Below are positions 1 through 64,000 of a stretch of DNA of 64,000 nt, in pieces; the first letter of the stretch is position 1, and every line of letters begins with the position of its first letter. The DNA is from Ceraceosorus guamensis (Eukaryota; Basidiomycota; Exobasidiomycetes; Ceraceosorales; Ceraceosoraceae). The notes under the pieces were generated by a model. The model ran no database searches. It was not told the DNA's origin and worked only from the letters and a program-made list of their open reading frames with translations. The stretch spans positions 6,246-70,245 of the forward strand of contig NW_020290064.1 of the NCBI RefSeq assembly GCF_003144195.1, written 5' to 3'. The translations under genes were made by a program, and so were the position numbers.

Positions 1-40
1 AGAGTCAAGAGTCAAGAGTCAAGAGTCAAGAGTCAAGAGC
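1..40. repeat. 7-base tandem repeat AGAGTCA
   Basis: More than five copies of AGAGTCA run from the first base of the window, so the array may extend to the left. Related words (ACTCGTGACTCTTGACTCAC) recur at 291-330, and 1-330 is otherwise AT/GC-mixed non-coding sequence. Confidence 0.9.
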
Positions 41-361
41 CTGAACCAAAATCAAGAATGGAGGTACTGTAGGAACGCGCGACGCGATGCAAGATTCTTG
101 ATTCGTGATGGTTGCGAAACGCCGAGACCTGCGGCACAGCCTTCATGCGAGCAATCAGCCGCGGCTCACGGCTCATCTATCGGTGCTATATATATATACC
201 GGTACTGTAGGTGTATGATGATATCTATATAGCTAGCTGCGAGAGTCAAAATGGAATCGAGGTGAATGCAGATGAGGATAACACCGTGCTCGTGACTCGT
301 GACTCTTGACTCACACTCTTGACTCACACGACTTGCATGAATGCATGTACGCCAGGCACCT

Positions 362-362
362 G

Positions 363-455
<93 letters not shown>
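362..455. repeat. CT dinucleotide microsatellite
   Basis: An almost pure CT tract of about 90 bases. It produces spurious Ser-Leu reading frames in all three forward frames. It lies about 365 bases upstream of the transporter start at 820, so it may be a promoter polypyrimidine tract; that role is inference. Confidence 0.95.
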
Positions 456-461
<6 letters not shown>

Positions 462-638
462 CTCAAGATTTCGAATGTGGTTCAGGATCCTTGATAGGCG
501 AGTCACCATCGGCTCGTGGTAGCAGATGGAGCGAGAGCAGCAAGCACAGTCGACTGCATTTAAACGCCGAGCGCCTTGACCTCTGCGACGCATCACTACA
601 CCGCCAGCTCCAACTCGCCCCACCTCGCTGACCCCTCG

Positions 639-641
<3 letters not shown>

Positions 642-669
<28 letters not shown>
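642..669. repeat. ACT trinucleotide repeat
   Basis: Nine ACT units in the presumed 5' leader of the transporter gene. Confidence 0.9.
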
Positions 670-747
670 TCGTCAGCCGCTCGCCCTGCAGCTTTCGCAA
701 GCGCTTCATATGCTCGTCCCGATACCAGTAGCGACAAGAGCAAGAGT

Positions 748-748
748 G

Positions 749-785
<37 letters not shown>
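748..785. repeat. AGCAAC hexanucleotide repeat
   Basis: About six AGCAAC units just ahead of the ATG at 820, probably in the 5' untranslated region of the transporter. Confidence 0.9.
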
Positions 786-819
786 GAAGCGTCAATCACC
801 AGCACGAAGCGTCAGCACC

Positions 820-3249
820 ATGTCGAACCCGAGCGAGCGCACTCGCCTCCTTGCTCCTTCGCAGCAAGCCGCACCATCCGCCTCCCCCCATGACACCATC
901 GTGACTGATGAGGAAGCGCGACAAGCTTCGTTGGCTGCTCGCATCGAGGCTGTGAAAGAGTCTGTGCCCAGGTCTCAGCTATACACCTCGCTCGTCTGCC
1001 TCTTTTCATCCGTGACGCTGGTCGGTCTGGACACTACGCTGGTGACCACGCTCGGCGGCTACATCTCAAGCAGCTTCGATGCTGCAGAGTATTTGCCATG
1101 GATCGGCTTGAGCTACATGCTGTGAGTACAGCCCCGCAGATGGCCAAGGCGGCAGCTGCGCGTACAAAGCAAGCTAGGCGCTGACGATCACAATTTGAAT
1201 GACCCATTCGTGATTCTCAGCACCAACTGCGCATGCGCACCTCTGTACGGTCGACTCGCAGACGTCATTGGCAGAAAGCAGGCGCTGCTCATGGGCGTCG
1301 CATTCTTCACTGCAGGAACGGCCATGTGCGCCGTTGCCCCTTCCATGATTCTCCTCGTCTTTGCCCGCGCTTTGGCTGGCATGGGTGGAGGTGGTATCGC
1401 TGCGTGCATGAGCATCGTGCTCACAGACTTGGTACCGAATCGCAGCCGTGGCCTATACCAAGGCGTTGCTCAGCTGGTGTGAGTGGTCACGCCTTTGCGC
1501 AAGCAAGGCGCCGCAACGCATCGTGTCCGCGGCACATCTCGCCCGCCCTGCAACATCTGATCATCGATCATCCCTCTTATCCACGCCTTGTTCATCGCCC
1601 CCATGCACAGCTTCTCGATCGGCACAGCTTCAGGCGGACCGTTGGGAGGCTTGCTAGCAGAGACGCTCGGATGGCGTTGGTCTTTCTTGTCTCAGGTCCC
1701 TTTGCTCTTGACTGCATACATCACCATCGTCTTCATGCTTCATCTACCAAAACTACCAAAGGAGGAGGATGAGCCCGAGGCGGTTGCACAGACTGCTCCG
1801 ATGGCCACCAATGACCAAGCTCGCTCCGACGATTCCGGCGAGGCGAGGACTGCACCACCTCACGCAGAGGTCCAGACCGTGCCTCTGTGGAAATTGCTCG
1901 ATCTGCCCGGCACCCTCCTCTTGATCATCAGCTTGCTCTGCCTCATCTCGGGTCTCACGCTCATCTCCTCTTCTAGATTGCCAATTTCCGATCCGAAAGT
2001 CATCGCCTGCTTGGTCAGCTTTGCTGTTCTGACGGCCGTCTTTCTGTCGTATGAAGGAACGGTAGCAAAGCGCACAGGAGCTGTGATCCCCATGCGACTC
2101 TTCAACAACCGCACCGTGATCTGTGCTGCAGGCTACTATCTAACTTCAGTGAGTCTTGTTCGAGTACCCAAAATGCTTGGTCCCCAAAACGCAGGTCGCA
2201 CCTTGTGCTAAGACGCCTCACTCCCCGCCAGAATTTTGCCTTTCAAGGCTTCATCTTTCACATGCCAATCTACTTTCAAGCTGGTCGTTTGTACACCTCG
2301 ACTAAGACTGGCCTGCAGATGCTTCCCTTCTCCATCAATACCGCCGTCAGCGCTCTATTCGCAGGCTTCTATCTGCGCAAGACTGGTCGCTACTGGAACT
2401 TGCTGCAGATCTGCAACCTGATCACCATCGCGACCCTAGCCTCCTACACGACTTTTGACATCAACACGTCTGATGTAAAGCTCTACGCCAGCATCATACC
2501 CAATGGCATCGGTGCAGCGTCCTTTACCATCGTGCTTGGTCAGTACATGCCGGCAGCAATGCACATGGCGCCAAAGTGGATTCGCTGACTTTGATGCGAT
2601 ACCTGTTCGCCGTTTGCTCAGTCGCTTTGACCACTGCGCTGCCGCACCGCGATCAAGCTTCCGCCCAAGGGCTGATGTTTTTTTGCAGAGGGCTTGGAAG
2701 CGTTTTGGGTCTGGGCATATCGGGAGCGCTGTTCCAGGATCGAGTAGCGAATGAGCTTGGCGCGCGTATCCGAGGTCCAGGAAGCGCCGAGGTGAGAGGC
2801 CGGAATTTCAGCGTTTCCTGTTTAATCTTTCGATTATTCCTCATCGAAACCTGCTCATCTTTTGCCTGCAACTTGGCTGCTCTTGTCACCAGATCATCGA
2901 GAAGTTGAGACGAGACATCTTGTTTATCCGCAAGCTGGATCCCGTGACGCAACTGCAGGCGCGCGAAAGCTTCATTCTAGCTGTAAGTCATCGCAGAGTG
3001 TTCCCATCCATGCGAGCTGGTCGACTCGATGCTCACAAACATTCCCACCGGATGTACTTCTTTGTCCAGTTCCAAACCGTTGCGCGCGCCTCCACGGCAG
3101 CCTTCGCATGCTGCTTCATCCTGGCCCTGTGGTTGCCGGAGCACACCATCAATAAGACCCAGAAGCCTGATGCGGAGCAACAACCAGATGAAGCAACAGC
3201 GCCCGCTGCAACATCCACGAACGGAAGACAGGAAGGCAGTCCAGCTTGA
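820..3249 (+). CDS. MFS transporter, DHA2/Vba-Fnx1-like (14 TM)
   Basis: Seven exons: 820-1121, 1221-1478, 1611-2148, 2232-2538, 2622-2791, 2893-2982, 3070-3249. They join in frame to about 614 residues. The sequence shows DTTLV in the first membrane segment, then PLYGRLADVIGRK (MFS motif A) after TM2, ARALAGMGGGG, and GTASGGPLGG before RWSF. This layout is typical of the drug:H+ antiporter-2 family that includes the vacuolar basic amino acid transporters Vba1 and Fnx1. The N-terminal TERTRLL-like stretch (here SERTRLL) could be a vacuolar dileucine sorting signal, which is inference. The residues between TM6 and TM7 are polar and disordered. The likely role is export or vacuolar uptake of amino acids or drugs; the substrate cannot be read from sequence. 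The donor at 2539 is GTCAGT, weaker than the others, but skipping it breaks the conserved region. Confidence 0.9.
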
Positions 3250-4132
3250 TCTGATCCTTTCCTCACGCCTGTTTTGAGTGGTGAAGACGAAGATCTGCTT
3301 GTTTGGTGATCTGGACCTCGAGGGTGATGGATGCGCAAGTGCTGCAATAGACGTTCTGCTGCTTCTATTCCGAGCGGATGCGCAATGCGATGTGCCTCAA
3401 AGTGCTGTGGATAGCTACGACTTGCAATGCTACACTTCACGCGCATCCATACGTGCACAGGGAGGGCACGCGATGTGCGCAGAAGGAGAGACTGGGCTGA
3501 GGCAGTGATGATTCGGTCAGAGGGAAGAGGTAGAGGCCGAGAGAAGCGTTGGTCACGGTGTGCTCGATCCAAGCTTTCAAAAGCTGTGGGCTGTTGGTAT
3601 GAGAGGGATACACATGATTGCTCATCTCAACTCAAACCCCCGGTGACTCTTGCTCGGATCCAGAGCGACGTCAAATCCACCACTCGAGACCCGCAGCATG
3701 GAGAGTGGACACATGTGGACTGGTTCGTGATTGTCGATTCGTGATTGTCGAGTCCCGATGAACCGCGCGCGACTCTGAACTCCGACTGCTTGTTGCTTGC
3801 TGCATGCGCGACGTTGGCCGGGGCCTGCTGCACGACCCTCGGACCTGCGTTTTGGTGCAGTAGCAGAGGAAGCGCGAACGCAAAAGCGACCGCCTAATCA
3901 GATGATTTGTGTCGATGGCAAATCACGAATGCATGACGATCGTGGTCTGCAGCTGCATGGCTGTCTGATGGCTCGCATCTTGGCCCCCCCCCGCGTGCAC
4001 TCCAACTGCAGAGGCTTCCCTTTCCCGTGCTGCCCGCTCGCTCTTCGTTGCACTCTCCACTCTGACTACACTCGTGACGCTCGTGGTGAGGAGCTTCACT
4101 CACACTCCTTTCTGTCCCTGCTGGCTTGTGTG
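3250..4132. other. Intergenic spacer with short direct repeat
   Basis: No supported gene. A 14-base word (TTCGTGATTGTCGA) occurs twice in a row at about 3724-3751 and belongs to the dispersed ATTCGTGATT-like family seen elsewhere in the window. The last few hundred bases presumably hold the promoter and leader of the next gene. Confidence 0.6.
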
Positions 4133-6670
4133 ATGCGCCTCAGCAGACGCCCCTGCTTCTACCTGCCTTACTTTCGTGCTGTCTGCCGCACAAGAGCAAG
4201 CAAGCGCACAGATCCAAGCTTCGATCTTACTGCAGCATCAGCATTCCCCTACCATCGATCGAACCCGCAGCCCTTTGGACCTGCCCCGCTACGCCACCTG
4301 ATCGCTGTCAGCACCACAGCTCCAAGGATGATCTCGCCCATCACTGAAGGCGCATCGCGTCCTGTGCAGGCAAACAAGCCTTCCCTTCTCGTCGGCCCTT
4401 CATCCACCCCGCTGCGATGGATCAAGCGCAGCGTCCATCACGACTGCAAGCCTGATCGGGCAGCGCAGCATTCCGAGGACGTATGGCGCGGCATGGAGCT
4501 GGATGATGGTCAGGCAAAGAATGTGCTGGTGTTGGGAGGCTCTTACGGTGGTATGCACGCTGCCAGCGTCCTGGCCCAAAAGTTGCCACCCAGCCATCGC
4601 GTCATTCTGATCGAGAGAAACTCGTGAGTGGAGCGGTTGGGAGTCGTTGCTGCTTTGCGCATGCACGGCAGCGAGCCGATTGCTCAATGGCAGAGCGTTC
4701 CTCATCTTTGCAGCCACTTCAACCATCTCTACGTCTTTCCCCGATTCTCGGTCATGCCAGGCAAGGAGCACGCCGCATTCATCCCTTACTCTTCCTTGTT
4801 CGATGCCGCCCCGGCCAGACCAAGCGTGCGAGACCGCTGGTCGAGCGAGCATCAGCAGAAGCGACAGGCGCACGCAGCCACAAGTCGGGACCCGCACGGT
4901 CCGACAGGCGATGGTGCTGCTCTGCTCGGCTTTGAGCGTAAGCCGCTGGGCGAGGGCGACCAAGCAACGCAGCGACACGCAAATGCTGATGCTCAGCAGG
5001 CAGGGGTAGCTTCCACCGAGTGGCGAGACTCTGACGAACCTATACTCCAAGCACAGCGCACCTCATCGCCAGCGTCAGATCGCTCATCTCGGGCCACAAC
5101 GACAGCATCCGACTCTGCCTCCACTCGCTCCAGCCCCGACACTGTCGCCACTTCTGTCGATCGTAACGAAGAGAGCGACATCGAGGAAGGGCCTCTAGTA
5201 CAGACCCGCAAACTCAATGAGCGGGGAGAGGTGGAAAAGCAAGCTGAGACGCTAGTCACCGAGTGCGGCGTCTCTCAAGAATTTCGACAATCTCACGCCC
5301 ATCAAGTGCTTCAAGCTAGCGTCGTTAGCATCACAGACTCGCACGTGGTGGTGCAGCCCGCGTCGCCCGCAAGTAATGCAGCGCGAGATGGAGAGCAGCC
5401 GACAGCAAAGCCGCTGTGGCATATTGATCAGCGTTCGATCCCATACACCCACCTCATCTACGCTCTGGGATCCCATCTTCCCGACCCGCTGCGCACGCCT
5501 GCTCGCACAAAGCTGCAAGGGCGTTCCTGGCTGCAAGCCATGCAAAGGCGCGTCGCACAAGCTCATGACATTGTCATTGTTGGTGGCGGCGCGCTAGGCG
5601 TGGAATATGCTACGGACATCGCTAGTCTGTACACGGGGGATGAGGCAAAGAACGTCACGCTGATTCATTCGAGAAAGCAGCTTCTTCCTAGCTTCGATTC
5701 GAGGATACACGAGGCGGCATACGAGAGACTTCTGGAGCTCGGTGTCAATGTGGTGCTGGGAGAGAGGTTGGCCACCAGTGAGGGATGCCCGCGAGGCAGC
5801 ACGAGCAATGCGCAGCAGCAGTCCTTAGCTCAGGACAGCGTCGGGGGCGGCGCAACCTGTGAGAGCGCACCGACGGGGGAGGGTCCCGCCGCGGCTAGTT
5901 CGGGAATGTGTCTTGGGGCAGGCCGCAAACTGATCAGGACCACGACGGGTCGCGTGCTAGAGGCGGACTTATTGCTGCTTTGTACGGGCCAACAACCCTC
6001 GTCGCAGATCTTGGCAGAGTTTAGTCCCACTTCCGTCGATCCTACCAGCCGTCTGATCCGCGTCACGCCTCACCTGCGCGTCGCTAGACCTGCAGATGCT
6101 GCACCCGGTCCCGTCGAACCGATCAACCCTTGCGGCGATTGCGATTGCTTTGTGGATGGCAAAGCTCACACGGTGGACAAGCACGGCAACTTGTCTGCAC
6201 CCGCTCAAATCGATGCGGACAAGGAAGCCATCCACAACGTCTATGCCATAGGAGACTGCGCCGATGCGTTTGGCGCCCTGAATGCTGGCTATCAAGGTGA
6301 GCGCCTTGTCAAAATCGCCCATGCAAGCTCAGGCTGACAATCGTTTCTTTCTCTCTGCTCAGCTTGGGCGATGGCTGACGTAGCAGCCGAGAATATACTG
6401 CGTAGCATTGAACATTCTTCGGGGTCATCCGCGTCCGCAACGGCAAATTCCGCCTCGGACACGCAAGGGTGGCAGAGCTTCACGCCTGCGCCGACTATGC
6501 TCAAGCTCTCATTGGGTTTGGGCAAGATGGTTTTCCAGGGTGCGCCAGCTGCTGACCCAGAGACGGGCGAGATGCGACCTACCATCGAGATCAAGGATGA
6601 TCCGCATGACCTGGCTGTCGAGGGCGTTTGGGGAATGGCAGGTCACCACACTAGAGATTTGTATTTGTAG
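4133..6670 (+). CDS. AIF-like FAD/NAD(P)H oxidoreductase
   Basis: Three exons: 4133-4623, 4714-6296, 6363-6670, giving about 793 residues. The FAD-binding Rossmann motif is VLVLGGSYGGMHAA, followed across the first intron by IERNSHFNHLYVFPR. The NAD-binding motif IVIVGGGALGVEYA comes near residue 480, then YAIGDCAD, and the C-terminal PTMLKLSLGLGKMVF that fungal AIF/AMID-like proteins share. Proteins of this class are pyridine-nucleotide-disulphide oxidoreductase relatives thought to act as NADH dehydrogenases at or in mitochondria. Unusual is a disordered polar insert of roughly 150 residues (about 4850-5270) between the two dinucleotide domains. An in-frame ATG at 4328 would give 728 residues. 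I chose 4133 because it opens a basic, arginine-rich presequence-like N-terminus, but the start is uncertain. Confidence 0.88.
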
Positions 6671-6898
6671 CCGACGGCAATTGGACAGCGCTTTTGCATC
6701 ATCTGCTTTCCTCGTTGCGACCGAGCTCTGTGCGCCTTACGCGTGACTCCTTCATGTCTGATGCAGCGCCAGGATCAAGTCAAATACTCCTCTCACACAG
6801 CAAGAAAAGGAACGAAAGAAAGGATTGCCGGTGAGGAACAGTGAAATGGAAGCTGTTGGGGGATGACCCCGATCCCTGCAAATCACAGAATTGGTTGC
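6671..6898. other. Convergent 3' spacer
   Basis: The 228 bases between two facing genes. I see no gene here; it should hold both polyadenylation regions. Confidence 0.6.
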
Positions 6899-9800
6899 CT
6901 AAGGTGAAGGAGGAAGATAAGGAACACCATCGGCGTGCTGCGTGACGTGGCCCCAAGCGGTACCGGGAGGGGCATTCGCAGGAAGACTCGGCGTGGCAGG
7001 CCGGTGTTGGACGGTTGTAGGCTGTGTAGAAGCGCCAGAGGATGAAGCCGTATCTGCTGGGGTGTGGGCATGTGGACCACTGCCCGAGCTCGAAACTCTG
7101 CTTAGCTCCACCTCACCCGTTGTGGATGTCCTCCCAGCAGGTATTTGTGCCCTTGGGCTACCAGCACCTTCAATTGTCGACGTCTCAGCAGCGTTCGATG
7201 AGTGATGGCTTTCGTTTGGAAGGTGGGCTCGAGGACTCGAAGAGCCCGAAACGACAGGGGAAGGCGTCCGACTTCCGCCTATCTCAGCGTGAAGCACTCT
7301 GTGAACCTCTGGGACAGGGATGCCGAGAACGGCATTCCGCTCCAGTCTAAGCTGCTGTTGCCGCTGTTGATACGCTTGCCGTGCTGCCATGGCGTTCTTG
7401 CCCCAATGCCACAGCAGTTTGCCTCCCCCCCAAGCACTAGCAGCGGCGACTATGCCCGCGCTGTACATATTGATGTCGCATCAGTGCGGCGTAGGCGAGC
7501 GCTGAATGTAGCCTTCAGAAGATTGCTAATGACTCACGCTGTCATGAATAGATACTTCTCCCTTCTCTGACTCGCCCTCTGGTGGTCCTCGATCCTCTTC
7601 TTTTGCGCTTCATAGTCAACTACTCCGGTGGGAGCAGGGAGAATCGTGGGTGAGTCTCTGCGAGTCAGCTTGCGAGGTCTTTGAGGGTGTATCCATGAAA
7701 TCGCAAGAACAAACGAGAAAGTCAGAAGAGGCAATAAAACTCGAGGTTCTGCCAGCCCGCTGGGCTGATCCAGCTTGGGGCATTCCCCAACGGCATGTTT
7801 GTCTTTGTACGACTGGTTTGAGCCTGTGCGTGGCACTTGCATTGGACGGGTAGCACAAGAGCAGCACACCGCTGGACAATCACGTGGAACAGCAGGCGTT
7901 TGCCGCACAGAACACTCACATTTGCAGCTCGAAGGGAGCTGGGCTTGACGAGGGCATCTCGTGCCTCTTGAAGATCTTCGGGAGGCGGCCTAGCTTAGAA
8001 AGGCCCGCGCTGAACACGTTCTTGAGCTTCGTCAGGCCTCCTCCTCCAAGCTGGGCTGTAGCATAGTGCTTCCTCGTCGTCGAGTACAAGCCATTCTGTA
8101 ACATTTTCATCTTTCGATCCTGCTTGTACGCATGGTAGCCTGCTGCACCAGCTAGGCCAAGGGCCCCAACCGTCAAGCCCCTGTCAAGGAGACAGACTAA
8201 ATTACATTGTTGCTTGAGCTCAAAAGAGAGCACGCTGACACTCACCCGAGAGTGGCCGTCGTTGCAGTGCCTTGGTCTCGCTTGAAAATCTTGAAGCGAC
8301 CAAATCTGGAAAGAGCACTCTTGAAGGCATTCTTGGAGCTGTCTAGGCTGCCATCGACGCTCATCGGCTTGCGTGCAGCTTGCACAGGCATTAGACCTTG
8401 GTTCTTGAGAGATCTCATCTCCTTGTGATGAAGGCGGGCGTAATAGAGGCCGGCGCCCGCACCGAAGCCGATCGCTCCCGCGCCTAGAACGCTGATGATG
8501 AAAGACGTCAGGCAGGAAGTCAATTCCTACAAGCCGTGTAGGCTACTTACCCAGCCGTCCCTCCCACAGCCTTCTTAGTGGTGCCGTCTCGTGCACCTAG
8601 GAAGCTTCTGAGGGATAATAAGACGAAAGCGGGGTCAGCGTCCGCCTTCGACAGCGTCGCACCACGGATTTATGGACTATCCGAATGCAATGCAACGTGA
8701 CTCACGGCTCTTCGCCCTGCAGAGTTTCTGTCTCATCCAGCCCCATCTCACGCCGGCGCAGGTGTGGCACTTTTCGGAATATACCAGTGATTTTGGAGAA
8801 GAGACCTCCGCCGCCAATTTTCGCCGCTGGTTGCGTTACGAGTGGTACTTCTTTGGCCAATTGAGGATTAGGCTCGAAAGGTCTGTTCAGCGCCCTCAGT
8901 TCGGCAGCTTGTTTGCGGTATTTCTGATACCCGGTCCACCCCGCGTGGATCAACAATCCCCCTGTGACACCTCCCATCGTACCCCAAAGTCTGCGACGAG
9001 CCAAAGTTGGCCGCATGAATGATTGGTCAGCAAGTCTAAGGCAAAGCTACTTTGCTGACTCACGCGGCATACTGCTTTTTCGTCAGGTCGCGGCTGTCAC
9101 CTTTTGGCTTTGATTGGCGCCTTGAAAGATCGCTCGTAAAAGTGTCAGCTTGCAAGCGCTCAAAGAGCACACGAACTGTACACCGACCTTTCAATTGTCT
9201 CTGAAACGCCGGTCTGAGAGTCATGACGCTTCCAGAACTTCAAGCGGCGCAAGGCACTGGCTTTCCCGCCCAATTTGGAGAGGAACCCTCCATTCGGCTT
9301 GCTTTTCACTTGCTGTGTCTTCTTAGTGGAAGCCAGCGAGGATCTGAGCTTATTGTTACCTTTCGTGCTGAGATACCACAAGCCTCCTGCGGCCCCCACC
9401 CAGCCAGCTCCGCCGGCGGCTACAAGCCACGGGCTGGCGCTGTACATAGCAGACGTGAGCGTAACTCCAAAGCGGTCTGGCCACACGGTCTACATACTTG
9501 GATTGAGTGACCGTATTACGAGCTTGCAATTCCGCACTGCGTTTCAAAAGGATTGGGATGACGTCAGTCCTTCTCGCGGTCCTCCGATGGAGGTGGGCCC
9601 AACGGGACATCGCTCATTCGACCCTTGATGGGCCGATGTTTGTCGACAATCGCCCTGCAGGCATTTGACATGCGCCCTCAGTTGTTCCGAAGCCGAGGGC
9701 ACATTGTGACTCGATCGCATAGTGTCACACGTATTGTGTTCACCATTCGAGTGAAGCGTGAGACGCCCTGGAAGTCGGCTTGCCGACGGCAAGGCACGGC

Positions 9801-12256
9801 ACGGGGAGTGGTGCACTTCGCGGCAGGCGATCGTGCGTTTGTTGCTCGTCTATCTCGTGCAAATGGGGAGAGAGTACGAGCCGTGGAAGGCATGATAGTC
9901 ATCATCTTCCCTGCCAAGACAAGGGTTGTAGACGCTCTGCTCGCGTCACGTCAATGATCGCGCGCTTTCGAAGCCTCAAGCGCTTCAACCGCCCCAAGAA
10001 TGTCCCAAACTTGGACCAGGTTGTTTGCCTTGGCCCTGCAAGAGCATGCATTGGCCTCGGCACGGCAGTAGCAGGGACCAGCCTCGGCAATTCGACAGCA
10101 GGAACTGTTGCTGGTATTTGAACAGCAGCATCCGGCCTCGGAACAGCAACAGCAGGGGCTGGCCTCGGCATGGCAACCTCGGGAATTGAGCTGACCGGAC
10201 TGATAGCGGCCGTTCGCCTCGGATTCGAACGCCATTGCTTTGCTTTGTGCACGAGATACCAGAGACCACCACCTGCCACTGCCGTCGCACTGGCACCGAT
10301 CGCGCTGCGCAGTTGCCACGATATCAGCATTCGCCAAGGAACCCTCGCACAGCGTGACTCACGCCGTGTTCAGCACTTTTTCCCGATGCCGATCGTCGTG
10401 CTCGCTTTGAGTTTTAGGTTGAGAACCGACAAGCCGTGGAATCAAATCGTGCACGTCATCGGCTCTACCAAGATAAAAAGCGCAGGGACAGCGCGCCTAT
10501 TTAGCCCGGACATCGATATGTGCTACTCCTTTGGCACTCGCTCTATGCTCGCAGCAGCACAATCTAGCAGACCTTTGCCTATAACGTGTGAGTGCTTCCC
10601 TGACCTCGGACGAGATCGATAGCTTTGAAAGCGACCCGTCCCCAAGGCTGTCGGCATTGCGCCAATGCTCGCAATCTTTCTGCCTAGTCGCACCTCGTCA
10701 GGAGCATCTAGCCCCATGGCGTGACTCGACCAGCCTGCACGAATCTCTCCACGGCGATCGTGTGGATTTGCCGCCTGCCTTTGAGCAAGCATTCATCATT
10801 CGAACAAATTTACGCCTTCAAAGCTGCCCTATGGGGCAGCTTCGTTGAATCCAATTGGCAAAGGACCAAGACGGACTACGAGTGCAGATGTCTGTCTGAC
10901 ACTAGCTTGAAGCTCGTGGCGCGTTTGAGGAGTCTCTTGGGTCTTAGATGTCGTAGAAGGCCGAGCAAGCGCGATCCTGAACTCCCACCATGACCTTCGA
11001 CAGCAGGCTTAGCAGCGCCTCGAAGTCCGTGGAAGGGATTTCTGAGTGGCTTGCTTGGGTCGCGGTGAGCATACCAGACAGCCCCCGCGACTCCAGCCAG
11101 CCACGGGACCGAGGTGACTGCCCCTCTGGCGAGGCGGTGCAAGTCAATGCCGACGTGTGCCGCCCTCTTGTCTACCATCCGCTCGCTCGGGACTCTTAGC
11201 GTACTCACATGGCCATAGACTTGTTGCGCCTACGTCTGCTTTCCTCGGAAGAGCTGCGGGCTTCCAAGTGGTCGGAGTCATCGCGGCGAGCGCCAACGAC
11301 TACCGTAGGAGCCACGATGTGTCTGCACGCCAGGCAAGATGTCAACGCACTCTCATTATAGTGTGAACCCTTTCTCAATTGCTCACTCTGCAGCGCCGGG
11401 AGAATCTACTTTGGGTTCGCGTGAATCGAGGTATGTCGGTCTACAAAGCGCAGCCAAATGATAGTATATGTGAGACGGCATTCGGTGCGTTAGAAGTGGA
11501 TAAGCGGCTCGTAAAACTCACAGAGTCATAGAAGATCTTTTGGCAATTCGACCAAATTTGCCAAACTTGCCAAAGAGAGATCCGATGCCTTGGCCACCTC
11601 TTCCGCCTCCGACTGTTGTCTGTGGTGTCATTCTGGTGGGCAAGTTGGAAGCGCTGCCTGGTACGGCTCGAGCAGACTTGGCGTTCGCGTCGAGCTTCCC
11701 CTTGCGCCCATTTCTCCACTTGTTGATTTTGTAGCCTCCGTATATTCCCCCGGCTAGGGCGAAGGGCGTGGCGACCAAGCTACGCATTCAAAGCAATGCG
11801 CTAGTCAGCACGACCCAGCCTTGCAATCCCGAATTTGACGAGCACAGCTACTCACACACCACCGCCGATAGCATGGCGCCTGGACAGCATACAAAGCAGA
11901 CGATTTGTCAATCACTTTCGCAGCAAGTCATGCGCGAAACCGGAACTTACTTCAATTCGTCGTCGTCACGTTTCCAGAACTTCAACGCCCTGAACTTGCC
12001 GCCAGCGGCTTTAAAGAGAGTGCTAGGTCCACTCTTGGCTGGTGTAGCAGATGAAGTGCCAGGCGTAGATCCGAAGCTCGATGTCCTTGAGGGACCTTCC
12101 GATAGACTGGAGGTGGTACTAGGGTTGCCCCACTTTGCTTTTTCCCCCTTCTTCAGCCTCTGGCGCTGCTTCCATGACTGGTGAGCGTAGACACCTCCAA
12201 AACCCACCCCAGCGGCTGCATGAACCCCCACGATCGTGCTGGGAGTTGGCTCAAGG
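6899..12256 (-). repeat. Nine-copy exon repeat array R1-R9
   Basis: Repeat exons are R1 12256-11951, R2 11779-11522, R3 11125-10880, R4 10304-9921 (3' end uncertain), R5 9439-9188, R6 8990-8706, R7 8491-8246, R8 8180-7920 and R9 7460-6899. All but R9 are about 250-380 bases long. Conserved features by eye are an (A)IG or LGG entry, a glycine-zipper-like core (GALGLAGAAGY, GAGAIGFGAGAGLYY, AAGGAGWVGAAGGLWY), then Lys/Arg, and a basic tail ending KR, RKR or RRR. Small linker exons of 24-120 bases separate most pairs, but R7 joins R8 directly. R9 keeps the hydrophobic entry but has a long Ser/Pro/Thr tail and no dibasic end. Confidence 0.8.
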
Positions 12257-13074
12257 CTGTAAGAAGCACGGCGATATGTTTGGCGCGCACACACTTGCTC
12301 ACCCCAGTGCAAGTTTGTCCTCGTCACTCAGTCTTTTCGCGAGTTGAGAGAGCTGGCCCCGGTCCGAGTTTGAGCCATCGGAGGTTTCAGCGGCCTCGAG
12401 AACCTCGCGCTGCTCCCTCTGGGCGAGGTGATGCGTTCTGCAGATCGAAAGTGTCAGTCGAGCCAGCGCATCGAACCGCGCACCCCTTCCGCAAAGCAGT
12501 GGAGAACAGCGCTCAAAGCTCGCCCTTGCACCGAGCAAGTAGTAGCTCGCTGCTTTCGAAGTGCCGTGCTCGAGCGCGGCGTCGCTCCAGACTCACTGTG
12601 CAGCAAAGACCTTATCAGAAGCTCTTGCGGTAACGACGACAATTGGAGCGTCCTTGACTGCAGTATTGCGGCGCGTAGTCGAGATTCCTCTAGCCTCCAC
12701 TGAAGACTGCTCCAACGAGACGTCGTTGCTTTCGATAGGTGATGGCCGTCGATGTCAATGCGGTGCACTCTTTCAGGCAAAACAACTCTTGTTATTAGCT
12801 CACTCAGACGTTGCGCGCTTGGTCGACTCTGACTGGCTGGAGACAATGTCTTCGGCGGTGCTGCGGAGATTGAATGTTCACCTCCCGTGAGGTCAGCTTT
12901 GCTTTTGGCGGCCACTCCCGCATTGTGAGCTCACCCTGAAGTGTGGACGTCGCGCGTCTCAAAACGGCGATGTTGAGTTCGAGCATTCTGCATCTCCATC
13001 ACCGGCATGGGCTGGGCCGTAGTGATGATGATGCTCGTCAGCATAATCAGAGCAGTGATATTGGGAGCTTTCAT
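6899..13074 (-). CDS. Secreted multi-repeat precursor with serial KR sites
   Basis: About 20 exons join to roughly 1,258 residues. Exons (minus, high to low): 13074-12935, 12860-12804, 12728-12597, 12437-12303, 12256-11951, 11879-11856, 11779-11522, 11322-11209, 11125-10880, 10464-10363, 10304-9921, 9536-9498, 9439-9188, 9120-9064, 8990-8706, 8607-8551, 8491-8246, 8180-7920, 7657-7538, 7460-6899. Exon 1 starts MKAPNITALIMLTSIIITTA, a clear signal peptide. Nine repeat exons each carry a Gly/Ala-rich hydrophobic stretch, a Tyr plus basic cluster, and, except in the last, a basic amphipathic end such as KLGRLPKIFKR, GRFKIFKR or LKFWKR. STKR, TTRR and LAKR sites occur before the repeats. This is the layout of Kex2-processed fungal polyproteins (Candida Ece1, Ustilago Rep1), though I see no sequence match. 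Processing and function are inference. Least certain are the exon 3 acceptor, the 10880 and 9921 ends, and the 10.6 kb region. Nine separate genes is the rejected alternative. Confidence 0.75.
10045..10190 (-). repeat. Degenerate minisatellite inside repeat R4
   Basis: About five imperfect copies of a 27-33 base word built around GGCCTCGGCA/AACAGCAACAGCAGG. They encode a run of Ala/Val/Pro-Arg units (AVPRP-like) in R4, which makes R4 about 130 bases longer than its neighbours. Confidence 0.7.
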
Positions 13075-13607
13075 CTTGGAAGAGGTAGGATGAGTAGGTG
13101 TAAATGACTAGATGAGTTGGTCGCTGCCTGTAGCACCAACGCGAGGAAGAGGATGGAGACCAGCTCCGGGTGAAATGATAGACTCAAAAAGAATGAGCCG
13201 TGTTCGACATAGGCTTTGACCAGAGACCAGCTCTGTAGATCTCATAAGATGCGGGGTAAGGCCAGCTTACGGGACTTGGGGTGATGTTAGCGAGGCGTGA
13301 GGCAGCGGAACATGTGAACCTGCTGTCTTTATACACACGAACTTCACGCCCACACGATGGGGCATCTGCGATTCTAGCGTGCTTTTGCAACGGTCAGCGT
13401 GATCGGCGCCCAAGTCAGGTGGCGCAGGCCTGGCTGCGTGGATTTGGCTTTTCGCCGTCGCCAAGACAATCGTGAATGCAGCCGGCAAGTGGGAGGGCGC
13501 ACTGGTGAAGGCTGTTGAAATGGCGTCAAATGAATTCATTCCATTTTGGCTAATTTTTCTGTGGCTGCTCCGCGCAGTCGGCTAGGTGCACCGCATACAA
13601 CCAAAGC
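13075..13607 (-). promoter_or_regulatory. Upstream region of the repeat precursor
   Basis: No gene is seen in these 533 bases. Read on the minus strand, TATAAAG occurs at about 13327-13334, some 250 bases before the precursor ATG. It is a candidate TATA box, although the distance would require a long leader. The far end holds the CCT8 3' region. Confidence 0.35.
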
Positions 13608-15543
13608 CTAGTCTTCATCCCATCCCTTTTGCTGTGGCACCTGTGGCAAGACGAAGCGGTGCGCGTAAATGCGATTTTGTGGTCAGTCAAGGAGCCAAAA
13701 TGGATTGGATATGGCAACTGCTCGATGCTGACCTTGATGCCGGCAGGCTTGGACATGATGATGCTGTCGACGGAAAGGACCTGGACGGCAGCGCCAGTGG
13801 CGTACCTGAGGGCCCAGTGCTTCGCAGCCAGCACATCGAAGATTTGCGCCGGCGTGGTAGCAACTGTTCCATCATTCTCGCCCTGTCAGGCAGGAGGCAG
13901 GATTGGGCGGATAGGTCAGGTGTGACTGATCCAGCGCAGCCTCACTGCGCCAAAGCTCGGGAAACTTACATCGATGTCGATCCCAACATCCGCACTATCC
14001 TTGTTGGCGTGCTTGGCAAAGACGGCGCTAACAGTCTCCGTAGCATCCAGACCCGCGTTTTCGGCCAATGTGCGAGGGACAACTTCCAAAGCTTCGGCGA
14101 ACTTGCGAATCGCGTGCTGATTCAGTCCTGGCATCTTTTCTCCGAACTCGGTTACGCGCCTGGAGAGCTCCACCTCGGTCGCGCCCGCACCTGGCACTAG
14201 CCGGGCATCCCTTGTCAAGGCTTTGATCACGTTGACGCCATCATCCACTGCCCTTTCGACGTCATCCAGCAGGTTGGCAGTCGCTCCGCGTAGGACCACT
14301 GTAGCCATGCGAGGTTTCGCCTTTCCACCGACCTTGCCTTCTTCCTGCCTGAATACAGTCACTCGGTCTCCGCCAATCTCGGTTGTCTCCACCACATCCA
14401 CCCAACCTGCCTCCTCGGGAGTGGGAGGACCCATGCGAGCTAGAGGCGTAGCACCCAGCAGAGTGCTGAGTCTTCTCAATTCGAACTTGCTGAGAATCTT
14501 TATGACCAGGATCCCGAATCGGTTCAAGTAGTGCATGGCAAGCTCTCCAACAGTAGACCCGGTGACGACCACCTTTACGCCAGAATCTGCAATCTGTCTG
14601 ATGATGAGCTCCAGTGACTTTTCTTCGCCATGACTGAACGTCGAGAGCTCCTTGGCATTGTGTAGCAGTACCGTTCCTTTCGTCTCAGTCTGGCTGATGT
14701 CCAGGCCGCAAGTAAAGACAGCCACTTTCGCAGCCTCTGCTTTGCGGACGACCCCTTCTGGTGTGCGGCCAAATACCATACCACGTACCACTCTAGAGTC
14801 GCTGAGTGAGCCGCCCATGATCTTGACTACGCGCACGTTGTCGACATTAAAGTCTTTCAAAAAGGCTGCGCTCGAAGATGAGGATGCACCTGTGCCGGAA
14901 GGAGCTTGAGGCAAAACGAGCGATACCGCTTGTGCAACGAGCGGCGCCAGCAGGTCCTCTTGGCCGTACTGCTTGGAGGCCAGCGCTGGACGGATGGCCA
15001 GGGCGAGCGACTCGACCGTGGGCGGTGATGTCAAAGATGCGACAGAGAGGTCTATGAGAAGAGGTGATGTGTGTCAATGGCCTGCTCGCGCGCCTGCAAG
15101 CATCTGATCGACTCACCTTCAAGCTCTTGTACGGCCTTGTCCCTTGCCAGCTCGTAGCCTTGGAGCACTTCGGTAGGATGCAGCCCCAAGGTGATGAGCT
15201 GAGCAGCCTTTTGCAGCAGCTCGCCAGCTAGCATGACTACCAGTGCGCTGCCATCTCCCAGCTCGGCTTCCTGTTGCTGCGAAGCGAGCACCAACAACTT
15301 GCCGATGGGATGTACGACGTCCAATTCTCTAAGGATGGTGGCCGAGTCGGAAGTGACGAATGTCCTGCTCAGGTGGTTAATGACGATCTTGTTCTTGCCA
15401 TTGGGACCGAAGGATGTCCTGAGCATGCCGCTCAGCTCGGAAGCCGCTTCGATATTCCTCAAGACGGCATCCTCGATACCTTGAGAGATCTTGTAGCCAT
15501 CCTTGAAGATGGGCGTGCCCGCCTTTGGCACTTTCAACGACAT
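13608..15543 (-). CDS. CCT8: T-complex chaperonin subunit theta (CCT8)
   Basis: Four exons: 15543-15117, 15051-13970, 13882-13733, 13640-13608, giving 563 residues, close to the usual 550 or so. The product is one subunit of the cytosolic TRiC/CCT ring that folds actin, tubulin and other proteins using ATP. Visible chaperonin signatures are RTSFGPNGKNKIVINHL, TSDSATILREL, EAELGDGSALVV (the GDG ATPase loop), TETKGTVLL-like and DDGVNVIKALTRDARLVPGAGATEVEL. The theta assignment rests on ILREL followed by HPIGKLLVLASQQQE, on GLDATETVSAVFA, and on the acidic-aromatic C-terminus GWDED, which matches the theta subunit ending. The last exon codes only ten residues plus stop, and the donor before it is GTCAGC. 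Confidence 0.95.
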
Positions 15544-16344
15544 GTCGGCAGATTGAAATGTGGCCGAGCAGTGTGCTTGTCAGCTCTGGCTTGACGTGAT
15601 GAGGGAGAGCGTGGAGGAGGACTTGGCTGATTGCTCCACGAAGGGCTGATCTCAACACTCAGACTGCTCTCCTTTCAGGACTCGTGACTCGTGACTCGTG
15701 AGCGACTGCTAACTGCAAATCGAGCGATCTCCACGATGATTCTTGATTTCGAGAGTAATATGTTGCACACACAGCAGCTGCTCACGACTTTCCACGACGC
15801 GTCTTCACGTCGAAGCCGCCAGACGCTTCTTGTCCCGGCCGATATATCGACCGTCTTGATTTGTCACGTGGCGACTTCGTCTTCTTTCCGCGGAAAGGAT
15901 GCCTCCTCCTGCAAAAGTCGACATTTCCCCGCGCGGAATCGGCTCGCATGCAGTCGCGAGTCTTGTTGCGTAGAAGGAAGATCTTGCTTCGCACAGCCTT
16001 CTTCTATACACGGTCATAGTGGTGCTCCGCCTGCAAATTCATCCGCGGGCACGAAGATGCGGATCATCCAACAGACTATTATGCCTCGAAACGTCTCCGA
16101 ACGACCAAATGACGAGCTTCGGAAAGGCTGACATTCCCCGCAGCTGCTTGGGCTCGTGGCTGTGCGCGGATTGATTGCCAGTCGCAAGCCGATCATGTTG
16201 GAGTTGGGACAGTGCAGGACACGCGGTGGGAGGAAGGGAAGGGTACAAAAGGAGGAGATTGTCTGCGCTTTCTTAGCTCTCCCACAGATGACGACGATCA
16301 ATCCGCCTACCGCTGCCCTCCTTTAACCAGCTCATCTTCCCACC
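15544..16344. promoter_or_regulatory. Divergent promoter region, CCT8 / RTA1
   Basis: An 801-base spacer between two divergent genes. It contains CTCGTGACT in tandem at 15679-15702 and GATTCTTGATTTCG at 15737-15752, both members of the dispersed short-motif family. There is no supported gene. Confidence 0.5.
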
Positions 16345-17425
16345 ATGTCGTCAGCCAAAGCAGGTCTCGAAGCAGGCAGTCCTTTGCCTTACCTCTTCTC
16401 CATCCCTGGTAACGTAGCCTTTGCTGCTGCCTACCTCATCCTTTCGCTGGTCCACTTTGCATGGTTTGCAAAGACACGATGGGCAAGGTGGGTCCTTTGC
16501 CTCCCCATTTCTGAAGCGTTTTCTGCGCTCGGATTCGCGCTCCGTATTGCCTGTCGATATAATCAACAGAGCATAGGACTGTATGCCATCGCCAACCTGT
16601 TTGGTAAGTGCTGGCGCGCAAGGCTAGGACGTGTTTTGCTAGCGTGAGGGCTGATGGCTCATCTTTGCATCATCTTGCGCAGTTATCCTCAGCCCGGCGG
16701 CCTTCTTAGCATTCAACTACATGCTCTACGGACGCCTGATGCGATCCATTGATGCGACACTCACGGCTAATTCTCCTCTACGGCAAAAGTGCGTCTACTC
16801 CATCCTGCCCCCCAAGCTTGTCGGAAGGCTTTTCATCTGGTCGGACGTCATCACCTTCCTCATCCAGGCGACTGGCGGTGGCCTGCAGGCAACAGGCGGA
16901 GACAAAGCTGATCTGGGAGATAAAATCTTCCTCATTGGTGTCATTTGTCAAGGCATCTCCTATCTCATCTTTGTCGGTCTGTTGCTGACCGCGCACAGAA
17001 ACATCGCTCGAGCACCCGGCAGCACCGCTTCTCGCTCATCCACCAAGACGGCTACAGTGACGCTCTATCTCTTGTACTTGTCCAGCATCTTCATCATTGT
17101 CCGCTCGGTCTATAGGATCATCGAGATGGCTCAAGGATATGGTGGAAAGCTGTACAGTACCGAAATCTACCTCTTCGTGCTGGATGCTCTGCCTCTGGCC
17201 CTCAGCAACGCCATTTGGGCCGCTTTCTGGCCTCCCTTCCGACTTGCCAATCCTGAGAGAAACCCTTGGGACCGCTCAGCGCTCAATGAGACATTCCACC
17301 AGCCTGCCGCACACAAGTCCAGCGACGTGCCATATGGCTACGTTCCCGAATCTCCTTCCAAACAGCCGCTGCATATGCAGCCCGTAGGACATGGCACTGC
17401 TCACGGCGTTTACTACGACAAGTGA
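16345..17425 (+). CDS. RTA1-family seven-TM membrane protein
   Basis: Two exons, 16345-16603 and 16683-17425, giving 333 residues. Seven hydrophobic segments are visible. After TM3 the sequence reads ILSPAAFLAFNYMLYGRL, then LFIWSDVITFLIQATGGG, the signature of the RTA1/RTM1/Rsb1 family. Later segments are IFLIGVICQGISYLIFV, YLLYLSSIFIIVRSVYRI and ALPLALSNAIWAAFWPP. The C-terminal 60 residues are polar and cytoplasmic in the usual topology. Family members are implicated in lipid translocation or resistance to amphipathic compounds such as 7-aminocholesterol. The substrate of this member cannot be told. Confidence 0.92.
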
Positions 17426-18045
17426 TTCGGCTCAAGTCACGCACGCACAGGCCCCATGTTTTGATTCCGTGACAATTTTTAGAGGCCTGACGGCATCAGT
17501 ATTCTCAATCACGTGTACATACCTGAGGAATAGTCATTGGGTAGAGTGAAAGACCGCAATCTGCAATTGATGGAAAATGTAGAGGATGATGGTATCTCGG
17601 CGAGTCGCCTAGCGCAGCAAGTTGTACGGCTCCTACCATCAGCAACAATACCCGTGACTGCACGAGTCTGATGCACGGGTGCTGTTGGTGCGTCGTCCAC
17701 TGCTGTGACTGTGACTCATGACTGTCTGCCGCGGCCTCCAAGTAGTTTTGCCGCGGGCGAGTCGTGCTGTGCTGCTCGCTCTCGCCTTTGCTCCGCACGA
17801 AAGCGGAGGCTGTGTCTCACGATGAATTGTGCGAAATGCAAATCCGGCCGCTGACACTCACAATGTAACCGTGGCTCACGACGGTCTACGTTTCGCATCT
17901 CGGCTCATCGATCCATCACTTCAGAAGCGCACTTGCCGCCTCGCCCAATAGACCATTAATGCGCTTTTTCTGCCCCGACATTCCGACGCGCGCCAACGCT
18001 CTACGATAGGCTGAAAGTGGCTGCGGCAGGCCGCTCACGAGAGAC
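17426..18045. other. Intergenic spacer
   Basis: About 620 bases with no supported gene. Several short antisense frames here have no recognisable domain. Confidence 0.5.
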
Positions 18046-21000
18046 ATGAATCGCAAGCGGCGAGCACCGCACGATGAGCAGGATGAGGAGACATCGCCTA
18101 CGTTCGGAGCGGTGTTGCGATCTGGCCAGCTGCGTGTTTCAGACAAGCCATCTGATAGACCAAATGTTGGGACGGGAGAGGGAGATCCGGATGTACATAG
18201 AGCCTCATGTAGGAGTGCACAAGCGCACGCAGACCCTCCAGCCGCCCACAAGACGAGCTGTCTTGCTTGTCGAGAGTCCAAGGTGCGTCTCTCAATCCCG
18301 GCGGATCAGAGGAAAGTCATGCTAACGTATCCCGAATGCGCCCTCAAAGGTGCGGTGTGTGCCACGCGCAGGACAGGTCTTGGGTGTGGGCAAATGTATG
18401 CGCTGCGAAAGGCTTAAGAAGGATTGCATCTTCAAGGAGCACAGAAGGGGGAGGAAGCCCGGTAAGGTGTGAGCTGGAGTGCACCATCTTAGAAGCGCGC
18501 CGGGTGCAGCGTGAGCTCCGTCTGATTTGCACCTCATGACCTCCACGCAGCAAGCACGTTCAGATAGACCGACGATGGCAGGCCCTCATCAAGCTTCTCG
18601 ATGAGCTGGAGTCCTTAGTGAGTGTTCAGTCGCAGGACAGTCCCTTCAATCGCCACGCGCTCCGGTCTGACTTTGATACTATCTTCCTAGACTGACGCGA
18701 TAGCGGATTTGGATGGAGCTGCGCTTGTCCGCTCTCTCAGGTACCAGCTGGTTTCTTCGCTCGCTGCTATGGAAAAGGATGGTACGAAGGCTCACCAAGG
18801 TTTAGGCCACGATCACAGCCCCAGTGGCGCGTCCTCACCGACAGAGCCTGCGTTCAGCATGGCGTCGACTTCGATCAATGCGAGGCGGGGCGGAGATGAT
18901 GCTGGTCAGTCTTCCAGCACGGCATTGCCTCCCACTGCGACACTCCTCCAGCCACAGCCCCGCAGTGTTGAGTCTCACGGCACTCCGGCGAATGCGGCGC
19001 AAGGTCTATCACCATACGAGCACTCCATATCGCACAACTATCCCTATCCATTGCCACAGCACGCATCTCGCTCCAGGGGTCGAGGATCAGCGGCAGCTCT
19101 AGTGGAATTGGAAGACTACGAAGCACAAAGGTCTGTTCCGCGATCTGTCGACACTCTGACCAATCCCCTCAAGCTCTTGGCAAGAGCTAGCGCCGTCGTG
19201 AGAAGTGCTTCTGGAACGCTGGACGAAGATGAGGAGGTCGAAGATCAGAGGGAACTCAGTGCGAGCTTGTTGGAAGAAGATGCACGAGATAGGGACGTGT
19301 CAGGAGCGCATGGCGACGCGCGAAGTCGAGACTCGAGAGCACTCAGAGCTATGCACAGAGCCGCAGAAAATAGGATACATGACCTCTCACCTGGCTCAAA
19401 AACCACCGTGACACCAAGGCGTTCCATTCATGCATCTGCTGGCCAGCGCAAGGAAACAGTAGACGATGTGAATTGGTCTAGCTACTTTGCGCGCGGAATT
19501 TTTGCACCTGTGCGTACAAGAATACTCTTCTCTGTGAGAAAGTCGCTGCCTCACAGACACTGAAAGTCTGCATCGTCTTTCAGTTATATGACACTGGGCC
19601 AGACCTGGATCCGATCGAGCTGGGCATCATCACTGTGGATCTGGGTCAAGCCCTTGTGGCTCACTTCTGTGAGTGGCTGCAAAGGAGACTCTGGATTCGC
19701 TCGATGGTGCCTATGCCGGCTAGCGAGCAAGAGCCTAGCAATGCGTCGCTGATCCTCTTTGTATTCTGCTGCTTGCTTAGACTCGGCACACAGCTCATTC
19801 GTGCACGTCTTCGACCCACTACTAAGCACGCTCGAGTACATGCGCCGAAGAAGTTGTTTCTTGCTCACGGTCATCTGCCAGATCTCTGCCATCACATACG
19901 GTGATGACTCCGGCCAGCGACTCGATGGCCAAGGAGGTGTGCTACAGCGGCTCGTCGAACACAGGGAGTATCTGACGCCTATCATCTTGTGTGGCGGATA
20001 TCGGAGCGTCGAAGCTGCTCAGGCGTGCATTGTGCTGTGAGTTGACCGGAAGCGTGAGAAGTAAGGCATCTTTGACGGAAATCTTCTGCGGCATTTAGCG
20101 CCCAGTACGCTCCTCTAGCAAGCTCGGCCACCGAAGACCAGACCTGGAGCTTGATGGGTACAGCGCGTGAGTGAAAGGTTCAAGACGCTGTGCCACCTTG
20201 TATAGCAGGGCAGCTGACCTTGCTGCCCTCTTGGCATCTCAGTACGCATGACCACTGAGGTGGGGTGAGAATTCTTGCGGAGCCCGCACCTTCATGTTCC
20301 GTAGTACCGCATGACCTGACAGCGCAGCATGCCCGCCTCGCAGATGCAATCTCAAGCTCTTTTCTTATCTGCCCGTGCCTCTCCGTCTACGACAGGAGTC
20401 CGGCGCTAGAGCAGAGAAGCATCAGCGACAGCTGCGCAACACCGAACGCTTATGGTTTACGCTTTGGCTCTTCGCGAGTCATGTTTCTTCGCAGACTGGT
20501 CAGAGACTCATGCTGTCTGATGAAGGCAGCGTCGCGGCGTCCGGAACATGGCACACTAGAGATTTTGCTCTACCACAGGACGAATGGCTCATTGCCCAGG
20601 TCGAGCTGCGCAGGATTATTGTGAGTACGTTTGGTGTTCCGCTGGTCGGTTGTGGTAGGCTGCTGAGCCAAGACAGTCGTCTGCGCATTTCACTGCAGAC
20701 AAGGGCTACCGAGCGCTTCCATTCGCAGATGAAACATCTCATCGCTGAAGCGTCTTCCACGACGTCCCTCAATTCTTCGTCTGCTTTGGACTATCAGGCG
20801 GAAGCTTTCCGAAGTTCAATTCTTCAAGACTTGAGCAGGTGGGCCTCGGCTTGGCTCGGCACTCCCGAAGCGGTCCCGTCGCAAGAGTCACAGTCTCGAC
20901 CTTTGCTCGATCTCGGTCATCTAGCACTAGCTCATGCAAAGCTGGTCACCTTGTCTTTGCCTCTTCTTACATGGCCTGCGTCTCCAAGGGCCTCTACGGA

Positions 21001-21700
21001 ATCCGGCCCAAAGACTTTGCGTCTGCCACGAGCTCTCTTGCCTCACTATAGAGATGCTTGTGAAGCAGCTCAGACGTTCCTCAGCTTGCTTGTGAGCAGA
21101 TGGGCAAGCCTGAAGAGGAAAGACAACGTGATGCTGGTAGATGCGCTCCACGCTTCCGTCTTGGCGATGCGTTTCGCCAGTCTCGCGCCATGCGATGAGC
21201 AGCCCTACGTTACACAGCGTGATCAGGAACGCGTCGCTGGTATGGTCCAAGAGTTGTGTCACCTGCTGCAGGCAGAGGAACGACGGGTTGGCAGGAGGTA
21301 TGCCAACCTTTTGCAGAGTGTCCTCAACACCTGGAAACGCACCATCTGCTCGGTCTTATCGGAAGATTTGGCTCCCCACATGGAGGTAGCCCCTGGCCAA
21401 ACGCCTAGACACCTCGAAGCCATGTCGAGCGCTTCAGGATCTAGAATCGACACGCTCTACTCTGGCCTCGCGGCTGCAGGGCCACAGCACTCGTCATCGA
21501 GCGGTCAGAGCACCACCTACAATCTCGATGGAAATCCGGACGCCTCTGCTCTCGAGAATGGCGCTTCGCTCTTCGATGCCCAATCCATCTGGTCCATACT
21601 CTTCCCCGAAGCGGTAGACGGCTCAAACCTGGACCCCTTTTTGCTATCCCTCGCCGATGCAAACGCTTCTCTGGCCGACATGAGCAGCAATCTGCCTTGA
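18046..21700 (+). CDS. Zn2Cys6 transcription factor with fungal-specific TF domain
   Basis: Ten exons: 18046-18282, 18350-18468, 18551-18617, 18691-19509, 19584-19668, 19781-20036, 20099-20166, 20243-20264, 20410-20620, 20699-21700; about 961 residues. The binuclear zinc cluster spans the first intron: SCLACRESK then VRC, KCMRC and KKDC, giving six cysteines in the standard CX2CX6C-CX2CX6C order with an 11-residue middle loop. It is followed by a basic RRGRKPGK linker and DRRWQALIKLLDELESL, a short coiled dimerisation segment. The middle domain contains the stretches LLTVICQISAITY and RNTERLWFTLWLFASHVS, as in fungal_trans. The C-terminal 100 residues are Ser/Ala-rich with acidic patches, suiting activation. 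Targets are unknown. The tiny exons near 20.1-20.4 kb are the least certain part. Confidence 0.85.
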
Positions 21701-22005
21701 ATACGGCAGTAGCTGGGTAGCGCCGGCGGTATGAGAAAACATCTTGAGGCACACATTCCTGTGTCATGCCTGCGATCGCCCCAAGCGAGACCAGTGCCTT
21801 CTTCCCCGTAGACGCCTTGTGTCCTCTTAAGAAAAATCAAAGGATGAAACAGCAGGTCAGATCGGAGCAGGTATTGCAAGCTTACATTTGCTAGACTCGC
21901 GGCTCATGCTAGAAGTGGCGCAGATGTCGAAGCACTAGCACCGAGATTCCAAGCACGGTCCCATATCAAGGCGCACAGACATGCGGAGCAAACAAGGACG
22001 TAGCA
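21701..22005. other. Convergent 3' spacer
   Basis: The 305 bases between the convergent regulator and monooxygenase genes. I see nothing coding in it. Confidence 0.55.
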
Positions 22006-24415
22006 TCAATGAGAGCCGTTGACTCCGTTGGTGTAAGCTGCAACATCCGCTCTAGGGTAAGCCGTCGGCAGCTCGCTGTTCTTCTCCATCGCAATTTGAA
22101 GAGCAATCAGTTTGCCTCCGTAGCGAGCTGCTTGTATCTCGGCACCGGTGAACCACACTGGGCGCAAACGTCGTGGTCAGCATGTGGAAATGATGCGCTG
22201 CATCGCTCCATCTTGTACTCACGAGCAGGATCTGTTCGTGTGGCAACGTAAACGACGTGTTGACAGGATATGGCGGCACCAGTGAGCAAGCTTCGGCATC
22301 TTGTTCGCGCGGACCCGCACTCACGTCCAGATCCGGTCCATCTGCCCGGCCACTCTCCTTCTTCATCGACGCCATGCCCTATCGCTTCCACGTCTTTCGC
22401 AGCCTCGGCATCGATGAGGCCCTTCTCCACCAGCCATTCAGGCACCGAGCCTTTGCGCGTGAAGCCGGTCGCCCATACGACCAAATCTGCCTGCAGTGAG
22501 GTGCCATCTTGGAACACCAGCGCATCCGAGTCGAAATGTGAGATGCCGGCAGGTGCAGAGTGCACCTTGACCTGATTGGGCCAGCATGGAAGGGATCACG
22601 GATGAGCTTACGCCCTGCGCCTCACGCAGAGCCAGCCGGAGCTTACCTTGCCGCTCGTAAGCAGATCAAAATCGTGGCCCTGATAGTGACCGCCATGTCG
22701 CTCGTGGGCGAAATGAGTGCTAGATGGCGCGCGATCTGTGGCTTCAGCAACCTCGTGCATCACATGCCAAGCATGCTGGAGCAACAAGTCTGGCTCGCGT
22801 CCACTCACAAGTCCTTTTCCCTCTCCACGCGGAAGCCTTTCGCTTCCAGATCCTGGAACAATGTAGGGGCGATTTGCTGCGTTCCAGCGCCAAGAACAGC
22901 TGCGGTGATGGTTCGTGTAACACCCAAGGGCATAGCGCTCCACATCAGATCGCTCATCTCGATCGGTATTTTTTCATTGTATATCTGCCCGATGATGGCT
23001 TCTTGCGCAGCGATGGGAAAGATGAAGTTCGGACCTCTTTGGACCAGGTGGACTGACGAGGCACCTGCATGATGCAATGCTGAGGAGATATCGTGGCCAG
23101 AAGCTCCAGTGCCGACGACAAGGCAACGCTTGCCGGCCCACGGCTTCGCGTCCGTAAATTCCGAGGAATGCACCGTCTCTCCTCGGAATTGCTCCCGAGC
23201 TGCGACGGTAGGAATTCTAGGTTCGGGAAGCAGGGGACCGTTGGCCATGACAATGTTCTTCGCGCAGAGTTGCCCACGTTCGCCCGTGTCGACGTCCACA
23301 AGCGAGATCACCCAAAACTTCCGAGCGTCGTCCCATTTGCCATTGTCGTAGAGAATGCCGCTGTACACTGGCAACTTGAGTGCTGAGACGACGTCATTCT
23401 GCAAGTACGTTCCGAATTGTTCCGCAGACACAAAATCAGGGTATCGTGCGGGGAATGGAGCAAAAGGGAGTGCATTGAAGGCCTGCCGCGCACGGATCAA
23501 AAGGCACGTTTCAGCGCGCGTCAGCCTTCTATGGTTCGAAGTGTTGCTTACTTTGGTGGTATGGAGGTGCAGCGCCTTGTAACGGCTTTTCCACAAATGT
23601 CCGACTTGGGCATCTTTATCGACTGCAATAGCAATCAGACCGAGTGCTCTTGCGCATGTGAGGGCGCTCAACCCAGCTGTTCCAGCGCCGACGACAAGCA
23701 GGTCAAGAGGTGCGCTCTCGCCTCCTACGGTGCTTGGTGGCAGACCTCGCGAAGCTGCATTGCCTTGCTGTACGCCGGGCAGAGGTGAGCTGCGCGCAGG
23801 ATGACCCCATGGACTACACTTGAGCTCCAACAGGGCGGAGAACCAGACCCAAATCTTCCACTTTGCCTCTTCCTCTCCGCTCTGGGTCCTGATGAGTTTC
23901 AAATAGCCTCCGCATTTGGCAGCCGGATCTCGCGTGTCGAACACGAAAGGTGCGTCGATCCAAGCGACGGCAGGATTGAGTCGCTCGAATCGTGCAGGGC
24001 CCCCGACTTGGAAGGCGGCATCAGGTCCGAAATTCGCAGCGCGGCGGGCAGGGACGAGCGTCTGAAAAGCCTTTTTGATGCTCGAGCTTCTTCTAATGGT
24101 TCTCACTGAGCCCGTCAATGCAAGGTGGTCCTGCAGTGCGTAGGCGAGGAGGTGAGCAATGGTGATTGATATCCCGACTGCCCGCTTGCTCATCAACTTT
24201 GGACGCACCTTGAACCAAGCATCCTCGCCGTCGACCCATAGATTCTGAAAATCGTCTGACTGCCAATCACCTCTAACCAGACAAGCATCGAGCTGTGCTA
24301 GCACTTGCACTGCTACTGCATTGGCTTCGACACTTTCTTCGCCCTTGAAAGGTAAAGTCAGCGGAATGTTGCCGTGCAGGGAGGTGACGGGAACGCGAGC
24401 CGTCAATCGAGGCAT
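22006..24415 (-). CDS. NTF2-like domain plus FMO-type FAD monooxygenase
   Basis: Seven exons: 24415-24209, 24130-23552, 23482-22809, 22719-22647, 22571-22325, 22231-22223, 22157-22006; 646 residues. The N-terminal 200 residues resemble the SnoaL/NTF2-like domain found before many basidiomycete FMOs (DAWFK, WIDAPFVFDTRDPA, WKIWVWFSALLELK). Then come the FAD motif VVGAGTAGLSALTCARALG, an LHLHTTK segment, the NADPH motif VVGTGASGHDISSALHHAG and VVWATGF. Such enzymes hydroxylate or Baeyer-Villiger-oxidise small molecules. Exon 6 is only nine bases. Including it restores HPALWFTGAEIQ, the expected C-terminal motif, whereas longer exons at that place change frame. The substrate is unknown. The gene is convergent with the Zn2Cys6 gene. 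Confidence 0.88.
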
Positions 24416-26171
24416 CTTGGCAGTTTTTTAGCTAAAGCTACACGGGGGGAAAGCTCTGTCTGTCTGAATGAGGAGATGCGAAGAGCTGCGTACTAGTCTG
24501 AGGAGAGGTCTCTCGAAAGAGCGAAACACATTCTTAGCCTTCGGCATATATGCCTTTCGTAGATTTTAATCAGCAGGCCAGCCATGTATACAGGGCTCGG
24601 CATTCCCTCCGGCGACCTGCCCGATCGATCTTGATCGAATTTGCCCAACATGACGGTGGACAATCTGAATGTGAATTCGGCACAATGCCGTACCTGAGCG
24701 GTGCATGTCTGTGTGATTCGACCATGCATGGCTCCCCCGCACTCTGCACAGGCCTCGACTCTCTAGTCTTGAGCTGCTGCAGAGCAAGTTGGCGCCTTGT
24801 AGGGGTGTACTCACAACTCACTAGCTGTACGAAGCAAGGAGGGAAGCAAGGCGTTAAGAGCCGAGCAAACAACTTTCACCACAATCAAACCTTTGCTGCG
24901 CGCTCCTGCTCGCAGCAGAGTACGTACGGTGCATGCCTGCCTGCCTGCATGGGGTCTTCTCGCTGATGCGGGCTGCTGCATTCACGACGCACATTCGTGA
25001 TTACCGTACTCACACTCTCGCGCAGTTTTCGGAGGCGCAAAAGCATGCAGCATGCGTGATTGCGGGGTTACTATGGAAGCGCAGCTAAGGAAACAGCCAT
25101 TCGTGCATGCAGCTTCGGCAGATCCCGCTAGACTCCCCCGCTGTGCTGCGACGACAACTAGCTGTTCCCGATAGACGTCTAGCCCGTGAAACACAACAGT
25201 CTCGAGTCCTAAACAGGCCCGACGCACAAACGCCTCTCATCCTACAGTGAGCGAGTGAGCAAGACGCTACCTGCGCCTATGTAGCGTCGGGACAAGATCA
25301 GCGATGCTGCAGCAGCAGCAGCAGCAGCAAGATGCTCTTTGACCCTACTACTACTGTACTACGGTCACGGTAGTAGACTGTGCACCCTTCCATTAGCACC
25401 GCCAATTACTATCCTCTGTGCTGAACCGCATTTGTGCCCGCAGAACGGCGTACGGGCAAAAAGCAAGAAAGACGTCGTGAGCGTGGTTTCTTGGGTCACC
25501 ACGCACCCGCAGTAGCATCGTTCCTTTCGTGGTCAACCCACCAATGCCGTTCCCCTCCCCCCTCCCCCACACCCCCCGCGCATTCTCACCAACATTCGTG
25601 ATCAGGCAAAAAGGTTTGCACACCAACTAAACGCCCTTTCACAATTCACAGCAAGTGGACCACCCCGAAGCTGAACATGCGTGGAGAATCACCGCTTGCG
25701 ATCCCGCAAGCTGGTCCAGTTCCTGACTGATCAAGAGAAGGTTGCTAGGTCGCTCGCTCACTCGGCTCGGCTCGGCTCCTGCAGGCACCATGCGCACGCA
25801 GCTCAAGCAGCTAGCTCCATGCATGGCCGTCGGAATCAAATCACTCCGCCGCTTGTGCACGGGCTCTGATGGCAAGCAGAGTCCATCCACAGCGCATGCT
25901 GATGCTGATGTTTGCAAACGCAGCGGCAAATTTCAAAGGCGCCTATTCATCACGAGAGTCGGGGCGGAGACGCATGTCCGAGTGCCGTGAACCTATGTCC
26001 CCCTGCACCAGTCCTTTTCTTTTACACATACACCCGAAGAAAGAAAAGTCGCCGACGTGAAAGGAGAAATACGCAAAACGTGGCAAGCAGAAGCGACGGT
26101 CCACGAAAGGCGGTCAGAACCCAAAACATCAAGACATCGGATTGCTTCTGTCATACGACAGACGACATCAT
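24416..26171. other. Intergenic region with AGC microsatellite
   Basis: About 1.75 kb without a supported gene. It holds an AGC run at 25307-25329, an imperfect CTACTACTACTG / CGGTAGTAG inverted pair at about 25345-25377, and CATTCGTGAT words at about 24993 and 25590. Short reading frames here look like chance. Confidence 0.5.
25307..25329. repeat. AGC trinucleotide repeat
   Basis: Seven to eight AGC units in the spacer upstream of the monooxygenase gene. Confidence 0.9.
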
Positions 26172-28601
26172 CTACTCCTCGTCTCTCTTGCGCTTCATCT
26201 CCCTCGTCACTCGTTTTTGAGCCGAAGGATGTCTGTCCAGATCCCGCGGAACTGTGGAGATGGGACTTCTGGCAAGCTCGTTGCGCAAATCGTAGCTGTG
26301 ATGGACCGATGCGCGTCAGTCAACAGCGGCTTGCTTTTGGGAAAACATGAGTTGAAAAACTTACAAGAATTCTTCGTCGTGCATCTCCAAGAATGTGATG
26401 GCCAAACCCCTCTTTCCAGCTCTGCCAGTCCTGCCGATTCTGTGAATGTACGCTTCGAACATGGTAGGGAAGCTGAAGTTGATGACCAGCGTCACATCGG
26501 GCACATCGATACCTCTTCCAGCCAAGTCCGTAGCGACCAGCACCGGACACTCTCCATTTCTCAGCGAAGCTAGAGCTTCTTCTCTTTGCGTTTGGGTTTT
26601 GCCCGAATGCAGCACGGCTGGGTTGAAACCGCTCCTTTGCAAGTCGCGAGATAGCGAATCTACGGACTGCTTTGTAGTCGAGAAGATGATGATTGGCGGC
26701 TCGAATCCACTTTGGAGGATCTGCATGAGACGTGCTCTGTGTTTGCATGGACGATGAGGGGTCAGCAACATGGCACAGTGCGTGGAAAGCAAATCAGCGA
26801 TGCGACGCACTTCTTCTTGTCTTCGCCTGCAATGAACTCGACTCTTTGCTCGACGGTACCGACTGCTTGATTCGCATCACCGATGGTGATGGTTGCTGGT
26901 CTTCGTAGATAGTTGCGTGCCAGCCTCTCGACAGAAGCTGGCATGGTGGCCGAGTAGAGCACTGGGCGGAGAGGACAGAGCATTCAGCCTCTGCAAGTGT
27001 TGCGAAGACCAAGCTTACTCACTCGTGACTCTGTACTTGCCGGCCAAGTCCCCATTCGAATCACCCAAGGCAGCAGCAGGATTCTCTGCGTCTTCAGTAT
27101 CAGGTTTGAGGTTGGACGCAGGCATGCTGTCGAGGATAAAGTCAAGCTCGGCTTGAAGTCCTAAACCGATGCACTTGTCCGCTTCGTCAATGACCAGGTA
27201 CAGACATTGGCTGAGCACAAGCACGTGTCTCTCTATGCAGTCCTTCAACCGACCTGGCGTAGCAACGATGATTTCGGCACCATCACGAAGGTTGTAAGAC
27301 TGCTCGTTCATGTCTCGTCCTCCAACGATGGAGACGACCTTGTAGCCCAAAGAGTCAGTAAACTTCTTCGTTTCTACTTCGATTTGTTGCGCCAATTCTC
27401 GAGTCGGCGCGATGACCAGAGCATAAGGGCCGAGATGTCGATTGGCCTCGGACAAGCGAGGGAGCTTGGAGATGTAGCTGAGCATGGGGATCACAAAAGA
27501 CGCAGTCTTTCCGGAACCCGTCTCGGCAATGCCGATGAGGTCTCGATTTTGAAGTCCAATAGGAATAGCCTGCCGCTGAATCGGCGAGGGTTCCGCATAA
27601 CCGATTTCGGCGACGGCGCGCAGGATGGGGCCAGGTATGCTCGACTCCTCCCATTTGCGCAAAGGCTTGGGTATATGGCCGCCCCTGGCAGCGATGCTGA
27701 AATCCTCCCTAAAGATACGCCAGTCCCTCTCCTTCATCTCCTCCAGCGTCTTCTCCTTCCAGTGCTTTTCTGCGAAGGCAGACTTTCCGACGCCTCGCTT
27801 AAATGGGTCCAGCCCATCCTTGGCCCTTCGCTCAGCCAGATCCATTCCAGCCGCTCTGCCCCTCACGACAGCCTGGGCATCAACACTGGTGCCATCGGCA
27901 TCCAGCCCGTTGGCTACGCTCGTGTCCTCGTTGAGATCGTGGTCGAACATGAACTTTTTGTCATTCAGTTGCCTCCTCGTCTTCTTGGGGACCACGTGCT
28001 TGATGCCCAGGTACCGATCCTTGATGGATTCGGACGTTGAAGCTATGGCGTGACCATTGGCGTCCGACGGGCTTGAAAGGTGATTTGTACCATTTCCAGC
28101 AGAGGGTCCTGCCGAATGGGAGTGCAGGGCCTCTCGTCTCGCCTCTGGCGGATATCGAGCGCCCGAGAGTCCAGGCGGTGGTGCGCCACCTCGGGGTCCA
28201 GTGGGCACATGATCATATGCTGGTCTCTCATAGGCCCGCTGCTCCCGCGAATCTCTGTAATCGCGGACATCTGCACGACCATCTCTCTCCCTGCCACCTC
28301 CTCCTTCTATCCTGGCAGATCTTTCGAGCTCTTGCCTCTCTTTCTTGTCTCGAGCAACCTTCGAAGCCCTATCTGCTTCTTCCTGAGCCGCCTTTTGAGC
28401 CGCTTGAGCTTGCCTCTCCGCCTTGCTCAAGAAGCGCGGCTGTGGCGGTACAGCATAGGGGACATCAGCCATCAGAAGAAGACCCTGCTTGATTCGAAGC
28501 GAGCTAGAGCAACTCACTCTGACACCCTGCGCTTCCTTCTGCCTTTCGAGCAGCTTCTCGACCGACAAAGGTTCCTTCTTCTCACCGACAGGTCGAGACA
28601 T
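26172..28601 (-). CDS. PRP28: DEAD-box pre-mRNA splicing helicase Prp28
   Basis: Five exons: 28601-28518, 28439-27023, 26961-26811, 26736-26365, 26295-26172; 715 residues. It is an ATP-dependent RNA helicase that swaps U1 for U6 at the 5' splice site. The N-terminus EPLSVEKLLERQKEAQ followed by PRFLSKAERQAQ, and the C-terminus FYDLRNELARSP, are Prp28/DDX23 hallmarks. Helicase motifs in order are the Q motif EPSPIQRQAIP, AETGSGKT (Walker A), PTRELAQQI, TPGRL, VIDEAD (DEAD box), YSATMP (SAT), IIFSTTKQS, VATDLAGRGIDVPD and HRIGRTGRAGKRG. The extended Arg/Glu-rich N-terminal region (residues about 35-200) is normal for the family. An alternative acceptor at 28484 would leave a 33-base intron, too short to favour. 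Confidence 0.95.
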
Positions 28602-29274
28602 CGTGAGCGGGAGGTGTCTTCTTCCCGGAAGAGCAAAAGTCAGGGCAAGGAGGTGATGCAGCAAGTCAGTAGACAGGACGACGCAGGAGCGGTAGTGGCA
28701 GTCAAGGTGTACAATCTTGGATGAGATTCAGCTATCAACATATCAACCTGCTGAGTTGCATCTGCATGATGATTATTCTTGATTTCTTGACATTCACGAT
28801 TTACGGATCGCGCTGAGCGGTGAAGTTCAGTCACGTGATGTGCGCAAAGGTTCTCAATTCCGGAAGCGCGACGCATGCTGTAGGCCACTTAGTTCGAACT
28901 GTTTATCAACCAAACCGCGAAGTTCCACAATGAATCAAGGATTAGAAGATTGCATGGATGTGCGTGGAACGTGTGCTGTGCGATTTGAGATCCATAGAGG
29001 TCGTGGAAGCGATGACATGTATGGTGTGGGATGTGGAGAAAGCGATATCTTGCGAGTGGGCCGCGTGTCTGTCTCTATGCGGTCCACCGCGTCAGGTCCA
29101 GTACGGTCGTAGTCTGTGTTGGGGATGGAAATAGGTGAGAGGGAAAAGGGAGGAAGTGTAGTGCTGGAGAGATGTTCGCGCAGCTATTTCTATAAAAGAT
29201 GCAGAGGAAGATGGCAGCGAGTTTGTGCTGAGATTGAGGACGAAGTGCAGCGTTGGAAACGATGCGCAACGAGA
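28602..29274. other. Spacer between Prp28 and the ThrE-like gene
   Basis: 673 bases containing the Prp28 promoter and the 3' end of the next minus-strand gene. A TTCTTGATTTCTTGACATTCACGATTTACGG-type motif cluster (read in short words) lies at about 28770-28800. I see no coding signal. Confidence 0.5.
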
Positions 29275-32200
29275 TCAGAAGGAGAACAGTCCGCCTCCTC
29301 GGATCTTGCGGCCACCAAAGACGTACGCCAGCATGGTAGCAGCGAATAGGCCAACCGTAAGACCGATGGCCACCTCTACGAGGCTCTGCGCAACGTCGAA
29401 GCCCGAGTTGAAGTTGCTCGTGGCGCTGCTTCCCGTGCCAGATCTGGCAAAGTTGAGCAGACCACCGTTGGAGAGACCAGAAGGAAGCTGGTAGAGGATA
29501 CCGGGGACACTGACGACGAAAGCTCTGCCGTCAAAGATTCTTCCGTAAATATTCGCTAGCACTCCGACGCATAGGCTTCCCAGTGCGGAAGTGATGTCCT
29601 GTCGACCAGTCAAGGCTCCAGCTGTGCTCGAGAAGTGGTTGACTGCCCATCCTGCGCAAGCAATCAACACCATCACTGGAAATTCTTTTCGATTCACCTT
29701 GACCTGATTACGCATCGACAACGCGGTGGCATAACCGGGCACTGTGAGGAAGCCCCATGCCAAGGGCACCGTTTCTCTCCACCAAACGTTGGGGGGATGG
29801 ACGGCCGGATCTGTGCAATTGAGGTACTGGATCGTACTGTCGCCTGACCCGCTGAAGAGAAGCCAGAAAGAGGATCCGATGCTGATTCCAAATCCGAGGA
29901 AGAGACTGTAGATGATGGCGTAGACGAGGCGGACTGACCCAGCGATCAAGTTCTTGCTCTGCAGCTCGAGTGATCCACTGAGGACGATGAAACCAGGCAA
30001 GATGAGCACGATGGATCCCGAGACCACCGCCGCGTAGCAAAAGTACTGTGTCGATGCGAGGGCAGAAGCGACGAAGGAGTTGATGGCAGCAAAGACGATT
30101 TCGAATACGTTGCTAAAGAGTTCTGTGGTGATGACGCTCTGGCAGTAGACGAGGAACATGCCGAGCGGAAAGGCGACCAAAGCATCGATAAAGCTTCCGT
30201 TGAACCCCATGCTTCCAACGCAGATGAAAGATGAGCAAAAGCCGCCAATGAAAACCATGGGCCACATGCCAATGACGGGTTTCCGTCTCATCAATTCGTC
30301 TAACTGCGAACTCGCTTCCTCGACGCCAATCTTGTCGTGAATCACGTTCCAGTAGATCGAGTGCATGTCGGTCAGCTTGGTCAAGTCCAGACCACCCGCC
30401 TGCTTGATGAACTTGGTTTCGGAGGTGTGCGTAGCATCATCGCCAAAGGCGAGCAGCATCAGATTGGGCAGGTAGATGCAGCGGGCGTTGATCTCGAGCA
30501 CACGCGCTGTCTGCTGAATTTGCGTCTCGATGCGATGTGTAGGTGCTCCGAACATCATCAAGGCTCGGGCGAGCTTCAAGAGGAACTCTTGCCGTTGCAG
30601 GATCGCAGCAACGTGCATCGTGATCTGAAAAGGTGGAATTGCTGGGTCAATAACGAGCCCTTTTTCAATCAGAAGGAGATTCCACTCACGAAGATCTCTT
30701 CCTTCTTGCGCTTATCTTTGGCCCTCTTTTTTAACTTGCGCTGCCATTCCAGTTTCTGCAATTTGTCATCCATCTCTGGATCAGCGTGGCCAAAGTAATC
30801 TCCTCCGGAGTCTGCCGTGTACACATCTGGAGTGTTGACGTTGCTTCGCCAGCCATGCTTCCCGTAGAGGTGCGAGCTGAATTGACTCAGAGAGCTGCCT
30901 TTGCGATGAGCGTTGCCACCGACCGTAGCGTCCGTGTTTCTCCGCGCAGGACCAAGGAGAACACTTGCAGGTCTGCTGGTAGTCTTGTGAGGGCTAGCTG
31001 CGCCATCCTGCGGCGACGCAGCAGCCGTTTCGCTGCTATCATTGGGATGAGGCGAAGAGCTGACGCTGGTGCCTATGCCGGGTAGATGAGGTGTGCCCGG
31101 TGCGGATCGTCGAGGACGAGGCGCAGCATCAGCTACGATCTCTGCAGTCTTGCGCAGCGTCTTTTCATTCATCTCTGGAAGTAGGTATCTATCCAAAGTA
31201 TAGCCGGGACGCTTGGGATTGGGACCGAGTTGCGCGTGCCAAGGACTGACTGCACCGATCAGGTTACCGGTGACAGCAACCAGGCCTCCAATCGTGCCGG
31301 CGTTGGATCTCGCAGCCTTCGGCCTGTCGTCGACAGCATCATCGATTCCCGATTCTCGCGCTGCGACCTGAGCTACCTTCTTTGTCGCGCCAGCAATCTT
31401 GGCGGTACCTTCTGCAACGAATGCGCCGGCCAAGGCAGCAGGGCCCGGACTATTGGCACCGCCAGTGTTTTCCGCAGACCAATAGCTTCGACGTCGCGCT
31501 TTGGATCTAGCATCCGCGGGCACCGGCCCGATGCTAGACGCGGTAGCGGCAGTCTCGCGAGCTAGCTCGGCAGCGACCAGGTCAGACAGGTTCGCAGGAG
31601 CGCCTGCGCCACCCCGGACCCCGCTGACGGGAGGGGTAGACAGAGGCGAAGTTGCCCGAGATTCCGCCAGCTCCTTTTGTTTCCGTGCGGCTTCGCGTTG
31701 TTGCTGCTCGTAGAGCCGCAGCAAATTGCCGAGGACACCTCCTGCAGCGACTGGTCTCGCGTCCAGATTCGCGGCCGTGTCAAGCGCATCCGGTGTGCTC
31801 GCCTCGGAGTCAAGGTGTTTGCGACTCATGGTGGGCATACGGCCAAGACCTGCCGCGGCCGCTCCTCCTGGCATACCGTCGCTTTCTACGCTCTGACCAG
31901 TCATCAAGCGGTGAGCCTTGACCAGACGGGCTGCTTCACGTTCAAAGCGTGTGGGCCTGTGGCGGGGGCCTGAATGCGTGCCGGTAGAGGTAGTGACGGG
32001 AACACTTTTTCTATTCGTGGGGCCGCCAGCCTCGTCGTTCCCAACGTCCGCCCTGGTAGTGGGCAAGCCCTTCTCATCACCCTCTTCGTCCTCGGCAGGC
32101 TTGCGCAGGATAGCTCGGAGTCGAGCCCATCCTTTTGGCTGCTCTTCCTGCTCGTCCTCGCGCTTCTGCTGCTGCGTCTTGCGGCGACGTGGCCGGGACG

Positions 32201-33167
32201 GCATGCCGTCCGTCTCTCCTGGAATCACATCGATATGGTCCAGATCGCTATCGGCGGCCGGATCGTAGCTACCGGTGTCGCTAGTGCCGCTGGCCCATTC
32301 GACGCCAGGAGTGGAAGCCCCGCTCATGCTGGCGCTAATATCGTAGTCGGGAGTGTCTGCTCGACGTGCCGCGTGCCTCCGTGAGAAGGCAGCGCGGCCA
32401 CCATCCTCCGAGACGGGGGCCAGACGAGCGCTGCTTGGCTCCACCACTTCTGGGACGTTGGACTCGTGCCGTTGCAACTCTCGCTGCAGCTCCAAGAAAG
32501 CTCTGGAATCCAAGCCCCGCTCATCGAGGCCCTTGGCACCAGTGAGCGACAGAGCGGGCACGTTAGCACTAGCAGGCGCGCCGAGGTGATTGCTGGGAGC
32601 GCTTATCTCGGGTTGCGCGTTGAAGTATTGGGCTGCGGCGACATTGTTAGGCTGCATCGGATCTTCGCCTGCGCTCTCAGCGACTGGTGGAGCTGAGCCG
32701 GGCGCATTCGGAGCAGCAGCGGCATCCGCACTCATTTCTGCAAGGCGAGAGGACAACTGTAAAGGACCGGGATGAAAAGCACGATTGACGCTTCCAGGCG
32801 TGGGAGGTTGATTGCGTGCTCTCAGAGTCACAGTGGCACCACCTTGACCTGCATGTACGCGCCTCTGAGCAGATCTTGAGGCGGCTTGAGCAGCAGCAAA
32901 AGCAGAGGCTGTTTGTTGAGCTGGTGCAGAGGTGGCTTCGATACCAGAGCTAGGGGCCGAAGTGTGGAGAATGCCGCCCCTTGCGATGGAGGCGGTGTTG
33001 CCATCCCAATGCACGCGGCCTCGCCTCGCCGAAGTAGCGGAGATGGGCGGGTGCTCGGTGGAAGGGGACTGGTTGCTGGAAGCTGGTCGGGTGTGAGGAG
33101 CCGTGCCCGTCGCCAACCTGAGTTCAGGAGACTCGCCGCGAGACGCGGCATTGTCTAGATGACTCAT
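29275..33167 (-). CDS. Prm10/ThrE-like (DUF1212) membrane transporter
   Basis: Two exons, 33167-30690 and 30624-29275, giving 1,275 residues. The second exon carries the conserved ThrE domain: FLLKLARALMMFGAPTHRIE, then a loop with YLPNLMLLAF, then about ten membrane segments (IGGFCSSFICVGSMGFNGSF, AAVVSGSIVLILPGFIVLSG, LVYAIIYSLFLGFGISIGSSFWLLF and others). Bacterial ThrE exports threonine and serine, and yeast Prm10 is pheromone-regulated; the function in basidiomycetes is not established. The first exon codes 826 residues of low-complexity Ser/Ala/Arg-rich sequence ending in a Lys-rich KLKKRAKDKRKKEEIF helix that runs straight into the domain. I chose the ATG at 33167 (MSHLDNAAS); another in frame lies at 33185. 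Confidence 0.9.
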
Positions 33168-34293
33168 GATTGTGCCAAAGATCAAACAAGAGCAAGTAGC
33201 CTTGCGTCAGGAGGTGGCAGGCAAGAGCAAGACGCCCCTGTTGTTTCGCACGAGGGAGAGCAGTGGCTGAGCGATCTGCCCCGAACACAGGGGCAGCTCA
33301 GCTCAGTGGCTGGTGCTCGAGGTGGTCTTGGACGCCCTGGAATAGGTCAGGCAAGGAAGGCGGTCCGAGGCAAGCTGTGTGTATTCCAATCTCTATGGGC
33401 GAGCGTAGAGCCTGGAGAAGCTCGATCTAGTGAGGCTTTCTATGATGCGCAGATGCGCGTGCACGTCGAGCAAGATTGCTGGAGTTGCTTTGGAAAGGTC
33501 GAGAAGTTGTGGAGGTTGTTCGTGATCGTGTATCTCTCTAAAGGTGAGGAGGGGTGAGCTTGGAGGAGGTCAAAGCTGTGATGGCGGCCGCATACGCTTG
33601 CGGGATCTTTGATCGACGGGCTGAACGAGGGGTACGAGGTACGCTGCGCGACATTTGGGAGTCGCGATTTGAATGTCACAAAGTTCGAACTCGCGACTGA
33701 TGACTTTGTTGAAAGAAGCACAAAATGAGGGCTCGTCACCCTTGGTGAGCTTGCACCGCCAACGGGCCCACGGGGGGGCGTGGCGCATGCATGCCACATG
33801 ATGCTGCTACACAGCTTCACGGCAGCCAATTCCGGTCCCGAAGCCGCGCGTTCAAAGCAAAATCGTCAAATGATCTATACCCGCGCGGACATGGTTATAG
33901 GGCCTGCTGCCTGCCTTGGACACCGAAGTCCGAATGTCTTCAATTCACAACTTCAATAACATGCTGTCCCGTTTCCTCTAATCTCGCTTCGAAATGACAC
34001 ATTCAAGATTCTTGATTCAGATTATGTTCAAAATTCGAGGGTGCGCGTTGGCTACTTTGACGATCGCTGCTGCTGCTGCATGTCTGTCAACGTAAATCGC
34101 CGCAAGCGCGCGCTGCCGGGTTCGGCAATCTGAATCAAATCCTCGAATGCACAGGATGGGAAAGGCAGCTGAGCAGTCAAAGCAGTCATGCAGAGAGTCA
34201 GTGTGTGCATCAGCTGTGCTGACTGGTTGCATGCGCGGGCAAGCCACTTGCGACAGGCAAAGAGCGCCAAGAAGGCAGCTCGATCGATCGATC

Positions 34294-34317
34294 TGCTGCT
34301 GCTGCTGCTGCTGCTGT
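34294..34317. repeat. GCT trinucleotide repeat
   Basis: About eight CTG/GCT units preceded by CGATCGATCGAT. Confidence 0.9.
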
Positions 34318-35167
34318 TGATGCGTGCCCCCTAATCTTTCTTCTGCCAACGGCCGAACGCAGCAGCAGCTATCGTACCCGGTACACGAGGGGCGCAGCGC
34401 AAACGGTCGGTCATGGTAGAGCCGAGCCGGTGTCCGTGACTTGATGCCAACCCTCATCAGCAGTCGCAGTCCCTCTTGCGCCGAAAGGCACGATCGATCG
34501 AGATAAGCACACGATTTGAATCGTGAATGACAAGCAGCGGCAGACACGCGCGGCACGACTGAGTGCAAGCAAGGTTCAAAGCGGGAAGCCCAGCCCAGCC
34601 CGCTTTCGACAGAAAACTCGACGATCGTGGTGTTGAGCCTCTGCCAACGGATAGGGTGTGAGTATTCTTGATTGTATGTGGGGCTATATAGGGGCCCGCC
34701 AAACCGATTCGATGAGCAGTCATTAGGCACGCCAGCGCCGCCAAGGACGGTTTCTTTCTCGATCCCGCTCGAGCTGTTTGTTCATCGCACTTGGAGTCTG
34801 ATCGGTGAACACTCGTAAAGGTGCGCTGCAAGAGCAAAAGGCAGCTAGCTGCACCATCTCGAAGTACTTTAAGAACAACTCTGTTTGATGCTGCGCTGGC
34901 CGAGCAGAAGCATTCAAGATTTTTGTTTGCATGACCCTGATGCGGCAAGCCTGTCTTCAACGCGAGCTGACATGTAGCCGCCGGCGTAGCGCACCGTCGG
35001 AACAATTGACAAAGAGTCAAAGTTACTTACTACTCACTGACTGCATAGCGCCATGCCTCGGCTCAACTTTGCCCTACCTCAAGAGCACCTGAACCCGGGC
35101 CATGTCCATCCACCTAGCTGTGCGGGTATAGGCGGGCGTGACCTTACCCCCGCGTCCGTCAGGCAAG

Positions 35168-35197
35168 CCCACAATCCGCTCCCCCACAATCCGCTCC
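35168..35197. repeat. 15-base tandem duplication
   Basis: Two perfect copies of CCCACAATCCGCTCC in a C-rich stretch. Confidence 0.9.
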
Positions 35198-35478
35198 CCC
35201 CTCATCCACCGGCCCCTCATCCCATCCCATCCCCCCTTCACACCAATCTGCGACGATCAGACTCCGAAAACTTCTAATCATCCCATTCCTAGCGACTCGA
35301 CGATCCAGTTGCGCAATGTGGGGGCGTAGCATGTGGCTCCCGCACGCAATCATCTCCCTCCAAACGGCTCGAGGACCAGGTTCAACTCCACCTTTAGCTT
35401 CCCGCCTCCCCCCCCGCACCGAGCGTCTAGCGCCAAACAAAGCGTCCTCAAGAAAGTTGAGGCACATGACACCGCAAC

Positions 35479-35494
35479 GCTTTACGTAAAGCGT
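35479..35494. repeat. 16-base perfect palindrome
   Basis: CGCTTTACGTAAAGCG reads the same on both strands. No gene flanks it closely, and its role is unknown. Confidence 0.85.
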
Positions 35495-35604
35495 CCATTC
35501 TGCGCCTGGCTAGGCTTGATCATTCGCCCAACCCTAAGAGCTGACGTTGAGCGTTGAGCGTTGCGCGTTCAACACCCCCCGTGACCGTCCGTATAGTGCA
35601 CTTA

Positions 35605-35656
35605 GCGCGCGCAACACCCACACCAATTAAGCGGCCAAAAAAGGTGTTGCGCGCGC
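35605..35656. repeat. Inverted repeat, 14-base arms
   Basis: GCGCGCGCAACACC at 35605-35618 is the exact reverse complement of 35643-35656, with a 24-base loop. The word CTTAGCGCG is also repeated directly at 35601 and 35661. It could form a stable GC-rich hairpin or be a remnant of a transposon end; neither is shown. Confidence 0.8.
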
Positions 35657-36362
35657 GCTGCTTAGCGCGTATTGCCCCGCCGTACGCGTGAACAAAGAAA
35701 GGTCTATATCAACCCGTTGTGCTACAATCTTGTCACGCTATGACGATCGATGAGCCAATCCATCCCCACACGCGAGCTGTACCATCAACTTTCCGCTACG
35801 AAGCGCAGCAGGGCAGAGAATTCGCTGGATTGACACGCAAAATACAAGGAAGGCGCTACTCCGTCCGCGCTTGGATACTGAACATTTGATTCACCATGCT
35901 TCCGCCCGGCTTCGCAAGCGTGACGAGAGCAAACCAAAGTTCTCCGAACCTGTGGGCAACATCAGACTGATGTGCGGCAGCGCTTGCAGCGGCCGATGAG
36001 TTGGATTATGGGTTGGATGCCTCGCCGCTTCTCCTCCATCCGATGGCATCAGAGCGGCGATAAAGAAAGGTTTGATGCTAAAGAGAAGGAGCAGGACTCG
36101 TCGATGATGCCGTCGTGTAGTCACTGCATGCCGGCGCAGAGAACACATAGGTCGATTGCAGGGAGCCTGGATGATTTGATCCCACCACCGATCTTCTGAC
36201 CGCACTAACCCGGCACTTTCAAGTCTTCTCGACCTGCTGCAACTCGATATGCGCGCGGCAAAAGATTGTTCGCAGAAGGAGAATCTCTGTTGCGCAGTCG
36301 CAATCTCGCAGCTGACATCGCGCAGCTGTACTAACATCCAGCACGCACTCTGCCCCCACCTA

Positions 36363-37168
36363 TCTTGGTCCAAAATCGATGCAGAGCCTGCCCGCAAAGG
36401 CGTCCCAAGTCTTCAGCCATTCCGGCGTGACTTCGCTAGCTGTCTGTCCGACACTGTAGCTGCCGCAATTGGCAAGCGCTTGAAAAGCCGTATCCCTAGC
36501 AGGTCCGCTGGTCCGACTGAGCGCATAAGCGATCCGTCTCGTATCGTCGTCGATGCCATCTCTTTGGAATATCAACTCGAGCTGAAAGAGAAAGTCGTGA
36601 AGCGTCGATGGGTCCGATTGCCATGCTGTTGGTGGCTCTCTGGGCGGCATCAGGGACATGTACGTCCTCATCGCTGTGGTGACCCTCTGTACCGCATCGA
36701 GCAGTGGGTCCGTCGCCTCTGCATCGAAACGCGCGGACAGTTCAGCAGCCAGAGGCGTGAGCCAAGCTACAGAGAGCTCGAGTCACGCAGCTGCCATTAC
36801 TCACCAGCAATGGCATTGCGAAGCTCCATCTGCGTGATCTTCCTTCTGAAGCCAGCCGAATCGGGCTCCGGAGGGGCGGTTGCGGGCCTTCCCCATCCAT
36901 TAGCCACCTGAGCAGAGAAGGGCTGCTGCTGATACACCCTCTGCTGATCGGCAAACGAAAGCGATGCGCCTGCGCCGCCAGCACCTTGCTGCGGCGGATG
37001 AGTTGCAGTCGGAGGTGGTGGAATAAGGCTGGTAGACGACTGGGACGCCGCGGCACCGCTCGGTGCCTGAAATGATGGTTGGGATAGTAGGAGCACGAGT
37101 GGCCGCATGTGATGAGCAGCATCAGATGGGATTCCAGGTGCAAGGGTAGCAGTAGTAGAGCGAGTCAT
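36363..37168 (-). mobile_element. Gag-like open frame of LTR-retroelement origin
   Basis: The downstream part (about 36718-36363) reads like the retrotransposon Gag domain of Ty3/Gypsy-type elements: a DFLFQLELIFQRDG stretch, then RIAYALSRTSGPARD, then WLKTWDAFAGRL. The upstream part (37168-36805) is Pro/Ala/Ser-rich and ends ELRNAIA at a GTGAGT donor, so a short intron probably joins the two. The frame looks whole as a gag-only unit of about 240-250 residues. No protease, reverse transcriptase, integrase or long terminal repeat is seen within several kilobases. It is therefore either a solitary fossil or a domesticated gag gene. The age cannot be judged without copies to compare. Confidence 0.65.
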
Positions 37169-38777
37169 TGTGTTTGGATGGGGTGAGATCAGGCGAGTCA
37201 GCGGAGCGCATCGAAGAAGTTGTGAGAGATGCATGCAAAGCGAGTGATGGAGGTTCGAAATGGTCTGTGTGCGCACACGTGCTGAGCCCTTAATAAGACT
37301 GCATCCAGCACCATCCATCCAACTTTTCTCGATCGACTATACTTGATGTTCAGCAATCTCTATCACTCACCGCGGCGCCACGTCCAAAGATGCTGGCGTA
37401 CAGATTGGGCGAACGGTGGCCGGGGGTATCAAGACCGAAGTGCGCGTAGTCTGTAGTCAGACTCGTGAGCGCTCTATGTGCAGCTGATCACGCGGTCGAT
37501 CGGCTGTGAGTTGGCGTTCAGGTACCGCTATCATATGGCGTTGGCCGGGCGTACTTCAGAGCGCGTGGTGGTGCTCCATGCAGACCTCCACTTCCAACAG
37601 CGAGACTCTGGCCAAAGATTCTCGCAGATCGAGATGCGGATCGCTGCTGTCCTAGCGAGGGCGTAGTTAGATACAGGCGTCGACCTATCGTGGGCAAGTA
37701 TACTTGTGCGAAGTGATGAGTTTGAGTGGTGAATGTGCGTCGACACTTGCCGGATAATCGTGAATCGCGTGCAGCCGAGACGCCAAGGTCAAGTTCACGT
37801 GCACGTGCAGCTCGAAATGAAGCCTCTCTGCGATTCCGGCTCTCCTTGCGAGCGCGCGCAATGTGTGAGTATCGGTAGAAAGGATGTCCTGAACAGCTGG
37901 TTACAAGGCGGTCGGAGAGTCAGCTAGAGCGAGGAGTATGTCTGTGCTCTGGCGACTCGCTCATCACGGTCCACAGCTGACGATCTTGGAGGAGGTGAAA
38001 CACCAACAAGAGAATAGCTTCGCTGATGCATGGATACCGGTAATTCGAATCGTGAATTGCATTCAAGATTTGGGCGCCAAGCAATTGTGAACCTCCGTTC
38101 ATTCACGTTAGTCACGATCGCTACAACACCAGCCAGGGGGGGAGGGGGGGAACTTCAGCCACAGTAGTAAGCATTTGGCTTCAAGATTCACGATTGAAAT
38201 TGTTTTGGGTGGCGCATGATTGCACCGACCTCATCTAGGATCTTGTTTTCATGCAGCTGTGATGATACCACTTGACTCCTTTCTGGTATTCAAGATTACA
38301 GCCACGTGGACCAGTGAACGATCTTTGATAGGTCCCCCTATCGCTGTGGCGCACATTTTGAATCTATCACGTGACCCATATGGAATCTTACTCGTGTGGA
38401 CCTTGCAAGGTGTCTCGACTTGGCGTGGACTCACTTAGCGAGGAAGAGGACTAAGTTACGAGACGTATTTCCCACGAGCGTGAAGTAATGTATACACTCT
38501 TGCTACATTCTCGACGAGTCCATCGACTGGAAGAGTTGGATGGATGGACCAGCCGCCAACGGGCCATCATCATCGTAGCTCACGCCGCCTTTGGATCGAT
38601 CGCGCTTTTCATGATCCTCCGCCCCATGCAGCAGCTATAAGATTCACGATTCGAGATTCAAATTCATCAAGATTTCGCGGCAGAGAGTTTGGTGAGCAAG
38701 CAGAGGTGACGCAGCGCTGCAGCTGCAAGCGTGAACATTCAAGATCATACGCTGCGATGTATGCGACAAGGTCACGC

Positions 38778-38796
38778 AGCCAGCAGCAGCAGCAGC
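38778..38796. repeat. CAG repeat followed by GCAT repeat
   Basis: About six CAG units run into GCATGCATGCATGC, itself palindromic. Confidence 0.85.
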
Positions 38797-39037
38797 ATGC
38801 ATGCATGCAGTATGCGCGCATGCTGCTGTGGTTATGCATAAGACGCCTGACGCACATCATGCCCGCCGTTTCGGTTGGCGCCCCCGCGCAGCAACGCCGC
38901 TGCTGATACAGTATACGATCGCGCGCGATGATGCTCTGCCGTCTGCGTGCACGGATCAGCTTGAAATTCTATACCCGCATGCTGCTGTGCTGTGTGGGGG
39001 GAGACTCCAAGCATATCTGTCGCCTATGATGGCGACC

Positions 39038-39056
39038 GCTGCTGCTGCTGCTGCTG
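39038..39056. repeat. GCT trinucleotide repeat
   Basis: Six GCT units in the spacer 5' of the dihydroxyacetone kinase. Confidence 0.85.
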
Positions 39057-39380
39057 GACACCAAGACAGCCAAACGTAGGCGAAACTGTGCGAGTCGTGA
39101 GTTTTGCATCCAGGCCTGACCTTGCCAGCTGTGGAGAAATTGTGCGTTTGGCTCCGTGCCCAGACCTGACATTCTTCACCATCATCACTCGGTATCCTTT
39201 GCACTGTCCCATAGCTGCAAAGATCTGGTACCGTCTTGTCTCTTTCTGCACTCAATACTGCAGAGCGGCATCTACCTCACAAATCCCTCTTCTCAGCTCA
39301 CCGAGAACAGGTGCGTGCTTGCCAGCCCTGTTCCCGTGTATGCCCTCACTTGAGAACTGACTCCTCCTTCCCGCCGCAGT

Positions 39381-41458
39381 ATGAGCACCAAACACGTCTT
39401 CCCTACGGCCGTCGGCCTCGTCGAGAAGGCAGAGCGCGGAGCCATTGCCCTCAACCCTGCTTTGCGATTGTGAGTCCGTAAAGCGGGTGAAAGTCCTGCA
39501 CGGTACTGCAAGCTTGAGCTAATGCTCGCACGGACTCGATATTCAGCTACGCCCCCCACAAGGTTATTTATGACTGCACTCACAGCAACGAGAAAGTTGC
39601 CATCATCTCTGGCGGTGGTGCTGGTCACGAGCCTGGTCACGCAGGGGTCATCGGACGCGGCATGCTCACAGCTGCCATCTCCGGTGAGGTCTTCGCGTCC
39701 CCGAGCGCAAGCCAGATCTGCTCTGGTCTTGATCTGGCCAACACAGACGCGGGTGTCATCATTGTCGTCAACAATGTGAGTGAAGCGGACATCAAAACGC
39801 ATTCGCGAATGCCATTTTGACAGGCTTTCCACACGCACGCTCAGTACACTGGTGATTGCTTGAATTTTGGCCTTGCCGCCGAGAAAGCGCGCGCTGCTCT
39901 CGCCTACTCTGGCAACAAGAAGAGCGGAGGTGTCGAGCTTGTCATCATTGGTGATGACGTTGCAGTCGGCCGCAAGAAGGGAGGTCTTGTAGGACGTCGT
40001 GGACTTGGAGGCAACATCTTCACCTGCAAGATTCTCGGTGCAGGGTCCGAAAAGGGTCTCAATGTCTCCCAGCTCAAGAAGCTCGGTGACAGCACGATTG
40101 CAAATACCGTGACTGTGGGTATGTCTCTAGACCACTGCCACGTCCCTGGTCGACCCAAAGACCCCGCCGAGTGGGGTGCTCTGCCCCAAGAGGCTTGCGA
40201 GATCGGTCTCGGAATCCACAACGAGCCCGGATTCAAGCGCTTGGACAGGGTCCCTGACCCAGACAGTCTGATCGAGGAGATGCTGTCGTACCTCTTGAAC
40301 CCCAACGACCCCGACCGTCACTACCTCGACTTTGACAAGGATGACGCACCGGTCCTCTTCATCAACAATCTTGGTGGTATGAGCCAGCTCGAGATGAACG
40401 CAATTACGGACGTGACTATTACGCACCTGGGTGAGTTGTGAAGCGAGACATGAATTACTTACGGCCTTAAAGGCTGACTCCCGCAATTTTCCTTTGCAGC
40501 CAAGACGTGGGGCTTGCACCCGAGCCGAGTCTTCTGTAACCAGTACATGACCTCGCTCAACGCACCGGGGTTCGGAATTTCCCTTGTCAACCACAAGAAT
40601 GTCAAGAAAGAGACTGGCCAAGATATGCTCGAGCTTTTGGATGCCCCAACCGATGCTTACTCGTGGTCAGGCGTGAAGAGCGGATGGGGTTCAGCTACCG
40701 GCAAGCCGCGCGACCGCGAAGCAGAAGAGAAAGAGGCAGCAGACCACCTCGCCAAGATCCGCTCGCAAGGTGGTAGCGTTAGTGGTCTGAGCCAAGATGC
40801 AAGCCAATCCAGCGGCGGACCCTCCAACGGCAACCCCGAAGAAGTGCGCAAGGCCATCGAGGGAGCTTGCAAGTCGGCCATCGCTGCTGAACCCGATCTT
40901 ACTCGATTCGACACGATTGTCGGTGATGGCGACTGCGGCGAGACGCTTGCTACTGCGTCCAATGCTGTGCTCAAGGCACTTGCTGATGGCAAAATCGACT
41001 TGAGCAACGCTGCCGGCACCTGCTTGACGACCGGCACCGTGCTCGAGAGCGCCATGGGTGGTACCAGCGGAGCTATCTACGCGCTCTTCTTTGCCGGTCT
41101 TGTGCAAGGTCTGGTGAACGGAAGCGGCAAGAGTGGCCAGCCCGCAACGGCAGCCGATTGGGGAAATGCCGCCAAGTCTGCGCTAGAGAATTTGGGCAAC
41201 TACACTCCTGCACGTCCTGGCGACAGAACTCTGGTCGATGCCCTAACTCCCTTGTGCTTGTCGTTGGGCGAAGGCAAGAGCTTGACTCAGGCTGCCGCCG
41301 ACGCCAAAGCTGGAGCTGAGGCCACCAAGACGATGACGGCTCGTCTGGGCAGAGCCACGTACGTTGGTGGAACGGAGAACAATGCCGGCATGCCACCTGA
41401 CCCTGGAGCGTGGGGGGTTTGGGCCCTCGCTGATGGTCTCGCCAAGGCCCTCAATTAA
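39381..41458 (+). CDS. DAK1: Dihydroxyacetone kinase
   Basis: Four exons: 39381-39469, 39547-39775, 39845-40430, 40500-41458; 620 residues, the normal length for the single-chain ATP-dependent enzyme. It phosphorylates dihydroxyacetone (and glyceraldehyde) for entry into glycolysis and detoxifies dihydroxyacetone. The DhaK domain comes first: SGGGAGHEPGHAGVIG with the histidine that binds substrate covalently, then NYTGD-like and VGMSLDHC. The DhaL (ATP-binding) domain follows a Ser/Gly linker at about residue 390: DTIVGDGDCGETLA with metal-binding aspartates, GTSGAIYALFFAG and RPGDRTLVDAL, ending ATYVGGTENNAGMPPDPGAWGV. All key motifs are present. Confidence 0.95.
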
Positions 41459-42232
41459 GGGCATTGGGACCGTCCTGACCTGCTCAGCAGTGATGTGAGC
41501 GCAAGATTCACCTAGATCGCAAAGAAATCCAATCATAGTCAACATGCCACACTTTGCGCGTCTCTGCTATTGACATGTCCTTCGGCGCTCCAATCGTCAA
41601 TTGGCACTTGAGTGACGTTGCTTGATTACCTATACATGGCCGTGATGTGGTGTGATAGCAGGGCAGTCAGAGTGCGGCAAAGGCGAGGAGCGCTTGCGCG
41701 CGCTAAGCCCGCAGAAACGCGAACCCCCGATCCCTGCCCCTGCACGATGAGGCTGTGCAGCAGCGAACTTGAGGGTTGGACTGCGCGTTTGCTGAGCATG
41801 CGTGAGCGTGATCAAGCTTTGAATGGTGAATCACGGATGAGTTCGAGGACTCGTGCTCGCATTCATGATTGAGTAGAGGGCAAATTGCAAGGAAGTACGC
41901 ATTTGCGGGCAGCATTGAATTCGACCAACGTTCACTCTCTTTGATTCGCGATCCCTCCTTTTGGCACTTCAAGCGCTCCTTATTCCAGTAGCAGTTGTAT
42001 GCAGCTGCTGGCCCAACCTGCGTTCATCATCCACGTCGAGGAAAGGAACGAACGACGCGCACGTCAACTGCCTCTTGCCAGCACTACGTCAAATTCGTGC
42101 GTTCTGACGGAGCGCATACCAATACTTCACGACTAGCACAGACTGACAGAAGGAAGATCACCATGAAGCGCTAAGCAGCCTTCTCGACCCTCTCCCTTAA
42201 CCTATTCGTTTCATTCGGCCTCGACGTTCAAG
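41459..42232. other. Intergenic spacer
   Basis: 774 bases without a supported gene. It holds the kinase 3' region and the arrestin promoter, with CATTCATGATTGAG at about 41861. Confidence 0.5.
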
Positions 42233-45200
42233 ATGCCGGCTCGACAGCAGAGTGCTTCTGTCGCGGCCCTTGGTCAGGGCTCTGCGACGTTCAAGACTGA
42301 GCACGAGTATGTCTGCAACGGTGGTCGGGCTGCTTTGGTGTGAGTGTGTATGCCTACTTGCTCTTCCCTTGCTGAAACCGGAGCTCAAAAGTTTTTGGAC
42401 CGACTTGGGGGGCGCAGCGTACAGACCTTGCCGCAGAAATATCTGACTGTGATGGGGGGCTCTGCGGAGAGGGGCAGAGGTGCCATGACGGGATTTGTTC
42501 GGGTGGATGGAGAGGCGAAGAGCGTCAAGATCAAGGTGAGGACGTGTTGTGCTGGTGATGGTGAATGCGAAGATCACCTGCTGATGTAGCTGTAAGACAT
42601 TACCTCTGCTCAGATCACCGCGATCGTGACAGCCAAGGTGCCAAGAGTCAGCACAGCCATTCCTCTGGACAAGCTGCCCTCTTCCACTTCGCATACAGTA
42701 CAGTCCCAAGAGCTCTTCAACTCGACGACTATCGTTGCTATTCCGCACAGTAGTGCGAGCTCTTCAGCCGCACACGTCATGCCTTTTGCAATCGAGCTGC
42801 CACGCAGCTCCACCCATGGAGACCTGCCCGCATCGTACGTGCTGCAATCCTACAAGTCCACCAAGGCTACTCAGAAGGAACAGAGAGGCGGGCAAGACAA
42901 GGGCGAAGAGTGGGCATCGATCAGGTGGGAAGCGAGATTGATTGTGGAGAGAGGTATTCTGCGCAAATCGGACAGGACGATAGCGCCTTTCGCCTTTCTG
43001 CCTCCTCCGCCTGCTTCGCCTGCAGTCGCTGCCTCCATCGACAGATCCAATCGGACTCGCCGCTTGCTCAAAGGTCAGCCGACTGCTTTGGACGTGCGCG
43101 CTCTGCTGAGCTCTCCATCACCCGCCTCGTGGACGACACATAAGCTGCCAAGTGTGGCTCTCCCACCCCCTGCCAACAACCCCGGTCTCTTTGCCAGGCT
43201 GTTCGGAGCGAAAGCTGTGGGCTCTTGTCTGGAAGAGGTCTGGAGCGTCAAGCTTCCAAATGAGCCTTTGGTCGCTAGAGCTGGGCTGAGCTTCGTGATA
43301 GAATGCAGACGACAGTGGAGCTACGAAGTAGGCAAGCGGGAGGTGGATCTGCCGGTGAGAAGGAGGAATTGTCACGAGACGGAAGAGACGAATACTGACA
43401 TCGGCTGATTGGTGCTCACGCTCTTGCCGTTACGCAGGCTGTGGAGCTCTTGCACGCGACCTCGATGCCGGGTGGGTCGCATCGTACAACAAGCATGGGA
43501 GGAGCATTCGTCTCAGCGCCAATTCAGACGGTTTCGCCTTCCAGGGCAACAGTTGCTGCTGCATCTCGCGGAGCAGACTACATCGAAGAGGTGCACTATT
43601 TGGGTCACCTGTCGATTCCAAGCGCCAGTACAGCGAGCTTCAGCACGGCTCACCTGACTTTGAAACACTGTGTCCAGATACGATTTCCTTCCTTGGACCA
43701 GCCCTTGGAGATTGAGACTAAGTTGGTCGCTCACCCGCCAGCTAGCGTCGCGATACCTCACCCTGCTCCGGGCATTCTCGTATCTAATTCGAGCGCTTTG
43801 CCTGGAAATCCGGCACCCCCGGCACCTCGAGCGTACAATCCGCCTCGCAGGGATAGCAATGCGCTGTCAGATCCGACTGGTGGGCTTCCAATCCACCCAG
43901 GTCCCGAAACGCTGTGGGCTGATGGACCCACAACACCAAACTTGTCCAGTGCTGCGACTCATCCCTCTGCGCCTCTCCCACACTCGACATCGATGGCCGG
44001 CGTTGGGAGTGCGGTGGGCCAATCCAGAGCAAATACAGGGAGTCGCGAAACAGAGACCATGTCAACTTCTTCCACCGCGCGACCATCCTTGAGCCCTGCT
44101 GCGGTCCAATCTCCAAGCCTTGCTACTCAAGCGCGTGGCGGTGGAAGCAACAACAACCAAAGCGTGAGACCCGGGGCATCTCTTGCTTCCGCCCCCCATT
44201 CTCGTGGACGACCCGAGACCAGGCCGAGCAAAGTGTCGGCCGGTCAGCCACCACGTCCGCACTTTGATACGCGGAATCTCAGCGCTACAGACGCTGCGGC
44301 TTCCTCGACCGCTCGTCACCCGCACCGCAATTCAGCGCCCTTGCTCCAAGTGCCTGCTGGAGTCTCGTCCTCTCCGTCGCCGCCTGCCTCTCTCTCCCCG
44401 TCGCCACACCCAGCTTCTGCGCGTGGAGCCTCGCCTGCGACAGCATCGCCTGCCGCCACGCCTCCTTCTGTCGCAACCAGCACGCCGCCATCATCCACTC
44501 CTCCCGTCTCAGGCCAGCGGCCAATCTCGATAGCGCTCGGCGCTCACTTTGCAGCTCATGCTCGCTCGTCTGGCGCTCAGCAAAGTGCGATCTCTGACCA
44601 GCGTAAGGCGTCCGCTACGCCGCCCATCAACGCAGCAGCGACTCCTCAACATGCTGCTTCGGCCTCCGTCGACAGTCCTCACGCACCTGCGATACAACGC
44701 GCTAGTGGCGCTGCTACCTCATCTCGACCGGAAGCAGCAGGTTTCAGAAGGCGGCTGCTGAGCCATCAGAACGTGCTCAGTCAGTTGGCCAATGTTCCAC
44801 TCGTCCCTTCAGCAACGTCAGGCACGGCGTCACTGCAAGCGCAGCTGAGACCTGAGCAGATTGCCGCGAGGAATGGTAGAAGGACCTCTGCTTCTCCAGA
44901 TCCTACATACTCCCCCGACTCGGCAAACGTGGCACGACCATCCGTCCCACAACAGAAAGCTCTGCCTCGGATTAGGCATTCTTCCGAGGCTGGTGGCAAC
45001 ACCTCCACGCTTGGCCCATCGGCGCCCCCAGCTCTCCCACCACAAGTGCCGGGGAAAGAGCCTTCGGTGAGCGATACGACTTTGGGCCCTGCAGCTCTAC
45101 CTCCAAGCACGCCATCCACATCGACCATGACGAACACCGCGCCTCCAGGCGCATCGATAAGCTCTTCGAATCCTTATACTCCAATGCCCTTAGGACCTCC

Positions 45201-45459
45201 GCTGCCCAACCCTCACAGCCATGCGCCTCCGACAAATTTCGATGCTTCATCAGGACTAATAAGGTCCAACGTCGTATCCGATAATGCTTCGCAGCATGAA
45301 AGCAACTACACCCAGTCCATCGCTCCGGCGTACGATCAAGCTTGGCTCTTGGAAGACGTCTCGACGTATGGCGACGATGAAGATGAGCGGGAAGCAGAGG
45401 CGGACGCTTCGTTGCCTCCTAGCTATTTCGACGTGACTGGCATACCCGATGAAGATTGA
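42233..45459 (+). CDS. Alpha-arrestin-like adaptor with PY motif
   Basis: Four exons: 42233-42339, 42418-42535, 42614-43354, 43438-45459; 995 residues. The N-terminal half has the arrestin-like beta-sandwich pattern (GFVRVDGEAKSVKIKITAIVTAKV; SFVIECRRQWSYEVGKREVDLP; a later LKHCVQIRFPSL strand). The C-terminal half from about residue 430 is a long Pro/Ser/Ala-rich disordered region, and the extreme C-terminus contains LPPSYFDV, a PPxY motif. Alpha-arrestins (yeast ART family) use such motifs to bring the ubiquitin ligase Rsp5 to plasma-membrane transporters for endocytosis. The exact ART subgroup is not clear. The first intron acceptor (42417) was chosen because it keeps phase. Confidence 0.8.
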
Positions 45460-45704
45460 TGGCATCTCGTTCACCTTGCGCTGCTCACGCGTCCCACGCG
45501 TATCGATGCAAATCATTGTGCGCATCCCTACGCAAGGTACTTCTCATGCACTTTTGCCTGCGTGATGCTTGTGGACTCGGTGAAAGAATGGGTAAAGTAT
45601 CGTCGTGAGATTTGAGCCGTGCGGCAAGATGCAGAAGCGTCAGAGGAGGTGCGGGGCGGGGCGGAGTAGAAGAGGATGGCGGATGTGAAATGACGAGCTG
45701 GACC
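45460..45704. other. Convergent 3' spacer
   Basis: 245 bases between facing genes, without a coding signal. Confidence 0.55.
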
Positions 45705-48507
45705 TTAGTGCTCCATCATGGCCGCAGCAGCAGCTTCCTCCTCCTCCTCATCCGCATCGAAAGTTCCCTCCGACTGTTCAGCTTCCACCTTGACTTTGCG
45801 ACCGTCAAACGGACCAGGAACGGTCGCTCCTGCCCATTGTGTCTGACCTTGATCTGCAGCTGCTCGCATGAGCTGTGTAGCGCGTCGAAGACAGGGATGG
45901 GAAAGAGGAGATGGTTGGCATGAGCACGAGTGCGGAGGAGCCATTCGAACGAGCAAGAGGAATGGGAAAGGGGAAGAAGTAAGGGAAAGGGGGGAAGGGG
46001 GGGGGGCACTCCACTTCTTTCGACTCTACTCACTTCGTCCATCGTATCGTCTTGAAACTGCGAGCGAACAACAGCGGCACAAATCGACAAAGGATGTGGG
46101 GAAAATCAGCACGATCCTATCCCCCGCACTCTTGCTGCCCTATTCACCATAACCAAAAGGGGACGCTCGACACTTGATCCAGCACGCTTGCAACTCACCT
46201 CGTCTTTCATCTGCGAAGCGTCCAGTACGCCTTTTTGCAACTTTGCTCTCCTCGCGTCTTCCCTAGCCACACTGTCATCCGCATCCATCTCCACATCCCG
46301 CTGCTGCCCGCCATCCTTTGCCAGCTCGAAGCTCCTCTCAAAGTATCTGTTCGGATGATTCGCGCTCTCTCCATTGCCCAAACCGTCTCCCTTTCTGACG
46401 CCCATTTTGGCGTGCGTGATCTCGAAAAGACGCGTGCAGCCGACGTGATAATGCTGAGCTTTCACTGCCGCAAGGATCTCGGATTGTTCGTTGGGCGTCA
46501 GACCGTAGTGGGCCGTCAGTGCGGCCGAAAGATGACCTTGCGAGTAGTGCCGGAAGGGACAACCGTGATTATCTTGTGGACCAGGTTGATCTTGGGTAAT
46601 GATGCGTACGCAGCTGCGCACAGAAGCGCGGAAGGTCGCAAGAGTCGGGAGAAAGGCAGGCAATCAGATGGAGGCCCACATCGTGTCTCGCTAACCTTGA
46701 GTTGGGGACGGACTGCTTACCTCTTTGCCGGGTAATTGACCCTCTTGCCTTCCAGTCCGTAACCGTGTCGAACATTGTACTTGTACTCCTTGTTGAACTG
46801 GTCATCCGTCTTGTTGCTGAAAGCCCTACGCCAAAAGACGAGCGCTTCTTCGATGGGTAATCCAAGGTCCTGAAGGCGGTAAGGCAGGGTCATCAAAGTC
46901 TGCCTCGTTAACAAAGTCGTGCATGATGAGCCAAGACCATCACGCACCTTGAGGAAGAGATTGTACTGCAATCGACCATAGTGTTTGAGGTGCTTGTCCC
47001 TCCTCAGATTCTCGTGCAGAGATCGCATGCACATCGGAGCATGTTTCCTCACAAGCGCATCAATGTGCGCAGCGGTGATGTGACCACCATCTTCGAGCTT
47101 GATGACAGAGTCCGAATAGTCGGACGTTACGCCCGCAATAAAGCCGAGGGAGAGGTGAGAGAGGACGGGAAGAAGTCTGTCGTCTTCGTCTAAACGCGGT
47201 AGAGCTCGAGCGGTGAGCTGCGAGCAAGGACGCCAAACGAAGGGAAGACAAGCTTGAGAGTCAGCGCGGAATGCCTTGTATTGATTACACTAGCTTCTAT
47301 GCTGCGCACCTCGAGATCCTTGGCTAGCCGAGTGGAAAACTCTGCAACGACCAGCGTGCCCTGCTCCTTAGCAGGCACCCAAGCCGTACCTCCCGAAAGG
47401 AACACGCGTCGCTTCTCCACCAAGTCGATGACTCGTGTCCAGTGAACCTGTCATCGAGGGCAAGTCAAGATGCGCGCCAATGATTTCAGATTATGGGGCC
47501 CTCAAGTACCTCCACCAAGACGCATCTCTGGATGGTCACTCACCTTGAAAAAGCTTTCTCTGTCATAGTTGAGCGTGAGCCATGGACTGGTGGCGAGCAG
47601 GGAAGCCTTGTTGGCCATCTTTTCCTCTTCCGTCACCTTCGAGACGTGCGAGCGCATACATATCAGTTCGTGCGCGCATCCAATCCAAACGAGGTAGTCT
47701 TCATCATCCACTCACCGAGACCCAATCAAAGTTCAAAGTCTTCAAGAACGCGTCCCTCTCGGCCGCATCGTCCGATTCAAACCGGATCCTGAACAAAGTC
47801 TGTTCCGCTTTCAAAAAGCGTCTCCTGAGCTCCTCCCTGGCCGCAACAAACGCGCAGGAGGAAAGGCCGAACATGGAGGATCAGCTTCTTGCGACCGGCA
47901 ATGCCTTGCTAGCAAGCATGCAGCTCGTATGGGCAGAACTCACGACCTGCAAAAAGCCAATCTGAGAACGAAGTGAGAGACGTGGTCCTTCATGCGCTCT
48001 TTGGTCAGGTCGATCCCACCGCTCATCCCAGCCGTCGTGGCGCTCAAAGGCAGATACTTTTTGCACATTGCCGAGATAGTCTCCTTCGTCTCTGCCCACG
48101 ACTTGTTTCGGGTGGAAGAGGATTCGATCTCTGCAAGCACTGTGGGTCGAAGAGCGCGCAAGGAGAAGGGCAAGTCGATGAGCATGCGATGTTCCCCATT
48201 CGGGACGAGCTCGAAGTTGAATCAGCTCAGAAGAGGGGAGGACATTCGTACGACTTGGTTCACCTTTTAATCTGTCGATGGCCCAAGTCTCGAATTGTTC
48301 AATGGTGATTTCGTGCGTTGGAGGCCGAATATAGAAGTTGAGGCGATGAGGATAAAGTCTAGGACCTTTGGTAGCATGTTGAGTCACGCCCATCCCTGAT
48401 CCCGAGCCCGAAGCCGAAGCGGCAGAGAGACCCATTCCTGCTTTTCTTGGTGTGCCATTGATCTGGCTCGCCCCATCAGCTCGAGAAGATTGAGCTGACC
48501 TGAACAT
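45705..48507 (-). CDS. PRI2: DNA primase large subunit
   Basis: Ten exons: 48507-48264, 48139-47944, 47836-47716, 47636-47544, 47447-47310, 47217-46948, 46869-46721, 46613-46199, 46057-46034, 45872-45705; 605 residues. It is the regulatory subunit of primase in the DNA polymerase alpha complex, carrying a 4Fe-4S domain. Matches run throughout: YPHRLNFYIRPP, EQFETWAIDRLKVLAEIE, KDHVSHFVLRLAFCRSEELRRRF, VIDLVEKRRVFL, HAPMCMRSLHENLR, HGCPFRHYSQ and VGCTRLFEITH. Candidate cluster cysteines lie in PMCM, HGCPF and VGCT, and another Cys (SCVRII) precedes HGCPF. The fourth ligand expected after HPNRYFE is not obvious. Exon 9 is only 24 bases. The C-terminus is acidic. Confidence 0.93.
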
Positions 48508-48793
48508 CTCGTAGATGAATCGAGTACCGCCGAACGAGGTATGAGAAAGGGGGGCAAGAGCGCGCGCGCTCGCTCTATCAAGTCAAGTTGTGCAGCGTGG
48601 TGCTGTGTATCTCTGAGCGTCGCCTTCTCCTCTCGTGCCGCCGGTGATTGTGGCTGAATGTGCGCCGCCAGAAAGGTCAAAGATTAGCAGGAAAGGTAGC
48701 AGCTCATCAAGGCTCGCATGCATATGGCGGATGTGTGGATGGATGGATGGTGTAGGCGCATCGAGTGTGACTCTGACGGCATCCTTGACCGCT

Positions 48794-48818
48794 NNNNNNN
48801 NNNNNNNNNNNNNNNNNN
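48794..48818. other. Assembly gap (25 N)
   Basis: Exactly 25 N bases abut a TC repeat, so the true length of the repeat is unknown. Confidence 1.

Positions 48819-48848
<30 letters not shown>
48819..48848. repeat. TC dinucleotide microsatellite
   Basis: Fifteen TC units directly after the N gap. Confidence 0.95.
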
Positions 48849-48852
<4 letters not shown>

Positions 48853-49504
48853 TCCTCCGCCTCTCCATGTCAACTCGGAAGCGATTCACGCTGTATAGGT
48901 GCACATGCACAGCCGCGTTCGCGCTTCATAACGCGTGCACGCGTCGCGACGCGCCTCCAACACTCACATCAACGACTTGTTTGGCGGCTCGATGACGCGG
49001 GCGCGTCACAGTGCGAGTGCGAGTCGCGTAGAGTGGCGGCTGTGTTCGCGCTTGCTACGCGCCCGCCATTAGCTTTCGCGCACATCTCCATTGGTATTCG
49101 ATGCTGATTATGCAGCGCTCAATCGTGAACTGTGATCATCAGTGATCGGTTTTGGTCGCGGACTAGACGATCCAGCTCAAGTCGACTTTGACACTCGCTC
49201 CGAAATGGGGTTCACGGCCATGCAACATCGAGGGCACACATGTAGCAGCTCGCTGAGAGATTGATGAGAATGGTGGTAGTACAAGGAAGAAGAGAACATC
49301 AGTGCAAAGAGCAGCGTCGAGTGCAAGGGATGATCTGGTCCCTCAAAAGGTCGGACTATTCAAGTGCTGGATGACGTGTTACATGCAGAATGGCCATCTT
49401 CCAAACACCACCGTAGAAGCGATCGCGCTCGGACGGCCCATCGAATGGCACAAGAGACCTCAGCCTTGTTCGCCCACCCGCATCCGGCGCGCGATCAAGC
49501 CTGA

Positions 49505-50520
49505 TCAAGCTTTCAGTTCCTGCTCTGCCAAACCTCTCAGACGTCTGACCAGATCCGTATGATCTTGCGCTTCGCTGGTCTGTTCCAACAGGGCCACTTG
49601 TAGAGCGTCGATGGAGCCGACGGCTTCAAGCAGCGATTTGCGCACACTTTCAGCTCGAGGGAGGGACACTGTAATCGTTGTGGGTGCAGCGATAGCGGAA
49701 GGGGCGAAATGCAGCGCAAGGAAAAGGCAAAGAATGAGCAACTCCGATGCGATTCGATACGCCGCAACTCAGATCCAGATGAAGAGCGGACGGCGCAGAC
49801 TCACGATCGACTTGATCTTTGTCCCTCTCTGCCCATTCTTCCTCTACCAATTGCCTCTTCTCTTCTTCCTTTGCCGCAAGCGTGCGGACGACGTTGGCTC
49901 TGGCTGCTAAAGCGTCTGCTCTTCTTTGCGGTACAGTCCTTCTCGCGTGGACCAGCTGAGCAGTCAAATCGTCCGATTCGGCCGCCAAGGACTGTACGCG
50001 CTGAGAAAGAACTTGATCGAATGGTGCCACCGCTGGGAGGGGGAAAATCGAAGACACTTCACGTTTGTCAGACAAATACTCAGAGGAGCAGGGGATGTAT
50101 GCAAGCACTCACGTGTCTTTTGACTTGCCAACTGAGAAAAGGTCAGACCGTTTGCAGTGATGTTCAGTTCTAGCCTTCTGCGCGCACTTGCAATCCACTA
50201 TCATCGGTGGCAGGGCAATGTGGGCGGAGTAGGTCAAGAGCACGACAGTGAGCTGTGCTGATACATGTATGCGCTTTGCTTGTTCGATGGAAAGCACACC
50301 AAAGCTTTGACCCATGCGATCAACTCACAATGTCGATGGCTTTTTGGCCGACTTCGATAGCTGATCTGCTCGAAGAAGACGAGGAGGACTTGCTTTTGGA
50401 AGCTTGATGTTCCCTCTCTACTCGATCTGATAGCATTTGCAAGGCGTGCGCACGGATATTGTCTAGTATACGATCCAGATCCGCTGCGCTGGATAGGTCT
50501 ACGCGCGGAAAGTCTGACAT
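49505..50520 (-). CDS. NSL1: Kinetochore protein Mis14/Nsl1-like
   Basis: Four exons: 50520-50329, 50131-50113, 50032-49805, 49668-49505; 200 residues. Nsl1/Mis14 is one of four subunits of the Mis12 (MIND) complex linking centromeric chromatin to Ndc80. The start RVDLSSAADLDRILDNIRAHALQML fits the Mis14 N-terminal pattern. After two small exons the chain reads VAPFDQVLSQRVQSLAAESDDLTAQLVHARRTVP (a family motif, here listed by its key PFD, RV, L and R residues), then a long charged coiled coil (AAKEEEKRQLVEEEWAERDK). Exon 2 is just 19 bases. Family assignment is by pattern and length; an unrelated coiled-coil protein cannot be ruled out. Confidence 0.75.
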
Positions 50521-51322
50521 GGCGATTGGCGATGTGCTTGCTGTGTGGGCGAGGGCGAGGGCGAGATCTGGATTGCGGACGGCTGAGTGGGATCTGCGAA
50601 TGGTCGATTGACAGCGTCAAGGGGGCAGAGTATGTGAGAAACTCACTTGCCGCAAGTAAGTAGATATCGAGAGCGGTAATGCGAATGCAGTCGAGAGTCA
50701 AGAGCTGTGAGTACCACGCCGATGGAGCAACTCCCCCGCCTGCTCTTCCTTGATTCACCATTTGTGGTTCTTGATTCAGATTCACGCGATTGCAAGAGTT
50801 ACAAGTCGAATTCAAATCAAAATGAGCGATTGAGCTATACGCACGTTTGACTTGACTCGAGCCTCTGAGGCGCGTGTGAAGGACACGTGACTCGCTTAGA
50901 CGCGTCGAGCGAGCGCGCGCCGGCGCGGTGTTGGTTGATGTAAAAGTACGCAAGTCTTGAATGACAGCCGCGCGCGGGTCGAAGGTTCATTGAGCCCGCG
51001 CACGTACGCAGCATGCAGCGCACCTGCTATTATCGTCATTCACATTGTGATTCTTATTATATACTCTCTGACTGTGTGCGCCAGACATTCACTTTGTCTC
51101 GTATCGACGGTTTGAGCAACATCACCCCTGCATGTAGTCACCTTCGAAGCGAACAACCAGCAACAGGCAGCTAGCTCATCAGCGACGCTTCTCGGTACGG
51201 TACTTTCGACCATCTCCAAAGCTCTGCACTGACGCCCCGCAGACAACCCGAGCAGATCATTCCATACCTTGATCCTGCTCCACACCACAGGCATCGCTGC
51301 AAGCTTGAGCAGCAGCATCGCG
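50521..51322. promoter_or_regulatory. Divergent promoter region, Nsl1 / kinesin-6
   Basis: Eight hundred bases shared by two genes of mitotic families transcribed away from each other. TTCTTGATTCAGATTCACG-type words lie at about 50770. I could not pick out a defined cell-cycle element. Confidence 0.45.
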
Positions 51323-54300
51323 ATGGCACCCACTCGCTCAGCCGCCACTCGCTCTCCCGCACCAGGAAGCGCGCCGAGCGGTATCCCAACCTCGATGCGT
51401 CGAGCACTAAAACCTTCCGAAGAACGTACGAGGCCAAGCGAGAGCGAGAGCAGCAGCAGCAGCAGCGCCAGCAATCGATCGTCCACCACTTCTCAAACAC
51501 CTCGACCCGCTCAACGATCCGGCTCTCAAATTCAAAGTCAGGTCAGAGGGATAGCAGGCTCTGCTGTACCTAGAGGTAGCGCGTTGGCAAACAAGACGAT
51601 GTGCTCCACATCGAGCGACAGTCCTTCTAGCGCTGCTGCTACGCGAAACACGGCCGCGAGGACGGGTCTGGCCAGTTGCACCACCACCACCACGCCGTCC
51701 GCTAGGAGGATGATGCAAAGCAACACTGGCCACTTGTCATCGGATACTTCGAGCTCTAGAGCTAAGCTTGCGAAAGATGAAAAGACCAGCGCGAATGCGG
51801 CCACGCCGAGAGCACCCAGCGCCAAGAAGACTGTAGCGACGAGCGCTGCTCGTTCCAGGATGGCAGCTGGCGTGATGGACGAAATGGATGAGACGGAGAA
51901 TGAGCCGGTGAAGGTGAGCAGAGCGGTGTATCATTGCTTTGATGGATCGGGTTGGAGTACTCTGGAGCATACACGACTTGGCATACATGCGTGCATGTAC
52001 GCATCCAGTCGCTCAAGGTCCATTTGCTGTGCAGCGTGCTGACCAAATCCTCATCTTTTAGGCATACCTGCGCATCCGTCCTCAAGCTCACCAAGGAAGT
52101 GGAAGTGGAGCACAAGCAGCTGCTCTGTACTTGGAACTTCTAAGCGAGACCGAGATTCTTGTCACTCCTCCTTCCAAGCGTGCCGGCGTGCTGACCGAAG
52201 ATGCGCACTACTACAAGTATCACAGAGTCTTTGCGCCCGAGCTTCAAGTGCCCAACCAGCCTCCCGTACCAGCTCTACCAGTGCTGGAGCAACAGGCAGA
52301 TTTCTTCAAAAAGACGACACTGCCTTTGGTCAAGTCTTTGCTCAGCGGATCTAGCGGTCTCATCTTTACGTACGGCGTGACGAATAGCGGCAAGAGCTAC
52401 ACTGTCCAGGGCGTACCTGGCGAAGGAGGCGCTGGGATCTTGCCCAGGACGGTGGATGTGATTTTCAACTCCATCGATGGATTGCAAAGCGAGAGTGACG
52501 TGAGTCCTAACCCCCCGTCGCTTTCCAATCGCCTCTCCCTTCTTGTTGAGCCGTTGATTGACGATTTCGCTATTACGCTGGCTCGTCTTTCATCGCCAGC
52601 TTCGACCAAAAGGTTATTCTGGCGTGGAGCGCATGGCAGCTTCGCCCACGGAGGATGCAGCGCAGGGCAACATGGGCAGCGGCATCAATCCCTACGCCTT
52701 CAGATCCTTTGCTCGCATGCTACAAAAAGCCGACAGCGCCTCTCAGCTCTTTCCAGCCGATGGTCTCGCGCAGTGGGAAAAGGAGAAGTGCAAGATCCAA
52801 GTGGACAGAAATTGGCGTTACAGCATCTGGGTGTCGTACGTAGAAATTTACAAGGAGAGGATCTTCGACTTGTTGGATGTCGACCCGACGGATCAGTCTG
52901 CTACGGGCGGGGCGACTACCGCGTCGGCTAGAATGTCGGCTCACGCTACGAATGCCGGACTGACGAGATCTGGAAGTCGTTTCGCTTCCAGCTTCAGCAT
53001 CAGCAATTTGGCGTCCGCCAGCTCTGGACACTTTTCGTCGGACGGAAGACGTCAGATAGCTTTCGATAGAGCTCCGCTCTCGTTGGTCAAGGATCCAGAG
53101 ACGGGCAACAAGTACGTGCATGGAGCGCGAGAGATACGAGTGAGGAACGCGGAAGAGGCTAGATCTTTGATTGTGCGAGGAGGACAGAATAGGGCCATGT
53201 TTGCCACCGCTACCAACTCGACCTCCAGTCGATCGCACGCCATATTTACGCTCCGCGTGGTCAGGGAACACGGAAGCATGAAGCAAGGCGATACGTCGGA
53301 CGTCACCACCGCAAGACTCAGTATCGTGGATCTAGCGGGAAGCGAGAGGCAGGCGAATAGCAAGACGGAACAACCTCAGTTGAAGGAAGCTGGTCAGATC
53401 AATCATGGACTGGTCTGCCTCGGTCAGTGCCTCAAGGCTCTGAGAAAGAACCAAGCGAGAGCGGCAGCTTCTGTGCAGGCTCTCAATCCCATCGCTTCTG
53501 CCCGCATGGAAGGTGATTCGACCACAAGCAACAGCAATGGGGATGCTGCCAGTGAAGCTCCAAAGAGAATAGCACGGAGAAGACCTTCCATCGTGCCTTT
53601 CAACCACTCCAAGTTGACAGAAGTCTTTTCCTCCTTTTTCACGGGAGATGGACAAGCGGTGATGATCCTAAATCTGAACCCTCATACGGAGTACAGAGAA
53701 AATCATCCGGTATTGGAGATGAGCGCTTGCGTGCAGGACGTATCTACTAGCGTACGCACCAATCCTCAATTGCTCGTCGTACATCCCAACATCGCAAGAC
53801 GCGCCGAGCTGTTCAGTCATTCTCAAAGCAATTTGGCAGGTGGCGATATGAGTCGGCTCAGCGCTTCACCAACGAAGAGAATGCTGCCTAGCAGCACTAC
53901 TGCCCTGTCCAACTTGGCAGGTGCGAGAAACAAGAAAATGTCAAATGCCAGCGTGGGCACTTCGACGTTGGCCCTCAGTAGAAAGGAAGCGTCGGCACAA
54001 GCTCAAACGCAGACGCAGACGCACGCACAGATTCGTAAGCAGCAGCCGAGCTCGCACCAGAACAAGGATTTGTACGACGATGAGGATGTGGAGATTACGA
54101 TTGTGGAAGGGCAAGGTGCAGAGGATGAGGATGAAGAAGGCGTAGATCCTTTTGTTGCAAAACTCAAGGAAAAGTACGAGGAGATGTACGATTTGGTAAG
54201 TGTGCGCTGCTCCATACCTCTAGATCCTCTGCTTCTCTCTTTCGCGCGCGAATGGACGACGCCGCTGGACTGACCCGAAGCACATGCCCTTTTGACCGCG

Positions 54301-55551
54301 AATTGCGAACAGCTGTGCGAAGCGGAAGAGCGCCTGGCTACCATCGAGAGCGATGTGCGAGCAGAGATGGCGGACGAGATGACGCGCAGACTGCAAGAGA
54401 TGGAGCTGGCCTACTCTCAGAGATTGTTGGCCGATGCCGAGGACAATGAGAACTTTGTCAATAGGAAAATCGACTTGCTCTTGAAGGCCAATCGCGGTGC
54501 TGGTGCGAGCGGCATTAGAAGCTCTAAGATGGCGCCTGCTGAAACGCCGGGAAGGAAGCAGGAAAGACGAGATGCGGAAGAAGTCGAGGCTACGCTCGCT
54601 GTGAGTGTTTCTTTGAAGTGCATCAAATGTGCTCCGCGTCTTTCTCCTGCTCACACAGCCAAAGCACCGTCGACCTTCTTTCGAATAGGCGCTGCAAGAG
54701 GAAGATTCGTTGGTCAGCCAAGATGAGGCGAGCGAGAGCGGAGCGGACAGTTCGAATAGCGCTTCTACGCTCTTGAAGCCTGGACCGGGAGCAAAGTTGA
54801 ACAAGCGATTGGCTCGTATGAGTTTGGACCGCGAGCAGGACAAGCAGGCCGATTACAGCTTGTTGAGCAGTGATAGCTTCGAAGGAGAAGATTCCCGCGA
54901 CGAGGAGCTGGACGAGAGCCGTGATGAGGAGGAGGAGGAGGAGGAGACCTTGGATGAGGATGAGGAAGACGAAGGCGGGGAGGGAGATTCTACTGAAGAG
55001 GAGGAGGAGGAGCAAGAAGAATTTTCGATCAACGAAACGACGGATGAGTCTTTTGATGCGACGCAAGAGTCTGTCGAGTCAGAGTCCTCGTTTGAAGAAG
55101 CACCGCGCGCTGCTCGAAAGAGTGCGAGTGCGAGTGCGAGTGCGAGTGCGAGTGCGAGTGCGGGAGCAAGAAAGAGCGGTAGAGCTGCTCCGGCTGCTCA
55201 TGAGGGCAAGACCAGAGCAGTGACGGTTAGGAACAGCGCCAAGAAGAGCGACGTGCCTTTCAGGGAGCAGAAACAAGTCTCTGCGGACGCGAGCATGAGC
55301 GACACGAGCCTTTTGATGGAAGAGCAAGCCAGTAAGGGCAAGAAGAAAAAGTGAGAAGCGAAATGCAGACTGGTCGAGATCGACGCGCTTGCTGACGTTG
55401 TTCGAAATATCTTTCTTTTGCGATCAGGAACTTGCGAAAGCAGGCGGCTCTCGATGAAGATGCGATGATCCAGCAGCTGGCTGATTCTAGCCTTGTAGAC
55501 GCCATGCAGCGCACAACCAGCAGCGGTCATGTCGCTCATCGTTTGCGCTGA
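51323..55551 (+). CDS. Kinesin-6 (MKLP/KIF20-like) motor
   Basis: Six exons: 51323-51913, 52062-52499, 52600-54195, 54313-54600, 54689-55350, 55428-55551; 1,232 residues. A disordered Ser/Thr/Ala-rich N-terminus of about 195 residues precedes the motor: AYLRIRP, YHRVFAPE, FTYGVTNSGKSYTVQG (P-loop), YVEIYKERIFDLLD, NSTSSRSHAIFTL (switch I), LSIVDLAGSER (switch II) and FNHSKLTEVFSSFF. A long insert between SDLRPKGYSGVER and YVEIYKE and the TYGVTNSGK wording point to kinesin-6, the central-spindle and cytokinesis class. After the motor come a coiled coil (exon 4), a Glu/Asp-rich block, a Ser-Ala run from a GAGTGC repeat at 55122-55163, and a Lys-rich tail. An upstream in-frame ATG exists at 51269. 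Confidence 0.9.
55122..55163 (+). repeat. GAGTGC hexanucleotide repeat in coding sequence
   Basis: About seven in-frame copies within kinesin exon 5 encode alternating Ser-Ala, so a length change by whole units keeps the frame. Confidence 0.9.
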
Positions 55552-55734
55552 GCAAAGCGCTCGCTACACGGTACGCCAAGCGTGGATGCTGTGTTCGAGC
55601 ACGCGATTTCCCCACGTATCAACCAAGATCCGAACAGCACGTTGCAATGAGACCCATTTGATGACACAAAGTCGAGTGCCTCGATGCACCTGCGTTACAG
55701 CGCTGAACGTGATCGTGTATAAGTGCGTGCGAGC

Positions 55735-56811
55735 TCAATTCCCGCCTACTTGCTCGTCCAAGAACTTCTTCCACTCTTCTGCACCAAAGGAGGACGAGCT
55801 GGCGCCAGAGTAGAGTAGAGCAGTGTCAGAGAAGATTCGTCCGCGACGTTCGATCAATTCGTCGCGACTTACATGGCAGGCTGAACGAGACCATCCCAGA
55901 CTACGATGCGTGCAGCAGCCCAGGCAGACGAATCAGCCATCGTCTCCCAGACCTTTCTTGAGCCTCTGCTCACTCACCAGCGGTGGGAGTAACGTGAATT
56001 CCATTTTGTCTCCCCATCTTGACGCACCACTTTACATCTCCAACCACTTGAGATCCCGCATTGCCTTCCTTCTCCACCCTGAGGAGATTCTTGATGGCTT
56101 GACCCAAGGGAACACCCTTCTCCGGAGCTTGCAGCAGAGGTCTGCCTTTGGTCACTTTGGGAGCTTCGCCGAGCGTTGAGATGACCAGCGAGGCGAGCTC
56201 TGCTCGGATCTGGATTTTGCCCACAGAGATGTCGAGTCAGAAGAAGATGATTGGCAAGTGGTAGGGAAGAATGAGGTGTGCGCTATACTGCGCTCTCAAA
56301 AGCTCACCTGATCAGCATTCTTGTTCTTCGCAGGTCCATCGAAATACTTTTCCTGCTCCTCGAACAGAGCCTTTGCAAAGACCCAAGCAGCATTCTCCTC
56401 GGCATTGCAAAGTTTTTGCCATTCCGCTTCGTACTCCGAACTTGTACCTCTTGGTTTGGCCAATCTGGCCACTGCAACTGCGGCTTCGGTGAGCAAAGGA
56501 CTGGTACTGTGCCATGGTTGAGGATAGGGACGTAGGAGAATGCGAACTTTGTTGTTGTATGCTCCAGAATTGCTGATCAGGGGCAAGAGGTGCTCATTCA
56601 CACCGGACAGTTGCTTCTTGCTGAAGGGGCACGTAAAGTCTTGAAGAGCCAATCCGAGCAAAATTGTGATTGTCAAGCTTGTGTCATGCATGCCTGTCTC
56701 GACATGAAGGTGCGACATCCGGCTCGCCTACTCACCCACGTACAACTCGAGACAGTGAGGTGCCTGGGGGTCCCCAATCGCCAGGGCTCGCAGTCCAGGT
56801 GGAAGAGCCAT
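55735..56811 (-). CDS. DsbA-fold thioredoxin-like protein
   Basis: Five exons: 56811-56736, 56639-56308, then from 56221 for exon 3, and two short last exons ending at the stop 55735-55737; roughly 235-240 residues. The N-terminus LALGDPQAPH-like (here LAIGDPQAPH) leads to LELYVDFTCPFSKKQ, with Cys-Pro-Phe-Ser in the place of a CxxC active site. It is followed by RILLRPYPQPWH, a helical insert with AWVFAKALFEEQEKYFD, and the cis-Pro region NGIHVTPTAVWDGL, as in DsbA/GST-kappa relatives. The single active-site cysteine argues against a disulphide oxidase and for a glutathione-type or other thiol role, which is inference. The C-terminal exon codes FGAEEWKKFLDEQ. Confidence 0.8.
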
Positions 56812-57343
56812 CGTTCAGCTTGCTGATTTGGCCTGTGTGCTCTGCAAAATGAAACAGGGATGCGATCTTCCGGTGTTGGAATTCGTTGCAGGATGTCGAG
56901 GTGGTGGGGATAGGATAACATATTTGGGTGCCGGGCAGCCCTGAGCAGCAGGCACAGCAAGATGGCAAGGTGAGTCGCGTCGCGGCAGGGCTCATGACGT
57001 GCTCCGTGCGTGAGCCGTCACGTACGCGGGTGGAGGTCGGAAGGCCAGCTCGTTCTCGATCATTCTAAACAGTAACACAGACCCCGAGCCTGGGCAAGAC
57101 TCAGAAGATTGTTGTGATTCACAACTGTCATGTTCACTTCGGGACTCTACACCCCTCATCGCGTGTCGCCCGATGCGCGTCCTTGCGATACGAGACTGTG
57201 AGAGGCTCGCGAAAGCGATTCGAGCGTGTGAAGAACGGCTAGACACGAGATGCAATAACAGAGACGACGAAATGATTGCATTGCTCTCAAGCCTAGTGCT
57301 ACGACATCTACCCTTTCTCTCGTGTCTCCGCCCTGTTGGCTGT
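56812..57343. other. Intergenic spacer
   Basis: 532 bases between two minus-strand genes: the Rpn1 3' end and the thioredoxin-like promoter. I see no gene. Confidence 0.5.
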
Positions 57344-60300
57344 TCAGTCGTCTTCGCTCCATCCAGGATTCTGGTACAAAAGGGAGATACCTGGATTGAT
57401 GGACGAAGGAAGTGCGACTCAGCGCGAGGTCTGCTATCTGCACCAAGAGCCACAACTTACCTTCGAGGACGTTGCCTGCTTGCAACCACCGAGCATCTGC
57501 CAATTCTGCACGCTCGCCCACGCCCATCCGTACGGGCGTCGTGTGCGTCTAGACGTGCGATTGCAGGAGCGAAGGTATCAATACGAGAATACTAGGCAGC
57601 CGCATCTGGGCGCACGAGCGTGGCCAGTTCCTACTCACAGCAAATCCAGCAATGCCCCTCGGTTTACCAGCCTGACCAACGACATCCACAGCTTTGCCAA
57701 CGCGCACAGACACGGGCAGAGGCTTGAGCTCTTCGTCCAGGGTGATCAAGAAGCGTGGATACATGGCCGAGACGAGCCAATAGAGCATCCAGTGAGATTT
57801 GTCCAGGACAAAACCTCTAGCTTCGGTGAAGGAGACGAGTGTGGCCAGTAGACCGCACACCGCAGTCCGGCTCATCAATTGTCGATCGGTGTGGAAAGGC
57901 GTCAATCCGATCGTTCCCTTGCCCATGTGAATCAAACCTTGGGCTACCCGCACCATGAACAGAGAGTCCGGTTCTTTGTGGTAATAGTTGGCCAATTGTC
58001 TCAACATTTGGGCCAGACGGGCATTGTTCGTGCCCGCACCGACCAGTCCCATGGCCAAGATGGAGTTGATGGCGACATCCAGATCGTTGTCGTGCGAGTA
58101 TTTAGATAGCGTGTCCAACAAGCTGACTTCTGGATTTGACGGGTTCAACAGAGCCAGGGCCAAGGGCACCGCTCTCCGCACCACGGGCTCGCCGTAGTGC
58201 ATTAAGTGGCCCATGTGCCTCAAGACCATCTCGGATCCAACGTCTTCTCCCATGGCGACCAAGGCGATACCGATGACCGCAAAGCCTTGGAAAGTGTCGT
58301 TCGGCTTCTCCTTCTCTTTGTCGTCTTTATTTTGCTCTGAAGAAGCGCCGTTCGCGCCAGATGCACCCGGACCTTCTTCGTTCCCGCCGTCTTCATCATC
58401 ACTCTTGTCGTCCGTGCCGAGGTGTTCCAAGCAGTCGTGCAGGAAGGTCTGGATCTTCAGCACATTGCCCGTACCGGCAAAGCTGCACATGTCAACTAGA
58501 ACTTGACTCTGCTTGCTGAGAGGGTGGTCAATCGCCTTGAGGGTCTCAATTGTGGCATCACTAGCATCTTGCTGGCCCAGGAATAACAGAGCAAGCGCAA
58601 GACCCATAAAGCGAGCCCACTTATCATCGAGCTGAGAAGGCTCGCGCTCCATCATCGTTTGCAGGATGGTGGGAACTATTTCTCCTTGAGATGTGCCGAC
58701 GAAGATAAATCCGAGACTGAGGGCAGCGAGCGAAGCGACTTCCATCGGTGCTGTCTCGTCCGCGACGTGCTGCAGCAACAGAGGCACGATGTCTTCTCGC
58801 GCTGAGCCGGCGTAAGCAATACCGATGCCGACGATAGCCGAGATCTTCAGCGGAACGCTCTTGCTGTCTACATGCTCCGTTAGCAGGGCTAGGGCCGCAT
58901 CCATTTCCGTCCGCACGCCAGAGTGCAAGATGCCGTACGCCATGAGCGCGCCCGCTTTGATGTTCTCGTCCGCTGAGTACGTGTACTTGTCAATGTGACC
59001 CAGACCTACTTCCGTGTCCCACAGCAGGCTCATTCCTAGGCTCGCCGCGGCACTGAGCATGCCGTGGTCTTTGTTCTTGTAGATCCAGGAATTGCCCTCC
59101 TCGGCTCCGACCATCAGCCTGTCGTTGCCGAATCCAGCATTGACGAACGCGTTGACAAAGGTACTGGCCAGGTTGCCCCTCGCTGAATCGACAGTGGAGC
59201 TCAGCGTCGTGTTGGAGCTGTCTAGGTGCGACTTGTATATATCTTCAAGACTCTTGGGCTCATCCACGCTGAGCTCTTTGCCAAAGCTTGTAAAGTGGTG
59301 CGAGAGGGAAGCATTGTTGATGGCGTCGACGATCTGAGAATCCTCGATCGGCGCGTCCTCGTCCTGTAGCCACTCGATAGGTACCTGCTGTCTGCCAAGC
59401 ATATACGCGAGCTGTTTCCGCATCAAGGGATTACCAGCTGCGTCGAAGTCAGACCGGATGAGTGCCGGATCGCCTAGCCGAAGCGCAATGGTCATCGCTT
59501 CGGCAAAGCGATCGTGCTTTCGGTAGATTTCGTGAGCCGTTCGCAGAAACAGGAGATCGTCGGGAGGCACGAGCAGGTTGACGCAGCTGCAGAGCGCGCA
59601 ATGGAGCGGCGTCAGTCAAGCGAAGAAGGGTGACTTTGGGTAATTTTCAACACTCACCTAACCATGTATAGACAGGTGCGCTGATACGTATCCTTGTCAA
59701 CAAATTGCGGTAGCTTGTCGATGGCCTCGAGCTCCAGCAAGAGGTCCACAGCATCGTGTTCCGCATTGTGTTTCAAACTGAAAGGCACGATGAGCAGTGC
59801 CAAATCCAACAGCTCATCCGCCGATGGCCGATCCGTGTTGTCTCCTGATTGTCTGCTTTCGTCATCCTCTAGCACTCTGGCATTGTACTCCTCTCCCAAT
59901 TCTGCCGCCAAGTGCCGCATGTACTCGTGACCCCACAAACCTGGGTCTTCGGCACCTCCAACTCTGCGAGCAGCCACTCTGAATTTCAACGTCTCCCTGT
60001 GTCCGTTGTCGCTGTATGTCATGGCAAGCACCGAAAGAATTTCCGCAAAGAGAGCTTTGTCTTCAGATGAAGTCCAACTCGAGTAGATTGTTTTCAAAGA
60101 AGGATAGTGGGGCCGAAGAAACTTGAGCGGTTTGGGCACAGATGTCATGCTTGACGTGCTCGTTCTGATGAGCGTCCGCAGAGATTCAAGTGCAGGTCTA
60201 TACAAATCCTTCTCACTCTCCTGTGGACAAGTATGGTTTCATCGGACCAATCAGCCGCAAGATCTCGGTATCAGCCAATCGAAAGCGACACACCTTCAGT

Positions 60301-60512
60301 CTCTCCACGAGCATCTCGAGCTCGTTCTTGAGCTGCAAATCCTCTTCGCTCAGCTCATCTTCCTTTTTAGCATCTTTGCCCTTCGCATCCCCATTTACAC
60401 CTGCACCACTAGATGCACCATCCTTACTTTCTTGCTCCTTCTCCTTGGCGTCCTTCTTTTTGGGGTCTTCCGACGTCACTTGGATCGTCTGCTCAGCCTC
60501 TTGCCGCGTCAT
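57344..60512 (-). CDS. RPN1: 26S proteasome regulatory subunit Rpn1
   Basis: Five exons: 60512-60294, 60220-59658, 59586-57639, 57548-57461, 57390-57344; 954 residues, matching the family. Rpn1/PSMD2 is the largest base subunit of the 19S particle and a docking site for ubiquitin-like shuttle factors and Ubp6. The sequence shows a Lys/Glu-rich N-terminus ending ELEMLVERLK, then ESEKDLYRPALESLRTLIR, HEIYRKHDRFAEAM, and the proteasome/cyclosome repeats (GALMAYGILHSG, ISAIVGIGIAYAG, VASLAALSLGFIFVG, QGFAVIGIALVAMGED, RAVPLALALLNPSNPEVS). It ends VDVVGQAGKPRGIAGF, THTTPV, GERAELAD and LLYQNPGW. An acidic/Asn-rich insert (DDKSDDEDGGNEE) interrupts the middle, as in other fungi. The last two exons are short but fit the conserved C-terminus exactly. 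Confidence 0.96.
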
Positions 60513-61203
60513 CGTGGGAGTGTCGAACGCGCGCCCTGCTGGAGGAGGTGGCGGAGCAAGAGGCAAGGTGGAAGAGCGTCGCACGAGGCAACAGTGTGAG
60601 TGCCGCACTTAAGCGAGCAGTATCAATCGTGGGACCAAGTGCTTGAGTCGATGGCGGCGGTTAGTAGGAGGCCGTGCAATGTTAAAGTGGGCGGCAGAGC
60701 CTGAATTGATCTCGGTCAGCCTCTACAGATGGAGGTGGTCATCGTTGGCTGATGCATGGTCGGTGCGCGTCGTCACTGCTCGCACTTGCGTGTCGTCCCA
60801 ACACGTGACAAGAAGGGTGCCTTGGAGACGCGCCAACGTGACGAGCCAAAAAGCAGCATCCATCCATGCACGCCATCGCCCACTCCATGCCGCTAGACCA
60901 CGTGGCTTGAGCCCGAACGCATGAGAATTTTGATGCCTGCATGACCAAAAAGTTGAGAAGACGAACCTCACCTCGATCCGCTCGGTGAACGCCGCGACAG
61001 CATGGATGACAATCACTGAGTTGCAGCGCTTCCTTTGACGCTCCACATCCAAATCATCTTTTCCGAAATAACTTTATACACCTCGCATCTTGTCCCGCAC
61101 CCACATTCGCGGCCCTGCTGACGGTCATCAAGCTCTAGAGCAGCGGATTGCTCGTCGTCGCTAAACCATTGCCTTCAGACTTCGGACTTGCTGCACGCTC
61201 ACG
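60513..61203. promoter_or_regulatory. Divergent promoter region, Rpn1 / Nop58
   Basis: 691 bases between two divergent growth-related genes. ACTTTATACAC at about 61070-61080 is a possible TATA-like element for Nop58. No Rpn4-type site was recognised. Confidence 0.4.
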
Positions 61204-63213
61204 ATGGTGCTGGTACTGTTCGAGACAGCTGGTGAGTCCCCAGCATGGTCGTTCCAGCCCATGCTTCTCTTATCGCTTTCTCACTGCGGATCTACATTCA
61301 TCCTGGCTCGCAGTGGGCTTTTGCCTTTTCAGGCTCTCGGAGCCTGGCGCATTGACGTCCAAAGATTTGCACAAGCAGTTCGAATCGGCGGATTCTGCCT
61401 CGCGTCTAGTGAAGCTGAGCGCCATTCATCGGTTTCAGTCCACAGCCGAGGCGGTGGAGGATGTGTCAGCATTAGGGGACGGCAAAATGTCTAAAGGTCT
61501 GAAAAAATTCCTCACCTCGGAGATCGTCGATGCAAAGCAAAAGGAGCAATTGGTCGTGACTGACCCCAAGTTGGGAGGTACGATTTCCAAAAAGCTAGGC
61601 ATTCAAGTCACTTCAGACTCTTCCGTCTTGGAACTCTACAGAGGCATCCGTCAGCACTTGGCCCCCCTGCTCTCGCTCAGCTCGCCTGATGGCGCTACTT
61701 CGAACGGCCTCGACCCTAGAGATCTCAACACCATGTCATTGGGTCTCAGCCACAGTTTGTCTCGGTACAAGCTCAAGTTCAGCCCTGACAAGGTAGATAC
61801 CATGGTCGTGCAAGCGGTCGGTCTTCTGGACGACCTGGACAAGGAGCTGAACATTTACGCCATGAGAGTCAAGGAATGGTACGGATGGCATTTCCCCGAA
61901 ATGGGCAAGCTGATCACGGACAACATCGCCTACTCCAAATGCGTGCTTGCCATGGGTTTCAGAACTTCTTGCAGCACGACCGACTTTAGCGAGATCTTGC
62001 CGGAGGAGCTGGAGGAAACATTGAAAGCTGCCGCAGAGATCAGTATGGGGACGGAGATTTCAGACACGGATTTGAGCCACATCTCGAGCTTGGCAGAACA
62101 GGTCGTCAAGATTGGCGCATATAGAGCTCAGCTTTGGTCCTACTTGCAGACTAGGATGGCAAACATTGCGCCCAACTTGACTGCGCTGGTAGGAGAGCTT
62201 GTTGGCGCCAGACTCATCTCTCACGCCGGTAGCTTGCTGAATCTCGCAAAACACCCAGCTTCGTGAGTGACGTGAACAAGTTGGAGGTGTGAAAAGCTAG
62301 CATCCTGGCGCTGGTTACGGTTCTCATCATCTCGCTATCTGCTCGCAGTACCGTCCAAATTCTTGGTGCAGAGAAGGCCCTTTTCAGAGCACTCAAGACA
62401 AAGCACGATACACCGAAGTACGGACTGATTTACCATTCCTCTTTGGTTGGCCAAGCGCCTCAGAAGCTAAAGGGAAAGGTGAGGCTCGTGTAGGTGAAGC
62501 CGTTGATTAGACGCGTGGGCTCATCTGAGAATTGCATCCCTTTGCAGATGGCAAGAATGGTTGCTACCAAGGCAGCCCTTTCGATCAGATTGGATGCGCT
62601 TGCAGATGCGGAAGCCGAGACTGCCCCCACGATTGGTCTACAAGAGCGAGGACGACTTGAAGCGCGGCTGAGAGGTCTGGAGCATCGTACGGACGTTGCC
62701 GGCCTACGATCGGGACCTGGCGCTGGTCCCAAACAGACAGCATTCACGCCTTCAGGCGGCAGGACGTACAACGCAGCTGCCGATTCCGTGCCTGCGAGAC
62801 AGTTTGGCACACCCTCGTCGAATGCTGCTGCAGCATCTAGCTCTTCCAAGCCTATGGACGTGGATGGAGCACCCAATGGCGAGGCCAAGCTCAGTAAGGA
62901 GGAGAGAAAAGCGCAAAAGAAGGCGAGGAAATCGGCAGCTGCGGAAAGCGAGGTGGACCTCTCCATCACGCAGACGGATGCCGGTGCGGAGTTGTCAAAG
63001 GAGGAACGCAAAGCCGCAAAGAAGGCTGCCAAGGCCGCTGCTGCCGCCCAGGACGCCGGCGCGGCAGACGCTTCAGCTTTGCTCGCAGAGGAACAAAAGA
63101 AGAAGGAAAGGAAGGAAAAGAAGAAGAGAGCGGCTGAGGCTGAAGCTGCAGAGACGGATGGGGATGCTTCCAAGAGGGAGAAGAAGAAGAAGCGCAAATC
63201 TGAAGGCGCCTGA
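61204..63213 (+). CDS. NOP58: Box C/D snoRNP core protein Nop58
   Basis: Four exons: 61204-61231, 61314-62262, 62349-62478, 62548-63213; 590 residues. It is a nucleolar scaffold of box C/D snoRNPs that guide 2'-O-methylation and rRNA processing. The first exon codes only MVLVLFETA. Family signatures are [44 protein letters not shown] (the stretch from 61734, listed by its key SLSRYKLKF), [38 protein letters not shown] joined across intron 2 to [16 protein letters not shown], and [12 protein letters not shown]. The usual Nop58 Lys-rich tail is present with two LSKEERKA repeats, KKARK and KKKRK blocks. Nop56 is excluded by the start and by the [11 protein letters not shown] wording. Confidence 0.96.
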
Positions 63214-63639
63214 GGATGATACGCGACGGTTTTTGTTTTTCATTCGGCAGACAGCTGCGCATGCCTCGATCCTGCCTGGTTTCTTGTCGTCACTCGAGAA
63301 TGTCTTCATGATGCTATCCTCACATTGCCACATGTGCAACTCAGACTCGCTACTACATGACTCTTTCGTCTAGTGACTCCTCGATCGTTGGGCCGGTGAC
63401 CAGTCCTGAGCGGACATTGTCCTTTTTGCATGTTTGCGTCGATCTCCTCTGCTCTTCCGCTTCAGCCGATTTCGAACAGACCGCGCAGCTTCAGCACAAC
63501 ATGCGGACAGCGGCGCCATTGAATGCGTGAGGTTCGAGCTGATCAAGGGGTCTACAAATACATGAAGGAAGAGGACCCTTGGGGAGCAATTGCATGCCCG
63601 GGAAGCGATCGATAGTCGCGTTCGAGCAGCAGCGTCTCA
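63214..63639. other. Convergent 3' spacer
   Basis: 426 bases between the Nop58 stop and the Dad1 stop. I see no gene in it. Confidence 0.5.
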
Positions 63640-64000
63640 CTAAGCGTCTCTGCCATAGACAATGCCACCGCCGGGTGCCACACCGGGAGGCAATGCCGTA
63701 TCAGCTCCTTGACTCCTGCTCAATCCATCCTGCTGAGCATTACCAGCTGTTCCATCCTGATTATCCGCTCCACCATCTTCTCCAACTCCAGACCCCGCAC
63801 CACCGGTAGACGCGCCGCTGAGATCGGGAATTCCAGCTGCTCGCATGACTTCTGTGAACCTGCCCCATAAACCTGCTATAGGCTCAAACTCTTTTCCGAC
63901 AGAAATGGACTCTTCTAACTTGCGATTGAGCGCGTTGGAATGGTCGATGATTGTACCGATGCCCTTTGAAGATGCAAGGCAAAGAACATCACGTGGAAAG
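63640..64000 (-). CDS. DAD1: DASH complex subunit Dad1, partial
   Basis: The last exon is 63963-63640; the rest lies beyond the window. The exon reads IIDHSNALNRKLEESI, then SVGKEFEPIAGLWGRFTEV, which is the Dad1 pattern (helix with N-LNR-LE, then VG-EF-LW-F). DASH/Dam1 couples kinetochores to microtubule plus ends and is fungal-specific. After the conserved helix the chain ends in about 65 residues of Gly/Ala/Asp-rich sequence not seen in the compact yeast Dad1. The acceptor at 63964 (CAAAG) is reasonable; upstream sequence to 64000 is probably intron. Confidence 0.8.
   Translation of the reverse strand, partial: FPRDVLCLASSKGIGTIIDHSNALNRKLEESISVGKEFEPIAGLWGRFTEVMRAAGIPDLSGASTGGAGSGVGEDGGADNQDGTAGNAQQDGLSRSQGADTALPPGVAPGGGIVYGRDA

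Follow-up and report, generated by a model that had tools for sequence, protein, structure and literature searches.

A putative Kex2-processed precursor of several cationic peptides, laid out in phase-2 exons, in Ceraceosorus guamensis

Fungal Kex2-processed repeat proteins (KEPs) were delimited by Le Marquer (2019) by a SignalP signal peptide, the lack of a TMHMM helix and at least four fragments produced by cuts at KR or RR, of which at least three share a Fimo motif (passages of PMC6339444), and by Umemura (2020) by tandem repeats with a per-position identity score above 0.6 in 40-residue seeds (passages of PMC7329392). The word "intron" is absent from the main text of the 2019 survey (PMC6339444). 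Rep1 (652 residues) of Ustilago maydis is cut by Kex2 into ten amphipathic peptides of 35-53 residues and one of 228, and Ece1, the candidalysin precursor of Candida albicans, contains seven KR sites in 271 residues and yields an active peptide of 31 residues with a hydrophobic N-terminus and a positively charged C-terminus. Internal exons of the aphid bicycle genes are nearly all of phase 2, and the schistosome micro-exon genes undergo alternative splicing of symmetrical exons. C. guamensis, of which a yeast-like form from a healthy leaf on Guam is the sole known stage, has two congeners that are leaf pathogens of Bombax (passages of PMC9769878, PMC4617103, PMC5784256, PMC9168663, PMC4350168 and PMC11687029, which cover the bicycle, Rep1, Ece1, micro-exon and C. 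guamensis background).

The locus described here is located on the minus strand of a 90,751-base contig (C69) of the 23.8-Mb C. guamensis assembly, between an open frame for a pyridine-nucleotide oxidoreductase and CCT8, and it probably encodes a secreted precursor that is cut into several cationic, membrane-seeking peptides. The window, that is, the whole 64,000-nucleotide stretch of DNA that was analysed, contains 20 long open frames that were scanned against Pfam; ten had matches, and none of the 20 gave a sign of a peptide-modification cluster. UstYa (DUF3328) had no match in the whole C. guamensis genome, nor in any of 14 control genomes. The features of the locus are as follows, in the order of transcription.

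13328..13333, minus: TATAAA box, 254 nt upstream of the start codon; sole TATA-like match in the 526 nt upstream examined
12935..13074, minus: exon 1, start codon and signal-peptide-like N-terminus (model; hydrophobic core scored)
12804..12860, minus: exon 2, pro-region with KR site (model)
12597..12728, minus: exon 3, pro-region; start uncertain, AAG acceptor at 12728 (model) or CAG/TAG at 12689 (blind scan)
12303..12437, minus: exon 4, acidic pro-region with KR site before unit 1 (model)
11951..12256, minus: exon 5, unit 1, hydrophobic Gly-rich segment to FWKR (model, unit alignment)
11856..11879, minus: exon 6, 24-nt micro-exon that opens unit 2 (model)
11522..11779, minus: exon 7, unit 2, KR end (model)
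11387..11440, minus: exon 8, spacer (model)
11209..11322, minus: exon 9, acidic spacer with RR and RRRR (model)
10876..11125, minus: exon 10, unit 3, KR end, stop TAG; weak phase-2 GT at 10900; closes block A (model)
10363..10464, minus: block B spacer exon, acceptor-opened, no start found (model)
9902..10304, minus: block B unit 4 exon, KR end, stop TGA; no codon signal of its own (model)
9498..9536, minus: block C spacer exon, acceptor-opened, no start found (model)
9188..9439, minus: block C unit 5 exon, FWKR; weak donor, the frame otherwise running to a stop at 9160 (model)
9064..9120, minus: block C spacer exon, AAG acceptor (model)
8706..8990, minus: block C unit 6 exon, RRR end (model, unit alignment)
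8551..8607, minus: block C spacer exon (model)
8246..8491, minus: block C unit 7 exon, IFKR (model, unit alignment)
7920..8180, minus: block C unit 8 exon, IFKR (model, unit alignment)
7538..7657, minus: block C spacer exon; start uncertain, 7657 (model) or 7759 (blind scan)
6899..7460, minus: block C unit 9 exon, hydrophobic segment and long tail rich in Ser and Pro, without a KR end; stop TAG (model)

The model comprises 21 exons and 18 introns of 46-262 nt, arranged on the minus strand in three blocks, A, B and C. Exons were set by hand, some acceptors being picked with the phase known, and were cross-checked by a blind scan of the whole window on both strands, in which exons that have strict splice sites were assembled into chains sharing a single phase, introns longer than 200 nt being barred; a simple gene finder was dropped, as it gave unstable models with implausible tiny exons. 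The donor is GTGAGT, GTGAGC or GTAAGT in 16 of the 18 introns and GTATGT in one, and the donor at 9187 (GTCGGT) is weak, with a score of 1.3 versus at least 7.1 for the other 17. Sixteen introns close on CAG or TAG and two on AAG (before 12728 and 9120). All 18 introns are in phase 2, 17 of them with strong donors, and the 17 internal exons are therefore symmetric. Because every intron is in phase 2, any forward joining of exons stays in frame: each of the 190 forward donor-acceptor pairs does so, and none creates a stop at the split codon.

The two top chains of the blind scan, one of eight exons (12934-11209) and one of five (9063-7538), are both in phase 2. The scan recovered 15 of the 18 model donors and 11 of the 13 acceptors of its two chains, and departed from the model at two exon starts, 12689 (model 12728) and 7759 (model 7657). 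The next chain (four exons, phase 0) lies within the same locus; the best chain elsewhere in the window had two exons, the best among 22 further loci of the assembly, which total 206,525 bases and overlap in part, had three, and three Markov-resampled sequences scanned on one strand gave one. The minus-strand exons with consistent splice sites that the first-pass annotation had described are thus borne out by the strong donors, the CAG or TAG acceptors and the blind scan. When trained on 11 other open reading frames, the codon signal in frame reaches 0.181 bits per codon in block A, in which the other two sense frames contain 15-16 stops. Block C is open over 625 codons with 0.127 bits per codon, versus -0.015 (25 stops) and -0.098 (21 stops) in the other two frames, and this open length together with the in-frame codon bias indicates that it is coding. 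Block B has no codon signal: its 0.040 bits per codon compare with 0.036 in a different frame, and a frame of the gap between A and B reaches 0.080.

The exons contain nine Gly-rich units, and in units 1-8 a Gly-rich hydrophobic segment is followed by basic residues, a linker, a cationic stretch and a terminal KR or RRR. KR closes seven of the units (1-5, 7 and 8) and RRR closes unit 6, so that the earlier statement that most repeats end in KR agrees with eight of nine units ending in KR or RRR; unit 9 has neither end and continues into a long low-complexity tail. When whole units were shuffled, the alignment scores of 10 of the 36 unit pairs were reached by at most one of 200 shuffles, and when they were shuffled in blocks of 12, those of six pairs were reached by none of 200; these six pairs link units 1, 3, 4, 5, 6, 7 and 8. 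The relatedness claimed for all nine repeats stands on the shuffle tests for units 1 and 3-8, and units 2 and 9 are tied to the others mainly by their anatomy.

The 1281 modelled residues contain KR 13 times, whereas shuffled sequences average 6.6 and attain 13 in 43 of 5000 cases. By block, A is enriched (29 of 2000 shuffles), and no enrichment was found in B (363 of 2000) or C (615 of 2000) alone; block A has 13 KR or RR positions, three of them overlapping in a single RRRR run. Charge is segregated along the model. Cores 1-8, of 71-115 residues, carry a net charge of +10 to +15 and the spacers -4 to +2, and acidic residues occupy 2.3% of core versus 16.7% of non-core positions, a difference as extreme in 3 of 1017 rotations; for net charge with the delimiting dibasic pairs zeroed, 4 of 1017 rotations were as extreme. 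In none of eight units was the C-terminal stretch more amphipathic than its shuffles (p 0.107 to 0.81). Cysteine is absent from the modelled exons, versus 12.5 residues expected from 11 long open reading frames of the window. The uniform intron phase, the location of acidic residues in the spacers and the absence of cysteine are observations that go beyond the first-pass annotation.

Block A (13074-10876) consists of ten exons that form a complete 489-residue open reading frame, which opens with a signal-peptide-like segment and carries units 1-3, and it is, as modelled, a complete precursor. Block B (10464-9902) has two exons and unit 4, and block C (9536-6899) has nine exons and units 5-9. 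The first-pass annotation had joined the signal peptide to nine repeat exons of a single polyprotein. For units 1-3 this connection is upheld by the complete frame; a single nine-unit polyprotein is not borne out, given the in-frame stops of the unit-3 exon (TAG, 10876) and the unit-4 exon (TGA, 9902), the missing starts of B and C and the absence of strong donors after units 3-5. Past its KR, unit 3 offers only a weak phase-2 GT at 10900 (GTCAGA, score 1.5), whose use would connect the unit in frame with 10464 across 436 nt; unit 4 offers only the donor at 9920 (score -5.6), and unit 5 only that at 9187. With donor scores above 1, a single four-residue first exon is possible for block B and none for block C, and one weak start, at 7842, is possible ahead of the last spacer exon of C. 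A search just upstream of B and C gave no good candidate for a signal-peptide exon, and the gaps before them (411 nt and 365 nt, respectively) contain neither GTRAGY nor a TATA-like site.

These observations bear on whether the locus is three or more separate or partly dead genes, with A a complete three-unit precursor, B and C tandem duplicates that lack first exons or have unrecognised starts, and unit 5 perhaps apart from units 6-9. The two stops, the weak donor past unit 5, the gaps free of GTRAGY, the acceptor-opened first exons of B and C, the missing codon signal of B and a stretch between A and B that weakly resembles a unit (E 0.032, uncorrected) are what such an origin would leave, but the 625 open codons, codon bias and eight phase-2 introns of C would be unlikely in a dead copy, a TATA-like site precedes A and neither B nor C, and the weak phase-2 donor at 10900 could link A to B; we regard separate genes as doubtful, though with an appreciable chance of being correct. 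Units 4-9 are most likely alternative continuations of the block A transcript, reached by skipping of stop-bearing exons or through weak donors, and we infer the joining of the three blocks, if it occurs at all, from sequence. Skipping of the terminal exon of unit 3 or unit 4 would create in-frame introns of 744 nt (11208-10465) or 826 nt (10362-9537), which exceed the 46-262 nt of the model. All nine units could still belong to one polyprotein if splicing used the weak donors at 10900 and 9187 or bypassed the stop-bearing exons of units 3 and 4; passage from unit 4 to unit 5 would have to rely on skipping or on a very poor donor. The exons of units 3, 4 and perhaps 5, none of which is followed by a strong donor, could act as alternative terminal exons of a combinatorial peptide gene, in which one promoter would give rise to a ladder of secreted precursors that are cut by Kex2 and contain differing sets of cationic peptides; we consider this speculative and rather unlikely.

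The signal peptide of exon 1 was read by eye, and its simplified insertion score is 0.4. On the same scale, the hydrophobic segments of the nine units score 1.9-3.9, which is marginal. For comparison, the value is -1.9 for the membrane helix in the Kex2-like protein and -1.0 to 1.3 for the stronger ThrE and RTA1 segments; the weaker ThrE and RTA1 segments, at 2.6-4.0, overlap the range of the units, and CCT8 has no segment up to 4. These marginal scores favour, without proving, passage of the units through the membrane over anchoring in it. A polytopic or multi-anchored membrane protein, whose KR pairs would be mere positive flanks of helices, appears improbable: aromatic and basic residues do trail the hydrophobic segments, as in membrane helices, and some ThrE and RTA1 segments are equally weak, but all nine unit segments are marginal, KR lies tens of residues past the hydrophobic segment, and charge alternates by unit and spacer. 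For unit 8, with eight units as the alignment, AlphaFold predicted helices at residues 2-34, 47-64 and 70-73 with low confidence (mean pLDDT 58), below what a comparison of folds would need. Secretion, cleavage and membrane or surface action of the units are what we infer from these features, and the anatomy of units 1-3 supports the earlier proposal of a secreted dibasic precursor whose peptides have one hydrophobic and one cationic end, with units 4-8 consistent with it.

A protease for such a precursor appears to be encoded in the same genome, in which the P_proprotein profile has one match (E 1.1e-25, C32:48897-49157), inside an open frame of 518 residues that we read as a putative Kex2-like (subtilisin-type kexin) protein. 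The phase-2 introns, charge segregation, KR count, absence of cysteine and this Kex2-like gene are among the grounds on which the locus, built from duplicated phase-2 exon modules, is read as a multi-peptide precursor in which acidic spacers separate cationic cores and which Kex2 would process, a reading to which we give about an even chance. The locus would have grown by duplication of these modules, each of which would contribute a hydrophobic helix rich in glycine, a linker and a C-terminal stretch that are both cationic, and a dibasic site. The precursor would enter the ER, and the Kex2-like protease would cut past the dibasic sites in the Golgi. Until cleavage, the acidic spacers might, as in other cationic-peptide precursors, neutralise the cores and hold the whole chain near neutral on its way through the secretory pathway. 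Cuts after KR or RR would free cationic amphiphilic peptides with cores of 71-115 residues, longer if sites in the spacers stay uncut, and these may act at membranes or surfaces, whether the membranes of competitors or hosts or, as with Rep1, the own surface of the fungus.

The last of these possibilities leads to a rival in which processing is the same and the peptides are surface-active wall proteins like the Rep1 repellents of Ustilago, not membrane-active agents. Rep1 is a described precursor of the Ustilaginomycotina that Kex2 cuts into amphipathic peptides (passages of the sources above), and the Gly-rich hydrophobic segments without cysteine at the locus would suit such a role. Against it stand the charge (+10 to +15) and length (71-115 residues) of cores 1-8, the acidic spacers, and the search of the protein database with gene A, which gave no match to Rep1 or to any other protein at E up to 10 among 7999 scored candidates of 269-856 residues, a length range that spans Rep1; we hold a repellent function to be possible, with less than a one-in-two prospect, and retain the reading as a precursor of membrane-seeking peptides.

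The same gene-A search of 7999 candidates returned no annotated protein for the locus, and a second query of the protein database, with about 8000 candidates of restricted lengths scored, had a single match, P0001, whose 89 residues are an internal frame within the unit-4 exon. Seven sequences of the locus gave nothing above the Pfam cut-off, with weak matches only for units 7 and 8; a PDB search gave no matches, and a search of the own genome found only the locus itself and two weak matches elsewhere (E 0.16 and 0.90). No publication on the locus was found among open PMC papers, and one literature search for a fungal case of such an exon layout yielded just one paper, which deals with wasp antimicrobial peptides.

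If the combinatorial reading is true, the locus would be a fungal counterpart to the micro-exon and bicycle genes, and its strict phase-2 layout raises the question of whether a fungus generates peptide diversity by alternative splicing. A KEP survey that seeks near-identical repeats would overlook such a precursor; if the exon-phase signature marks genes of this kind, a search by gene structure could uncover an unseen class of diverged precursors in relatives of the smuts.

In comparison with known systems, the locus shares with KEPs a putative signal peptide, a series of units delimited by KR or RR, and a Kex2-like protease encoded in the organism (the P_proprotein match), and cutting of block A at KR and RR yields more than four fragments, where Le Marquer asks for at least four. 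Its repeats are too diverged for the identity screen of Umemura, the best ungapped 40-residue self-match being 0.35 versus the threshold of 0.6 in an approximate test, and its units lie in symmetric phase-2 exons with acidic spacers. Rep1, Hum3 and Rsp1 of U. maydis, as far as the cited passages describe them, come from the same subphylum and likewise have imperfect repeats split by Kex2 sites, whereas the peptides of Rep1 are mostly of 35-53 residues and the cores of the locus are longer and strongly cationic. Ece1 is similar by description, with no homology claimed, in being a secreted precursor with serial KR sites and a hydrophobic-to-cationic peptide. The bicycle and micro-exon genes resemble the locus in their many symmetric exons and in fast-evolving, putative secreted products, and the phase of all 18 introns matches that of the bicycle genes; these are animal genes, for which no homology is claimed, whereas several exons of the locus are 250-560 nt long and the locus is organised by dibasic sites. 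Bicycle genes carry paired Cys-Tyr-Cys motifs, and the 1281 modelled residues contain no cysteine. The precursor would work like a KEP, and what appears unusual is its repeats and exon layout.

The longest intron placed in the model, that of 262 nt at window 7919-7658 on the minus strand, precedes the last spacer exon of block C and contains a weak start at 7842; in the blind scan, a window-wide search for exon chains with strict splice sites, this downstream exon begins at 7759. A frame with a hydrophobic stretch was also observed inside the intron, running on into the spacer exon.

Window 10660-10472 on the minus strand, which lies between blocks A and B, weakly resembles a unit: a tblastn comparison of three queries with three gaps gave it an E of 0.032, uncorrected. 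The stretch is possibly the remnant of a further unit.

The long open frames of the window that have no Pfam match at E 0.001 include the following:
30672-33206, minus strand, 845 residues
43399-45456, plus strand, 686 residues
20315-21697, plus strand, 461 residues

The sole P_proprotein match found in the genome (L041, C32:48897-49157, on another contig of the assembly) lies within a Kex2-like frame, and the frame adjoining it carries an apparent membrane helix.

Unit 4 (window 10304-9902, minus strand) differs from the other units in that short repeats rich in Pro, Val and Ala form an internal array in its linker.
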